From Marvania coccoides (Eukaryota > Chlorophyta > Trebouxiophyceae > Chlorellales > Chlorellaceae), in NCBI GenBank assembly GCA_963854735.1, contig OY978099.1:2248287-2312286 (forward strand): 64,000 nt of DNA, read 5' to 3'. This document shows, one piece after another, positions 1 through 64,000 of the stretch. A program made the position numbers and the translations under genes. The notes under the pieces are model-generated. The model saw only the letters and a program-made list of their open reading frames with translations, was not told the DNA's origin and ran no database searches. Position 1 is the first letter of the stretch. The number at the start of each line of letters is the position of its first letter.

Positions 1-7
1 ATATATG

Positions 8-58
8 TTCCGGGGGGGTGGGGGGTGGGTGGGTGGGGGGGGGGGGGGGTAAGGGGGG
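8..58 (+). repeat. G-rich low-complexity tract
   Basis: An almost pure run of G with a few T and A, containing many runs of three or more G on the + strand. It could form G-quadruplexes. No gene or telomere repeat is present here, so this end of the window is internal to the chromosome. Homopolymer length in such tracts is often unreliable in assemblies. Confidence 0.8.
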
Positions 59-190
59 TCCGTGATCCCTATATAAAATAACAATAATATAGTGCTCCTA
101 TACATAATATAACGCTCAAGACTTGGCTTTGCCTCCAGTGCGTGTGACATTTTTAAAGCAATTTGATATAAACGTGCACACGTATTTCCA

Positions 191-1471
191 ATGGGTTTCT
201 TTGTCAATAAGCCTGATTTCACAGTCTATGCCTTCTTTTTTGCCTTATTATGTATTGGGGCAGTTTTATTTCAACACGAACGGATCCCTTGGCATACCTT
301 CTCAGGCAAGCCTAAGATTAATCAGGGGACGGCACACCATAATGAGACCCGGTTGGAAGATATCGTCACACGCCAATTATACACATATGAACCAGATCGC
401 AATTATTCATATGATGATTTAGGTTTTGCGCCTGCAACTAAACTGGCCCAAGACTTTATAAAGCGACATCAACATCCTATAAATTGCACAGGAAAGAAAT
501 TTGTTATTGCTCGTCAATCAACTATGAGATATAATGGTTTCGGCAGTATCATTCATGTGTTATCCTTATATTTAGCCAAGGCTATTGAACAAGACCGCAT
601 TCTTGTTTGGGAATCCGGCTTTGGTGCGCATTTTGTTGATCATGGATGTGACTTTGGCTGTTTATTTGAGCCAATTAGCTCGTGCACATATGGTTATGCA
701 CAAACAGTAAATTTTACCGAGGCTTTGCTCTTGCACAATGTATTTGATTTCGTCCCAGAGATTGTCAAGGGAATTGTCCGTGAAGTTCTGCCAGAGCACA
801 ATCTTACCGATGCATTTTACAAATACTGGTGGCGTGCACAAGGTGCAGGATACATTGCACGTCTGAGCAAATCAACATTAGATGCAGTGACTTCACTTCG
901 AATGGATAAAAACTTACACAGTGGTTACAAAAGGCATGATGGTACTATTGAGAAAATCCCATTGCCGTACCCTTTGCCAAGGGGCACTGTTAATGCCCAT
1001 GTCCGCCACGGGGATAAGTATATTGAGATGACATTAGTACCTTTCAAAGACTATGCACAGGTTGCTGAGAAATTTGTGAACACCAACCCTCTCTCATTCA
1101 GGCACTCGTTATTTATTTCAACTGAAGATCCAACTGCCATTGATGAAGCTATGAATATGACGCTTAGTTCAAACTCGACAAGCCCAGACATGTCTTGGGT
1201 TATATATGTGTCGCACATCAAACGGTTAAATAGTGGCCCGTTACAACAACTCCTTACGTTAGGGGGGAAGAAGAGCGGTAGGCAAGCTGTCACGTTTACA
1301 TGGATATTGCAATTGTTAATGGCTTTAGAATGCGATGCGTATATAGGCACACGAGGGTCAAATTGGAATCGACTTATCGATGAATTGCGCTGTGTATGGA
1401 TAAATAAATGCGAGAATCCTTATTTTGAAGTCGGTTTGGAAAAAGACTGGAAAGGATATCAATTTAAATAA
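191..1471 (+). CDS. Fucosyltransferase-like type II membrane protein (GT23-like)
   Basis: Encodes 426 aa in one exon. A hydrophobic segment at about residues 9-26 after a short N-terminus predicts a type II Golgi anchor. The catalytic part shows the motif HVRHGDK near residue 272, matching the HxRxxD sugar-nucleotide motif of GT23-type alpha-fucosyltransferases, then LFISTEDP and, near the C-terminus, GTRGSNWNRLIDELR, which matches the third conserved block (serine/arginine-rich acceptor region) of the family. Likely role: transfer of fucose from GDP-fucose to a glycan in the Golgi. A three-exon paralogue lies at 36,222-37,716 on the other strand with the same motifs. Many N-x-S/T sequons are present. 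The acceptor is unknown; the family is a confident match, the exact linkage is not. Confidence 0.8.
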   Translation: MGFFVNKPDFTVYAFFFALLCIGAVLFQHERIPWHTFSGKPKINQGTAHHNETRLEDIVTRQLYTYEPDRNYSYDDLGFAPATKLAQDFIKRHQHPINCTGKKFVIARQSTMRYNGFGSIIHVLSLYLAKAIEQDRILVWESGFGAHFVDHGCDFGCLFEPISSCTYGYAQTVNFTEALLLHNVFDFVPEIVKGIVREVLPEHNLTDAFYKYWWRAQGAGYIARLSKSTLDAVTSLRMDKNLHSGYKRHDGTIEKIPLPYPLPRGTVNAHVRHGDKYIEMTLVPFKDYAQVAEKFVNTNPLSFRHSLFISTEDPTAIDEAMNMTLSSNSTSPDMSWVIYVSHIKRLNSGPLQQLLTLGGKKSGRQAVTFTWILQLLMALECDAYIGTRGSNWNRLIDELRCVWINKCENPYFEVGLEKDWKGYQFK

Positions 1472-2239
1472 AGAATGCGTACTGCGTTATGCTGTTATGA
1501 AGATATTTTGCATTGCATTAATATCAACAGATCTTAATACTCAAAAGAGTCTACAATAAATTAGACACAACAAATTCAGGGCTTCAACGAAAGAAACAAC
1601 TCCATTGGGGGCTTGCTGGAAATAAAATATTGTCTGATTTAGCACTGGAGGGTGAGTGTCAACATTGCCAGTCACTTTCAGTAAGGATGATTGGATTGAG
1701 AGCTCCGAAGGAAAAAAAATACGAAATTGTCACTATTATTTATGATTATCAAGAGTTTTTTGATGATTTTTCTATGTTTTATTATATACATATTATTTTT
1801 TTTTTTATGTTTCAGCGTTTTCCAGCCAAAAGTTTGCAGTGGGACCCGCAGTTTACACTCTTCTGGGGGTGGCGGGGCGTCCCGGCTCAGAGATGATGGT
1901 TACTAATCAGCGATCAAAGGGTTGGGACGGACGCTCCAGGGAAAGACTGCACCGTGGTGCTAGCTTCGCGGCCTGTCTGCGTTGAAAGCATGCTTTCTTC
2001 TATCCATCTATCGAAGCAGGACTCCTTCGATGTAACCCCTCCTTCCGTCGCTCTCTCCAGCTGTTGATTACTCTCAGTTTGTGCTCTCCCACTGGGAGAA
2101 AAGAACTGCCAATCGACCATTCCCCAACCCTTCATTGGCAAGCGTGTTCCTCACTGCCTTCCTCACCGTGCATTCTTTAGGGTTTGGGTTGGAAACAGCG
2201 GGGAGGAGTGCGGCGGTACAAGGACAAAGAGAGTGCGCC
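1472..2239. other. Intergenic, AT-rich, then GC-richer retroelement edge
   Basis: The first 400 bases are AT-rich with no convincing ORF. From about 1,800 composition becomes more GC-rich and leads into the Gypsy element; short ORFs on both strands here have no recognisable domain. This is probably decayed retroelement sequence upstream of the reverse transcriptase. Confidence 0.5.
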
Positions 2240-2259
2240 CGTGCTCTTTCCACGCAAGC

Positions 2260-2869
2260 CAGATCCCTTCGTTTTTGCATGGACTATAGGGGTCTGAACT
2301 CACTCACAATTCGTGATGAGCATGCTTTGCTGATCGCTGATTATCTTGTGCGCCGTTTGCACGGTGCTACACTTTTTTCGGAGTTAATTTGCGTTCTGGA
2401 TACTCTCAAGTTCGCGTAGCTGAACCAGACGTTGAAAAAACTGCATTCACAACGCAATACGGTCTCTATGAGTTTCTCGCTATGCATTTTGGCCTCGCCA
2501 AAGCTCCCGCAACGTGCATGATATTGATGAATGTAGTTTTGAAGGATTTGATCAACGGTTGTGTCCTCGTTTATTTAGATATCCTAATATTTTCTCAAAA
2601 TGAAGCTGATCACGGCGCACACCTCAAAATTGTGCTCCAACGTTTACAGGAACGTAAGCTGTTTTGCAAGTGGTCGAAATGGGAGGTTTTGCAGCCACAA
2701 TTCCAGTTTTTTTATTTCCAGGTCTCCAGTGATGGCCTGCGCATGCAGGAGGAGAAGGTCCGTGCGACCTCCGACTGGCTTGAGCCCTCTAACGTAACCG
2801 GTGTACGCTCTTTCCTGGGGCTGGCCAATTTTTATCGCCAGTTCATCCCAAAATATGCCAAAATGGTTG
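2260..2869 (+). pseudogene. Gypsy reverse transcriptase fragment
   Basis: Two frames carry the palm and fingers motifs of Ty3/Gypsy reverse transcriptase: RFCMDYRGLN at about 2,270-2,300, then after a one-base shift near 2,385 SGYSQVRV, TAFTTQYGLYEFLAMHFGL and FLGLANFYRQFIP. The catalytic box normally reads YLDD; here it is YLDI (about 2,573-2,584), one Asp codon having been lost, so the enzyme would be inactive. The frame stays open into LINE sequence after residue position 2,869, giving a chimeric ORF to 3,336. Confidence 0.85.
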
Positions 2870-4031
2870 TCGTTCCTATTTCGGTAAAAAAAACTTTGGA
2901 GGGTCTTTCAGCCTCACTCCTTTCCACTTTGGGGCTGAAGCAGGGAGACCCTGCCAGCTGTGACCTTGGTTTCTACATTGATGATCTACCCTGTGCCATT
3001 TTACGCCAGGGCGACTCTGCACATCTGCCAACTTTACACGGCGCCGCAGTCCCCCCTTTCCTCCATGCAGATGATCTGGCGCTGGTGGCAACGAGCATCG
3101 AGGGGCTACAAGTGCAGCTGGCGGCACTTTCGGAATACGCAGCGGAGTGGGACCTCACCCTGAGCCTGGCAAAGACAAAGGTGGCAGAGTTCAAATATTT
3201 AGGCGTGATATTTACGGCTGGAAGGGATTTTGGTGCTGTGGCAGCGGCGGCACGGCAGAAAAAAAGCGAGGGGGGCGCTGGCGGTGATGTGGCGGCGGTG
3301 CGCACAGCTGGGGATCACATCGGCACGACTTCTTGATGAATTCTTTAATGCGGTGGTGATCCCAACATTGGGGTACGGAGTAGAGACCTGGGGTCCAGCC
3401 CAGGTGGCTGCTGCGGTGGGAGGTGACGGCAACGACAAGTGCGAGATTTTCTACCGAGCCTTCTTCTCTTTGTCAAGATTCCGCTGCAGCTCGCATCATC
3501 TTGGGGTGGAGACGGGGCGCTACATTGGGCGGCCGCATTCGCAGCGGACATGCCGCTTGTGTGCTTCTGGTTCTTGCGAGGACGAAGAGCACATGGTTTT
3601 TCATTGCACCTGACCTTTTTTGGTAGCAATGCGTGAATCCTGCCCATCTTATTTCCCTGACGCGCCATCTTCTTCTTCCTCTTCCCCTTCTTCTCCTCCG
3701 AATCTTTTTCAGTTTCTGCAGCAAGCTCCGAAGCAGGTTGCTTCTTTCATTAAAGCCAGCCATGACGCTGGCGAGTACGAGAAGCTGCATGGTTGGACAT
3801 AAGATTTTTTCGTTTCCTTTGTTATTCTTTTCTCTGTTTCTTTTAGCGGTTGGTTTTTCTTTGGTCTTTATTTATTTATTACATTAAATTATTATTTTCC
3901 TAACCCTAAATTTACCATTTTCATTCATCATTTTTTTCTTTTTCTGCTTGCACTTCGGTGTCTGCTATGTTGCCTTAGTTGCTTCTTTGTGCCGACTTTT
4001 AACCTGTAATGTATGTATGTAATGTATGTAT
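2870..4031 (+). mobile_element. LINE copy A, 5'-truncated and internally deleted
   Basis: Begins inside LINE reverse transcriptase (VKKTLEGLS, LLHADDLALVA with the catalytic ADD) and continues through the thumb region to the C-terminal zinc knuckle CRLCASGSCEDEEHMVFHC at about 3,552-3,608. Compared with the copy at 48.3-52.8 kb it has lost a segment after AKTKV near 3,180 and about 180 codons near 3,465. The 3' UTR ends in a TGTA/ATGT tetranucleotide tail at 4,008-4,031, the mark of this family in the window. It lies inside the Gypsy element in the same orientation. Confidence 0.85.
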
Positions 4032-4089
4032 GTGCCCCGCTGATTTGAGAAAAACAGCTGTTGCATTTTCGTGGGGGACGCCCATCGCG

Positions 4090-4845
4090 ATCTGCTCGCA
4101 CCGGCTCAGCGCCCCCAAGGCGATTTCCAAAATTAATTCTTATCCCGGTCAGCAGAACGTTGTTGCTAATGCCTTTAGCCGCCACCTTGATCACCGTTTG
4201 TGCACTGCCCACGAATGTATGTCTCTTGCCGATTTCCTGCAGTCGTTGAAAGATGTATGTGTGGTCGATGCCGAATTTGTAAATTTTACAGCTGACCTTG
4301 ATACGCCGGATTCTAAATATTTCATAGCCGGTGGTATTTTACAATGTCGCCATGCATACGGCGCCCGTATTTATATTCCCGCTGCTATCATGATTTCGGC
4401 CTTGCTGGGCATTTCGGCCGCAACAAGACCCTCTTGTCCTTACAGCGCCATTTCTGGTGGCCGATGATGTCTGTTGTCGTTGTCAAATTTTTGCCGCAGT
4501 TGCATTGTCTGTCGGCGCGCCAAAAAGCCCGCTGCGCTGCCCGTTAGTGTTTTGCAGCCCCTCGAAATCCCTGATCGCCGTTGGGAGTCCATTTCCATGG
4601 ATTTCATTGTCAGCTTGCCTGAAACTATGCCTGGTTTTGATGCGATTTTGACCATTGTGGACCACTTGTTCAAAATGGTTAATTTCTTACCCCTCACAAC
4701 CACTACCACTGCCGTTTAAGTCGCAGAATGAACCGTTGAAAATATTGTTTTGTTGCATGGCGTCCCGTGCTGCATTGTGTCGGACTGGGACCCCAAAGTT
4801 GTTTCGCAGTTTTGGCGTTCGCTGTGGGATGTTTTCACATGCCCA
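4090..4845 (+). pseudogene. Gypsy RNase H end and integrase fragment
   Basis: Frame 4,009-4,467 carries ISKINSYPGQQNVVANAFSR, which is the usual end of Gypsy RNase H. Frame 4,344-4,547 gives GHFGRNKT and FWWPMM, the integrase zinc-binding region. Frame 4,474-4,719 gives RRWESISMDFIVSLP and the start of the DDE core, and a further shift gives IVSDWDPKVVSQFW near 4,780-4,815. At least three frame changes show it is dead. It was once the integrase that inserted the cDNA copy. Confidence 0.85.
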
Positions 4846-4966
4846 ATATACTCCGAGGATAATTAAGCTCGTCCGATTTCTAAACAAAAAGAATATTTAA
4901 GAGTCCCCAGGGGGAGGACGCCTGTATTAGGTGCGGGTTCCTACTCAAAGTTTTCCCACCGTCCAT
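4844..4966 (+). repeat. Dispersed repeat R1, copy 1
   Basis: A segment beginning near TGCCCAATATACTCCGAGGA and containing CCCCAGGGGGAGGACG recurs at 47,403-47,533 and, shorter, at 38,929-39,017, always on the + strand. It has no coding capacity. This copy splits the Gypsy integrase. It may be a SINE, a solo LTR or a MITE; I cannot tell which, as no terminal repeats or target duplications were found. Confidence 0.7.
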
Positions 4967-5036
4967 GACCTTGAGTGTACCACATTCAAATAAATTCCTA
5001 TTCTTATTAGATTGAAGCGTTGCCATCGTAAAAATA

Positions 5037-5220
5037 TAAATATAAATTTTGGTCCAGAAATTGCACCCCCGTGTGTACATAGAGAAATGGTAATCAGTAA
5101 ATGGATCTCACCTGCAAAGTTGAACAACTCCACCCAAGTCTCTACTGGCTGTAGCCCCTTCTTCATGAACTTTGGAAAAGACCCTCGCCCACCAGTTTCT
5201 CTTGATCTCCAGTTGCCTTA
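5037..5220 (+). pseudogene. Gypsy integrase C-terminal fragment
   Basis: Reads LNNSTQVSTGCSPFFMNFGK and then PRPPVSLDLQLP, the conserved segment downstream of the catalytic Glu of Gypsy integrases (N-x-x-x-x-x-T-G-x-S-P-F). It is separated from the rest of the integrase by the R1 repeat and stops at 5,220. Confidence 0.75.
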
Positions 5221-5655
5221 GCTACATCATCTGACGTCTCTCGGAGTCGGAGGTTTTGTTCTTGCGTTATTAAATATACTTGATAGCAAGAACGCAGAAA
5301 ACCGGAATTTGATTCTTTTTTTGTCAAATTAGCTATCATTTCATAATATCCTATTGTCATTTTAGCGAGGGAAAAGTGGGGGGGGGGGGGGGAATGAAAA
5401 AAAAATCCTACCCGTTCTGACATTTCCCCGCATTAAGCTGTTAAATAACCTTAATATGCGATATCTCTATTTAGTAGGATGTCGCTCGGTTGACGTTAAG
5501 GAGAAGTTTTTTTACAGGAAATTATCATCATGTTGTGAAATGCAGTAGTTTTATCAATTATTCTTGTTCGGACTGCGTTCCTTAGTTATATAAAAAAAAA
5601 TGACAATATTCACAATTTTCAATATAACTTCAACTCCCTTAAATAATGATCGCGA
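5221..5655. other. AT-rich intergenic region
   Basis: No coding or structural feature recognised apart from a run of about 15 G near 5,378-5,393. It probably contains the promoter of the GT61-like gene that follows, but no core promoter motif can be assigned. Confidence 0.4.
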
Positions 5656-7044
5656 ATGAATCAGGGATTCTATGGGAAATCACATGTCGATAATCGACGA
5701 ATAAAAGCGTCGATTATATTGGCCTCTCCCATGCATATACTCTCAAAATGTTTTTTTTTTGTCTTTCTAATGCATGTTCCTATATTTTTTATATGGAAAT
5801 CTCAACTGAAAGCTTCAAGCATCACGTTTCCAAGCTATTTCAAACAATCAAACAATAAGGAGCATACAGGAGAGGCCTCCTGGAGGTTGTCTACTAATCT
5901 TGAAAGAGCAGAATTTTCAAGTTTTTCATGTCTTGGCGGTTCGCAAACGTTTCCAATAAATCTACAAAAAACTCAAGTTTTGTATCCTGATGCAAATGAC
6001 AGCTCAGTTCGCACCTGTTTGCTTCAGAATGTTTGCATTGTCAACAACACGGTTACATACTTTGCTGATCCAACTGATTATCCTCACTATTTAAAATTGG
6101 AATCATTCGCACATGGCCTCGTTTCTCTAGGCTACCTTGGACCTGAGAAATGGCTACCTCAAATTACACCGTCAAAAATTCCACAAAATGCCATCTTTTC
6201 CACATCACGCATTGCAGTCGCTGAGGCCAATTCAATTGCATACAATTTTGCGCATTTTCTTTTGGACGATATATATCCCCAGCTGATGGCATTGGAAGTT
6301 TTGGGTTTTGATTCTAGTGATGTCGATTTTTTGGTAATGACACCATGTATCCCACCCCATTGGGAACGGCGTACATGGGAAAGGACGATTGCACATTCAA
6401 ATTTAACAAAAAAAGACGACTGTTTTGGTAAGTATGAGCAATTTGTTCCTTTTTTTTTTGGGAAAAAACCAATGTGGCTTCATAAAAATAAAGATGTATG
6501 CTTTCATCAAATGATGGTAGGTCAGTCATCTGCGTTTTCATTACGTTCCTTAGATTTGAGTAGATCACTTCATTGGAGACGGATTAGAAATCATGTTTGG
6601 AAGAGGCTGAACCTGCCAAACAACCAATCAAACAAAAAACTCATATACGTTTGTGAAAAAAACAATGACAGCTTAGTTCCCCCATCTTGGCCTGGTCTGT
6701 GTTCTGATGTTCGCTCAGCTGCAGAAATTCGTTATCCGGATCTTCATATTGAATGCAATTCACAATGCTCGAATCCTGAAAATTTTGGTGAAAATGTGGC
6801 AAATATTCAACAGGCTTCGATTGTATTTGCTGAGCATGGAACTACTGCGTATTTGTCTATGTTTGCTAGTGATGGTGCAGTTGCAATTCTGGTAGGAGAT
6901 GCAGGCCTTACTGGTCTGAAAGATCCGCAGAATTTTTTATTCATTTCGTACATCCAGTATTATTATATTGATGCGCAAAGAAAGGAAGATTTGCCAGCTG
7001 TTTTGACATTTGCAATGAAACACAGAGCAGGTAGATTAGCATAA
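5656..7044 (+). CDS. GT61-like glycosyltransferase, type II membrane protein
   Basis: Single-exon gene of up to 462 aa. The open frame starts at 5,656 but the Met at 5,731 lies just ahead of a strong hydrophobic segment (SKCFFFVFLMHVPIFFIW) and may be the real start. The family call rests on the order of motifs typical of GT61 (DUF563): an N-terminal half with NFAHFLLDDIYPQLMAL, corresponding to the usual 'hw..d.lp.l..l' block, and a C-terminal IVFAEHGTTAYLSMFA, corresponding to the HGA...N block of nucleotide-sugar binding. GT61 enzymes transfer xylose, arabinose or GlcNAc in the Golgi. Similarity is weaker than for the gene at 46,135, so the sugar and acceptor are unknown. Confidence 0.7.
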   Translation: MNQGFYGKSHVDNRRIKASIILASPMHILSKCFFFVFLMHVPIFFIWKSQLKASSITFPSYFKQSNNKEHTGEASWRLSTNLERAEFSSFSCLGGSQTFPINLQKTQVLYPDANDSSVRTCLLQNVCIVNNTVTYFADPTDYPHYLKLESFAHGLVSLGYLGPEKWLPQITPSKIPQNAIFSTSRIAVAEANSIAYNFAHFLLDDIYPQLMALEVLGFDSSDVDFLVMTPCIPPHWERRTWERTIAHSNLTKKDDCFGKYEQFVPFFFGKKPMWLHKNKDVCFHQMMVGQSSAFSLRSLDLSRSLHWRRIRNHVWKRLNLPNNQSNKKLIYVCEKNNDSLVPPSWPGLCSDVRSAAEIRYPDLHIECNSQCSNPENFGENVANIQQASIVFAEHGTTAYLSMFASDGAVAILVGDAGLTGLKDPQNFLFISYIQYYYIDAQRKEDLPAVLTFAMKHRAGRLA

Positions 7045-7597
7045 TGCAAAGTGGCGCATTCTTTGAGTGTAATATTAATACATAGATTACTTAATTAATA
7101 CATACATTACTGGGCATCGATCTGCCCTCGGGGGAGCCGCCCTTGGGAGAACGGATGGCGGCAGAACGAACCTGGGAAGAAATTACAAATATAATTCTTC
7201 GGCGTCGATGTTGCTCCACCCTTGTTTTTGGAGAGATATCTTAATCGGTCTTCGGGGGCGTGGAGATGTTGGTTCCACCTGCCATAGAGAAGGGGTCTCT
7301 TTAGGTCTTTTATAAATTTATAAAACCATAAAACATATTTGGAAAATATATGATATTAACGCATATTTGCATATAAACGCTCTCACACAACAAGCATGTA
7401 GGCAGAAAATGTTTCATAAAAAAAAAAAAAATCGAATCAACCCGCACACCACCAACTTTTACTTTCTGTGTGGTTGAGGCCACAGTCTGTAAGCAGCTTT
7501 GTCGTCAGGGTGTGTGTGATGCATTCAGAGTAGGTAATGAGGATTGTGCGAACTGTCCATCCTTGGGTATGCAACCATGCTGCATATGGGGCGTGCT
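7045..7597. other. Intergenic region with dispersed repeat R2
   Basis: No gene seen. From about 7,359 to 7,450 the sequence (GCATATTTGCATATAAACGC, an ACAACAAGCAT motif, and later ACCCGCACACCACCAAC) matches 32,872-33,070 and 47,945-48,130, defining dispersed repeat R2. The copy here sits just outside the end of LINE copy B. Confidence 0.55.
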
Positions 7598-8675
7598 GTT
7601 ACATACATACATACATTACAGGTTTAAAGTTGAGATTTTGTTGTCATTTTGTCGTTTATATATCCATCCCCTGTAAATCCAACTTCTATGAACCATATCA
7701 CTTTTTTATCTTGGGCGAGTTGATCAGTTTCTGTAAAGCTTGCTGCAGAAACTGAAAAAGATTCGAAGGAGAAGAAGGGGAAGAGGAAGAAGAAAATGGC
7801 GCGTCAGGGAATAAAGATGGGTAGGATGCACGCATTGCTACCAACGAAGGGCATGTGCAATGAAAAACCATGTGCTCTTCGTCCTCGCAAGAACCAGAAG
7901 CACACAAGCGGCATGTCCGCTGCGAATGCGGCCGCCCAACGTAGCGCCCCGTCTCCACCCCAAGATGATGCGAGCTGCAGCGGAATCTTGCCAAAGAGAC
8001 CCGCCGCGGAACCGAAAGGACAGAAGAAAGGTACGGCTGCAAAATATAAGAACTCGTTGTGGTATCACCGCCTCGAATTGTTGCCCTGTAAAAGTCAGTT
8101 TTCGTCCCCGATTGCTGACGGTAAAAATCCATGTTGCGTTGGCGCATGGCCGCCTCTGCCAGCCTGGGGTCGTCCAGGTCGTCGTTCCCCGCGAGCACCA
8201 CGCCGCTTTCCGCCACACCGCTTTCCAGACCTAAAGCGTCGATCAGGCACAGCACTTGCGCCGCCCAACAGCACTGCGAAGATGAGTTTTGCAGCGCCAG
8301 CGCAAGGTTGTCCCGAAATGCTGCCTTGAGCGTCACCCTGGTGTCACGCAAGGTGTGGAGTCGCTCCCAGTACCCATAGATACGTTTTGCCCAAGGGAAA
8401 AGGATTTTGGGCATGGAGGAGGCCATTGCCGAGATCTTCATCGCTAACAGTATAGTCGCCGGCGAAACCTCTGGTAACTTTACTCTCTGGAATTCGCGTA
8501 ACCAAAAATCTACCACCGACTATATTTTACTCGACCAAGATGTTCTTTTCAAGGCTAGCCTTGCGATCGAGGGACCCCCACCGCATGAGAGACTGGACCA
8601 CTGCCCCCTCAGGCTCAGCCTCCATGATTTCTTTAAGGTACGACCTACTCACACAACCGCCCCTACTAACTCAAG
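7598..8675 (-). mobile_element. LINE copy B with inverted 5' part
   Basis: The tetranucleotide tail (CATA)n at 7,598-7,620 marks the 3' end of a minus-strand LINE. From there to about 8,397 the minus strand encodes the LINE C-terminal region, including the zinc knuckle. From about 8,398 to 8,675 the + strand encodes endonuclease-domain sequence of the same LINE (STTDYILLDQD and LDHCPLRL, the Asp and His blocks of EEP endonucleases). The 5' part is therefore inverted relative to the 3' part, the pattern expected from twin priming during target-primed reverse transcription. The minus-strand ORF 7,698-8,516 spans both parts. Confidence 0.85.
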
Positions 8676-9639
8676 CTCGCAGACTTTGTCAGCTCAACAC
8701 GCCGCGCGAGATTCTCAATCTCCAGGCCGGTGTATTCAATCTCGCCCATGACCTCCAGCTCGTTTCCTAACCACGATTTGTCCAATTGAAAGCCGTTTAT
8801 TCCAGCGTGATCGATGGAAGACGCGAGTCTAGACAGCGCAGGGGCGTCGTCAGAGCGCAGTCCCTCCAAAAACCCATCTAACGTGGCTGCCAGGTCTACT
8901 CCGCCGGGCGGACTTGCCGGCAGTCTGGCTGCCCAAGTTTTACTCATTATAAAATACGGATATATATAAATTAATTAGGCGGGGGGCCGAGTGAGCACAT
9001 CTCCCAAAAAACTCTCTCCACCAAGGGACAAATCGCGATTTTCTCGAAGCGCGCATCGACCGACAGCAAGCACACCGCATTTTAATTAATATCACGTAAT
9101 TTTGCGATCCTTCTCTGACCATCAAGACGCACGCCCGCCATTTTTTTCCACACGCTGTTTTCCTGCAGGGAGACGCCTTCCAGCCAGCCAGAGTAAAAAC
9201 TCCAGCTGAGCTGCAGTAGATTTTAGAGTAAGCGCCACTGAAGCGCGATTCTTGCGTCGTCCGCCCCACAAGGATCAGGCGCTATCCCTAAGAAGGGAAG
9301 GCCGCCCGCGAGGCGCAGCAGAGCCGACCGCCCCGAACCGACATTTAATGAATGCTCTTACCCTTCTCTGGGTTCGCTTTCTGAGTCGAAACCAAATGTA
9401 AGGGAAACTGTCCCTGTGAGTTTGGAGGCTGGTTCTTACAGATAAATAATCAACAATTAAATATCCATGGATATATAGAAGATCGTATCTAGAAGATTAT
9501 ACGGAAGCACGCCGTCACCTCCGCCTGCTCCCGCCAGTGTCAAGCGCGCAGCAGCGGCGTCCCCAATGGCTTCTCCCCCGCCGGATGTGCACGTGTCCTA
9601 CCGAGGCCGGCATTCACGCGCCCGCCGAATTTTCCATTA
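8676..9639. other. Intergenic, no gene recognised
   Basis: Moderately GC-rich. Small ORFs on the minus strand (8,666-8,947 and 8,940-9,269) have no recognisable domains. Nothing else can be supported. Confidence 0.4.
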
Positions 9640-9955
9640 ATCTTTAGTCTGTGTGCCACCCCAAACGCCCTTCAAGCCAAGGACGTTAGCGAAGAAAGTT
9701 GGGCCAAAAGTTCGCGAGCTGGCGACTTGCTTTTCGTCTTTACAGGCTCATATCGAATTCACAAGATCTAAAGAAACATCGTGGCATGCGCGCACAAGGA
9801 AGCAGAGAGCAAGCACAGTGAGTTGTGTTCGCATCGCATGTTGTGAAGTCGCAGAAACGTGCGACTTCTCGCCCTGCTGGGGCCGGAAATCCGGTCTCAA
9901 AGTCCCAAGGAATCATACTATGCGCGCAATATATGCCGGACCTGATACCCACTAA
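9640..9955 (+). repeat. Dispersed repeat R3, copy 1
   Basis: The stretch from CTTTACAGGCTCATATCGAA to ATATGCCGGACCTGATACC is a diverged copy of 19,424-19,650 in reverse complement. Shared blocks include CAAGGAAGCAGAGAGCAAGC-like and CGACTTCTCGCCCTGCTGGG-like stretches. ORFs of about 100 aa and 70 aa are open in one copy each but are not conserved as proteins, so I do not call a gene. Confidence 0.6.
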
Positions 9956-10604
9956 CGCTCGACTTTTGTTTTTTATATATAGGGTTTCTTCTTTGTAACG
10001 AAGTGAGAGAGTGAAATAATGCAGGCATACTTTTGATTTGATTTTAACGGTAGGTTTTTTTATCTACATTTATATCAAGTGTGAATTGTTTTTAACGCCA
10101 TTTTCTATAATTTAAAACCCCCTCTCTGTTTTTTTTTAAATATACGTTCAATGATTTAATGAAAATGATTGTCTGGATGTCCTGAAGCGAGGTATCGATA
10201 GAAATGAAATTTCGATATGTTATGAAAAATATGAAGCCAAGGAAAAAAAACAAAACATAAGATACTTGAGTGCTGCGGTGCAGCGGTAGCGAACACACAA
10301 TTTTTTAACGACTGGTGACACTTATGAAGTTGTAATTCTTTGCAAGAGAATCATGGCAAGACAAAGGTTGACAAATCTGCTAGTGAAAATGAAAATGAAA
10401 AACGCAAAAAGCGTGACTAAAGGGATACTCGCGGGGAGACCCCTGCTTCGTTAACATAATACACTTCGTTAACATAATACACAAATCAAATTAAATACCT
10501 GAATAATAGACAACTACGTGGTGGTATTAGGGATTAGCTATCACATTTTTTTTTACAATTATTTATATATGCACATTATAGGGTCTTCGAACACCACCAT
10601 CACA
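9956..10604. other. AT-rich intergenic region
   Basis: No gene. A short direct repeat, CTTCGTTAACATAATACA, occurs twice in a row at about 10,447-10,482. The region probably holds the promoter of the downstream gene. Confidence 0.4.
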
Positions 10605-11636
10605 ATGACATCGCGCATTTTAGGCATACGTACATTGTTTCTTATCCTATCAATAAATTCGCTTATTCTGATCGTATTTTCAAAATTACGAAATAATCGC
10701 CATGAATGCATGAATGGCAAGTTGCCTGCGTGCAGCAGTATAAACGAGCCAGGAGATTTTGAAGGAGATACGTTTTGGCCCCAAAAAAAATGCCAATATC
10801 CATGGTTGTCAAAAAACCCCATCATTTCCCAACTGTCGGGCAAATGGCTTCACTTTTTCGGTGATTCGGATACTCGGGGGTTAGTCTTAGCTCTTCTACA
10901 TATTCTTGATGATCAGCAGAATGAACCTTTTGATCCAAGAGTGTGGTGGAACTCAACCGTCGAATCCTTTGACCGACAAGAGTATACACGAATAGCAAGA
11001 ATAGATTGGAGATTGACTGATACCGGCTGGCATAAATTGACTTTGAATAATTCTTACATGAATAGTTGCAACATCAGTTTCTCCTATGACAAATATTACT
11101 TGCGCATCTCATATTGTTTCACCACTACCATGCGAGATATAAAACAAACAGTCTCTAATTTTGTTACCTTCAATGCGCTTGATTATCATTCACCCGATTT
11201 AGTTTACATGAATACTGGTGCTTGGGTGAAACCTGGTGGCGACATTAAACCAGAGGAACTATTCGAGCATCTAGATTTCTTTTCAAGGAAAGGGAAGGTT
11301 GTGTGGGCCACTGGAATTAATTCAAGGCGAAGAGATGTAGACGACTCTCTAATTCCGTTATTACATAAAAGCAATATTGCAATCCTTGATAGACGGTTGA
11401 TTTCAACACCTCTGATGGAGTCACGAAGAGCACGGCACTCAAGTGGCCATCTTCCACATATGGTCAATATATATGATGTTCAACGTCTATTGTGGGGACT
11501 GACTATGCACCAGCGCTGTGTAGACCTGTACGATCTGGATTTTAGCTGGGGTTGTAAAAAACCCTATCTTGGCCACGCATTTATTCAAGCATGGCAGCAG
11601 CAATGTATCGTTAAAAAGATTAAACGACCTTTCTAA
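10605..11636 (+). CDS. SGNH/PC-esterase-like (TBL/NXPE-type) membrane protein
   Basis: The frame is open from 10,518 but the Met at 10,605 gives a compact type II topology: a short basic N-terminus, then the hydrophobic TLFLILSINSLILIVF. The lumenal part begins with WLHFFGDSDTRGLVLALL, the GDS motif with following Arg found in PC-esterase/TBL/NXPE proteins, and continues with PDLVYMNTGAW, matching the central 'pD.vv.N.G.H' block. Near the C-terminus a block SSGHLPHMVN may hold the catalytic His. Proteins of this fold add or remove acetyl groups on glycans in the Golgi. A second member lies at 54,849-56,405. Substrate not known. Confidence 0.7.
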   Translation: MTSRILGIRTLFLILSINSLILIVFSKLRNNRHECMNGKLPACSSINEPGDFEGDTFWPQKKCQYPWLSKNPIISQLSGKWLHFFGDSDTRGLVLALLHILDDQQNEPFDPRVWWNSTVESFDRQEYTRIARIDWRLTDTGWHKLTLNNSYMNSCNISFSYDKYYLRISYCFTTTMRDIKQTVSNFVTFNALDYHSPDLVYMNTGAWVKPGGDIKPEELFEHLDFFSRKGKVVWATGINSRRRDVDDSLIPLLHKSNIAILDRRLISTPLMESRRARHSSGHLPHMVNIYDVQRLLWGLTMHQRCVDLYDLDFSWGCKKPYLGHAFIQAWQQQCIVKKIKRPF

Positions 11637-12594
11637 AATTGTTATCTGTTAACATATTCAACTGATTTAATATGTAAATCTACATATATACACAGCGTGC
11701 ATGTAGGCCTTTGATGTAGACCTTCGATTCTTGTATTCGGACCAAACGAGAGGACGATTCTAAGCACTCAAGAGCATTTTTTTCTCTTATCTGCAACCCT
11801 CGATTGCATCTGTTTACAGCCAAACTTTGTCTGGAGAGCGCTGCACTGCTAACAAACGCTTACAGCTTTAGGGTTTAGGGTTTTGGCAATCTCCAAAATG
11901 CAACTAGGTGGCGTATCTAGAATAGGCCTCTCCCAGGCCAGGACAGCAGCAGAAAGCAGCCAAACGTCCCTTTGTGCGACTGCCCTGCCCATTTTACGCC
12001 TGCGAATAAGCTCAGATGATTTGGCATTGGCAATAGCATTGAGGGGTTCGTTGCAGCTGGAGCCACATCCGTAATTCGCAGTGCTTAACCCTTCTCTCTT
12101 AAAATACACGTGTTTGTGGAATTCATGGATCATTTATATATATGTGTATATATATGGGACCTATGCACCTACTATAGGCCTCCTACCCCTGGGGTCTCTT
12201 TACTACTAACTGCTATATGGATTACGCGTTCACTTTAAATTCGGTAAAAAACTGAGAATTTACTTGTTTTTCACGTTCTTTACATAATAAATTAATTCAG
12301 AATTTATCCCTCATTATAAAAATACAAAATAAAAATTTAGGTAAATTTTGAAATGTCATGAATGATGCATCGAAAAAAAATCCAAGTGAATTCATTCATA
12401 CTAATGCAAACATTCGTCAAGAGTCTTTAGCAACCTAATTAACATTTAAAATTGAAAGCAAAGCGGGGAAAGTCAAGAAATGGGAATAATATCATCATCA
12501 ATCTCCGCCCAATTTGACGGCCCTAGTTCGTCTGGCCCAGGTCCATCAGCGGTCCTCGGGCGTTTCTCGCGGCAGAGTGTGGTGAGGTGCCGCA
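11637..12594. other. Intergenic region with a short telomere-like motif
   Basis: No gene recognised. A short interstitial match to the telomere repeat (TTTAGGGTTTAGGGTTTTGG) is at about 11,868-11,887. The rest is AT-rich, with a run of TATATA/TATGTG near 12,133-12,155. Confidence 0.45.
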
Positions 12595-14309
12595 TCATAG
12601 CCCCCGCGGGTCGCTTTGTCGCGCGACCGGTATTCTCTTCGCATCATCTGATTCAGCATTTTCAACCTGGACGTCAAGGGTTTGTCCGAGGTGGATGAGG
12701 AAGTCTTCCGCGGTCACTGCACTCATAAACAAGGGATTGAGGCTCTTCAGCGCCTGTGGTGACCTCCTTGTTGGTGCCGCTTTGCCAAAGTCGAAACTGT
12801 CGCAACGGCGGTCCTCAAAAACTCGGAGGGTGGTGGGCGGGGCGGCGGGCGGAGAGACGGGGGAGGCGGCGGCCGTAGCGGCGCGCGGGTCAGCAGGGGG
12901 CTCGAAAGTGACCAACTCCTCACAGCTGGGAGGGCGGTCATTCTCGAGCCAGTCCATGTCGTCAATCTCAGGGCAAGGCGGCTTGTGGTAGCGGAAGCCT
13001 CCTCTGGGCGCGGTAAAAACACCTCGTTGATCATGGTGATGGTGGTAGCTCCAGGCGAGGTCATCATGCTCCACAGCGCACAAACGCGCGCCCAATCCAT
13101 GCCTGCGCCGTGGTACGGCACCACCCACTTGGCACTGGGTAGAAATGCCCAGATTGGATCATGGCGAGAAGGACCTGCCCGATGGTGGGCGGCGGACCGT
13201 CCTTGCGGCACTTGAACATGAAGAAAGTCATTGCGCGCGACATAATGTTTGCTGGACAGAGCTCCTGCCGCCCCTTCATGAAGGACGCGCCAAACTGCGT
13301 ATAAAGGCGCCGGACCTTGGCCACCATCTCGTCGGTGATGTTCTTCATGCAGCACTTGAAGTGGGGGAGGCCGTAGTCCTTGGTGGTGTAGCCGACCATG
13401 CCGTCAAAGCAGTGCAGGCCAGTGTTCTTGAGAGTCTTGACCTGGATCTTGTAGCCTTCCTCCCAACCCAGCACCATTCTGAGCCTGTAGTTCAACGCCT
13501 TGGGTGCGATGCCGATGGTGCGAAAGACGGCTTGAAAGTGGAGGTTGTCCTCGTTGGCCCCCCGCTCGGTGCTGATGACGCAGTTAAGCACGCTTGGTTT
13601 GGAGTCGGCCCACTCCTTCAGCAGATCCAGCCCGCGAATGTCAACGTCCCTCCCGTTGCGCGTCATGGTGACAGACTGGTCCCGCTCAACGCCGTCGTTG
13701 GTCTCCGTTTTCTTTTTCGTGGTCTTTGGGGTGCCCGCCCCAGCGCCATCAAGAGCATTCTTGCGCGGCCGGCCCACGGGGCGCTTTCGCGGCGAAGATG
13801 CAGCGGCTGCCGCGCCAGCAGCCACCGTCTCGACGGTGGGCAGAGCATTCTTGCGGGGGCGTCGAGGCTGGCGCTCCGAGGGAACGGGCACCTCGTCGTC
13901 GTCGTCATGGTCGGCGTCGTCAGCAGCAAACTGCGCTGCGAGCATTCCACCCACGAGGACCTCGACAGCCACATCCTCGCTGTCCTCGTCGGACAAATCC
14001 TCGCTGCGAACATCGGCGTCGTCGTCACAGACCACCTCGGCGGTGTCATCTAGGAATGCGAGCTGCAAAATAGGCAAACATCAGCAATTTTAGCGAAAGG
14101 CTCATTTCCAAATGTCAGCAGATAAATGGCAACCACTCACGTAGGCATTGACGGTTGAGCGACTAGCCTCCCACTTTGCTTCTCGCTCCGCGCGATGCAG
14201 CAGACGACCGGAGGTCCGAGGCGCGGGACCTCCGGTCGTCTGCAGAGGCCTCCTTCGCCTCTCTCTTGGTAGATATCGCCTGTTTGGCTCGTCCTTTCTT
14301 CTTCCCCAT
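12595..14309 (-). CDS. Replitron-type HUH endonuclease (Rep), frameshifted, locus 1
   Basis: The main open part (14,077-13,064) shows an acidic N-terminus, two AT-hook-like segments (PRRPRKN near residue 71 and RPVGRPRKN near 99 of that ORF), then the HUH nickase core: ERGANEDNLHFQ (H-U-Q metal-binding motif, residues 171-182) and GYTTKDYG (YxxK with catalytic Tyr 230 and Lys 233). Such enzymes nick one DNA strand and link to it through Tyr. No helicase domain follows. Intron 14,140-14,063 has GTGAGT and TTGCAG ends. Two frame changes, near 13,140 and 13,035, are needed to read on to the C-terminal part ending at 12,595 (FRYHKPPCPEIDDMDWLEND). The first exon (start 14,309, MGKKKGRAKQ) is out of frame with the exon end, and a perfect hairpin lies between. 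So the gene may be damaged, or the assembly has indels. Confidence 0.75.
14200..14243. repeat. Perfect 18-bp-stem hairpin in the Rep 5' region
   Basis: GCAGACGACCGGAGGTCC at 14,200-14,217 is exactly the reverse complement of 14,226-14,243, with loop GAGGCGCG. It is GC-rich in AT-rich surroundings, lies between the divergent Rep and accessory genes, and breaks the Rep first-exon frame. A flanking near-duplication (REAKEAS versus REAKWEAS codings on either side) suggests insertion. It could be a Rep recognition or nicking site, a foldback insertion, or both. Confidence 0.85.
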
Positions 14310-14558
14310 GTTGCGCGCTACTGCGACGACCAATTTCAGGTAAAAAAACAGGGGGGAAAGCAGCGAAATTGGCGATTGTTGGGAAATACAACTTCTAGCT
14401 GCAATACATCGACAATACAGGTACAATACAACTTCTATCAATACAACTTCTATCAATACAACTTCTAGCTCTTCAAGACATAATTTCAGAATTTAATAAT
14501 ATTTCCGAATTAGGCAAATATTGAAATATCGCTTATTCCGTGATTTTCAGCAGCAAGC

Positions 14559-15354
14559 ATGGATTTCCTGAAGGACCTGGTGAAGGAGAAGCCCACCGAA
14601 GACATGGCGGACTACCTAAACGCGCTCGGTGTGGAAGAAGCAGACGTCGCTAAAATGTCTCGTTCCGATGCTAAAGACGCCATCGCCGCCCTCAAGGGCG
14701 CTTTCTTTGATTTTAAAACGAAGCACAACATCGGCTGGGCGACGGGGAAGCAGCGCACCATGTACAAGAAGCTCCTCCTGGAGATGGCAGATGTGGGTGA
14801 TGACGCCTACTTCAGGGAGGTGCTGAACAGGTTCGACGAGGCGAGTGAAAACTTGGCGAATAAAACATACCATCTACCCAAAGACTGCGATAATAAACCA
14901 TCTTTTGTTGTCTCTGCAGATTCAGAAGGATTTGATGTCCGTCCGCATCGACAAGATGCAACTGGTCAAGAGAACGGTGGAGAACCCCACCGACGGCATG
15001 GTGAAGGAGCTGAAGCGCCTGTGCACCAAACACAACGTGGACTACAAGACGCCGAACAGTTTTGCTGAAGCCGGCTTCAAAATCCAGGTTCTGAAGGAAT
15101 TGGAGGCCGATCAGTGAGCTAGCGGCCCCACCATGAAGCTCCTCAAGGACCTCGCAGCGCAGAAAGGCTACGAGCTGCCGAAAGGGAACTTCACTCAAGA
15201 TCAAGCGTCGACAGCAATCAAGCTGCTCACGAACAAGCATGTCAAGAAGCGCAAGTACTCCCAGTACGAGATGGAAGACTTCACGAGGAAGGAGCAGCAG
15301 GAAATGGGCGCCTTCGTGGCGCTGGTCTCCACCAAGAAGGTCAAGAAGACTTAA
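14559..15354 (+). CDS. Repeat-containing accessory protein next to Rep, locus 1
   Basis: Two exons: 14,559-14,819 and from 14,920, intron with GTGCTG and TCTGCAG ends. The protein starts MDFLKDLVKEKPTEDM and has three similar helical units: GWATGKQRTMYKKLLLEM in exon 1, PTDGMVKELKRLCTKHNVDY, and SGPTMKLLKDLAAQKGYELP followed by FTQDQAST. The last resembles short bacterial DUF3072-like repeats (weak inference). An in-frame TGA at 15,115-15,117 falls between units two and three; the tandem paralogue has TCA there, so the full protein ending at 15,354 needs that codon to be sense, or this copy is truncated. A homologue beside the second Rep gene (44,643-45,489) has the same intron position, after AY..E. 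Function unknown; probably mobility-linked. Confidence 0.65.
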
Positions 15355-16229
15355 TTATTTTTTGTATTTATTAGCAGCGATATATTAAGCGAGTTGATTA
15401 TGATGATAAGCTGAAGAGGCTGTAAGAATCAAAGCAACTTTGAAGGCCGAATATACAAGGCAGAGCAAAATTTGTGAAAGTTTAATCGAATGAAAATGTA
15501 TGATTGCGCCGAAAAGAGAGTAGACGACAGTGCTGCCTCCCGCGAACGACTTGGAAAAATATTAATCGATGTTTGAACGCGTTAACGGAGATTCTCCCAG
15601 CTTATTTTTCCCACAATATTTTTTTTTCTTCTGGGGTTACACAGCCTACTTACTGTATATATCATATTTTTGTTGAGAAATAAGACTGAGCTTAATTATC
15701 ATAGGTGCTTATCTGGCATATGAAAAACCTGACTCAAATGAATATAAACTATTTTTATATAAATATAAAATAGTATTCATTCAATTATTATTTCTGCTTG
15801 CACTTGAAGTGCCAGTCTGCTGTGGGGCCTTAGTTGCCTTTTGTGCGGACTTAATACCCTGTAATGTATGAATGTATAACTCAATAATTCATACACGGCA
15901 GATCGGCTAAACACCGCATCGCCCTGTTGAGCCTGTGCATCGCGTCTCAGGCGTTCGGAGTTGCATGGCGCTACAACTGCCTTCTCCTTTTCTTCGGGGA
16001 AGCTTTCTTCTTCACCACATTGCACAAATGCGATGACTTAAAAATGGGGGAAATAGGGAATTCACAAATAGGGGGGAAATTAGTGGAGTTCTTTGATATT
16101 GGTGCGAAACAGACACAGGGGAAGTTAGACAGGGGGTAAGGTAGATAGGGGGATAACATCTATTCAGACAGTCTTCGCCATGGGAAATACTTTAATTCTG
16201 CAAATTCCATTTCCATTCAACCAGGAAGC
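15355..16229. other. Spacer between accessory gene and its duplicate, with LINE tail
   Basis: Holds the 3' flank of the accessory gene, which resembles the 3' flank of the downstream pseudogene (about 16,880-17,100), showing that the tandem duplication included flanking DNA. A solo LINE 3' end sits at about 15,785-15,875. ORFs of 60-80 codons around 15,780-16,160 are not conserved. Confidence 0.55.
15785..15875 (+). mobile_element. LINE 3'-end fragment
   Basis: Contains the conserved 3' UTR of the window's LINE family (TTATTTCTGCTTGCACTTGA, GCCAGTCTGCT, CCCTGTAATGTATGAATGTA), ending in the tetranucleotide tail. Only the tail was inserted, as expected for a severely 5'-truncated LINE. Confidence 0.75.
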
Positions 16230-16876
16230 ATGGAATTTATCAAGGGACTGGTAAGGGAGAAGCGCACCGAGGACATAGTGGAGTTACTTTACTCGCTTGG
16301 CGAAAAAGAGGCATCCATTGCTTAAATGCATCGTTCCAAAGCCAAGGAGGTCAGCGACGCCCTCGAACTGCCTCCATTAAACGGTTGAGTGTGCAGATTC
16401 CGAAGGATCAGATGTCTGTCTGCATCGAGAAGCTGCAGCAGTACAAGAAGAAGCTGGAGGAGCCCACCAACTTCATGGTGAAGGAGCTGAAGCGGCTGCG
16501 CACCAAGCAGAAGGTGGAGTACAAGACGATTATCTTTGCCGGAGCTGGCTTCAAAATTCAGGTTTTGTAGTGTCTGGAGGGCAATCAGTCAGCCAGCGGC
16601 CCGACCATGAAGCTCCTGACGGAACTGGCAGCTGATAAAGGCTACGAGCTGCCGGGTGTGAGCTTCACTCAGGACCAGACGTCCAAAGCCATCAGGATGC
16701 GCATGCACAAAACTGTGAACAAGTGCAAGTACTCCCATTATTCGATGGACGACTTCACGGCTGAGGAGCAGGAGGGAATGGGCCTGGTAGCCTTCGTCGA
16801 CCTAGCCTGCAAGGACAAGGAGACGATTTCCCCCCCTTCTATTTTTATCTTTAGCAAAAATTTACGTTGTGATTAG
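16230..16876 (+). pseudogene. Tandem pseudogene of the Rep-linked accessory gene
   Basis: Starts with MEFIKGLVREKRTEDI, closely matching the accessory gene at 14,559. It has a TAA at 16,323, lacks the GWATGKQ unit (segment deleted), and has a TAG at 16,568-16,570, but keeps unit two (IPKDQMSVCIEKL, NFMVKELKRLRTKQ) and unit three (SASGPTMKLLTELAADKGYE). It is useful for comparison because it carries TCA where the upstream gene has an in-frame TGA. Confidence 0.8.
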
Positions 16877-17271
16877 CTGAATGACGATGCGATGAAGCTG
16901 GCTGTAACAAATGTCGAAAGTTGAAACAAAATTTGAAGGCAAGGCCAGGAGCTGAGATAGTGGAGCTGAAATCGATTGAAGATTGATGAAAACGCCGCGA
17001 AGAGTAGGCGAGAGCGCCAACCCACGGGTACAACGTAAATTTGCGAATTAATTTATTAATGCATCATTGAAGTTTATTCCAGCTTATTTCTCCTATTTTT
17101 TTTTTTTTCAAATTGAATTCGCACATTACTATGTGTGGGGTACCTTTCAGTTTATTACCAAATCCATTGTTTGCTGTTTCATCGTTTAAATGCGTTATTA
17201 ATCTTATTTATTTTGATACCATTTATTCCTATTCAATTTGATTCAGATTTACGATTGATACAAGCTACTCA

Positions 17272-18447
17272 ATGATGCGCGAGTACTCAACCATGCGCAT
17301 AGTAGCACTGATTCTTGTTTGCCTTTTTTGTGCTCTCTTTATTCTTCGTCCGGGAGCACAATTATATTTGCCAAAAAATGCACAACAATTTTTTAATTCA
17401 TCTTTGAGTTTTGTGGATTATGAGCAAAGTTCTTGGGAGGCCGAGTGGTACGTCAACCGCCAATTATACACCTCCAACCCGTATGAACTTTGTTCAAAAC
17501 TTTTATCCGACTCACCAAGAGCTGTGGAATGGATAGATACTGTTCGTAACCTTAGCGATTTGTATTCTAATTTGTCTGGCTGGACTAATGTTTTTTCCAG
17601 TATGAATTATAAAACCGAAACATGTGGCAAAAGGGGTATAAAAGTCCCGATTGAGCCTCTTGTTGGACAATTTCGACATCCTTACTCCGTGAAGCGGTGC
17701 AGGGCAAATGGACCTAGTGTAGACATTCAAGATCGTGCATACATTCTTTTGTCCGGCATCCCTCCAGCAGATTTTAAATGTCTGTTTCCAGGGAAAAAAT
17801 ATTTGTTTGATCTTGGCTCTAAAACATATCCAACAGGTCTCCAGTGGCTCGTCGAAAATTATGCAAGCACTGGAATTGAATTTGATGAGATTTGGGCATG
17901 GGAGATGGAATCGACAAATCCTGTAGATTTTTGGAATGTAAGTTATGTTAGAATCAAAACAAGGGACATATCGTGCATGCCAAATTTAATATTTATTCAA
18001 CTTTTTTCTGTTGCAGGTCGTGCCTGATAACATATTCAGAAAGCTCCATTTCTATAATGTTGGCGTGCATGGCAATAATAAATCTGAGAGCTATTTATTT
18101 AATATTATTAGAGGCATTTTCAAACCTGGAGATTTTGTGGTGAGTTTATATATAACTTGATCAGGAGTATCATTATAAGACATAATTATAATATAATCAT
18201 TTTCAAAAATACATTGCAGGCTTTAAAACTCGATATTGACAACATTATATTCGAGCTTTCATTCATGGACGAGTTGCGCTCCGATCCCGATTTGCGGAAC
18301 ATGATTAGCGAAATGTTCTTTGAACTGCATTATGATTCGTTACATATGCGGCGTTTCTTCGGAATTCCAAACACAACATATCAAGATGCTATGGAATTGT
18401 TTACATCTTTCCGTCAAGCAGGCCTGCGTCTTCATTATTGGCCGTGA
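17272..18447 (+). CDS. Methyltransferase-like type II membrane protein, three exons
   Basis: Exons 17,272-17,937, 18,017-18,139 and 18,220-18,447 join in frame with GTAAGT/TTGCAG and GTGAGT/TTGCAG introns to give 338 aa. The N-terminus has a membrane segment (IVALILVCLFCALFIL) at about residues 9-24. The core contains YLFDLGSKTYPTGLQWLVENY, a nucleotide (SAM)-binding-like glycine motif, then EIWAWEM and, across the second intron, GDFVALKLDIDN, matching the KxDxE-like block of FkbM-type methyltransferases. The likely role is methylation of a secreted or surface sugar or protein in the Golgi. FkbM-like membership is inferred from motif order. Confidence 0.7.
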
Positions 18448-20400
18448 GGTTTAAGAAAGGGGAAGATTCTACAAATGTAAAACGTTTGGGTTTTGCAATC
18501 AAACTAAGATATAAACATAAATAACCCGTTGACAGCATGCTTATTTACTATGAAGGCTACCTGGAAATGAGCACGAAGACAGCATTGGAAGCAAACTCGA
18601 CTGATTCTACTTCAAAATTCGTATTGTAATCTCCACATAGCAATGTTCCTGACTATCTTCCCAAGAGGGCCTCAGTCAGTGTCAGGAATTCTTCAAGAGA
18701 ATTATAAGTGCAGCTTTTAAATTTCTGCTCACCTTTTGCCCATTTTCAAATTTCTGTATCCTGAGTTTAACCTGTTGCCCACTTCTAAAAAGCTTTGAAA
18801 ATTTGGATGGATCAGATTTTGGATCGTGTAGCATGAAATATCATTATTTTTCAAGAAGCCTTGCAAAAAACCACTACAATAAAAAGCTTTAAAAACATCA
18901 AATATTTCCCATAATTCACTCGTATCCGACCTCTACTCAAAACTCTTGTCTAGATCGATATCTCGGCTAGTGGCACTGTTTGGACAACAATATGCCATCA
19001 ATGAGATTAAAATGGAGAAAAACGTTATGTTGAAAATTCTCGTTCTGTTAAAGGCCCGTATGATTACAGTAATTTTACCTAGCCTTATATATGCCCATTC
19101 TCAAATTCGCCGTGGAAAAATACACTAGTGCGGCAGTGAGCTTCTGGTTTAATTGGTAGGACCAAGCTTGACCCTCTGCTGTGTGGCTTTTGTTGCCATC
19201 TCTGTGCGGAGTCTAAACTCTCAAATTTGTACTTTTGTACCACGTTCTCTGGAGAAATTTACAAACAAATTCTATGCATTTCTAGCTAACCATTACTTTT
19301 TTACTTATGAACTCGAGTTTTACATTCAATTATCTGTTGCCATTACGCAACTTCCCCCATATTCTTTCTAATCACGATGAATGAAACGAACCCATTAAAT
19401 GAACATCATATTTATAAAGGATACAAGTTGAACGGGACAAGGTACCAGGTCCGGCATATATGGCGCGCATATTATGATTCCTGAGGCCTTCAAGACCGGA
19501 GTTCCGGCCCCAGCAGAGCGAGAAGTCGCACTTTTCTGCAAGTTCAACATGCTATGCGAACAAAACTCACCATGTTTGCACTCTGCTTCCTTCTGCGCGC
19601 GTGGCAAAAAATTTCTTTAGGGTTTCTGAATTCAGTGTGAGCCTGTAAAGAAAAAAACAGCCAGCACGCTAAATTCAAGTCAGTACGACTTTCCACTCGT
19701 CAACCACCTGCGGCCTTCCCCAGGTCACCCCAGCCACGCAATCTTGTTATTGACGCAGCAATACCAATTTTTGGGCGTTTTTCGGTGGTGTTTGTGCTTC
19801 AGCTTCTCCTGGTCACTCGTGCTTCAGCCCCAATGATGATACGATGCTCAAAACAGCAGAGGGCCGTGTTAGGCGGCGCTGTGACATCGAGACTGGTGGT
19901 GGATCATCTGATGGTGAGGAATTTGTGGACCCCGACACGCAAGAGACTCCCGGCACCCACACCGCGCAGGCTGATCCAAGAACGCAAGCGGTGCCACGAC
20001 GCATTTGGTTTCTTTTATGAGGGACACTGCTGCTAACGATGGCCTGCGTACACGTAATGTGGTATACAAAGAAGTTTTGAGATAATAAATCAATATGCAC
20101 GAAGTTTGAGATGAATAAGCCGCGTCTCTTATTTCAACTTAAAAAATTACAAAATTTTTTCCCACCTGTAAATGCGCAGACCACTCAATCATTATTTTTT
20201 TTTCCCAAGAAATTTATGCCCTCGATGTTCCGTGCTTCCGCACACTAACCGCAGCGGAGCGCGGGTAAATCTACCAGTCTGTTGCTTGGGTTTGTTGTTA
20301 AAAGCACAAAAAGCCAAGAAAAAGGTGGAGCAAAAAATTAAAATTGGATCTTAAGATCTAACTTTAGGGTTTAGGGTGCTGCAGTAGGGCAGCGGCAGCA
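18448..20400. other. Intergenic region with repeat R3 and a short unknown ORF
   Basis: About 2 kb with no recognised gene. It contains R3 copy 2 (19,424-19,650), a diverged LINE 3' UTR-like stretch near 19,165-19,215 (TGTGTGGCTTTTGTTGCC), and a short ORF with acidic, proline-rich coding around 19,836-20,015 (TGGGSSDGEEFVDPDTQETP) that I do not recognise. A telomere-like TTTAGGGTTTAGGG lies at 20,363-20,376. Confidence 0.45.
19424..19650 (-). repeat. Dispersed repeat R3, copy 2
   Basis: Reverse-complement match to 9,740-9,955, with many substitutions. The ORF at 19,395-19,607 is not conserved in the other copy, so it is not called as a gene. Confidence 0.6.
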
Positions 20401-20424
20401 AACAAACCATTTATCAAAAAGATT

Positions 20425-20708
20425 TTTTACAGCAAGCCCCGAAGCAGGTTGCTTCTTTCATTAAGGCTAGCCATAACGCTAGAGGTTACGAAACGCTCCG
20501 TGGCTGGACATAATACTTTGAATTATTCGTTTTTTCCTTTGTTTTCTTTTCTTAATATTCGTTGTTTCTTTTGGCGGTTGGTTTTTCTTTCTTTTATTAT
20601 TTTTTATTTTCTGCTTGCACTTCGGTGCCAGTCTGCTACGGGGCCTTAGTTGCCCTTTTGTGCAGACTTTAAACCCTGTAATGTATGTTTGTATTGTATG
20701 TATATCTA
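20425..20708 (+). mobile_element. LINE 3'-end fragment
   Basis: Starts in the C-terminal coding end (the block reading APKQVASFIKAS in other copies) at 20,430-20,515, then the U-rich 3' UTR, TGCACTTCGGTGCCAGTCTG and a tail AATGTATGTTTGTATTGTAT at 20,680-20,703. It is a 5'-truncated insertion. Confidence 0.8.
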
Positions 20709-20813
20709 GCGACTGGGGATCCCGGCCTTATCCAACCTCCCTATCCCTTCCCTCAAATGCAGAAAGTGAAGACTGACCTGAAAATTGAGGTAAATAGATC
20801 ATTTAGCCACACC

Positions 20814-21939
20814 GGAGGAGGTGTCAGAGTTCAAATATTTAGGCGTTATATTTACGACTGGAAGGGATTTTGGTGCTGTGGCAGCGGCGGCACGGCTGAA
20901 AACAGCGAGGGGAGCGCTGGCAGTGATGTGGCGGCGGTGCGCACAGCTGGGGATCACATCGGCACGACTTCTTGGCGAATTCTTTAATGCGGTGGTGATC
21001 CCAACATTGGGATACGGAGTAGAGACCTGGGGGCCAGCCCAGGTGGCAGCTGCGGTGGGCGGTGACGGCAACGACAAGTGCGAGATTTTCTACCGAGCCT
21101 TCTTGCGGCGTGTGTTGGGAGTACGCAAAGGCACGGCCAACGTGGTCACACTGGGGGAATTTGGTCGCTTCCCCTTGGCGTGCGCTTGGGCGAAACGTAT
21201 CTATAGGTACTGGGAGCGACTCCACACCTTGCCTGACACCAGGGTGACGCTCAAGGCAGCATTTCGGGACAACCTTGCGCTGGCGCTGCAAAACTCATCT
21301 TCGCAGCGCTGTTGGGCGGCGCAAGTGCTGTGCTTGATCGACGCTTTAGGTCTGGAAAGCGGTGTGGCGGAAAGCGGCGTGGTGCCCGCGGGGAGCGACG
21401 ACCTGGACGACCCCAGGCTGGCAGAGGCGGCCATGCGCCAACGCTACATGGATTTATACCGTCAACAATCGGGGACGAAAACTGACTTTTACAAGGCAAC
21501 AATACGAGGCGGTGATACCACAATGAGTTCTTATATTTTGCAGCCGTACCTTTCTTCTGTCCTTTCGGTTCCGCGGCGGGTCTCTTTGGCAAGATTCCGC
21601 TGCAGCTCGCATCATCTTGGGGTGGAGACGGGGCGCTACGTTGGGCGGCCGCATTCGCATCGGACATGCCGCTTGTGTGCTTCTGGTTCTTGCGAGGACG
21701 AAGAGCACATGGTTCTTCACTGCACATGCCCTTCTTTGGTAGCAATGCGTGCTAAAAACAGCCCCAAAACCCCCTCCCCCCGGCCAGGAAAATCGGGCTC
21801 AAAATATGCTGAACTGTGCTATATTTTTCTGCCCAAAATTGTGGACCGAAACGGCAAAAATTCGCTTCTCAGGGACGAGCAAATAATCACTACAGTGTGT
21901 ACGGATGCTGATTTCTCTCTCATTTGGACACAATTTTAA
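20814..21939 (+). mobile_element. LINE fragment (RT end to zinc knuckle) with foreign C-terminus
   Basis: One ORF (20,821-21,939, 372 aa) covers the LINE from SEFKYLGVIF through the thumb and connector region to the zinc knuckle CRLCASGSCEDEEHMVLHC at about 21,666-21,722. After VAMRA (about 21,751) sequence no longer matches the other LINE copies: the ORF ends with an unrelated tail (KNSPKTPSPRPGKSGSKYAE and so on). No 3' tail is present, so the fragment was joined to other DNA by recombination, not by normal insertion. Confidence 0.8.
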
Positions 21940-22227
21940 GTATTTTAATATATTTAGCATGCTGAATGAACAATCCTCCTATATAATGAGAGGGGGCTAC
22001 ATACATACATACATACATACATACATACATACATACATACATACATTACAGGTTTAAAGTCCGCACAAAGAAGCAACGAAGGCAACATAGCAGACTGGCA
22101 CTGAAGTGCAAGCAGAAATAATAATAATAAATTGATGAATGAAAATGAGAATAAAGAAAGACCAAAGAAAAATCAACCGCTTAAAAGAAACAGAGAAAAG
22201 AATAACAAAGGAAAAGAAAAGAAAAGC

Positions 22228-23481
22228 TTATATCCAACCACGCAGCTTCTCATACTCGCCAGCGTCATAGCTGGCTTTAATGAAAGAAGCAACCTGCTTC
22301 GGAGCTTGCTGCAAAAACTGAAAAATATTCAAAGGAGAAGAAGGGGAAGACGAAGAAGAAGATGGCGCGTCAGGGAATAAATATGGGTAGGATGCACGCA
22401 TTGCTACCAAAGAAGGGCATGTGCAGTGAAGAACCATGTGCTCTTCGTCCTCGCAAGAACCAGAAGCACACAAGCGGCATGTCCGATGCGAATGCGGCCG
22501 CCCAACGTAGCGCCCCGTCTCCACCCCAAGATGATGCGAGCTGCAGCGGAATCTTGCCAAAGAGACCCACCGCGGAACCGAAAGGACAGAAGAAAGGTAC
22601 GGCTGCAAAATATAAGAACTCATTGTGGTATCACCGCCTCGTATTGTTGCCTTGTAAAAGTCAGTTTTCGTCCCCGATTGTTGGAGGTAAAAATCCATGT
22701 AGCGTTGGCGCATGGCCGCCTCTGCCAGCCTGGGGTCGTCCAGGTCGTCGCTCCCCGCGGGCACCACGCCGCTTTCCGCCACACCGCTTTCCAGACCTAA
22801 AGCGTCGATCAGGCACAGCACTTGCGCCGCCGAACAGCGCTGCGAAGATGAGTTTTGCAGCGCCAGCTCAAGGTTGTCCCGAAATGCTGCCTTGAGCGTC
22901 ACCCTGGTGTCACGCAAGGTGTGGAGTCGCTCCCAGTACCTATAGATACGTTTTGCCCAAGCGCACGCCAAGGGGAAGCGACCAAATTCCTCCAGTGTGA
23001 CCACGTTGGCCGTGCCTTTGCGTACTCCCAACACACGCCGCAAGAAGGCTCGGTAGAATATCTCGCACTTGTCGTTGCCGTCACCGCCCACCGCAGCTGC
23101 CACCTGGGCTGGCCCCCAGGTCTCTACTCCGTATCCCAATGTTGGGATCACCATCGCATTAAAGAATTCGCCAAGAAGTCGTGCCGATTTGATCCCTAGC
23201 TGTGCGCACCGCCGCCACATCACTGCCAGCGCCCCCCTCGCTGTTTTCAGCCGTGCCGCCGCTGCCACAGCACCAAAATCCCTTCCAGTCGTAAATATAA
23301 CGCCTAAATATTTGAACTCTGCCACCTCCTCCAGCTGCACACCCCTGTAAAGTTTATCTAAGATGCTGAAAACGGTGATGCTACGGTGGTCGTTGAGCGT
23401 AGTGGTGACCGCCCGCGGCTTGGGAACCATGGTAATCACACCCAGCGCCATGTCAAAAGGAATGGTCTTGGTTCGCACCAC
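22228..23481 (-). pseudogene. LINE copy D C-terminal ORF
   Basis: 417 aa. It begins MVRTKTIPFDMALGVITMVP, RT block 0-1 sequence, then jumps by deletion to the post-RT region, and ends with zinc knuckle CRLCASGSCEDEEHMVLHC and the true LINE C-terminus EYEKLRGWI at 22,228. The palm motifs with catalytic Asp residues are missing, so there is no polymerase activity. Confidence 0.85.
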
Positions 23482-24069
23482 CGCGTTAAACAGCCACCTT
23501 GAGATGTGGCAGGTCCAAACTGCCCGCCACCGCCATGTTATTCTTCAGCCGCATGATGCCTGCATGGACCTCTTCCTCCGTGAATTCCTGGTTCAAGATT
23601 TCGCCGTCGCCGCACAATGCCGCCAGCAGCGTGGGGATGGGGATCGCCCCCTCACCATCGCCCACGTGGTGGTCTCCGCCGTGAAGCTGCTCGCAGTATT
23701 CGGTTAGCTCCACCGCCGAATGTTGCGCCGGCGCCGCGTCGCCGCTCTTGTATTTCTTCCACACGGCCCGGGGGTTGCTGCGCCAGTCCGCCAGCACCTC
23801 TTGCTGTGTCGCGGCTTTATCCTTCTTCTCCAGCGCGCGTTTAAGGCTGGTAATTTGGCGGTCCAGAGCTCGCACCAAGGCTCCGTTCCCCTGCCGCCTA
23901 GCTTGCCGCCGCCGCTGCACCTAAGTTTTCAGCTGCGGGTCCCTGCCAATACGCCGCCAAGCTGCTTCGCGCGTATCCATGCGCTGGTGCCTCCCAATGA
24001 CCACTTTTGTGGCCCCAGCTGCGGCAAGGCCCTCCTCGATGACTCCTGTTATCGCTGCCAGCGCTGCCT

Positions 24070-24074
24070 CCACG
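24070..24074. repeat. Target-site duplication CCACG (left)
   Basis: CCACG directly precedes the TGTAAT end of the LTR element and is repeated directly after its other end at 27,550-27,554, which is the 5-bp duplication made by an LTR-type integrase. Confidence 0.85.
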
Positions 24075-24528
24075 TGTAATAGAGGGACTAGTTGTAGCAG
24101 CACAAGCTGCACTCCTTTGTTTCTCCTTACTTTAATCCCATCGAATAGCCATCTGACTTAGCATTCCAAATATGCCTCCACCTCTCTTTGATTCCTATTG
24201 CATGGCTATTTATGCCACTTCCCTTTCAGACACAAGCCCACGTATGCATTCTCCCTTTCTTGGCACACGTCTCGCACGCGCCTCCCTTTTATAAGACTAA
24301 TGCCCCGAGAATGGGGAGGCGCAGTCTTATAAAAGGGAGGCGCGTGCGAGACGTGTGCCAAGAAAGGGAGAATGCATACGTGGGCTTGTGTCTGAAAGGG
24401 AAGTGGCATAAATAGCCATGCAATAGGAACCAAAGAGAGGTGGAGGCATATTTGGAATGCTAAGTCAGATGGCTATTCGATGGGATTAAAGTAAGGAGAA
24501 ACAAAGGAGTGCAGCTTGTGCTGCTACA
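24075..24528 (-). repeat. 3' LTR of the gag-only element, with inverted duplication
   Basis: Larger than its partner (454 against 294 bases) because most of the LTR is present twice, head to head: 24,093-24,297 is the near-exact reverse complement of 24,324-24,528, two 205-base arms with a 26-base spacer. Only one or two mismatches were seen. It must have arisen after or during insertion. Confidence 0.85.
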
Positions 24529-25930
24529 ACTTTCCTCCCTCCTAAAGAGCTACGTCCTCTTTGAAGGCACGAGCATAGAAACGTAATGAAACATTTCAAT
24601 TGAAAATGCGAGTGGTTGTTCGCTAGGGAGCGTAGATGGATGGGAATAAGTTGAATAATGCAAAAGTCAAAGCGAATTTTCCTAGAGTGATGTGATACAT
24701 ATTAATGTCACATAGAAGTGCTTGGCGGGGTCTTGATATTGTGTTTTGGTCTTGGTCTTAAGATGTTATTGTGTAGACTTGGCAGAGGACGACAGGGAGG
24801 ACCTAGAACGTCTTGGTCTAGTAATTCGCGTGGTAAGCATTGAAGGCATTGGGTAGGACCCATGATGGAATCGTTGATGAATCTTGTAACTTGGGAGGCG
24901 CGGAGGTGGAATGGTAGCGGCAAGTGGCGTGGTGCTACGACAGAGGTAAAGGGGTGTCAGCTGGCTAAAATGCCGTGGCAACGCCCTTTTACTCTTTCAA
25001 GCAGGCACAATAAGCTATAGATCTTGATGATGTCAATTGGGAGCAGGGCTTGCATGGTGCAAATCAGTTCTTGGTCTTGGCGATGCCCGTTCTCCCTTTA
25101 GAATCGGAGGCGGTGGAGGAGAATGCAAGGTGGGTATCACTGGGGCTCAAGGGTGACACGTAGGTAGGGAAGGTCCATGTTGGCAACGGTGTGGTCATGA
25201 GTTTGGTCTCAGAGAAAAATGTCGATGAAATTTGATTGCGGTGAGAAGGAAGATAAACGTGAGCTTGGTCTTAATGGACGGCTTCGATGGCACCGTGATA
25301 TCCGGGCGTGCTGAAGGGCGGCGTTAAGCTTCGATGGCTCCATTAAGTGGCCACCTATGGGCATGCTGAAGAGTGAGGCTCGCGTCTTCGATGGCTCCGT
25401 GATTTCTGGGCATGCTGAAGGGTGGTCTGTAATAAAGGTGGTGGAGTCTAGGTAGGGCGGATGTGGAGAGGTGTGGTTTTCTTGGCCTTGGCGGCAGGGG
25501 ATCAAGCTGCGGCGCGGGCTACTAGCGCGATTGTTGCGCATTCTCGTTGGTAGAGATGGTCTCGCTGATGGAGGATGCCATGCAGGGCTTGTCTGCTGGT
25601 AAATACGCTCGTCGACTTGGCCCTAAGAGCGGCCATGTGTGGCAAATGCGCAAGGATGTTTGTAGGTTGGTCTTTCATGTGCCCTTGGTGGTGACTCCAT
25701 GGGCACAAGTCGTGAAACTTGAAGAAGATGAAACTTGGAACTTGGAACTTTAAGTTGAAACTTGAACTTGAATGGATGCCATTGGAGGGGCGGGGTGGTG
25801 GAGCCGCTAGTGAAGAAGTCTAAACAAGTAGGGTAGATATGGTCAGCTGCTTAGATAGTAAGCAAAGTGAAATGGTAGACACGATAGCAAAGTCGTTGCT
25901 GCAAGAAGCCGTGCGACGCAAGTTGCTAAT
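24529..25930 (-). other. Non-coding internal part of the gag-only element
   Basis: Between the gag stop and the 3' LTR there are about 1.4 kb with no coding potential for protease, RT or integrase. It holds a purine tract next to the LTR and three degenerate copies of a 45-60-base unit (CTTCGATGGCTCCGTGAT and GGGCATGCTGAAG) at about 25,281-25,430. Confidence 0.7.
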
Positions 25931-26929
25931 TCACCACTTGGTTGCGCATTGGTGGCCGTCGGCCCAGTTGGGGGCTCCGCACTTGAAGCAAGTCTTGGTG
26001 GTCTTGGTTGGGGGCTTGTCGTCATGGTTGTCATTGGTGCGGTCTTCGTTGAAGGACCGCTGTTGCGCGTTGTAGTGGTACACGCGCGCATGTTGTGGCA
26101 GGCGCCTATCGCCACGCTTGTTGTTGAGGTAGGGGTTGGAAAGGAAAGCATTGATCTCCATGGGGGTGTAGGAGGCGCCGTGTTCTTCAAACTGAAGGGG
26201 GTTACCCTCCAGCTGCGCGAGAAAGCGGAGTGCGCCGTCGAGCGTGATGTCGTACGTAGGGTCGTCTGCGCGCTTGCCAGCGATGTGGTTGTCTAAAGCC
26301 ATGTGGTGGGGGCGCAAAAGCTGGAACTTGAATTTCTCGAGTTTGGTGTCGTCGGAGAGCTGTCCCCCAGCTGTCTCGTAGCGCTGCACCCCGTGGATGA
26401 ACCTTGTGTAGAAGGCGGTGGTAGACTCCTTGGTGTCTTGGTTGATGGCGCGCAAGGCGTTGGCGGCGATGTCTTTGGAGTTGACGCTCGCAAATTGCTT
26501 GGTGAGGGCGGCAGCAAAGTCTTCAAAGGTGTGGAAGGGGTCGTTGGGGGAGGATTTACTAGACACGTTAACGACCCACTCGCGTGCAGGGCCGACAGTG
26601 TTGCGCACTGCAAAGGCGATCTTCTCCTGGGGACCCAGTTGGCGAGCGTGGAACGCAACTGCGCGCAGCTCCTTGAGAAAGTCCTCAGCCGTGATAGTGG
26701 TGGCTTCTCCAGAGAACTTGGACACCTTGGCTTCTTGTTGGATGAAGGCAGTGGCTTGGGAAGGGGGTGGGCGCTCGCTGACGGTTTGACGGAGAATGGC
26801 GTTCTCGCCGTGGAGGATGCGTAGTTGGTTCGCCAAATCCTCCTGTTGGATGGTGAGTTGGCGTAAGTGGGCCAATACCTCTACAACGCTGGGCTGCTCC
26901 AATGCAGGCGCTGGTTGAGGGGGCTCCAT
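25931..26929 (-). CDS. Gag protein of the LTR element
   Basis: 332 aa, uninterrupted. A glutamine- and leucine-rich N-terminal stretch (HLRQLTIQQEDLANQLRIL) could form a coiled coil; the middle has the retrotransposon gag core (KVSKFSGEATT, FVLK-like helical region, TFEDFAAALTKQFAS, TTAFYTRFIHGVQRY); the C-terminus has a zinc-knuckle-like CFKCGAPNWADGHQC. Gag packages the element RNA in virus-like particles in the cytoplasm. The knuckle spacing departs from the usual CX2CX4HX4C. The intact frame suggests recent activity or selection. Confidence 0.85.
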   Translation of the reverse strand: MEPPQPAPALEQPSVVEVLAHLRQLTIQQEDLANQLRILHGENAILRQTVSERPPPSQATAFIQQEAKVSKFSGEATTITAEDFLKELRAVAFHARQLGPQEKIAFAVRNTVGPAREWVVNVSSKSSPNDPFHTFEDFAAALTKQFASVNSKDIAANALRAINQDTKESTTAFYTRFIHGVQRYETAGGQLSDDTKLEKFKFQLLRPHHMALDNHIAGKRADDPTYDITLDGALRFLAQLEGNPLQFEEHGASYTPMEINAFLSNPYLNNKRGDRRLPQHARVYHYNAQQRSFNEDRTNDNHDDKPPTKTTKTCFKCGAPNWADGHQCATKW

Positions 26930-27255
26930 TGCAGGGGGGGGTCTTGATGAAAGGTGGGTGGGTGGATGGGTGTTGTGGGTAGGGCTTGAAGTTGAGTTTA
27001 GCCTCGTGTTGAAGTTAAGCCTAGTGTGTTTAGGACTGATAGAAATTGTGCGTACGCGTTTTTTCTTTTCGATTGGGTGTTCTAGAATATTCTAGATATA
27101 GTGGTCTAGAGGTTGAAGTGTGTCTCTGGCACGGCACAAAACCTTCTACCAGTGTATGAAAATATGAATGGGGAGGTGAGCACTTGAACAGCGCCGATAT
27201 ACGTGCTCGTTCAAGGACCTTGATATGATTTTTTTGCAAATGAGTCGAAACCAAG
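26930..27255 (-). promoter_or_regulatory. 5' leader of the gag-only element
   Basis: Lies between the 5' LTR and the gag start. It begins with a possible primer-binding site (TGGTTTCGACTC on the minus strand, two bases inside the LTR). Which tRNA it would pair with is not determined. Confidence 0.5.
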
Positions 27256-27549
27256 TTTAATAGAGGGACTAGTTCTATTAGTATGAGTATTTACAGGACT
27301 AATTATGGCAATAATAACTAATGCCCCGAGAATGGGGAGGCGCAGTCTTATAAAAGGGAGGCGCGTGCGAGACGTGTGCCAAGAAAGGGAGAATGCATAC
27401 GTGGGCTTGTGTCTGAAAGGGAAGTGGCATAAATAGCCATGCAATAGGAATCAAAGAGATGTGGAGGCATATTTGGAATGCTAAGTCAGATGGCTATTCG
27501 ATGGGATTAAAGTAAGGAGAAACAAAGGAGTGCAGCTTGTGCTGCTACA
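27256..27549 (-). repeat. 5' LTR of the gag-only element
   Basis: 294 bases; matches the right arm of the 3' LTR over 27,318-27,549 and its last bases over 27,256-27,274. It includes TATAAAAG-like sequence (plus-strand CTTATAAAAGGG; minus strand CCCTTTTATAAG) which may serve as the promoter TATA region. Ends in TTAAA rather than TTACA, one substitution from the expected CA end. Confidence 0.8.
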
Positions 27550-27740
27550 CCACGCCTCTACCGTCCGTCGCTGCATCCGCCGCTGCCGCCGCGGCCAGAA
27601 GTAGCTGGGGACGTTCTTGAAAAAATGTGACGTAGTCCTTGACTTGGCCACTCGTGAGCAAAAATGTATTGCTTGGAGGGAGCAAGGGAATTGAGTTAGT
27701 AGGGGCGGTTGTGTGAGTAGGTCGTACCTCCTGATAGAAA

Positions 27741-29225
27741 TCATGGAGGCTGAGCCTGAGGGGGCAGTGGTCCATCCCACCTCTCATGCGGTGGGGGTCC
27801 CTCGATCTCAAGGCTAGCCTTGGACAGGAGGTCTTGGTCGAGTAAAATATAGTCGGTGGTAGATTTTTGGTTACGTGAATTCCAGAAAGTAAAGTTACCA
27901 GAGGTTTCGCCGGCGAATCTACCGTTAGCGATGAAGATCTCGGCAATGGCCTCCTCCATGCCCAAAATCCATTTCCCCATCTCGTTTAGCGGCCGCGCAA
28001 CATCTTCGTTTCGCCGCTGCGCCGACGCTGCAGTGTGCGCGTTAAAGTTGCCAGCGACGATTACGTTGCCCATTCCACACGCTTGGGCAACCTGTTGTTC
28101 CAAGCAAAAGCTTGCGTCAGTCATGTCAGGGTCACTTAGTTTAAAATAGCAGGCGGGAATAAACAAATCCTGGGGCAGTCCGGCCTCTTTATCAAATTGG
28201 AGCCAAGAAAAATGGCGACCATGGTACCGTTCCTCCAGCCAAGGGGTGGCAAATGAGTCCAGGTCCAGAGAAACATAGACCGCTACTCCCCTGCGGGCGC
28301 CTCCCGCCGCCATTGTTGACGCGATTGGGGGTGGGAAACTGTAGGCGCGGTAGTTTGGCACCGTTGGGGGAGTGTCTTTGTCGCTCAGCCATGTTTCTGT
28401 AAGGATGGCAAGGCGCTCCCCTCGAAAAAGTGAGAAAACAGCGGACGGCTCACTTTGGAGGAGGCCTTTTACGTTGAGCAGGAGAAGCCAGGGGCTGCGG
28501 TGGACCACGGTGGCCGTTCCCCCTTGACTCCCTCCCCCCTGTCGAGAATTTACGGGTGTGGAGACACCCGGCGTGGGGTCTGGGGCCGCGCGATTTGGGC
28601 CGGCCTGGTTGTCATTTCCCCGCCGCGGGTGGTGCTGTGGGACGGCGCGCACCGCGGTGGAGGGGACAGGCTGGCGTGGTGGGACAGCCTCTTGCCCAGC
28701 ACGAGTAGGACGCGTGTGGGGGCGGCATTGGGGGCGGGAGCGGGGAAGCTGACCGTGCCGTCTGGGTGCCCTCGGGGGAAAGCAGACAAGCTGCTGGGGG
28801 GTGGGGCACGCCATAGGGATAATGATACACGGCGGGTTAAAATCGGGGGTGGGCGCCGGGTGAGGGCGCCTCCAGCAGTCGCGGTCTGAGCGGTGTGGCA
28901 CAGCGGGGCTTCTGCGTTGAGCGATGTGGGCGCGGTGGGCCAGGTGGTCGACGTGATAGTCGATGGACACCTGGACGTAGCTTGAGAGCCGGGATTTCGC
29001 GCACCAGATCGCTTTTCGGGTTGCGTGGGGGACTTCGAGGACGATAACTGAGCGGGGGCAGCCAAAAAAGTCGTGAGCGACAAGGGTTTCCAGAGCACGC
29101 ACGCCATCAAGGGGTTCAATATTCAAACAGTTGCGAGAGAACTCCTTAAAATTCCCCAAAGCGGTGTGGAGGCTGTCGTTGATTCTATGGTCCAGCCCAT
29201 AGACGACAATATTTTCCATCCGCAA
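27741..29225 (-). pseudogene. LINE copy D ORF1-like/endonuclease region
   Basis: 494 aa. The N-terminal part (MRMENIVVYGLDHRINDSL, then a proline-rich stretch) is a gag-like or RRM-like ORF1 region. The C-terminal part is an EEP-type endonuclease: LAILTETWL, VIVAGNFNAHT (the usual GDFNAH with D to N) and STTDYILLDQDLL. Near 27,775 an extra four bases relative to copy B shift the frame just before the DHCPL catalytic His block, so the domain is incomplete. In function it would nick the target DNA. Confidence 0.8.
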
Positions 29226-29859
29226 TGATGGCCAGGCCGTGGCAGCGTTGGTGGCGTTGGCGGCGGGAGCGGGCGGCGTTGGGGAAGGTTGCGCCCGGAA
29301 ATCTGCAATCCGAGAGACTGTCCACTTGAAAACAGTCCTATCATTGAATTAGCGGGGCACTAGGCCATCCAGAGCGGGCTGTGACTTGTACATGCGTTGT
29401 TTGACAGCTACACCAATCACCGGCGGTCCGGGGGCAAGCGCGTTGGCCGTCCCGTCCCACTCAGAGCGTGGGATGGGGAAGGCAACACCAAGACGATGCT
29501 TGCCGCAGGCCGTGGTTCGGATTCGGCCGGTGATTTTGGTGGGGACACCTGCTGCCTCACAGCCAGACTCGTAGTAATGAGCCACGAGCGCTGCTGCATC
29601 AAAAGTTGCGCGATTGTAAATGCATTTCTGCTTCCCAAATGGAAGCTGGGGCAAAGTAGGGATACTAAGAGAGTGTTCACGACGGAGTTTGCGCATCAGT
29701 ATGTTTCTTATTGTTGCCCAAGGTGTTGATGACGGTACGGGAAGATGAGATAAGAGTACTGCTAATCGAAAACATTCTTCTAGGTGACGGTTTCCACCCC
29801 GTCAAGTCTCTGCATTCTTTTCGGAGGCTCGCTGCACCACGATCCGTTGATTTAAAGAA

Positions 29860-30148
29860 GGTAGACCAAGAAGATGGGGTGAGGTGGGGTTTCTAAATGG
29901 CAATAAACTATTTTTAATTAGTTTTATTCTTTTTCTTTCGCCTCTTCTTGATGTCATTTTTTCCAACTATTGTTTTGTCTAGGTAATATTTTAATCCTGC
30001 ATTTTTTTGTGCGCGGCCCCCCTTGGGAGCAGCGCCCACCGGAACTGCAGCGGAGCAGGAAGCGTAAGAAGCGGCAAGAGCGGCAGCTGATAAAAAATAG
30101 TTTATTGCCATTTAGAAATCCCAACTCACCCCATCTTCTTGGTCTACC
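29860..30148. mobile_element. Foldback/MITE-like element
   Basis: GGTAGACCAAGAAGATGGGG and the following bases (29,860-29,915) are repeated in reverse complement at 30,092-30,148 with only about two mismatches over 56 bases. The middle (about 175 bases) carries a basic short coding stretch but no transposase. This is the structure of a foldback or MITE element. No target duplication was evident. Confidence 0.75.
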
Positions 30149-31000
30149 ACGTACTGGATGTACGTGTCGGGGATTAGCAGCGTGCAACATCGCCTCGTAC
30201 ATGTTCTTGGGGGAGTCAGCGTCTCCAACACTGGCATCGACAGCCACGTCGCGTGCAGGCGCCAGATCCAGAGAAGATGGCATTCGGGCCGTGGCCCTGA
30301 AAATTGAGACCGGTGGTGGCTACCTGGCCAGGCACGTGCGTCGGATGCTGGACTTGAAGAGGCTTGAGGACGTGCAGCGGCTAGGAGAGTTGCTGGCGTA
30401 TGCGGGTGGATGTTACAGGCTCTTATCTATCTTGGAAATAAACAACTCATTGGGTGCCTACGTGCACTGCCAGGCAATTAAATTGCTTGGCCGCTGATTC
30501 TCACCAGCTCTTGGAGCAAATCGCGTTTTTCTCTTCTCTACTCTGCCTCAGTATATCGAGGGGAGTCCACACACTTCTGCAGAAGCAGAAGAGAAGCGAA
30601 ATTTTTTAGGAGTGATTGTACATCCCAAAAATTGCGATTTTTGTTTAAGTCCTCTGGTCCTTTCGGCTCTTAATCAGCGTTTCCAAGCTGAACTAAGGCC
30701 ACTGGACGTATCGGGAGACCCGCTACGCCCACACCTGCTCTTTGCAGAGCATGGTCCTTTCGGAACCAGTGTGAGACCAGTTTTTGTTGGGCTTTCGCAC
30801 CACTCGCGCTCATGGCTTTCGCACCATTTCGCACGGAAAAGGGGTGGGGCGGACGCGCTTTCGCGCATACCGCCCCGTGTCAGAGGTCAGGGAAAGATCA
30901 AACAAAAATGGACGTAAAAATCAAGGGCTACTTACTCAAGTAGGTCCTTAGTAGTAATCGATCAAATACTGTTACAGGCTCTTATTTATATTCTGTAACT
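30149..31000. other. GC-richer region with unrecognised ORFs
   Basis: The + strand ORF 29,970-30,497 (part: HVRRMLDLKRLEDVQRLGEL and LAYAGGCYRLL) and the ORF 30,612-30,917 have no family I recognise. The first has a helical character with leucine spacing, so it may be a fragment of a real protein, but one end lies in the foldback element. Repeated phrase TTTCGCACCA near 30,795-30,830. Confidence 0.35.
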
Positions 31001-31002
31001 TA

Positions 31003-31760
31003 AGAACTAAGGAGGAATCAGTCGGGTGCGGGTGATGAGGCCTTTCTAAGTAAGATCCTCGTACATGCTGCGCATGCTGTCCACACTGTAACAGTGGAGG
31101 CCGTAGTTGAGGAAGAAAGGCGTTTGATGGGTGCTGGCTTGGACGGCATTCTTTTTGGCGAACTCGACGGGGGTGAGGAGCTTGTCCCAGTCGGTTTGGT
31201 GCTCAGAGGTGTAGCAACGTAGCATGCCTTCAACGGTGCGGTTGGTGCGCTCGGTCTGGCCGTCGGTTTGCGGGTGGAAGGCGGTGACATGGCGAGGTCG
31301 GTGCCGACGAGCTTGAGGAGTTCTTTCCAAAAGGTGGAGGTGAAGCGGGGGCCGCGGTCAGAGACGATGGATTGGGTCAATCCGTGGAGGCAGAAGATGT
31401 GGCCAAAGAAGAGGCGGGCGGTGAGCTTTGCGGAGATCTTGATGGTGGTCGGGACAATGTGAAACATCTTGGAGAGGTTGTCCACGAAAAAGATGATGGT
31501 GTCGTGGCCGCAGGCTGCCTTGGGCAGGCTGGTGATGAAGTGAAGGAAAAAAAACACAAGTCAGGGTGAGTCACTGATGGAAGATAAAATAAAATTGGAC
31601 GAGATTTAAGAAGATTAGCGGTGGACGAGGGCAGAAGAAGAAGAAGACCCCCGCGCGGTATGGGGTTTAGGGTTCGGTCAATTATGCGCGCGAGGGAGCT
31701 GAGGATGAAGCGCTCAGAATTGAGGAGGATACAAAATACAAATACAGTTGAGAGTTTCAC
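31003..31760 (-). pseudogene. Gypsy integrase remnant
   Basis: Two frames together carry the integrase core: GHDTIIFFVDNLSKM (first Asp), SIVSDRGPRFTSTFW (second Asp) in 31,557-31,018 and, after a shift near 31,290, FHPQTDGQTERTNRTVEGML (Glu) in 31,330-31,046. The end overlaps a 33-base sequence (GAACTAAGGAGGAATCAGTC and more) that recurs at 39,686-39,720. It is dead, and from a different Gypsy copy than the one at 2.2-5.2 kb. Confidence 0.85.
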
Positions 31761-32400
31761 CTCCGCACAGAGACGGCAACTAAGGCCACACAGCAGAGGG
31801 TTAAGCTTGGTCCTAAAAATTGAGTCAGGGGCTCACTGCCGCACTGTTTTGGCTCAAATTGTGGTTCCCAAACCCTCGCATGGTATCTGCTTCCTGCCGG
31901 CCCCTAGCATAAAAAACATCTCGCTATAGCAGCCCCCACTATAGATGAGCAGAAAAACTCCTAGGACTCAATATCCCGACTTCCAGGAAGCGAGATTTTG
32001 AGGCAAGCACTTGAGGACAGAGCCTAACGATTCGAATATAGAACAAAGCCTATATTGCCCAAGCCCTGTTTATATTCCGAAGTAAAGGAACATAACTAGT
32101 CCCCACCGAAGTGAGGGGATATGCATCTAAATCATAGGGATTTTCTGCAAGTACCGGTTCCCAGTAGTTTTTTAAAATCATACAAGGTTTCGAACCCGGC
32201 TGTGAGTTGCGACATTTATTCAGCAGTTGAGGACTTCATAATTCCAACTATAAATATAACGAACTGAACTGCACCGCAGAGCAACTACTATATCAAAGAG
32301 GAGGGGCTCAAAGGGGAAGAAAGAGTGGAGGGAGGTTTTCCCATAACACCGGCATTGGGGGGTGCAGAGTCCAGGGGCATTTAAGGCCAGCCACCAAGGA
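31761..32400. other. Intergenic region, repeat-derived
   Basis: No gene. The stretch 31,755-31,800 (GACGGCAACTAAGGCCACAC) resembles an old LINE 3' UTR. The stretch 31,560-31,625 matches 48,165-48,235 in reverse complement. Otherwise nothing recognised. Confidence 0.4.
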
Positions 32401-32413
32401 CATAACCAAACTT

Positions 32414-32660
32414 TCATGGAAGAGGAGGTTCATGCGGGCATTATGCGGCTTGAAAACAGTAAGGCGGTGGCTGGAAGGCTGGATCTACCACATCTCAAGG
32501 TGGCCGCAGCAGAGTTTGCTCCCACGCTGGCCTCTCTGTTCAACGCCGTGGTGCGGACCAAGACCATGCCTTTTGGCATGGAGCTTGGGGTGATTACCAT
32601 GGCTCCCAAGTCGCGGGCGACCACCACTACGCTGTACACCGGAGCATCACCGTCTGCATC
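32414..32660 (+). pseudogene. Old LINE reverse transcriptase N-terminal fragment
   Basis: EEEVHAGIMRLENSKAVAGR and LGVITMAPKSRATTTTLY match the pre-palm region of the LINE at 50,560-50,790, with more substitutions than between other copies. It stops soon after. It is a decayed piece of the same family. Confidence 0.75.
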
Positions 32661-33724
32661 ATTTTGGATAAACATTTTTGACATACTTTTAATTTTTTTA
32701 TACTTTGAATTTCTTTATTATTTCTTCATCCTTTTGATTTGAGCTTTCTTTTCTTGTTTTTTATTTCAATTTTTTTTTTTGTTTTGTTTGCAAATAGGCA
32801 TCCGAACTTCTTTTCGTCCCTTCGTGTTTTTGTTTTATTGTTTGTATCTGCTGTTTCTTTTGGCGGATAATAAGCATATTTGCATATAAAAGCTCTCATG
32901 CAACAAGCATTGAAGCAGAAACAGTTATATAAAATATTTCATCTAATAACCTTTAGGGGGTTTTAGGGTTCTACCCGCACGACACCAACTCTTGACGCAT
33001 TTCAAGCACATTTTCTAACATAACCTTCCCTCTCTTCCCTTAAATCAAATAACCAACCCATTCACCTCCTGTAGGGCACCACCTGAAAAAATGGCAATTT
33101 TTGACCAGGGTATACTCCGTTCCAAATTGGTATAACCCGTTCCAACACACCCCCACTCAAAATGTCTTCGGCGCCCAACTAATTTTCAGTGCAGAAACGT
33201 GAATGATGGTAGCGTGTAATTTGTTAGAACGTCGATAGTGCGAGGAAATTTTGACATTCTTCTCTTGTACCCACCCCCACTATTCTACAAGTAATAGGGT
33301 TATAGCTGTGTACCGGCACCCACTCCATCACCGTCGACTCCAGTAATAAATTATAGGCTTTTACCTTAAGATGTAGGCATATTGTAACAGACTTAGATCA
33401 GTTCCCCAAATTTAATTCCTTAAAGTTACTTGTTTCATTGGTAACCCCTTTTGGGAGGGCCCCCCCAGGGGACCCATCTCCTTGGTCCCCCACCCAATCG
33501 GTACGGGTCTGACAGGCACTACATCCAGTCGGACAAATGGATTTGAAGTTTTTATTGCTATAGTCATCCAACCAGTTCTTGCCACTTATCCAGCCAGTTA
33601 TAAAGTGTAAACTGACTAGTTAAGAAGTAACAAATCACAGAGATCGACACACATATGTTTTACATTTTATACACCAGCCATTATCAATCAACGGCAAAGT
33701 TTTTTAGTCTCGTTACCCTAAACT
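32661..33724. other. AT-rich intergenic region with repeat R2 copy
   Basis: T-rich stretch 32,690-32,870, then R2 (32,872-33,070; GCATATTTGCATATAAAAGC, CAACCCATTCACC), which matches 7,359-7,450 and 47,945-48,130. After 33,100 no gene is recognised up to the methyltransferase gene. Confidence 0.5.
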
Positions 33725-34585
33725 ATGGGTCGAAAATTTTCTTCTTCCAACATAAGTTTATGTATTGTTTCATTTTTTTCGCTTTCTGCATTTATATTCA
33801 TCTCCTTTATAAAATCAACATCTTCAATACCACCTCAGAGTAGTAATGAGTGGAATCCTAATATCAACGATGTCCTCCCAATATTGCGTGCACATGCCAA
33901 TAAAATAAAAGGGGGGGGGACAAAAACGGCATGCGACGTTGTAGTTTTCGGTAATAAGTGGGGATCACATACGCTTTGTAACCACCCACCCCCCGAAAAT
34001 TGTACATTTATTTCATTTGGAATATCCGCTGACTACACTTTTGACATTGATCTCGCTGCACGTTGGAATTGTGTTGGTGTTGCCGCTGACCCATCAGTCG
34101 TGCATCCTTCTAAGTTGCACCCATTGGTGACTTTTCATAATATAGCAGCCAATAGCTTGGATGCCTTAAATAGTACTTGGCACTGGGTTACATCAATTCC
34201 AAATTTACAACATTGTGTTAAATTTCCGAACGTGACAGTCCTCAAGGTCGACTGCGAGGGTTGTGAATATGCATTAGCAAAGGATATTATCCATGAAGAC
34301 AGACAATTTTTCTCTCGTGTCAATCAATTTGCAATTGAAGTGCATACAAGTAAGCGCTGGCTTCATTCAAATGAAGCCTTGTATTCTTTTGGTATGCTGC
34401 TGCGCCTCCTAGAAGAGTCTGGACTCATTTTGCAGGATTTATCAATTGGTGGTTGTGCGCCTGAAGATGAATCGCTAGGTTGTATGGATATCTTAAATGA
34501 AATTGGCATTCCATGTGGTATTGGCAGGAAAGGTATTGGAAAAAGTTGCCACAATTATTTATTTGCTCGACATCCTGTGATTTAA
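33725..34585 (+). CDS. FkbM/METTL24-like methyltransferase, type II membrane protein
   Basis: 286 aa, one exon. A membrane anchor (LCIVSFFSLSAFIFISFI) lies at about residues 11-28. The lumenal domain contains TFISFGISADYTFDIDLAAR, the SAM-binding glycine block with an acidic residue, VAADPS, and VLKVDCEGCEYALAKDI, the strong signature of FkbM/METTL24-type methyltransferases (K-x-D-x-E-G-x-E). The end GIGKSCHNYLFARHP is typical as well. It probably O-methylates a sugar or other surface molecule in the secretory pathway. The run of ten G at 33,910-33,919 encodes GGG and is a slippage-prone site. Confidence 0.8.
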   Translation: MGRKFSSSNISLCIVSFFSLSAFIFISFIKSTSSIPPQSSNEWNPNINDVLPILRAHANKIKGGGTKTACDVVVFGNKWGSHTLCNHPPPENCTFISFGISADYTFDIDLAARWNCVGVAADPSVVHPSKLHPLVTFHNIAANSLDALNSTWHWVTSIPNLQHCVKFPNVTVLKVDCEGCEYALAKDIIHEDRQFFSRVNQFAIEVHTSKRWLHSNEALYSFGMLLRLLEESGLILQDLSIGGCAPEDESLGCMDILNEIGIPCGIGRKGIGKSCHNYLFARHPVI

Positions 34586-36221
34586 TGGGCAGGTTTCAAA
34601 TCACATTTGCAATTAATTTAATTTGTACGCAGTATATCCAATTATTTTCGATATCTAGGCAACATCCAGTGACAGCTCTACATGACTGTTGGTTATTCTC
34701 GGAAAACATCGTCACACAGATCCCGTGTCTGCTGCACAGCAACGCTCCTGCAAACTAGTGTGAAGGGTTTTCCTAATGCATCCCGCCAGATTACTGCCAA
34801 TGCACAAAGGTAGGTGATTCTGAAGAAACCCTGGAGGAGCAGTGGCAGCCTTTTGGGGGTCATTTTAAACAATCTTGTCTATCGAATGCTTTCATTAATC
34901 ATCAACAGCGCACATCCTTAGCAGGAGATACCAAAGTGGAATATATTAACTTAATGCTTTCTATTATTTGAATAGAACTTAATGTTAATAAAATTAAGGA
35001 AATTCCTTAATCAAACTCACATAATAATAACTGCTTTCCTGTGGCAGGGTTTGTGGCACTTTGCCTTGCGGATCTCTATAGGGCAAACTTGGTAGTAGAC
35101 GCGAAACCATTGCAAAACCTTGAAACCTTGAATAAGCCTCCCCAAGCGTAAATTGTATTTAGAATTTTACACTGGGTGTGCGAGAGAAATAAAAAAAAAT
35201 ATCAATTTCTAGACAGTTTAGGGATTTAGATAGATAACACAGCCGAAAGTCGATCGCCCGATCAATTCTTGATCATGTATATTTGCTTTTTCTTTTGATG
35301 GTTCGATTTCTTTTCTTTATTATTATATTGCCATTCAAACACCTGACTCAATATTATCCATTCAATTATTATTTCTGCTTGCACTTAGTGCCAGTCTGCT
35401 ATGGGGCCTTATTTGCCTTTTTGTGCAGACTTAAAACCCTGTAATGTATGTGTACGTATAAGGCTCGACCTCTGGCCACTGTGTCGTAAATATCTGCACT
35501 AGATATCTCAGTCGAAGACCCAGCCATATGTAAGGCTCGAGTCGCCCCAAGTCCTGGCATCGCAGCAGCCATAGACCGGCCCAGCGCTGATCTGTCCAGT
35601 AAACGCCCGGCACTCCTGTTGGCAGCGAGCCCTTGTCCTAGTAGAGGCACATTTCCCATCAGCATTCACTCAGATCAAATTCCACACACACACATATATA
35701 TATATATATACACAGCTACTATATGATGCTTGGCATTGAAATTAGCCCTTCATCATCCTAATTTGTTTATTTGAGATAAATTGAATACCCGCATTTTTTG
35801 CTCGTGCTCGACAAGGATGTGCATAACGGTGCTTGAATACACATTATCCATGCAACTATCGAATTTTAAATTTTGAGCTCGGTTTTTAAACATTTGTGCA
35901 CATCGAACCCCACAACATGATATTATCTCAATGGCGCCATGTTGCCTAGACCTATATATGTATATATACTAGCCCTGCTCACATAGTTTCTTTATACATG
36001 AAAAAGGCAAATACTGTGTTGAAATTGCAATTTTAAGCATCCACAATGCTGCTCTTCTTTGATGGATGTAAAGTGCAATATAGCAGGTTAGTAAGGAATT
36101 TCAGCCTTGTAATCTTTTCAACCCTGTAATGTATGTATGTATGCACGTCATGAAATCTAATGTTAAGTTCGTTGGCGTAGTGCAATCTATCTATTCGTTC
36201 TCACTATCATTAAAAGTCGAA
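34586..36221. other. Intergenic region with LINE 3' ends
   Basis: No gene. A LINE 3' end lies at 35,365-35,456 (TTATTTCTGCTTGCACTTAG, GTGCAGACTTAAAACCCTG, AATGTATGTGTACGTA), and a bare tail (CCTGTAATGTATGTATGTAT) at 36,122-36,141. A short (TA)n/(CA)n stretch is at 35,684-35,711. The ORF at 35,399-35,665 overlaps the LINE end and is not called. Confidence 0.55.
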
Positions 36222-37716
36222 TTACCACCAATATGTCTCCCAATCTTTTTTATCCCCAACTTCAACATACGGCTGCTTGCATTTGTCGATCCAAGTGCAC
36301 CTAATCTCGTCAATTATCCTATTCCAATTTGATGCACGGGTTCCAACCCACAAGTCACATTCCAAAGCCATTATGAGCGTTAATAACCATTGATAAGTTG
36401 TATTTTGTCTCCCAAACCGTTCTAATTGTTCGAAAGGCGAAACATTATCGCGATATGTGTTCGAAGAAAATATAGTCCAATTGTTATCCGGCGTCCCTTC
36501 ATCTACAATGCACAGAGAAAAATGAGTGAGATGAAAATCCATGCTATTTCTATATATTGCCAGAGTGTGTGGGTCTCTTACTTGTAATCATCCGGGTAAC
36601 ACTGTGTGCTTCTTCCACGACCCGGGGGTTTTCAGTTGTAATAAACATGATTTTTCGGTAAAATAGAGGGTTCTGATTAACAAAAGATTCAGCTGCGCGA
36701 ACATAGTCCTGAAGGGGTATCAGGCGCATTTCCTGGTGTTTATCACCATGTCGCACATGGATGTCAATTGTTCCTGGTGGAAGTGGGAATGGCATATGTA
36801 TTTTTTGTTCTATTCCACCTATTCTCAAGGTACCATTATGCATATTGCGGTCCATGCGCGATTGTTGAAGGGCCATTCTTGTTCTATGGTTAAATCTCGC
36901 AATGTATGTAGTTGACTGCGCTCGCCACCAATACTTGAGGCCGTGCACAGAAAAATCTACGTGAGGATACGATTTCTTTAGCATATTAACGAAAATTGTT
37001 GGCATTTGATGCGATAATAAGGGGACTCCTGGTGTGGGGCCCCAAGCAATCGGTGATATTGAGTTTTGCTCCGTGGCATGCTCTAATGAACAAGTGCTCG
37101 ATAATTTTTCGAAAATGCAATCCAAGTTGGTAAAATTTTCCCCAGATCCACATCCTTCTTCAACAAATACCGATCCTCCTAGAGTTTGATGCCATAAAAG
37201 AATGCGGTCATGTTCGATGGCAGCGGCCAACCAGAAACCAGCGACGTGAATTAATGAGCCAAGTCCCTGGTTTTCGGTATCCTTTCTACCACCTCCAATT
37301 AAAAATTTTTTGGAGGCACACGTTGATGCAGGCGGATTTTGGTGTTCATGAATAGCACGTTGAATAGTCTTTGTTAAAGGTAATAGTCCCTGTACTAATA
37401 AAAATGTATTCTGTTAACCTACAAACATCAGGTCAGTTTGTATTTTTTAACTTACCTCTTCACTAAGAGCTTCAATGTGTTCCAACCAGGAGAAGGATTC
37501 GGTAAATCCGTACAGACGCTGAATGGCCAACAAAGTATTTTTACTAGAATGTGTTGAATTATTTTTAGGAGAGTTGTATCCAAAATTGAATAAATGAGCA
37601 GCTAAGCGTTTCTGATGAAACTTCAGGGAGGGCTTTGTCCAAAGCGCGAAACAAACGAATGTTACAGAAATTAATAAAATATGGATTCTAGAAGATTGCC
37701 AGCCGTTGCCTCCCAT
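36222..37716 (-). CDS. Fucosyltransferase-like protein (GT23-like), three exons
   Basis: Exons 37,716-37,456, 37,389-36,582 and 36,502-36,222 join in frame (449 aa) with GTAAGT/TACAG and GTAAGA/TGTAG introns. N-terminal anchor IHILLISVTFVCFALW; then GLGSLIHVAGFWLAAAIEHD, the motif HVRHGDKHQEM (HxRxxD block), IMFITTENP, and near the C-terminus GTRASNWNRIIDEIRCTWID. It is a clear paralogue of the intronless gene at 191-1,471, with the same order of blocks, though the two are well diverged. Likely Golgi fucosyl transfer. Splice sites are inferred from frame continuity and from alignment to the paralogue. Confidence 0.8.
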
Positions 37717-40033
37717 CTAAAAAATTATAAACAAATAAAATTATGCCTTTATCAAATAATACACACACATATATATATATATATTCATATATATAAATAA
37801 GTAAAACATTCGTCAAAATTGGTGTGTATCGTAGCGCATTATGTCACCAAGACTGCCCATTTTGAACGATGCACTCTCTCTTAAGAAAGTTGGTAATTTG
37901 TAGTTGCTATTACTTCAAATAAAATAAGAAATTAACTGTAATAGAGAATTAAAATGACCTCAGGCACCCTTTCCGCAGCGATCTGGGTTCAACTCTAAAC
38001 CTTAAAGCTTCTCTCGCTTATTACAATATGGAATTTGGAGAATATGTGATAATATGTGAAAAATATTGGATGAGTGCAATAAGGCCTGGATGTGGCTTTG
38101 CTTATGTTGGAGGACCATAAAGCTTTTCTTTTGGGTGAGTTTTTTTGTGGCCCTAAATAAAGGGCGGAACGAATATCAACATATATCAAGCGTGAACACG
38201 AGGACGATGGCACATCAAAGTAAATGAAGGGCTAGTAAAAGACTTTAGGGTTAGCGGAAAATGATACAGAAATTTCCACAAAATTCCCTAGCCGTTATCG
38301 ACAGATGCAATGGCTCCTCTTCCATGTTATCCCTCCACACAGTCGTCAGTGGTGTTTATGTCACAGCTTTAGAGGTTTGGAGGTTTTATATATGGTTGTA
38401 ATGTCTACCAAGATTGGCGCAAGCTGACGTGCCACTCACCCCGCCACAGTAAGGGTACCCCCTTCGGAGTACCCCCTTCCACTGGTGGGATCTACCTCAG
38501 GTACTGTGGACGTACGGATACTGCACTTATCGCCGGAACCGCACCGTCGCCCACAGCTCAAGACTCTGACCCCTGTCTTCCTGAGTACCCCAGCGGCGCG
38601 GCCGACATGGAGATATAAAAGGGGAATACATGACTCTCCAAACGGCAAACGGCCCGTCTGGTTTGGGGTTCGCGCTTGGGCAATGCTGGCCCGCTAAATG
38701 GTTTTTTGATATTCTACCCGGTTTGCTCACTGAAAATGAGGCACCCGCCATTTTTACCCGTCCGATAGAGACTACGATGCCACGAGGAAGTGATGCATCC
38801 GACGTTGGAGTGCAGTAAAACCACCAAATTTTACGCACTGGCAGCTACAATGAGCTAACTAGTAGGGAGCGCGAACCACCGCATATGCAATAAGAAAAAA
38901 ATACTGTAAATCACCCTATTTTTTTCATATGCCCAATATACTCCGAGGATAATTAAGCTCGTCCTATTTCTAAACAAAAATAAGATTTAAGAGTCCCCAG
39001 GGGGAGGACGCCTGTAGTATTTATATGCAATTTCATCTCATCGCCAATCTTGACTACCCCTCTCCTTGTCACCATAAGCTAGGGAGTTTAACCACAGTGT
39101 AATAATCTTGACTCTCTTTCTCTCCTAATGCTCTCTTTGTTGGCCGCCTGCACGCCCTCCAGGTCTGCCGCCTGCACGCCCTCCAGGTCTGCCGCCTCCA
39201 CCTCCAGCAGGCTCCTTGTTGCTGCCGCCGCCCGCTCATGGTGCAGTGCAGAGTGAATGATTCAAAATAATAATACAGTTTATGCAAAACGAGCGAAGGA
39301 CAAAGTTTCATGAACAGAAAAATATACTTTTTAAACGTTGGTACCAGTAGAAACTCCGGGTGAGGTGGAGTGAATCTAATTAGAGGCGGTGGGTGCAACA
39401 ACCTATCTGGTGTGCCTGCATTTCTTAATTTTTTACATGTTCGAAGTTATAGAATTTACAGTTCAATGTAGAAGGTGTCAACGTAGAAGGTGTAAAGATG
39501 TTTCCTAGCCACAGGCAGGGTTGGGTGAACCTTCAGCATTGTGACGAAACCAATGAACGAAACTCCCCCTCCCCCTGTTCATCTCGCCGAGAAAAATGTT
39601 AGCCTCCCGGTAATCATGCTTTTATGGCCTTACAGATCCTTCAATATATTGTGTATATTGAGAACTGCCAATATAATGTGTATATTATGAACTAAGGAGG
39701 AATCAGTCGGGTGCGGTGATGAAATCTTCCTTATTTGTTTGTTTTATTAAGCTGCATATTCGACGCATAGTAATTTTTTGAAGATGAACAGATGAAAGCG
39801 ATATAGACAAGATAACCCTGTTTCATAGGCTCAGTCACCAAAACGGCGTACGGCGGCATTTTAAAGGCCGCATATTGTAACTATATCAGACGAATGGGTT
39901 ATGTTTCCATCGAGCCAACTTCTGCTTTTAGGGTTCACACTGGAAATGCCTAAATTTTAGATTAATTTGTATTCGTATTTTATTCTTTTTGTTTTCGTTA
40001 ATATTTCATGTTTGTGTGTGTATATACACACAT

Positions 40034-40114
<81 letters not shown>

Positions 40115-40260
40115 CATTTTAAAATGATTATCTGTCGATTACATATTGGTATTACATTTCCTATATAGGTTCTAATAGAAGCTTTCTTTGAAATTCAAAT
40201 TCCTAGTACTCTAAGTTAAACCTTCAACCAACTTTCTCATTTCGCTCGAGATTCAAATGA
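37717..40260. other. Long intergenic region with repeats and a GATA microsatellite
   Basis: No recognised gene. Contents: R1 copy 2 (38,929-39,017), a Gypsy-end fragment (39,686-39,720, GAACTAAGGAGGAATCAGTC), a small tandem repeat at 39,143-39,190 (GCCGCCTGCACGCCCTCCAG), and (GATA)n at 40,036-40,113. The ORF pair at 38,527-38,838 on opposite strands is GC-rich but unknown to me. Confidence 0.5.
40036..40113. repeat. (GATA)n microsatellite
   Basis: About 19 tandem GATA units, preceded by a short TATACACACA stretch. It lies just upstream of the gene at 40,261. Confidence 0.95.
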
Positions 40261-41346
40261 ATGTATAGTTGCAGAAAGGGAATACCTATCAATGCGATGA
40301 GCACAATGATATCACGATGGTTCCGCCGTAGCCGTCTATTCCGAGGCCGGGTATCCTCTGGTTTTGCACGTAACGTGTTAACAATAACAGTTATGCTATA
40401 CGTATTAGGCGAATACATCAATTTACGACAGGAGATGCCCCAATCCTCAGAAAAAATGTGTATTGTTCGCCACGGTGGTTTGAAAAATGATGAAGGCATG
40501 GGGTCCTTCCTCCAGCACATTAAGTCCAGCATCATTTTATCTGAGGCCCTTGGAGCTGATCTCGATGTCCGAGGTATAACGGGATTATCAACACATGGCT
40601 ATGCTCTTTCTCGTATTTACAATTTTAAAATGTGCCCAAACCTACCGTCCCCCCCAAAATGCAAAATTAATCATAGAGCGCTCCTCGATATTCTCCCCAG
40701 CATATGTGCTGATCGTATTACACGCAGTGAAATTCTTCAGCAATTAAATATAGAAGGGTGTAATTTGATAGAACACTTCTCTCCGAAAGAGACATTGGAG
40801 GACTACAACGACTGTTTAGGAGAGTGGTATAGGCGGACAATGACTACATTAAGCACACAAACATCTTTTGTGTATCATAGAAAAAATGAGTGTGTGAAGA
40901 TTGGTGTTCATCTTCGCTGGGGCGATTTGGCAAAACCAGTTACCATAAATCGAGGAACACGATTTAGCTTTCGTACATTACAAGTTGCTGAAATTAATAC
41001 AGTATTATCTAACCTGAAATTTGATAACTGCCAATGCCAGGACATTAATTTTTATGTTAAGGGCATGCCCAGAATTGAGGCAGGGACGTTTGTTGTTAAC
41101 TTTACTATAGTTGATTCGGGTGACGATTTCAACGATCTGATGCATTACATGACAAATGATATTTTGATCCAAGGAATCAGTTCATACCCCATTTTAGCAG
41201 CTTTTGCATCACGTAATAAATTGATCATCACCAATGATCCTGCGTATCCTAAGTATCGTCAAGTGTATCGTACATTTAACCAAATTTTTGGATGCGAAGA
41301 TCGTATTGTGTATAACTGTTCAAAAATTGGCGCAATTTATCATTGA
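40261..41346 (+). CDS. GT-B fucosyltransferase-like protein, type II membrane
   Basis: 361 aa, one exon. A basic N-terminus precedes a membrane segment (VLTITVMLYVLGEYINL) at about residues 39-55. The start of the lumenal part, VRHGGLKNDEGMGSFLQHIK, has the glycine-rich opening of the GT11/GT23/O-FucT clan. The central KIGVHLRWGDLAKP is the H-x-R-x-G-D GDP-fucose motif, and the end ISSYPILAAFASRNKLIITN matches the acceptor block with a conserved Ser. It is not a close paralogue of the other two fucosyltransferase-like genes. Start codon may also be the Met at codon 13. Confidence 0.7.
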   Translation: MYSCRKGIPINAMSTMISRWFRRSRLFRGRVSSGFARNVLTITVMLYVLGEYINLRQEMPQSSEKMCIVRHGGLKNDEGMGSFLQHIKSSIILSEALGADLDVRGITGLSTHGYALSRIYNFKMCPNLPSPPKCKINHRALLDILPSICADRITRSEILQQLNIEGCNLIEHFSPKETLEDYNDCLGEWYRRTMTTLSTQTSFVYHRKNECVKIGVHLRWGDLAKPVTINRGTRFSFRTLQVAEINTVLSNLKFDNCQCQDINFYVKGMPRIEAGTFVVNFTIVDSGDDFNDLMHYMTNDILIQGISSYPILAAFASRNKLIITNDPAYPKYRQVYRTFNQIFGCEDRIVYNCSKIGAIYH

Positions 41347-41945
41347 GACTCTCCAATTGGATATCTTGATAATAATACGAACATACAACAGCATGTCAGC
41401 GTCAGAGGGGGTGATGGCAAGCAGAGGAATAAAGACGTTGTCACCTTTCAAAGGCCCTGTGGCCATAATCGCCTCCAGGAGTGTCTTGTGAATGTATTGC
41501 ACGATGATCCTGGTGCCGTTGCCAGCCCATTGGACATGTTGCGCAGCAGAATGATGGAGGCACCTTCGTGTAAATCCATGGGGCGGTACACAAGCGAATT
41601 CAATGATGTTGAGGAATCATGTTGGTAGGAGGAGCATTGCTCAGGTTCCACCACTGTGTCGACGCGCAACAATCCCTTGCAGAGTGCATGTGAATGCTTC
41701 AGATTTCTAATAGTATTTCTAATAGGGGGGGGCAGCATCATAGCATAATATTTACGTGGGTATATGCTACCACTAAACAGATTTAGCGCATTTGTCGGAA
41801 TGTTAATGCAAATCCAGCCTGGCTATTCATTTTCAGAGGCCATTTCAGGCGAAACTGAGTGATCCTGGGTGATTTTCGAGCATTTGTTTTGATTTAACAA
41901 TGAAATACATGCAGTAATTATCGATACAAAATGCAGGGACAGTAA
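41347..41945. other. Intergenic region
   Basis: No gene recognised. The minus-strand ORF 41,448-41,741 has no known domain. Sequence from about 41,946 is LINE. Confidence 0.4.
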
Positions 41946-43495
41946 TATGAAACATACTGATGCGCACAGCAAACTCCGTCGTGAACACTCTCTTAGTATC
42001 CCTACTTTGCCCCAGCTTCCATTTGGGAAGCAGAAATGCATTTACAATCGCGCAACTTTTGATGCAGCATTGCTCGTGGCTCATTACTACGAGTCTGGCT
42101 GTGAGGCAGCAGGTGTCCCCACCAAAATCACCGGCCGAATCCGAACCACGGCCTGCGGCAAGCATCTTCTTGGTGTTGCCTTCCCCATCCCACGCTCTGA
42201 GTGGGACGGGACGGCCAACGCGCTTGCCCCGGACCGCCGGTGATTGGTGTAGCTGTCAAACAACGCATGTACAAGTCACAGCCCGCTCTGGATGGCCTAG
42301 TGCCCCGCGAATTCAATGATAGGACTGTTTTCAAGTGGACAGTCTCTCGGATTGCGGATTTCCGGGCGCAACCTTCCCCAACGCCGCTGCCGGCCACCCC
42401 AGCCGGCCCCACACCGGTCCCACAGCCTGACCATCCGCGTCAACTCTCTCCCTTAGTCACTCTCCCCCCGGAGCTGCCCGCTCCCGCCGCCAACGCCACC
42501 AACGCTGCCGCGGCATCGCCATCATTGCGGATGGAAAATATTGTCGTCTATGGGCTGGACCATAGAATCAACGACAGCCTCCACACCGCTTTGGGGAAGT
42601 TTAAGGAGTTCTCTCGCAACTGTTTGAATATTGGATCCCTTGATGGCGTGTGTGCTCTGGAAACCCTTGTCTCTCACGACTTTTTTGGCCGCCCCCGCTC
42701 AGTTATCGTCCTCGAAGTCCCCCACGCAACCCGAAAAGCGATCTGGTGCGCGAAATCCCGGCTCTCAAGCTACGTCCAGGTGTCCATCGACTATCACGTC
42801 GACCACCTGGCCCACCGCGCCCACATCGCTCAACGCAGAAGCCCCGCTGTGCCACACCGCTCAGACCGCGACTGCTGGAGGCGCCCTCACCCGGCGCCCA
42901 CCCCCGATTTCAACCCGCCGTGTATCATCATCCCTATGGCGTGCCCCACCCCCCAGCACTTGTCTGCTTTCCCCCGAGGGCACCCAGACGGCACGGTCAG
43001 CTTCCCCGCTCCCGCCCCCAATGCCGCCCCCACACGCGTCCTACTCGTGCAGGGCACGCGGCTGTCCCCCCACGCCAGCCTGTCCCCTCCACCGCGGTGC
43101 GCGCCGTCCCACAGCACCACCCGCCGCGGGGAAATGACAACCAGGCCGGCCCAAATCGCGCGGCCCCAGACCGCACGCCGGATGTCTCCACACCCGTAAA
43201 TTCTCAATAGGGGGGAGGGAGTAAAGGGGGAACGGCCACCGTGGTCCGCCGCAGCCCCTGGCTTCTCCTGCTCAACGTAAAAGGCCTCCTCCAAAGCAAG
43301 CCGTCCGCTGTTTTCTCACTGTTTCGAGGGGAGCGCCTTGCCATCCTTACAGAAACATGGCTGAGCGACGAAGACACTCCCCCAACGGTGCCAAAATACC
43401 GCGCCTACAGTTTCCCATCCCCAATCGCGTCAACAATGGCGGCGGGAGGCGCCCGCAGCGGAGTAGCGGTCTACGTTTCTCTGGACCTGGCGCCT
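41946..43495 (+). mobile_element. LINE copy E, 5' portion only, fused to the second Rep gene
   Basis: Begins at ACATACTGATGCGCACAGC, the near-5' end of the LINE, carries the ORF1-like region and the first part of the endonuclease (LAILTETWLSDEDTPPT), and breaks off after VAVYVSLDL at 43,495. Directly after it, in antisense, comes the truncated 3' end of the second Rep gene. The same LINE-Rep junction is found at 49,903 in copy F, so the two were copied from one another. Confidence 0.85.
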
Positions 43496-43497
43496 TG

Positions 43498-44413
43498 AAA
43501 GTGCAGGTTTTCCTCAATTGAGCCTCGCTCGGTGGCAACGACGTGGCAGAGAATACGTTCATCGTTGTCCAAGAAAATTTTCTTGCCGAGGCCATTCGCA
43601 GGCGAGCACCCAGGCCACCGCCCAGGCGGGCACCCAGGCGGGCACCCAGGCGGGCACCTCACCATCTCCTCCTGTTTTGACAGCGGTGAGGGAGATGCCG
43701 AACGCCTTTTTAGGGTCAACGGCACCGGCGTCCTTGCTCTTGCCCTTGCGCTTGCCACTCCCCTTGCCGCCGTCGTTCTTCTTGACCTTGGTCAGACGCT
43801 TACTTGAGGCAGGCGTCCGGCCGACACGCCGTTTTGGCGGCAGCTCGTGCATATTGTCCTCCAAACCGTTGCCATGAGAAGGATACAGGGTGGCGGCCAG
43901 CAGGTAGGTATTTAAGTTTTTATTTGTATACTAGAAAGGCACAACGATTGTCGAACAATGTAACAATAAGTTTACCTACCGAGTTGGCTGGCGGTGCAGA
44001 GTCCCGTTTGCGTTCTTCTGGAGCATGTCGAGGACATTCTGCCGCTTCTTCGCAGTTGAGGTGGCGTCTGCTTTGCGGGGGTTCGACGAGGGGTTCGTGG
44101 ATGTCCTCATCTGACGGTTCGATCGGCTCGGAGGAGACAGCGCTGTCGGCGTCGAGGTGACCGGCAACGTCAGGGTCATCTGCATCGTTGGCAGGATCAA
44201 CATCGTCGTCCTGCATGAAAGAAGAGTGTCGACAATGAAAAGTATCGCCCTGGTGGGAAAATAAAAACCGTTTGAAAAAACGTCGAAAAACGGGCTTACC
44301 GAACTGTCATCATCAGGAATCCGATATATTGCAGCAACGACGGCCACAAAATCGGCCAGGGTATCGTCGAGGACGAGGCGCCGCGCTGCCGCACGTGTTT
44401 GCCTATCAGGCAT
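43498..44413 (-). pseudogene. Second Replitron-type Rep gene, 3'-truncated by LINE sequence
   Basis: Exons 44,413-44,300 and 44,210-43,980 join in frame; a third begins near 43,858 (acceptor uncertain). The encoded parts match Rep locus 1: an acidic exon (DDDVDPANDADDPD), an AT-hook-like KRRVGRTP, a Lys-rich linker and the HUH block ERGSIEENLHFQ preceded by ILCHVVAT (about 43,560-43,500). The coding stops there: the YxxK half is missing, replaced by LINE copy E. A 12-base tandem repeat (GGCGGGCACCCA) at about 43,623-43,662 lies in the linker and coincides with a frame change. No nicking activity is possible from this copy. Confidence 0.8.
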
Positions 44414-44642
44414 GGTTGGAAAGAACCTCGCACGTGAAAAAAAAAAAGCAATACGGTGACAGTTGCAAAAATTGCCGTTTTCGGGTGCATTTCCGACCCT
44501 GGCGCATAAAAAATTGGCAGGACCATCTGACGAAGGACCATCTAGCAAAGGACCGACATTTTGGATGAAATCGGCACTTCAAGGGGAACGCCAAGCAGTA
44601 ATTCTCCCACAAAAGGTTGTTGATCCTTTCTACCGGGCCACC

Positions 44643-45489
44643 ATGTCGAATTATAACGAGCGCGAGACCCTGAAGGTGCTGCTGAACACAGCGTCTCATC
44701 CCACCGCCGGACGGATGAGGACCTGCAATAGGATGGGTGTGAGGGTGCCCCTGAACGCAACTTGAGAAGGAGAAGAAGGCGCCGGATGTTATGAAGTTCA
44801 CGCAGGAGCATGGTGAGGGATGGGCTACCCTTGAGCAGATCGATATGTACGAGGATCTGCGGAAGCAGGTGGAGGACTTGCCCATCGTGGCATACGACGA
44901 GGTAATCACCCTGCCCTGAAGAAGACTCGGCATGTCTCGCTTTACAACGAATTTCGTCGTATCGCACTTTCACCTTTAATGTGCCCCCTTCTTGCAGGTC
45001 ACCACCAGCGTGATGCGCCGCAAGAACATCGCCGCCAAGCGCAAGCTGAAGTTCATCGAGGAGCCCTCCGTGGCTCAGGTGGCCGAGCGGAAGCGCCTCA
45101 CGAAGAAGGCTCGCCCCAACACTGCCGACAAGACCCTCGCCAACATCTTTGACAGAGAAGGCTTTCTGACGAAAGCCGGGGTGAGCTTCCTGATCGACGC
45201 CCTGAAAGAACCCAGCCGCAACGAGCCGGCCAGCAAGAAGACCGTGGACTTCCTGAACAAGCTTTACAAGGAAAAGCTGGGTATCAAGCGCGAGCCCGTG
45301 CCGATCACCCAAGGCCTCGCCCAGACCGAGATCGACGTTCTCCTGCAGAATGAAAAGCCTGCAGAATGAAAAGCCCACTCCGTTTAAGAAGGAGGAGTTC
45401 CCCGAGGAGGTGCGCGGCCCGCTGAGCCGCATTGTCGTCGACCTCACCGGTGACGACACCGGTGACGACGCGCCGTCCGGGTGCAAGTA
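44643..45489 (+). pseudogene. Accessory gene next to Rep, locus 2
   Basis: Divergent from the second Rep gene. Starts MSNYNERETLKVLL in a good context (CCACCATG). A frame change near 44,740-44,760 is needed to reach GWATLEQIDMYEDLRKQ, followed by AYDE, an intron (44,901-44,997, GTAATC/TTGCAG) and VTTSVMRRKN. The intron lies after AY..E, as in the homologue at 14,559. It ends with a unit SKKTVDFLNKLYKEKLG and ITQ, matching the FTQDQ unit of locus 1. A 16-base tandem duplication (CCTGCAGAATGAAAAG) at about 45,343-45,374 shifts the frame and ends the protein at 45,369 rather than 45,489. Probably decayed; function unknown. Confidence 0.65.
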
Positions 45490-46134
45490 GAGGTGGGTGC
45501 TGGCGTGATAATGACCAGACATTTTTTGTTAATTAGCGAGTTGCTTAGCGCAGTGCCGCCACATATATTTGAACGAGAAATCTTGACGTGGAATCCTGTA
45601 GCGACATGTTTACAAGAACATAGCGAACATAGCTAAATGTATAAAACCTAGGAAATGTAACAGAAAGCCGTGAGAAAACGAAGGTGGCGTGCTGGCTATG
45701 AAGGTGCGGGGAGGTGAAATTGTGGTGCATCCACCTGAAGAATTGCGGTGGAAGAGATGGCAGCGCGGGGAATATTTAGTTTCTCTTGGCCCCGCCAGCG
45801 GAGCGCGGGGGTCTCTCAGGTAGTAATAAAAATAATGCAAATTGATCGAACGCGAACAAACCGCGATGGAAGAGGCGAAGCGCCGCAAATATTTAAAACA
45901 CCCGAGGAAAAAAATACCGAGAAAGAAACATTTGGATTTCGTGCATAAATGAGAATGATATTAATTTTTTAAGATAACTTTTCCTTACTATTTCATCATG
46001 GCTATTTCATATTTTTGGCGATAAAAATTTCGGAAAATGCATTAAAAATATATATATCACGAATAAATAAATAAATAAATTAATTAATTAATTTTATGTA
46101 TTTATTCAGTGCATATTTTTATTGAATCTACCTT
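45490..46134. other. Intergenic region
   Basis: No gene recognised. Simple A/T stretches near 46,060-46,095 precede the GT61 gene and may include its promoter. Confidence 0.4.
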
Positions 46135-47289
46135 ATGTCAGGCAAGCTTTTGTTATGGCTCGCTTTGGCGTTCTTTTTCCTCCTTACTCTAGCACCATTC
46201 TCTTATTTGGAAGGCAGCAAAACCCTTCTATTGCAAAATCCATTTAACATAAAAACACAAATTCCCCAGACTCCTGCGGATATTTCATGTACCAAGCGCA
46301 TTCAGCGATGTCCCCATCAGCAATTTAATACGTGGTGCACTCAAGTTTATGGAAATGAGACTGTACTGCGTGAACCGCGACTAAGAGATATTAGACGCAG
46401 TGAACCTTCGCCTCTGAATTTAAAAAATTTCACAATCGTGGCAGATTTGCGATGTACGACAGCAATGCACCGCACTGCATATTTTCACATGATTGCCGAC
46501 TGTTTACTTCCTATGACACCTTTGCTTGTTTCGAAAGAATTGCAAAATCAAAACTTTATCTGGTTAGCAGAACCCGACCATGGTTATCGCCTAATGGAGC
46601 TTGGGCTTGTGTCGTGGGACAAACTGCGCACAGTAGAAGAACACACATCAACACCAATCCTAGCTAATGAAATATGGGCGCCAGATGTCTCCCAGAATCA
46701 TGTGTACAGCGAAGTTTCTCAACAGTGTGCCTCTACATTCCGACATGCCGTGATTGCCAAGATCGGCCCCTCCCAACTTAATGTCTGCTACAACCGTACT
46801 ATATTATTTGTATGGCGAAATACGAATGCAGGAAGAAATATTGTCGGTGATCATGAGTTACTTTCGAATCTCACTGCAGCATTCCCATTCCTTCGTGTCC
46901 AGTACTTTTGGGGAAATGAATCATTCTTAGAAACAGCAAAAATGTTTGCATCTGCCAAAATAATAATTGGACCCCATGGCGCTGGAATTATAAACTGTGT
47001 ATTCTGCCAAGATGATTCCCTGTTAATAGAAGTAACACGGACAACGCTGTCTGGCTATTTGTGGCGGACGAACCTTGCCATGCTTACCCATGCTGGAATC
47101 CCATCTTATATGCACGCAATACACTTGATGAAAATGTACGAGAGGCGAGGTGATTTTGTCAATGCCTCAGCTCCTGTACCAATTACTGAAGCTGCAAAAA
47201 CTATGCCATTTTATCTTGGGACCGAAGATATTCTAAGCATTTTAGTGAAGCTCGGCAATTTTACTTCAAGATGCTGGCACAATAGCTGA
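46135..47289 (+). CDS. GT61 glycosyltransferase, type II membrane protein
   Basis: 384 aa, one exon. Anchor at about residues 5-22 (LLLWLALAFFFLLTLAPF). The family is clear: TAYFHMIADCLLPMTPLLVS early, DKLRTVEE in the middle, ILFVWRNTNAGRNI, FASAKIIIGPHGAGIINCVF (the HGAGxxN block) and LIEVTRTTLSGYLWRTNLAM at the end, all in the order of GT61 (DUF563) enzymes. It likely transfers a pentose or GlcNAc to a glycan in the Golgi. It is more typical than the relative at 5,656. Several N-glycosylation sequons are present. Confidence 0.85.
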   Translation: MSGKLLLWLALAFFFLLTLAPFSYLEGSKTLLLQNPFNIKTQIPQTPADISCTKRIQRCPHQQFNTWCTQVYGNETVLREPRLRDIRRSEPSPLNLKNFTIVADLRCTTAMHRTAYFHMIADCLLPMTPLLVSKELQNQNFIWLAEPDHGYRLMELGLVSWDKLRTVEEHTSTPILANEIWAPDVSQNHVYSEVSQQCASTFRHAVIAKIGPSQLNVCYNRTILFVWRNTNAGRNIVGDHELLSNLTAAFPFLRVQYFWGNESFLETAKMFASAKIIIGPHGAGIINCVFCQDDSLLIEVTRTTLSGYLWRTNLAMLTHAGIPSYMHAIHLMKMYERRGDFVNASAPVPITEAAKTMPFYLGTEDILSILVKLGNFTSRCWHNS

Positions 47290-47402
47290 TTCACTCAATG
47301 TAATGATAATCAGGCCAGCCGATTTGCTCATTTGAAAATGAAGGGTCTAAAAAGAAAGCAAGTGTTAAGGGAACTTCATTTTGTGCTCGGCAGCATTTTT
47401 TC

Positions 47403-47533
47403 GTATGCCCAATAGGCGCCGAGGATAATTAAGCTCGGTCTTATTTCTCAACAAAAATAAGATTTAAAGAGACCCCAGGGGGAGGACAGCTAAAGTAGGT
47501 GCACATTTCCTACTGAACAGGTTTCCCTCGTCC
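47403..47533 (+). repeat. Dispersed repeat R1, copy 3
   Basis: Longest match to R1 at 4,844, including the downstream CTACT...GTCCA part. It follows the GT61 gene by about 115 bases. Confidence 0.7.
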
Positions 47534-47769
47534 ACCACTGTGGTTAAAGTCCCTAGCTTAAGGCAGGCTTAAGTTTGGCTTATGGTCCTCAGCCTAGCTT
47601 AAGGCTGGCTTGCCCATGGCTTACGATATTGCGACACTCCCATTTTGTAATAACCCCCTCCAGAAGTATAGGCAGATTGTTCCTTCAGCTTGCTAAATCT
47701 ATTAAAATACTTAAAATGGTCGCCAACTGCGAGCGAAATCAGCGTCCGTACACATTGTAGTGATTATTT

Positions 47770-48278
47770 GTGCCTGCGCAGCGCTGCTGGGCAGCGCAGG
47801 TGTTGGGCCTAATTAACGCGTTATGCCTAGAACGCGGCGTGGTTCCCGCGGGGAGCGCCGACCTGGACGACCCCAGGCTGGCGGATCCGGCTATGCGCCA
47901 ACGCTACATGGCCTTGTCAAACAAGTCGTGTAAAGTTTATCCCTACAACACACATATTTGCATATTAACGATCAGATACAACAAGCATTTGAGCAGAAAC
48001 AAAATTATAAAAATATTTCATCTAATCAACCCGGACGAAACCAAATTTTAACGCACCCCAAGCATATATATCTAACCATAACCTTTCCCCCTTCATTTGC
48101 ATCCCATAACCAACCTATTCCCCAACCTTTTTCGCCAGTCTTACATTAGATCTTAGAAACTCCAACCGCTAATCTCCTTAAATCTCGTCCAATTTTATTT
48201 TATCTCCCATCAGTAATTCACCCTACTTTGTGTTTTTCCTCCTTTCCTCCTACCATTCGATTGTTTTTGTTTGATTTC
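47770..48278 (+). other. LINE fragment plus repeat R2 upstream of LINE copy F
   Basis: 47,775-47,920 encodes LINE C-terminal sequence (QRCWAAQVLGLINALCLERG, DDPRLADPAMRQRYMA), diverged and without flanking LINE. It is followed by R2 (47,945-48,130) and by 48,165-48,235, which matches 31,560-31,625 in reverse complement. Together this is a patchwork of repeats. Confidence 0.65.
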
Positions 48279-48647
48279 CGTCACCTAGAAGAATGTTTTC
48301 GATTAGCAGTACTCTTATCTCATCTTCCCGTACCGTCATCAACACCTTGGGCAACAATAAGAAACATACTGATGCGCAAACTCCGTCGTGAACACTCTCT
48401 TAGTATCCCTACTTTGCCCCAGCTTCCATTTGGGAAGCAGAAATGCATTTACAATCGCGCAACTTTTGATGCAGCAGCGCTCGTGGCTCATTACTACGAG
48501 TCTGGCTGTGAGGCAGCAGGTGTCCCCACCAAAATCACCCGCCGAATCCGAACCACGGCCTGCGGCAAGCATCTTCTTGGTGTTGCCTTCCCCATCCCAC
48601 GCTCTGAGTAGGACGGGACGGCCAACGCGCTTGCCCCCGGACCGCCG

Positions 48648-49607
48648 GTGATTGGTGTAGCTGTCAAACAACGCATGTACAAGTCACAGCCCGCTCTGGA
48701 TGGCCTAGTGCCCCGCGAATTCAATGATAGGACTGTTTTCAAGTGGACAGTCTCTCGGATTGCGGATTTCCGGGCGCAACCTTCCCCAACGCCGCTGCCG
48801 GCCACCCCAGCCGGCCCCACACCGGTCCCACAGCCTCAGCATCCGCGTCAACTCTCTCCCTTAGTCACTCTCCCCCCGGAGCTGCCCGCTCCCGCCGCCA
48901 ACGCCACCAACGCTGCCGCGGCATCGCCATCATTGCGGATGGAAAATATTGTCGTCTATGGGCTGGACCATAGAATCAACGACAGCCTCCACACCGCTTT
49001 GTGGAAGTTTAAGGAGTTCTCTCGCAACTGTTTGAATATTGGATCCCTTGATGGCGTGTGTGCTCTGGAAACCCTTGTCTCTCACGACTTTTTTGGCCGC
49101 CCCCGCTCAGTTATCGTCCTCGAAGTCCCCCACGCAACCCGAAAAGCGATCTGGTGCGCGAAATCCCGGCTCTCAAGCTACGTCCAGGTGTCCATCGACT
49201 ATCACGTCGACCACCTGGCCCACCGCGCCCACATCGCTCAACGCAGAAGCCCCGCTGTGCCACACCGCTCAGACCGCGACTGCTGGAGGCGCCCTCACCC
49301 GGCGCCCACCCCCGATTTCAACCCGCCGTGTATCATCATCCCTATGGCGTGCCCCACCCCCCAGCACTTGTCTGCTTTCCCCCGAGGGCACCCAGACGGC
49401 ACGGTCAGCTTCCCCGCTCCCGCCCCCAATGCCGCCCCCACACGCGTCCTACTCGTGCAGGGCACGCGGCTGTCCCCCCACGCCAGCCTGTCCCCTCCAC
49501 CGCGGTGCGCGCCGTCCCACAGCACCACCCGCCGCGGGGAAATGACAACCAGGCCGGCCCAAATCGCGCGGCCCCAGACCGCACGCCGGATGTCTCCACA
49601 CCCGTAA
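48648..49607 (+). pseudogene. LINE copy F ORF1-like region
   Basis: 319 aa. It contains the same MENIVVYGLDHRINDSL region and proline-rich C-terminus as copies D and E. It may bind RNA like other LINE ORF1 proteins, but I see no zinc finger. A TAG at 48,608 (reading GAGTAG against GAGTGG in copy E) interrupts the upstream frame. Confidence 0.7.
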
Positions 49608-49904
49608 ATTCTCAATAGGGGGGAGGGAGTAAAGGGGGAACGGCCACCGTGGTCCGCCGCAGCCCCTGGCTTCTCCTGCTCAACGTAAAAGGCCTCCTCC
49701 AAAGCAAGCCGTCCGCTGTTTTCTCACTGTTTCGAGGGGAGCGCCTTGCCATCCTTACAGAAACATGGCTGAGCGACGAAGACACTCCCCCAACGGTGCC
49801 AAAATACCGCGCCTACAGTTTCCCATCCCCAATCGCGTCAACAATGGCGGCGGGAGGCGCCCGCAGCGGAGTAGCGGTCTACGTTTCTCTGGACCTGGCG
49901 CCTT

Positions 49905-50297
49905 GAAAGTGCAGGTTTTCCTCAATTGAGCCTCGCTCGGTGGCAACGACGTGGCAGAGAATACGTTCATCGTTGTCCAAGAAAATTTTCTTGCCGAGGC
50001 CATTCGCAGGCGAGCACCCAGGCCACCGCCCAGGCGGGCACCCAGGCGGGCACCCAGGCGGGCACCTCACCATCTCCTCCTGTTTTGACAGCGGTGAGGG
50101 AGATGCCGAACGCCTTTTTAGGGTCAACGGCACCGGCGTCCTTGCGCTTGCCCTTGCGCTTGCCACTCCCCTTGCCGCCGTCGTTCTTCTTGACCTTGGT
50201 CAGACGCTTACTTGAGGCAGGCGTCCGGCCGACACGCCGTTTTGGCGGCAGCTCGTGCATATTGTCCTCCAAACCGTTGCCATGAGAAGGATACAGC
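49905..50297 (-). pseudogene. Rep gene fragment captured in LINE copy F
   Basis: Near-identical to 43,497-43,886, including the HUH block and the 12-base tandem repeat. On the right, homology with locus 2 ends exactly after AGAAGGATACAG (43,886 and 50,297); beyond that, locus 2 continues into Rep intron and upstream exons, while copy F continues in LINE. So the fragment was derived from locus 2. Confidence 0.9.
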
Positions 50298-50539
50298 TCG
50301 GCGGCGTATTGGCAGGGACCCGCAGCTGAAAACTTAGGTGCAGCGGCGGCGGCAAGCTAGGCGGCAGGGGAACGGAGCCTTGGTGCGAGCTCTGGACCGC
50401 CAAATTACCAGCCTTAAACGCGCGCTGGAGAAGAAGGATAAAGCCGCGACACAGCAAGAGGTGCTGGCGGACTGGCGCAGCAACCCCCGGGCCGTGTGGA
50501 AGAAATACAAGAGCGGCGACGGCGGCATTGTGCGGCGAC

Positions 50540-51196
50540 GGCGAAGTCTTGAACCAGGAATTCACGGAGGAAGAGGTCCATGCAGGCATCATGCGGCTGA
50601 AGAATAACAAGGCGGTGGCGGGCAGTTTGGACCTGCCGCATCTCAAGGTGGCTGCAGCTGAGCTGGCTCCCACGCTGGCTGCGCTGTTTAACGCGGTGGT
50701 GCGAACCAAAACCATGCCTTTTGACATGGCGCTGGGTGTGATTACCATGGTTCCCAAGCCGCGGGCGGGCACCACTACGCTCAACGACCACCGTAGCATC
50801 ACCGTTTGTAGCATATTAGATAAACTTTACATGACTTGTTTGACAAGGCGCCTCGGCGCTTGGGGAGAGGACAATAATTTGCGCACTGACACTCAAACTG
50901 GATTTCGGCGTGACCATAGGACTGAGGATAGCATTTTTACCCTGCGTGCATTGATTGAACGCCACCAGGCTGATGATTCACCACTTTACGTTGCTTTCGT
51001 AGATTTCAAAAAGGCATATGATACCGTGCCGCGCGATAAACTCTGGGCTAAACTACAGGCTAGGGGCATCACTGGATTCATGCTTGATGCTCTAAAAACC
51101 CAATACGCTAACGTCCCTATTTCGGTTAAAACTTTGGAGGGTCTTTCAGCCCCATTCCTGTCCACTTTGGGGCTGAAGCAGGGAGACCAGCTGTGA
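50540..51196 (+). pseudogene. LINE copy F reverse transcriptase, first part
   Basis: Frame 50,528-51,196 covers the pre-palm EEEVHAGIMRLKNNKAVAGS, LNDHRSITV, TQTGFRRDHRTEDSIFTLRA and YVAFVDFKKAYDTVPRDKLW (first catalytic Asp block), ending at GLKQGDQL. The frame then shifts: 51,200 onward reads FYIDDLP and LLHADDLALVA (ADD catalytic pair) in another frame. Polymerase would not be made as one chain. Confidence 0.85.
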
Positions 51197-51320
51197 CCTG
51201 TTTGGCTTCTACATTGATGATCTGCCCTATGCCATTTTACGCCAAGGAGACTCTGCAAATCTGCCAACCTTAAGCAACACCACCGTCCCCCCTCTCCTCC
51301 ATGCAGATGATCTGGCGCTG

Positions 51321-52574
51321 GTGGCCAAGAGCATCGAGGGGCTACAAGTGCAGCTGGCGGCACTTTCGGAATACGCAGCGGAGTGGGACCTCACCCTGAG
51401 CCTGGCAAAGACAAAGGTGATGTCGCTGGGGGGTGGCAGCGGGCCAAGCAGCGTTCGGGTCACCTACAGGGGGGTGCAGCTGGAGGAGGTGTCAGAGTTC
51501 AAATATTTAGGCGTGATATTTACGACTGGAAGGGATTTTGGTGCTGTGGCAGCGGCGGCACGGCTGAAAACAGCGAAGGGGGCGCTGGCAGTGATGTGGC
51601 GGCGGTGCGCACAGCTGGGGATCACATCGGCACGACTTCTTGGCGAATTCTTTAATGCGGTGGTGATCCCAACATTGGGATACGGAGTAGAGACCTGGGG
51701 GCCAGCCCAGGTGGCAGCTGCGGTGGGCGGTGACGGCAACGACAAGTGCGAGATTTTCTACCGAGCCTTCTTGCGGCGTGTGTTGGGAGTACGCAAAGGC
51801 ACGGCCAACGTGGTCACACTGGGGAAATTTGGTCGCTTCCCCTTGGCGTGCGCTTGGGCGAAACGTATCTATAGGTACTGGGAGCGACTCCACACCTTGC
51901 CTGACACCAGGGTGACGCTCAAGGCAGCATTTCGGGACAACCTTGCGCTGGCGCTGCAAAACTCCTCTTCGCAGCGCTGTTGGGAGGCGCAAGTGCTGTG
52001 CCTGATCGACGCTTTAGGTCTGGAAAGCGGTGTGGCGGAAAGCGGCGTGGTGCCCGCGGGGAGCGACGACCTGGACGACCCCAGGCTGGCAGAGGCGGCC
52101 ATGCGCCAACGCTACATGGATTTTTACCGCCAACAATCGGGGACGAAAACTGACTTTTACAAGGCAACAATACGAGGCGGTGATACCACAATGAGTTCTT
52201 ATATTTTGCAGCCGTACCTTTCTTCTGTCCTTTCGGTTCCGCGGCGGGTCTCTTTGGCAAGATTCCGCTGCAGCTCGCATCATCTTGGGGTGGAGACGGG
52301 GCGCTACATTGGGCGGCCGCATTCGCATCGGACATGCCGCTTGTGTGCTTCTGGTTCTTGCGAGGACGAAGAGCACATGGTCTTTCACTGCATATGCCCT
52401 TCTTTGGTTGCATTTCGTGATTCTCATACTCATCTTTGTTTCCTGATACGTCATCTTCTTCTTCTCCTTCGAATATTTTCGAGTTTTTACAGCAACCCCC
52501 GAAGCAGGTTGCTTCTTTCATTAAGGCTAGCCATGACGCTGGAGGTTACGAGAAGCTGCGTGGTTGGATATAAG
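51321..52574 (+). pseudogene. LINE copy F reverse transcriptase end to zinc knuckle
   Basis: The open frame runs from inside the ADD block through KTKVMSLGG, EFKYLGVIFTTGRD and IPTLGYGVETWGPAQ to the zinc knuckle, and then past the family's usual C-terminus in a shifted frame (stop at 52,754). The usual EYEKLxGW end is coded near 52,540-52,574 in another frame. Confidence 0.8.
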
Positions 52575-52779
52575 CTTTTCTTTTCTTTTCCTTTGTTATT
52601 CTTTTCTCTGTTTCTTTTAGCGGTTGGTTTTTCTTTGGTATTTCTTTATTCTCATTTTCATTCATCAATTTATTATTATTATTTCTGCTTGCACTTCGGT
52701 GCCAGTCTGCTATGCTGCCTTAGTTGCTTCTTTGTGCGGACTTTAAACCTGTAATGTATGTATGTATGTATCCAAAACA

Positions 52780-53966
52780 CATCGACGGACAATGCCGTCA
52801 CACCCCTCCAACTCACAACCTCCACTCGCAGGGAAATCTACATGGCCCTGAGCGCACCCGGCCCTGGCCCTGTCGCCAACCCCGCCTGGGGATCCATCTT
52901 GCAGATTCGAAATGCCACATTGCAGGTCAACTCCCGCTCCCCTCAAAAACGAAGGACACACTTTTTCACATCCTCACAAAAGGATTAGCCGTCAATGGCA
53001 AATTCCAATTGAAGGATACCGTGTCCAGAGTGCCGCCCCCTCCCCAATGCCCCAGTTGAAACCCACAGCCACCTTCTTTTCGAGTGCCCAATAGCGGTAC
53101 ACCTTTGGCAAGACCCACAAGCATGGTTTCATGCAGCAGGCATCCAAGGTGCACTGCCCTGGCACCCCACTAACCCAGCGCATGTTTTCGCCCTGACTGC
53201 ACCACACCAGGGGCCTGCACTCCTTTTGTTCCTGGCGGACACTGCAATTTTTCAAATTCTGTGGCACAACCGCTGTAGATCTCTCTCAAATCTTCCTTTT
53301 GGCGACCGCCAGAGAGTCTTCTTCGAGTTTAAAGTTGCTTTGCAGACTGTACTCAACCTCACAGCCAAGCACCTTGGCCCACTCCACAACATTGTACAAA
53401 CATCTAACTCAAGCTCCAAGTTGACGGGCAGACCATCACCCTCGCCATCTTCACGGCCATAGACGGCGGCCCAGACCTTAAGCCCACATACAGCCTGTGC
53501 CTCCACGCACCGGTGGTGGCCACTGCCACCGAAATGCGCAGCGTCCTGCAGCTCATCCTCAAGATGCACCCCACCCTCTTTGAGAGCACCATCCGGGTAA
53601 AGGCGGAGTCCTACCAGAAATACAAGGGCGTCACCACTGGGAGCTTCGCGGGCTACATTACTGCGCGCGATGATGACCCCAGTTTCATCCGCTTGCGCAA
53701 GTTCCTCGCGAAAAACCGAGGCTTCCGCTTCTCGTACGACCCCCCCCACCTCTAAGGGCGCTCCTCCGGCACCCATGAAGACCATGATCGCCCCAGCAAC
53801 GTTCGCGCGCTTTGGGCTGTCCCAGCTCGACAAGGCAATCCAGCAGGTGTCCCCGCTCAAGCCGAAGCGCCAGGCGAGCGCCTCCCCTGACAAGGACGCA
53901 CAGTCCCCCACCAAGAGACACCACACTGCCGCAGAGGAGGGAGCCTCAGCTGACCAGCCAATTTAG
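52780..53966 (+). pseudogene. Decayed GC-rich gene, unknown
   Basis: Coding-like composition in changing frames. Best parts: TITLAIFTAIDGGPDLKPTY, ATEMRSVLQLILKMHPTLFE and YKGVTTGSFAGYITARDDDP (about 53,420-53,690), then after a shift a C-terminal part KTMIAPATFARFGLSQLDKA with a Lys/Ser-rich end KPKRQASASPDKDAQSPTKR. Many frame breaks between 52,790 and 53,420. I do not recognise the family. It lies directly after the LINE tail and contrasts with the AT-rich DNA that follows. Confidence 0.45.
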
Positions 53967-54848
53967 CCGGCACCTCGAAACAAAACTGAATGAAAAAGTC
54001 CAATATTACTCTTTGCATTATACTAATCTCGGCCTGGCCAATTCTCTCCATATTTCTCATTAATTCGCATGCCACAGCCTTATTGCAATTGTCATTTTCA
54101 CAATTTCCAAGTTTTTTTGTAACCAAGAGAGAGAGGTTCATTGACAGATACATGAAGAGATGGGATCTTCAAAGGAATACTGAACAATTGATATGTTATC
54201 TGGATACAATATAATGAGAAAAATACCAAGGACAAAAAAAAAATAAAAAAAAATCCAGTTGTAAACCGTCGATCTCTGGTTGAATGAGGCGCTCTTCGCT
54301 GGTTCGGCGAATTTCCAATTTTCATGAGATGTTATCAAAACAGTATAAAAAGTACTGACGATCATTAAATGTATTTAAATTTTGAGTATTAAAAAACATA
54401 TATTTTAATCTTCATCTAAGAATGAAATTATCAAATGGTCGATACGTGTGAATACGCACTTCAGCTTCAAAATTAAAATACTGCAATTTCATTGCATTAT
54501 AAAATGTATATTTGTCACCCTAGATTATATACATAGTTTGGTATTATATATTATACTTTCATAGTTTGTTTTTGTTGTAGATTATATACTTTTATAGTTT
54601 GTTATCTTCGAGACAAAAAACGAGTTGGATGTAACTTTAAAAGAATACAGAAGAATGGAATATTGCTTTAGCCGCCAATTCCGTTTGATATATGTGTGTA
54701 TCCGTACAGCATTCATTTCAAATTGCTTCTCTTGACTGGCATTCAAATGTGTATATAATGCAGTTGAATTGAGATATACAAGCAATAATAAGCTCAAATA
54801 TTTGAAATTGTAAATTTGCAGTAGTGACACCGTGCTGTGCTGTTCATT
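53967..54848. other. AT-rich intergenic region
   Basis: No gene. Contains several overlapping T-rich and A-rich stretches; ORFs on the minus strand (54,098-54,365) are low complexity and not called. Confidence 0.4.
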
Positions 54849-56405
54849 ATGTGGCTGCAAATAGTTGCTGTCGGAGTAATTCTGGCACTCTTTCAATTGT
54901 TTGCCTATTTTCTGACAATTGCCCATCCTGGAAGATATGATTTCTTTTTTATGTCATTTTTTGACAGCAAGAAATACTATGATACCTCACTTTCACCATC
55001 ACAGTTTTATCTTGCCCTCGATCCTGGTCGCCGCAAAAATTCACGTTTTGATTTGTTCTTTTTATCTGATGCATGCCGTGGTTATTTCACTATCTATATT
55101 AAAGGATGCATGCTTAATAATTCGAGCACTTTGCCTACTGAATACGCCCATGCAAGTGGCCCAGATAGTTTTCAAATACGAATAGCAGGACCTGAATCTG
55201 TGGCTTTGCAACCTGCCGATATACGCATGTATGCCCCATGTCGGTACAATTCTTCAGTCTTCAATCTCCATACTGCTGGGCGCTACAAAGTGCAAATATG
55301 GCATTTATATGAAAATTTTACAGGTTTGAAATTTTCTGACATTGAACGCCCACAGGTTCTACCCGAATACATGGAATTAGAAACCATGGAATTTGAGGGT
55401 AAATTACGACCTTCCTCGCATCAAACAGAAATAATTTGTCGTAAAAGTAATGGTTTCAGGGGAAATGGTGAAAGCGCAGTGATAAATAGTACACGCCCTT
55501 TTAATGTAAGCTGCAACTCTATTAATCTAAGCCATGGGCGTTGGATTCAAAAAAACATTACTTCTAATTATTTCGGATTACTGGATTATGAACCTATGGT
55601 TTACAATCCTCATGTTGTCGAGAGTCAAAGGCTTGCATATATCCCAGACAATTGTGAACTCCAACGCCGCGTATCCCAAAAATGGCTGGAGTGTTTGTAT
55701 GAAGGTGGTGTGGGCAGTGTTGAGCGGCTGAATAAAACTGGACGATCGACTCGAAAAATACTGATTGTTGGTGATAGCCATTTCCGCACTGTGACGAACG
55801 GATTCTGGTTTGCCTTTTCTGATGACAAGAACGAAAATTCTACACTTTATCATCTTCCTGATATTCATCGACTTATTGATGGCAATGCTACTTTTAGCAA
55901 CATGGTGCACATTGAATATTGTGAGTTTTATCGACCATTTTGGAAAGAACTCGTTCGATGCTCACCCAATCGTCTCAATGGCCCGGATGACATTGTTATA
56001 ATAGGGTCTAGTGCTTGGCCATTATCAGCAATATTTGGTGGTACGATGCAGCCGAAAGACTACAAACATCATGTGAGTGGCTCTTTTATGGCGCTGTGGC
56101 AATCATGGGCATCAGTTTCTCCTCAACGACGTGTTATCTGGCTCTCTTCAGTTGCACAGACAATGTACATAAGCGTTTGGCTCAGAGAAAACATCGATCA
56201 CCGCAATAATTTTTTATACAGTTTGTACAACAATATTGCAAGAGAGATATTTACCAACACCAGAATTGAATTTGTGGATATATATTCCATTTGTTTGCCT
56301 GTGAACAATCTGAGCATGGACCGTTCGCATTATGACTCTGCTGTGCTTCGTGAGATAATTAATGTACTTTTGAATATTCTGACCAATGATTGTCAGATTA
56401 AATGA
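54849..56405 (+). CDS. PC-esterase/NXPE-like type II membrane protein
   Basis: Up to 522 aa; the Met at 54,849 follows one at 54,837 and directly precedes the anchor LQIVAVGVILALFQLFAYFL. The N-terminal lumenal half (SFQIRIAGPESVAL, LHTAGRYKVQIWHLYENF) resembles a filamin-type Ig domain, as in NXPE proteins. The C-terminal half has ILIVGDSHFRTVTNGFWF (GDSH block with catalytic Ser), DIVIIGSSAWP, and near the end SMDRSHYDSAVLREI, giving the Asp and His of the catalytic triad (D-x-x-H). It should be an acyl-ester enzyme acting on glycans in the Golgi. Relative of the gene at 10,605 but with an extra N-terminal domain. Confidence 0.75.
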   Translation: MWLQIVAVGVILALFQLFAYFLTIAHPGRYDFFFMSFFDSKKYYDTSLSPSQFYLALDPGRRKNSRFDLFFLSDACRGYFTIYIKGCMLNNSSTLPTEYAHASGPDSFQIRIAGPESVALQPADIRMYAPCRYNSSVFNLHTAGRYKVQIWHLYENFTGLKFSDIERPQVLPEYMELETMEFEGKLRPSSHQTEIICRKSNGFRGNGESAVINSTRPFNVSCNSINLSHGRWIQKNITSNYFGLLDYEPMVYNPHVVESQRLAYIPDNCELQRRVSQKWLECLYEGGVGSVERLNKTGRSTRKILIVGDSHFRTVTNGFWFAFSDDKNENSTLYHLPDIHRLIDGNATFSNMVHIEYCEFYRPFWKELVRCSPNRLNGPDDIVIIGSSAWPLSAIFGGTMQPKDYKHHVSGSFMALWQSWASVSPQRRVIWLSSVAQTMYISVWLRENIDHRNNFLYSLYNNIAREIFTNTRIEFVDIYSICLPVNNLSMDRSHYDSAVLREIINVLLNILTNDCQIK

Positions 56406-56812
56406 TGAATATTGACTAATTATCCCCCCCACGTCATTATGATTAGTATTATCACTATTGTTACAAGAGATAAAGAGCCCAGGAGCTGCACTATCTACAT
56501 AGGACTCGGCCCTCCGAAAGGTTTAGGTGGGTTTAGGAGTCGAAATTTTGGTCGTTTCCAGCAAACGAACACAGTTTTGAGATCGCGTTGATGCATACAT
56601 TCCAAATATGCAGCCAGTAAATACTGGTTCATTTTTTTTGGCTCACCCATCCCGCGAATGATGCCAACTCTGAGCATCGCCAAAGCGGGGACAAATTTGA
56701 CGATGTTTTCACATTAAACCTGCGTAATACTTGTAAACGTTTAAAAACAGTTAATCAACTGTGCCTTCAAGCAAAAAATTAATCAAATGTGCCTCCACCT
56801 GACAACCGGCAT
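56406..56812. other. Intergenic region
   Basis: No gene recognised. Confidence 0.4.
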
Positions 56813-57829
56813 CTATTATAACTGCCAGCGAGGCCAATTTTGGCCGATCCGAGCGAGGCGCGCAAAAAATGACTCCTCCTGTCGCGAATGCTGCATGTAA
56901 ATTCAATTATCATGGCTCAAAACATTCTTCAGAACTATATCTATCTATGATGAGGCAGCGGCCGTGTCGCAGCTACTGCTGTCAATGCACGTCGCACTGT
57001 TCAATCTACTCGATCAGACTTGGGCAAACTGTGTATGCGCTGTACGTGCGTTGTATGCACCTTTCACCTATATCATTTATATATACATAAATGCCCACTT
57101 TTAATCTTAGAAATGAACAGTGAAGTGTTTCTCTTGGGAGAGAGTCGGCCATTTATAGATGGGATCTCTGAGATCAACAAATTGGCAACGCCAACCGCGG
57201 CTCTCCCTGCTCCAAAAGGTTGTTGCAGCCTCACCGCATACAAGCATGCATTGTCCGATTAGAAAAAAGACACTATGGCAGATGTTGGGGATCACATTTT
57301 TGGAGGCAGGGATCAACAAATTGGCAACGCCAACCGCGGAGCTCCATTCCCCAATAGGTTGCTGCAGCCCCACCGCATACAGGCATGCATTGATCGATTA
57401 GAAAAAATACACTATAGCAGATGTTGGTGAGCACATTTTTGGAGGGAGGGATCAACTATTATAACTGCCAGCGAGGCCAATTTTGGCCGATCCGAGCGAG
57501 GCGCGCAAAAAATGACTCCTCCTGTTGCGAATTCTGCATGTAAATTCAATTATCATGGCTCAGAATATTCTTCAGAACTATATCTATCTATGATGAGGCA
57601 GCGGCCGTGTCGCAGCTACTGCTGTCAATGCACGTCGCACTGTTCAATCTACTCGATCAGACTTGGGCAAACTGTGTATGCGCTGTACGTGCGTTGTATG
57701 CACCTTTCACCTATATCATTTATATATACATAAATGCCCACTTTTAATCTTAGAAATGAACAGTGAAGTGTTTCTCTTGGGAGAGAGTCGGCCATTTATA
57801 GATGGGATCTCTGAGATCAACAAATTGGA
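56813..57829 (+). repeat. 374-bp segmental duplication
   Basis: The segment 56,813-57,186 (CTATTATAACTGCCAGCGAG onward) is repeated at 57,456-57,829 with only a few substitutions, an offset of 643 bases. Satellite units lie between the two copies. Small ORFs of 73 codons are the same in both copies but are not convincing genes. Confidence 0.9.
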
Positions 57830-59240
57830 TCAACAACCGCGGCTCTCCCTGCTCCAAAAGGTTGTTGCAGCCTCACCGCATACAAGCATGCATTGTCCGA
57901 TTAAAAAAAAGACACTATGGCAGATGTTGGGGATCACATTTTTGGAGGCAGGGATCAACAAATTGGCAGCGCCAACCGCGGCGCTCCATTCCCCAACAGG
58001 TTACTGCAGCCTCACCGCATACAGGCATGCATTGTCCGATTAGAAAAAAGACACTCTGGCAGATGTTGGGGATCACATTTTCGTGAGGGAGGGATCAACA
58101 AATTGGCAGTGCCAACCGCCGCGCTCCCTTCTCCAACAGGTTACTGCAGCCTCACCGCATACAGGCATGCATTGTCCGATTAGAAAAAAGACACTATGGC
58201 AGATGTTGGTGATCACTTTTTTGTGAGGGAGGGATCAACAAATTGGCAGTGCCAACTGCGGCGCTCCATTCCCCAACAGGTTACTGCAGCCTCACCGCAT
58301 ACAGGCATGCATTGTCCGATTAAAAAAAAGACACTATGGCAGATGTTGGGGATCACATTTTTGGGAGGGAGGGATCAACAAATTGGCAAGGCCAACTGCC
58401 GCGCTCCCTTCTCCAATAGGTTACTGCAGCCTCACCGCATACAGGCATGCATTGTCCGATTAAAAAAAAGACACTGTGGCAGATGTTGGTGATCACTTTT
58501 TTGTGAGGCAGGGATCAACAAATTGGCAAGGCCAACTGCCGCGCTCCCTGCTCCAAAAGGTTGTTGCAGCCTCACCGCATACAGGCATGCATTGTCCGAT
58601 TAAAAAAAAGACACTGTGGCAGATGTTGGTGAGCACATTTTTGGAGGTAGGGATCAACAAATTGACAACGCCAACCGCCGCGCTCCATTCCCCAACAGGT
58701 TACTGCAGCCTCACCGCATACAGGCATGCATTGTCCGATTAGAAAAAAGACACTATGGCAGATGTTGGGGATCACATTTTTGGAGGCAGGGATCAACAAA
58801 TTGGCAGTGCCAACCGCGGCGCTCCCTTCTCCAACAGGTTACTGCAGCCTCACCGCATACAGGCATGCATTGTCCGATTAAAAAAAAGACACTGTGGCAG
58901 ATGTTGGTGAGCACATTTATGGAGGCAGGGATCAACAAATTGGCAACGCCAACCGCGGCGCCTCCTTCTCCAATAGGTTACTGCAGCCTCACCACATACA
59001 GACATGCATTGTCCGATTAAAAAAAAGACACTGTGGCAGATGTTGGTGAGCACATTTTTGGAGGCAGGGATCAACAAATTGGCAGTGCCAACCGCGGCGC
59101 TCCATTCCCCAACAGGTTACTGCAGCCTCACCGCATACAGGCATGCATTGTCCGATTAAAAAAAAGACACTCTGGCAGATGTTGGGGATCACATTTTTGG
59201 AGGCAGGGATCAACAAATTGGCAGTGCCAACCGCCGCGCT
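57187..59240 (+). repeat. Subtelomeric satellite, unit about 139 bp
   Basis: Around 12 to 13 tandem units of about 139-140 bases, each with GGATCAACAAATTGGCA, CCTCACCGCATACAGGCATG, CATTGTCCGATTA, an A-rich stretch and GACACT...GGCAGATGTTGG. The array is interrupted by the second copy of the 374-bp duplication. Units differ at a few positions, with variants shared between non-neighbours. ORFs of 60-134 codons on both strands follow from the unit length and are not called as genes. It ends near 59,240. Confidence 0.95.
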
Positions 59241-59338
59241 CCCGTGACCTACATGTTTGAAATATTTGCTGAAACTTGATTTTGACGGCGCTGTGATCTA
59301 TTTCTATGTGGTATGCCGGTGATTTTTTGAAGTCGTCT

Positions 59339-59468
59339 GTAAACCCGCGCCCACTTTGTTTCACTCACCCAAGCTATTTGGCCAACTTTTTATGTTACAC
59401 TATGTAAACCCGCGCCCACTTTGTTTCACTCACCCAAGCTATTTGGCCAACTTTTTATGTTACACTAA
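59339..59468 (+). repeat. 65-bp tandem duplication
   Basis: GTAAACCCGCGCCCACTTTG to TTTTTATGTTACACTA occurs twice in a row, at about 59,339-59,403 and 59,404-59,468. It lies just upstream of the telomere-proximal gene and could be in its promoter. Confidence 0.9.
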
Positions 59469-59629
59469 TCATAACTAAGCACTTCGAGACCTGGGACCCA
59501 CGCACCACAGCGAAGTTGGACTGTCCCCCTTCGTTCAGATGTTTGAAGGTATCACTCACTACCCACTGCCCGCTCTTTTTTACTATTTACCCGCAGTTGT
59601 GCTTATTCTTGCCCACCTGTTTTTCGCAG

Positions 59630-62600
59630 ATGGATGATGCGCCGCTGGAGCCGCTCACCCATGTTCGGCTGGTTGAGCAGTTGGCGTCGCCGAGCTATTC
59701 CCAGGACCGCCTTCAGGCCGCCCTCGATGCCGTGAACGCGCGCAGGACCTACTTGGAGGACCGAAGCCGTATCGTTACTGATGATCAGCTGTACACGGAC
59801 CTCCACCGCGAGTACCTAGAGCTAAAAGCTGGCATCGCCGCAGGCAGCGTCTATCCCTTTCTCCGTGGCTTGGACTCCTCTGAACTCTGCCAGACCGTCG
59901 TGCTAGAGAACCCACCCGTCGCCCCCGGTATTGGCTTCCGCGTCCGCGCCAACATGGACACCTTGACCATGATTTTCGGCTCGCTGGTGCAGCTCTTCAC
60001 CTTTGTCATGGTGCCCCCGAGGGTGGCAGGGTAAGTTGATTATGTATTAGATGCTACTGCAGCAGCATGACCTCTCTTGTGTTTTACTCGGCCAGCCCAC
60101 CGATTTTGCTGCAGTTCTGCTCCAATGCCCAACACAAAGGTGAAATTTGGCCGGAGGCTGGCGCCCGGGGAGGATGTCTACACTTTTGGCCTTGCCTCCG
60201 GGAGGGATGAGGCCATCAAGTTGGGGATCGAGAAGCGGCTGGGTCCCACCACCCTGGTGGGCTTGTCATGGTCCCAGGTGGGTGGCGACCTCCCTGTCTA
60301 CATCCTCACAGCATGGGCCGGCCCCACCGATGCCAGCTCTGGCGATCTGTTGCCCTCCGCCGCTGAGCACGTCAAGGACGGCTTCAAAATCATGCTGGCA
60401 TTCCTCCGTTACAACGTCAACCGCCAAGAAGTTGCCAGCCTGGGCGCTGTGGCTGTCCCCCGCCTCAATGCTGCTCTCTCGATGCTGCTGCACGGGGAGG
60501 AGCACGCTCGGCAGGACGGCCAGGGCTTCACCGCCTGGGTCACTTCTGATCTATTGGAGCTGGACCGCTGCTGGTGGGATGGTGGCATTCGGCATCGATT
60601 TCTGCAAGACCATGTGAGATTTTCTTCCTCCCTTTAATTTTTTTTAAACTATCCAGAATTCCTATTGAAAATTATGTTTCCACTTTGCATTTTTGTACCG
60701 CAGGGGATCGCCTCTCCCCGTCCGTGCACCGCCTTTGAGATGTGTGCTGATAATGTCAGGTTCTTGGCAGTGGGCCACGTGAGCAGGTAGTAGGAGCCCC
60801 CACAGCTGCTTTCTCTACCTCCTTCTCCCCCCCCCCCCCCGCCCCAGCCCCTAATTTTGGACCCCCCCCCCCCCCCCTCCCCCTCGTGTAGGATGGGCAT
60901 CGATGGCCACCTTTCTGGTGTTTACCTGCCCAGCAACGGCAGCGGTGAGCCTGGGCCCCTCTATAGCTTGGCTGCGTGCGCTAGCTACCTGCAGGCGGTG
61001 GAAGATGGCGCAAAACGGGTACTCGGCACCTTGTTGCTGGACTCTGATGCCCCTGTCTTTGGTTCTCACGTCCAGCAGGTCTTGCGGCGGGCCGAGACCT
61101 GCACCGTCGCATCTGTGGCTGTGGCCACCGAGACCCAGGTGGTCGAGGAGCCTGAATCCCCCGACCAAACCTGGTGGGATTACGCAAAGGTTACCCCCTT
61201 GCCGCCTCAGCCCGCAGCAGCGCAGGGGAGCGGCTCAGCTGGCGTGGCGGCAGCAGCATCCGGCGCCGCTGCCTCTACTCCACCGCCGGTGCCCTCTGGG
61301 CGGTCAGCTGGGGGGCAGCAGCCACAGCCAGAGGGCCCGCGTAAAGAGGAGCAGCCCGATATTTTGGCGCCTTTGCGCCAGCAGACCTCGTTGCGCCTGC
61401 ACTGGAGTGGCGACGCAGCACAGGGTGTGGCTGCGGTGTGCAGGACCAGCAGCGCTGCCGTCAACAAGGCGCACGTCGTCCAATACCACGTGAACTGGGC
61501 CATGCATGGCCTGGGCCCCCGCGCTGCTGGCCTCTCTTCCCGCCACATCTCTGTCGACCCCTCCCACCCTTACGCCAGCGATTTTATGCTGGGTGGCAAC
61601 GTGGCGCCGGTGCTGCGCGAGGCGGGGGACGTAGCGGCTGCTGCCGTGGACGCTGCAGGCGATCGGGCCGCCGCCGAGCAAGCCGCTGCGGCGATTTTCC
61701 GAAATTCTCCGCTGTGCCTGGAAGTTTTGGGTGGTCTTTCCTCCCTCATTAACGCCATTAACGGCCAGAAGGTCTCCATGTCCTTATACGAGCCTGGGCG
61801 CAGGCGCAACATGGGGTCTACCGGGGAGATTGTCTTCCTCTCGACCTTGCAGGCGCTGGTCAAGGCTGTTTCTGCTCCAGGTGCCGCTGTGGAAGCCAAG
61901 ATGGAGGCGGCGAAGGCCGTGCTGCTCCAGGTGACCCAGCGCGTGGCCATAGTTGTGGGGGAGGAGGAGGGAGGGGCTCCGGCTGTGCGTGCGGAGCTGC
62001 AGGCGGTGTGTATGGGGACCAGCGTCGAAAGTGTCATCGGCGAGGATACTTCCTCTTTCTTTTCGAAGCTGGTCGGGTCTGTGGTGGAGGGGGCGGCCAG
62101 GCTGCTGATGCTGGACCCGCGGAAGGTCCTCAAAGTCAGGTGGGCTTCCCTTCATCATTTTTTTATCTCCCACTCCGCCTCTGATCTTAGTATGTGCCAT
62201 GTACATGAAGCCCCACGCCTGTCATCCCCATGATATGGAACCGCATCGCCATAGAGACTGTCGAGTTCTTGACTGTGGCTTTGCAGCATGAGCTCGCCAA
62301 GGCCCCGCTGCCACCGCCGCTTTGGCTGGCCATGGCCGGCTGCTTGCTGGGCAAGATAAACTTATCCATCGGCAGTTTTAGCATGGGGCACGAGCTCACC
62401 AAGGTACGGGCCCGGCAGTTTTTTTTAGAAGTACCTGATCTGCAGCCCTTGATCGATTCATGACATGGTTTGATGAATTGAGGAAAAATTAAACTATTTT
62501 TTTTCGTAATGCAGTTGGCCGCCAATTATATGCCTATATTGTCATTTCGAGCTTGCGATTCCTCGTACATGACCGTGCCTTGCCCGATCCTGGCCGGGCT

Positions 62601-63648
62601 TTCAGTGGCGGCAGCTTCAAGTGTTCGTGGCGATCTGATGGACCTCTTTGGGGCGGTATCGCACTCCAACGTGCGGATGTTGTTTGCTACGCCCGTCGCC
62701 AGCCGGTTCACGCGCGTCATCCCCAGCTTTCGTGGGCTCAACTTGCCGGAGGACGTGCTCGCTGCCGGCGTTGCTGCGGTGTTTGGCGCGCTGCCCCCGA
62801 GCTGGCATGCTGAGGCGCTGGCCCACCTGCTGAGCATTGTCAATACGCTGGTGGTAGCCCGCATGAAGCTCCCCACCCGTGCTGTCGTCGCGCTGGGCCG
62901 CAGCGGAGCCCACCGGATGGCCACTATATTGTCTGGGGCGTTGCGCTGCCTGGTGGTTGTAGAGGACGGCCCCCTTGCCGGCGTCGAGTACGTGGTGGGA
63001 GGCCCCGACCCTGACATGCCGCCCGTGGAGAAGGCCTGGACCAACACCAGGACGTGGAGCATTCTGTCTGACCTGGCCAAGCGGCACGGTGTGAAGCTGA
63101 CGCTTGAAAAGCGAATGACAGTGGCGGAGTACTCCAAAAAGCTGGCCATGCGCGTGGCGGTTCTGCATCATGATCTCGTGGGGCAGCAGCGCCATCCTCC
63201 AGGTGCAGCAGGGGCGCCAGCGCAGGGACCTGGCGGTGTCGAAGGGTCCGACGGTGGTGAAGAAGGTGACGTCGCAGCCGTGGCCGTGGGTGAGGGGGGG
63301 GCAGACCTAGAGGCCGCGGTGCCGCTAGGTCGTGCCAAGGCCAATTCCTCCAGGCTGACCCCTGCAATGGCAGTTCTGCTGCCGTACTTTGAGGTCCTGG
63401 TGCGCCTGGCTTCCAGGGACTCCGACCCCATTGCCAGCGCCACTGGGCTCTTGGCGACGGTGCTCGCAGACTATGCCACAGTCGGGGCAGTTCGCTGCGG
63501 CTCATCCACCACCCAGAGCGCTGCTTTGGATTACACCACCAACCTTTGGAGCGGGGTTGTGAATGTCATCCACTTGGTCGATTCTGACAGCGATGCTGAG
63601 GGGCGTGCTGCGAGTTTGGTTGGCACAGCTTTAGGGTTTAGGTTTTAG
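59630..63648 (+). CDS. Six-exon gene of unknown function that ends in the telomere
   Basis: Exons 59,630-60,030, 60,115-60,613, 60,704-60,786, 60,892-62,139, 62,211-62,403 and 62,515-63,648 join in frame to 1,185 aa with GT-AG introns. ATG 59,630 is preceded by an acceptor-like TTTTTCGCAG, so a further 5' exon (for example from 59,516) is possible. No membrane anchor or known domain seen; a Pro/Ala/Gly/Gln-rich linker (about 61,200-61,340) separates two globular-looking parts. The end VVNVIHLVDSDSDAEGRAAS is followed by coding within telomere repeat (LGFRF, stop at 63,648), so the true C-terminus may be lost. Strongly GC-rich, unlike the glycan genes. Function unknown. Confidence 0.65.
60827..60891 (+). 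repeat. C-rich tract in intron 3 of the telomere-proximal gene
   Basis: Two runs of 15 or more C with short breaks lie just before the acceptor CCCTCGTGTAG. It acts as a long polypyrimidine tract and could form i-motif/G-quadruplex structures. Its length may vary by slippage. Confidence 0.8.
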
Positions 63649-64000
63649 GGTTTAGGTTTTAGGGTTTAGGTTTTTTAGTTTTAGGTTTTAGGTTTTAGGT
63701 TTTAGGGTTTAGGTTTTAGGTTTTAGGGTTTAGGTTTTAGGGTTTAGTTTTTAGGTTTTAGGTTTTAGGGTTTAGGTTTTAGGTTTTAGGGTTTAGGGTT
63801 TAGGGTTTAGGGTTTAGGGTTTAGGGTTTAGGGTTTAGGGTTTAGGGTTTAGGGTTTAGGGTTTAGGGTTTAGGGTTTAGGGTTTAGGGTTTAGGGTTTA
63901 GGGTTTAGGGTTTAGGGTTTAGGGTTTAGGGTTTAGGGTTTAGGGTTTAGGGTTTAGGGTTTAGGGTTTAGGGTTTAGGGTTTAGGGTTTAGGGTTTAGG
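63630..64000 (+). repeat. Telomere (TTTAGGG)n, right chromosome end
   Basis: From about 63,786 to the end, about 30 uninterrupted TTTAGGG units. From 63,630 to about 63,785 the units are mixed (TTTAGGTTTTAGGG, TTTTAGGG, TTTTTAGG variants), the usual degenerate inner part. The G-rich strand runs 5' to 3' towards the window's end, as at a natural right chromosome terminus. Confidence 0.97.

Follow-up and report, generated by a model that had tools for sequence, protein, structure and literature searches.

The stretch of DNA analysed here (the window) is the terminal 64 kb of contig C3. It carries an element, E1, which is best explained, judged by its sequence, as a decayed Replitron copy with two genes. 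A Rep gene and a divergent accessory gene both lie inside the ends of E1 (Table 1), and the probability that this is a mobile element in which the two genes are coupled is put at about 0.9. The earlier note had proposed that this pair, placed at 12595..15354, is a mobile unit of the Replitron type. This proposal is borne out by two Pfam Replitron domains, by three copies with one left boundary and by an exact right boundary common to E1 and the copy E2. The pair does lie inside the element at these positions, the true span of the element being wider on both sides. The genome examined comprises 22.46 Mb in 15 contigs, and the presence of introns in its genes marks it as eukaryotic.

Table 1. 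Features of E1, its neighbouring remnant and the second locus (window positions; Rep, HUH endonuclease)
Feature	Position	Strand	Size	Remarks
Element E1	12213..15650	.	~3.44 kb (3438 bp)	Lies between the shared left end and the right end
ORF in other frame	12747..13355	-		Holds most of the Replitron_C domain (PF21860)
Rep ORF	13064..14077	-		Acidic N-terminal part, weak AT-hook, NLHFQ (H-U-Q), GYTTKD (YxxK); putative 5' exon and start
Accessory gene, exon 1	14559..14819	+		GWAT..Q..MY..L motif; relative P0002 (75% identity)
Accessory gene, exon 2	14920..15354	+		In-frame stop in E1; relative P0001 (80% identity)
Right-end module	15600..15650	.		Also occurs as solo fragments elsewhere in the genome
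E4 remnant adjoining E1	15960..17130	+		Eroded accessory gene, right end, short Rep-side trace
Locus 2 Rep, N-terminal part	43491..44414	-		Cut off after H-U-Q
Locus 2 accessory homologue	44643..45490	+		Frame breaks; intron about 44902-44997
Second copy of locus 2 Rep fragment	49899..50296	-		Within a duplicated block

The Rep ORF of E1 matches the Pfam domain PF21859 (Replitron_HUH; 68.6 bits, cut-off 28.5, E-value: 8.3e-19). A second domain, PF21860 (Replitron_C), follows just downstream in another frame; it scores 26.6 bits on the bare ORF that holds most of it, just below the cut-off of 27, and 38.0 bits when the frame break is bridged by an X in the Rep protein. This break lies within the Replitron_C domain and is found in E2 as well; a second break occurs farther on in E1, relative to E2. 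Together, the two domain matches and the frame break assign the E1 Rep to the Replitron family and identify E1 as a broken copy. Up to an E-value of 1, the E1 Rep matches no Pfam model for CRESS, geminivirus or Helitron proteins, and no Pfam helicase model is found in the scanned ORFs of the locus. The ORF thus agrees with the earlier description of a Rep with H-U-Q and YxxK motifs and no helicase, and among the profiles compared it falls to Replitron_HUH, as that description had anticipated.

Between E1 and E2, Rep has a dN/dS of 0.35, based on 8 synonymous changes and 10 others. The value is 1.15 for 46 codons in the other frame (from 5 changes) and 0.52 for the following 135 codons; because the latter stretch gives 0.16 when shifted by two, the frame assigned to the end of Rep is tentative. 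A search with the whole Rep of a large protein collection scored 8000 word-sharing candidates, none with an E-value of 0.001 or less, and residues 128-320 gave 112 candidates in that collection, none at 0.01 or less. A single weak match was obtained among PDB sequences (E-value: 0.58). In viral and prokaryote genome contigs, scans sensitive to close relatives only gave no confirmed relative of the Rep or accessory proteins. An AT-hook-like stretch in L017 gained no supporting result on further inspection and was set aside.

Element ends, which the earlier note had left to be found, can be defined for E1. The element starts with ATGGATTACGCG directly after a flanking CTAT, at a left base common to E1, E2 and E3 (DNA comparison within contig C3), and finishes with GGGGTTACACAGCCT directly before ACT, a right boundary exactly common to E1 and E2. 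Beyond these boundaries, the flanks of the three copies, all on contig C3, are unrelated to one another. The outer 40 bases of E1 hold no terminal inverted repeat (best inverted match equalled by 635 of 1000 shuffles), the ends contain no inverted pair of at least 25 bases, and there is no clear short direct terminal repeat (best match equalled by 950 of 1000 shuffles). The bases flanking the left and right ends are ACTAT/ACTAT in E2, ACTAT/ACTCT in E3 and GCTAT/ACTTA in E1. The ACTAT at both ends of E2 is either a terminal repeat or a target duplication. At gathering thresholds, Rfam gives no match.

E2 (L010 1621-3555) starts at C3:1961620, at the same left base as window position 12213, and is 94% identical to E1 on the Rep side and 85% identical at the right end. 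An internal deletion has removed the equivalent of E1 13726-15371, leaving Rep present and the accessory gene absent. E3 starts at C3:1972321 in reversed orientation and has the same left base as E1. Of the element it retains, in the E1 order, the first 508 bases (72% identity) and some 690 from the last part (71% identity), and a Ty3-like retrotransposon is inserted in it (Retrotrans_gag, 55.8 bits, cut-off 24.1; RVP_2, 25.6 bits, cut-off 20.3). E4 adjoins E1, and its Rep-side trace is weak, with a score equalled by 5 of 500 shuffles. Both E3 and E4 are homologous to E1 up to about 25 bases from the right end and their mutual similarity reaches to a few bases from it; their last right-end bases (TACT) were aligned by eye. 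Throughout the genome, Replitron_HUH exceeds its cut-off at two places, E1 and E2, with no others up to an E-value of 10. No intact copy of the two-gene element is present in the genome, E1 itself being decayed.

As described earlier, the accessory gene is divergent from Rep in a head-to-head arrangement; its first exon begins at 14559 and is followed by an intron. The exon 1 donor at E1 was picked among in-frame candidates to match the place of the intron at locus 2 (see below). The in-frame stop in exon 2 of E1 is absent at that place in E3, in E4 and in the outside relative P0001, and the accessory genes of E3 and E4 carry breaks of their own. Neither gene pair is intact: the Rep of E1 is frame-broken, the E1 accessory gene has its stop, and the accessory gene of locus 2 has frame breaks.

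A profile of five accessory pieces identifies two proteins at an E-value of 0.1 or less among 6659 candidates (identities in Table 1). P0001 matches exon 2 over 63% of the query and is found on 10 contigs, and P0002 matches exon 1 over 38% of the query and is found on 19 contigs; the contig sources are labelled lgn and ena, and the contigs are up to 7.6 kb long. P0001 is uninterrupted over exon 2. A search of the 22.46 Mb genome with P0001 up to an E-value of 10 gives at least four loci, namely E1, E4, E3 and locus 2 (E-value: 0.06). Each of the four lies within an element or next to a Rep fragment (these counts are lower bounds), and no accessory gene was found away from Rep in this genome-wide search, in line with the coupling proposed earlier. 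The dN/dS of exon 2 is 0.49 for E1/E4, 0.41 for E1/E3 and 0.35 for E4/E3, and that of exon 1 is 0.52 for E1/E4. In separate lineages of the element, the accessory gene has evolved as protein-coding sequence. The part of P0001 that corresponds to exon 2 is basic (pI 9.7), and exon 1 of E1 has a pI of 5.1.

The accessory protein has no match in Pfam up to an E-value of 10, neither to RPA nor to another known family. PHROGs gives weak matches only (E-value: 0.065 and above), none of them capsid-like, NCBIfam gives one weak match for the query without exon 1 (E-value: 0.055), and the accessory profile gives a single weak match among PDB sequences (E-value: 0.42). P0001 and P0002 have only sub-cut-off Pfam matches (DUF6396, E-value: 0.061; DUF4872, E-value: 0.045; ADH_zinc_N_2, E-value: 0.14). 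A suspected likeness of the accessory units to DUF3072 was dropped as it found no Pfam support. The gene had been described as made of three related helical units, a relatedness that the sequence comparison does not support. Nine pairs of units, four being within-protein pairs, gave observed scores that are equalled or exceeded by 41 to 1452 of 2000 shuffles. Within proteins the counts are 126 (U1-U2), 41 (U1-U3), 663 (U2-U3) and 506 (V2-V3), the best of these, 41 of 2000, being uncorrected for several tests. Related units might still appear on fold comparison.

Locus 2 is a distant second family with the same head-to-head pair. The earlier note had reported this pair at 43.5-45.5 kb; the order of the genes and the homology of the accessory gene stand, and the Rep proves to be truncated and to have no YxxK motif. 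The locus 2 Rep shares 14 of 31 residues with the E1 Rep around the motif (E-value: 1e-06, single comparison) and stops directly after H-U-Q at a repeat starting at about 43490. The two accessory proteins align with a score of 111 (shuffles 34.9 +/- 5.9), which is equalled by 0 of 2000 shuffles for the whole protein and likewise for exon 1 alone and exon 2 alone. An intron can be placed in phase 0 after a Glu codon at both loci (the last codon of AYFRE at locus 1 and of AYDE at locus 2). The proposed identity of intron place is therefore upheld as far as placement goes, with the locus 1 donor chosen among candidates. The stretch 44400-45560 has no DNA match elsewhere in the genome, so that no ends are defined for this family. 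The repeat that cuts the locus 2 Rep is read as LINE-like from an endonuclease-like ORF, a fragment to which Pfam gives only 13.9 bits, below the cut-off of 24.5. A 1.9-kb block that includes this LINE-like repeat and its junction with the Rep fragment occurs twice, at 41944-43888 and 48356-50296 (99.2% identity).

A review (PMC10741241) describes Replitrons as elements of 0.9-4 kb that encode an HUH endonuclease, lack inverted terminal repeats, carry direct repeats of 5-11 bp at their termini and duplicate 2-8 bp of the target, known from green algae and non-seed land plants. The length of E1 falls within this size range, and both domains exceed their cut-offs, PF21860 across one frame break. 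Like Replitrons (Craig 2023, PNAS; PF21859, PF21860), E1 combines an HUH domain with the C-terminal domain, has no helicase and no inverted repeats, and is about 3.4 kb long. Unlike Replitrons as that review describes them, it has a second, divergent gene inside its ends and is accompanied by solo right-end fragments elsewhere. An accessory gene is not mentioned in the excerpts of Replitron literature found, which leave out the founding description. Contig C3 ends in a plant-type TTTAGGG telomere array, which fits the Replitron host range without deciding the question.

According to a further paper (PMC4683698), Helitrons have acquired RPA-like genes, with single-strand binding, at least three times, and E1 resembles such Helitrons in being an HUH transposon with an added gene. 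It differs from them in that the Helitron Rep has a helicase and in that the accessory protein of E1 matches no RPA. Helitron ends have the form TC...CTRR. The ends of E1 do not, and no Helitron or helicase model is found in it. The CRESS Rep domain and superfamily 3 helicase are likewise absent, with no such Pfam model up to an E-value of 1.

The right end of the element also occurs alone. The pattern TTCTGGGGTTACACAGCCTACTA, with up to three mismatches, has nine matches in the genome (E1, E2 and seven solo fragments) and none in a backwards control. The seven fragments lie on five other contigs (C1, C2, C4, two on C11 and two on C13), and six of the seven are recovered by DNA search as well. 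They align to E2 over 24-73 bp only and end at one same right base. Their left boundaries differ, and the DNA upstream is unlike the element and, next to the fragment, unlike that of the other fragments. One of them (C13:401077-401099, L037) appears, as judged by eye, to lie within an EF-hand-like gene, in intronic sequence. A DNA search with the left end gives E1, E2 and E3 only, with no left-only fragments recognised; this is a rough comparison, as the two queries are unequal in length (left 263, right 301 bases) and in composition. A left-end pattern gives 9 matches against 13 in its backwards control, and use of the left end was therefore restricted to E1, E2 and E3, which the DNA search also supports. 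A possible left end with 2 mismatches, at C3:1683375, shows no further similarity and was taken as chance.

If both ends were equally likely, the one-sided chance of seven right-only and no left-only fragments would be 0.008 (our own arithmetic). In the 11 aligned right ends, the next bases are ACT in 11 and ACTAT in six, a rule that is partly built in because the search pattern itself contains ACTA. The right ends of E3 and E4, which the pattern misses, are likewise followed by ACT. IS91-type one-ended transposition keeps one end constant, the variable end often lying past the element. The solo fragments are similar in that they hold one end constant and different in that their variable end lies within 24-73 bp of it. 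These fragments are new here, and we read them as the product of rolling-circle transfer that set out from the accessory-gene side, involved one end only and was aborted.

To our knowledge, the mechanism of Replitron transposition has not been worked out. The sequence of events suggested for E1 would begin at the right end, where the GYTTK tyrosine of Rep would nick single-stranded DNA on the strand that runs in the Rep direction. A rolling-circle-like transfer into targets of the ACT(A/T) type would proceed from the right end to the left end, where it would normally stop, and an aborted transfer would leave a short right-end fragment behind. The accessory protein, basic in its second exon, would bind the element ends or single-stranded DNA and assist Rep, as the RPA-like genes are thought to act in some Helitrons. 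The Replitron domains, the shared ends, the co-occurrence at four of four loci, the second family, the dN/dS values and P0001 all argue that the accessory gene is probably a working part of the element. That its protein is a DNA-binding cofactor of Rep is a tentative suggestion. Initiation at the right end, to which the seven solo right ends with their constant base and the lack of left-only matches point, is put forward with similar reserve. Counted against these proposals are the absence of an intact copy, the E2 Rep without an accessory gene, the weak Rep trace of E4, the lack of defined ends at locus 2, the lack of a recognised fold or domain in the accessory protein, the ambiguous frame at the end of Rep, the lack of significant duplications beside the solo fragments and the ACTA within the right-end search pattern. 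More speculative is the full proposal that Replitrons have a two-component branch, with an end- or single-strand-binding protein beside Rep, in which the right end (upstream of Rep) initiates and the 24-73 bp fragments are aborted rolling-circle transfers that record strand polarity. The conserved second gene could encode a partner of Rep, and insertions of one end alone, if true, would reveal the start end and the strand of the Rep enzyme.

The divergent two-gene layout recalls circoviruses, in which Rep and a second gene are divergent, and the locus could accordingly be an integrated virus or plasmid of the CRESS type. This is very improbable: both Replitron domains are matched, neither a CRESS Rep nor a helicase model appears up to an E-value of 1, several copies have defined ends in common, and the second gene has no capsid-like match. 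It is just as hard to hold that the accessory gene belongs to an ordinary host gene family and lies near Rep by chance. The two outside relatives (P0001 and P0002), which are without known context, would allow it, but every locus of the accessory gene found in this genome lies within an element or next to Rep, and the gene is enclosed by shared element ends. A less remote, though still unlikely, view makes the accessory gene a passenger, or a gene whose action is on the host (e.g., by anti-silencing), outside the transposition reaction. Its protein has no recognised domain, and E2 has kept both ends without the gene and perhaps moved in that state. Set against this are the presence of the gene in two distant families at the same place and in the same orientation, and its constraint between copies (dN/dS), and its role as a working part of the element is preferred.

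For the solo right ends the balance is closer. They may be decayed remnants or shared host sequence rather than one-ended insertions, an explanation that has a substantial chance of being correct, though somewhat short of even: there are only seven cases, and flanking duplications are not significant in any of the seven tested (62 to 483 of 500 shuffles equal the best match), which leaves room for decay or shared host sequence. Opposed to it are the single right base at which all seven fragments end, with differing left points and unrelated upstream DNA, and the left-end search, which yields E1, E2 and E3 only.

The window and its contig have several further features. ORFs for a glycosyltransferase 61 are found in this repeat-rich contig at window 46135-47289 and L010 3677-4891 (62.9 and 78.6 bits, cut-off 27), and arrays of a 139-base tandem repeat lie at 57172-59243, about 5 kb from the telomere. 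Only two perfect foldback structures occur in the window (arms of at least 14 bases, loop of at most 30). One is a hairpin at 14200-14243 with 18-base arms and an 8-base loop, located in the putative 5' exon of Rep beside a frame problem there, and may be functional or a recent mutation. The other, at 24192-24429, has 107-base arms and a 24-base loop and is the longest such structure in the window.
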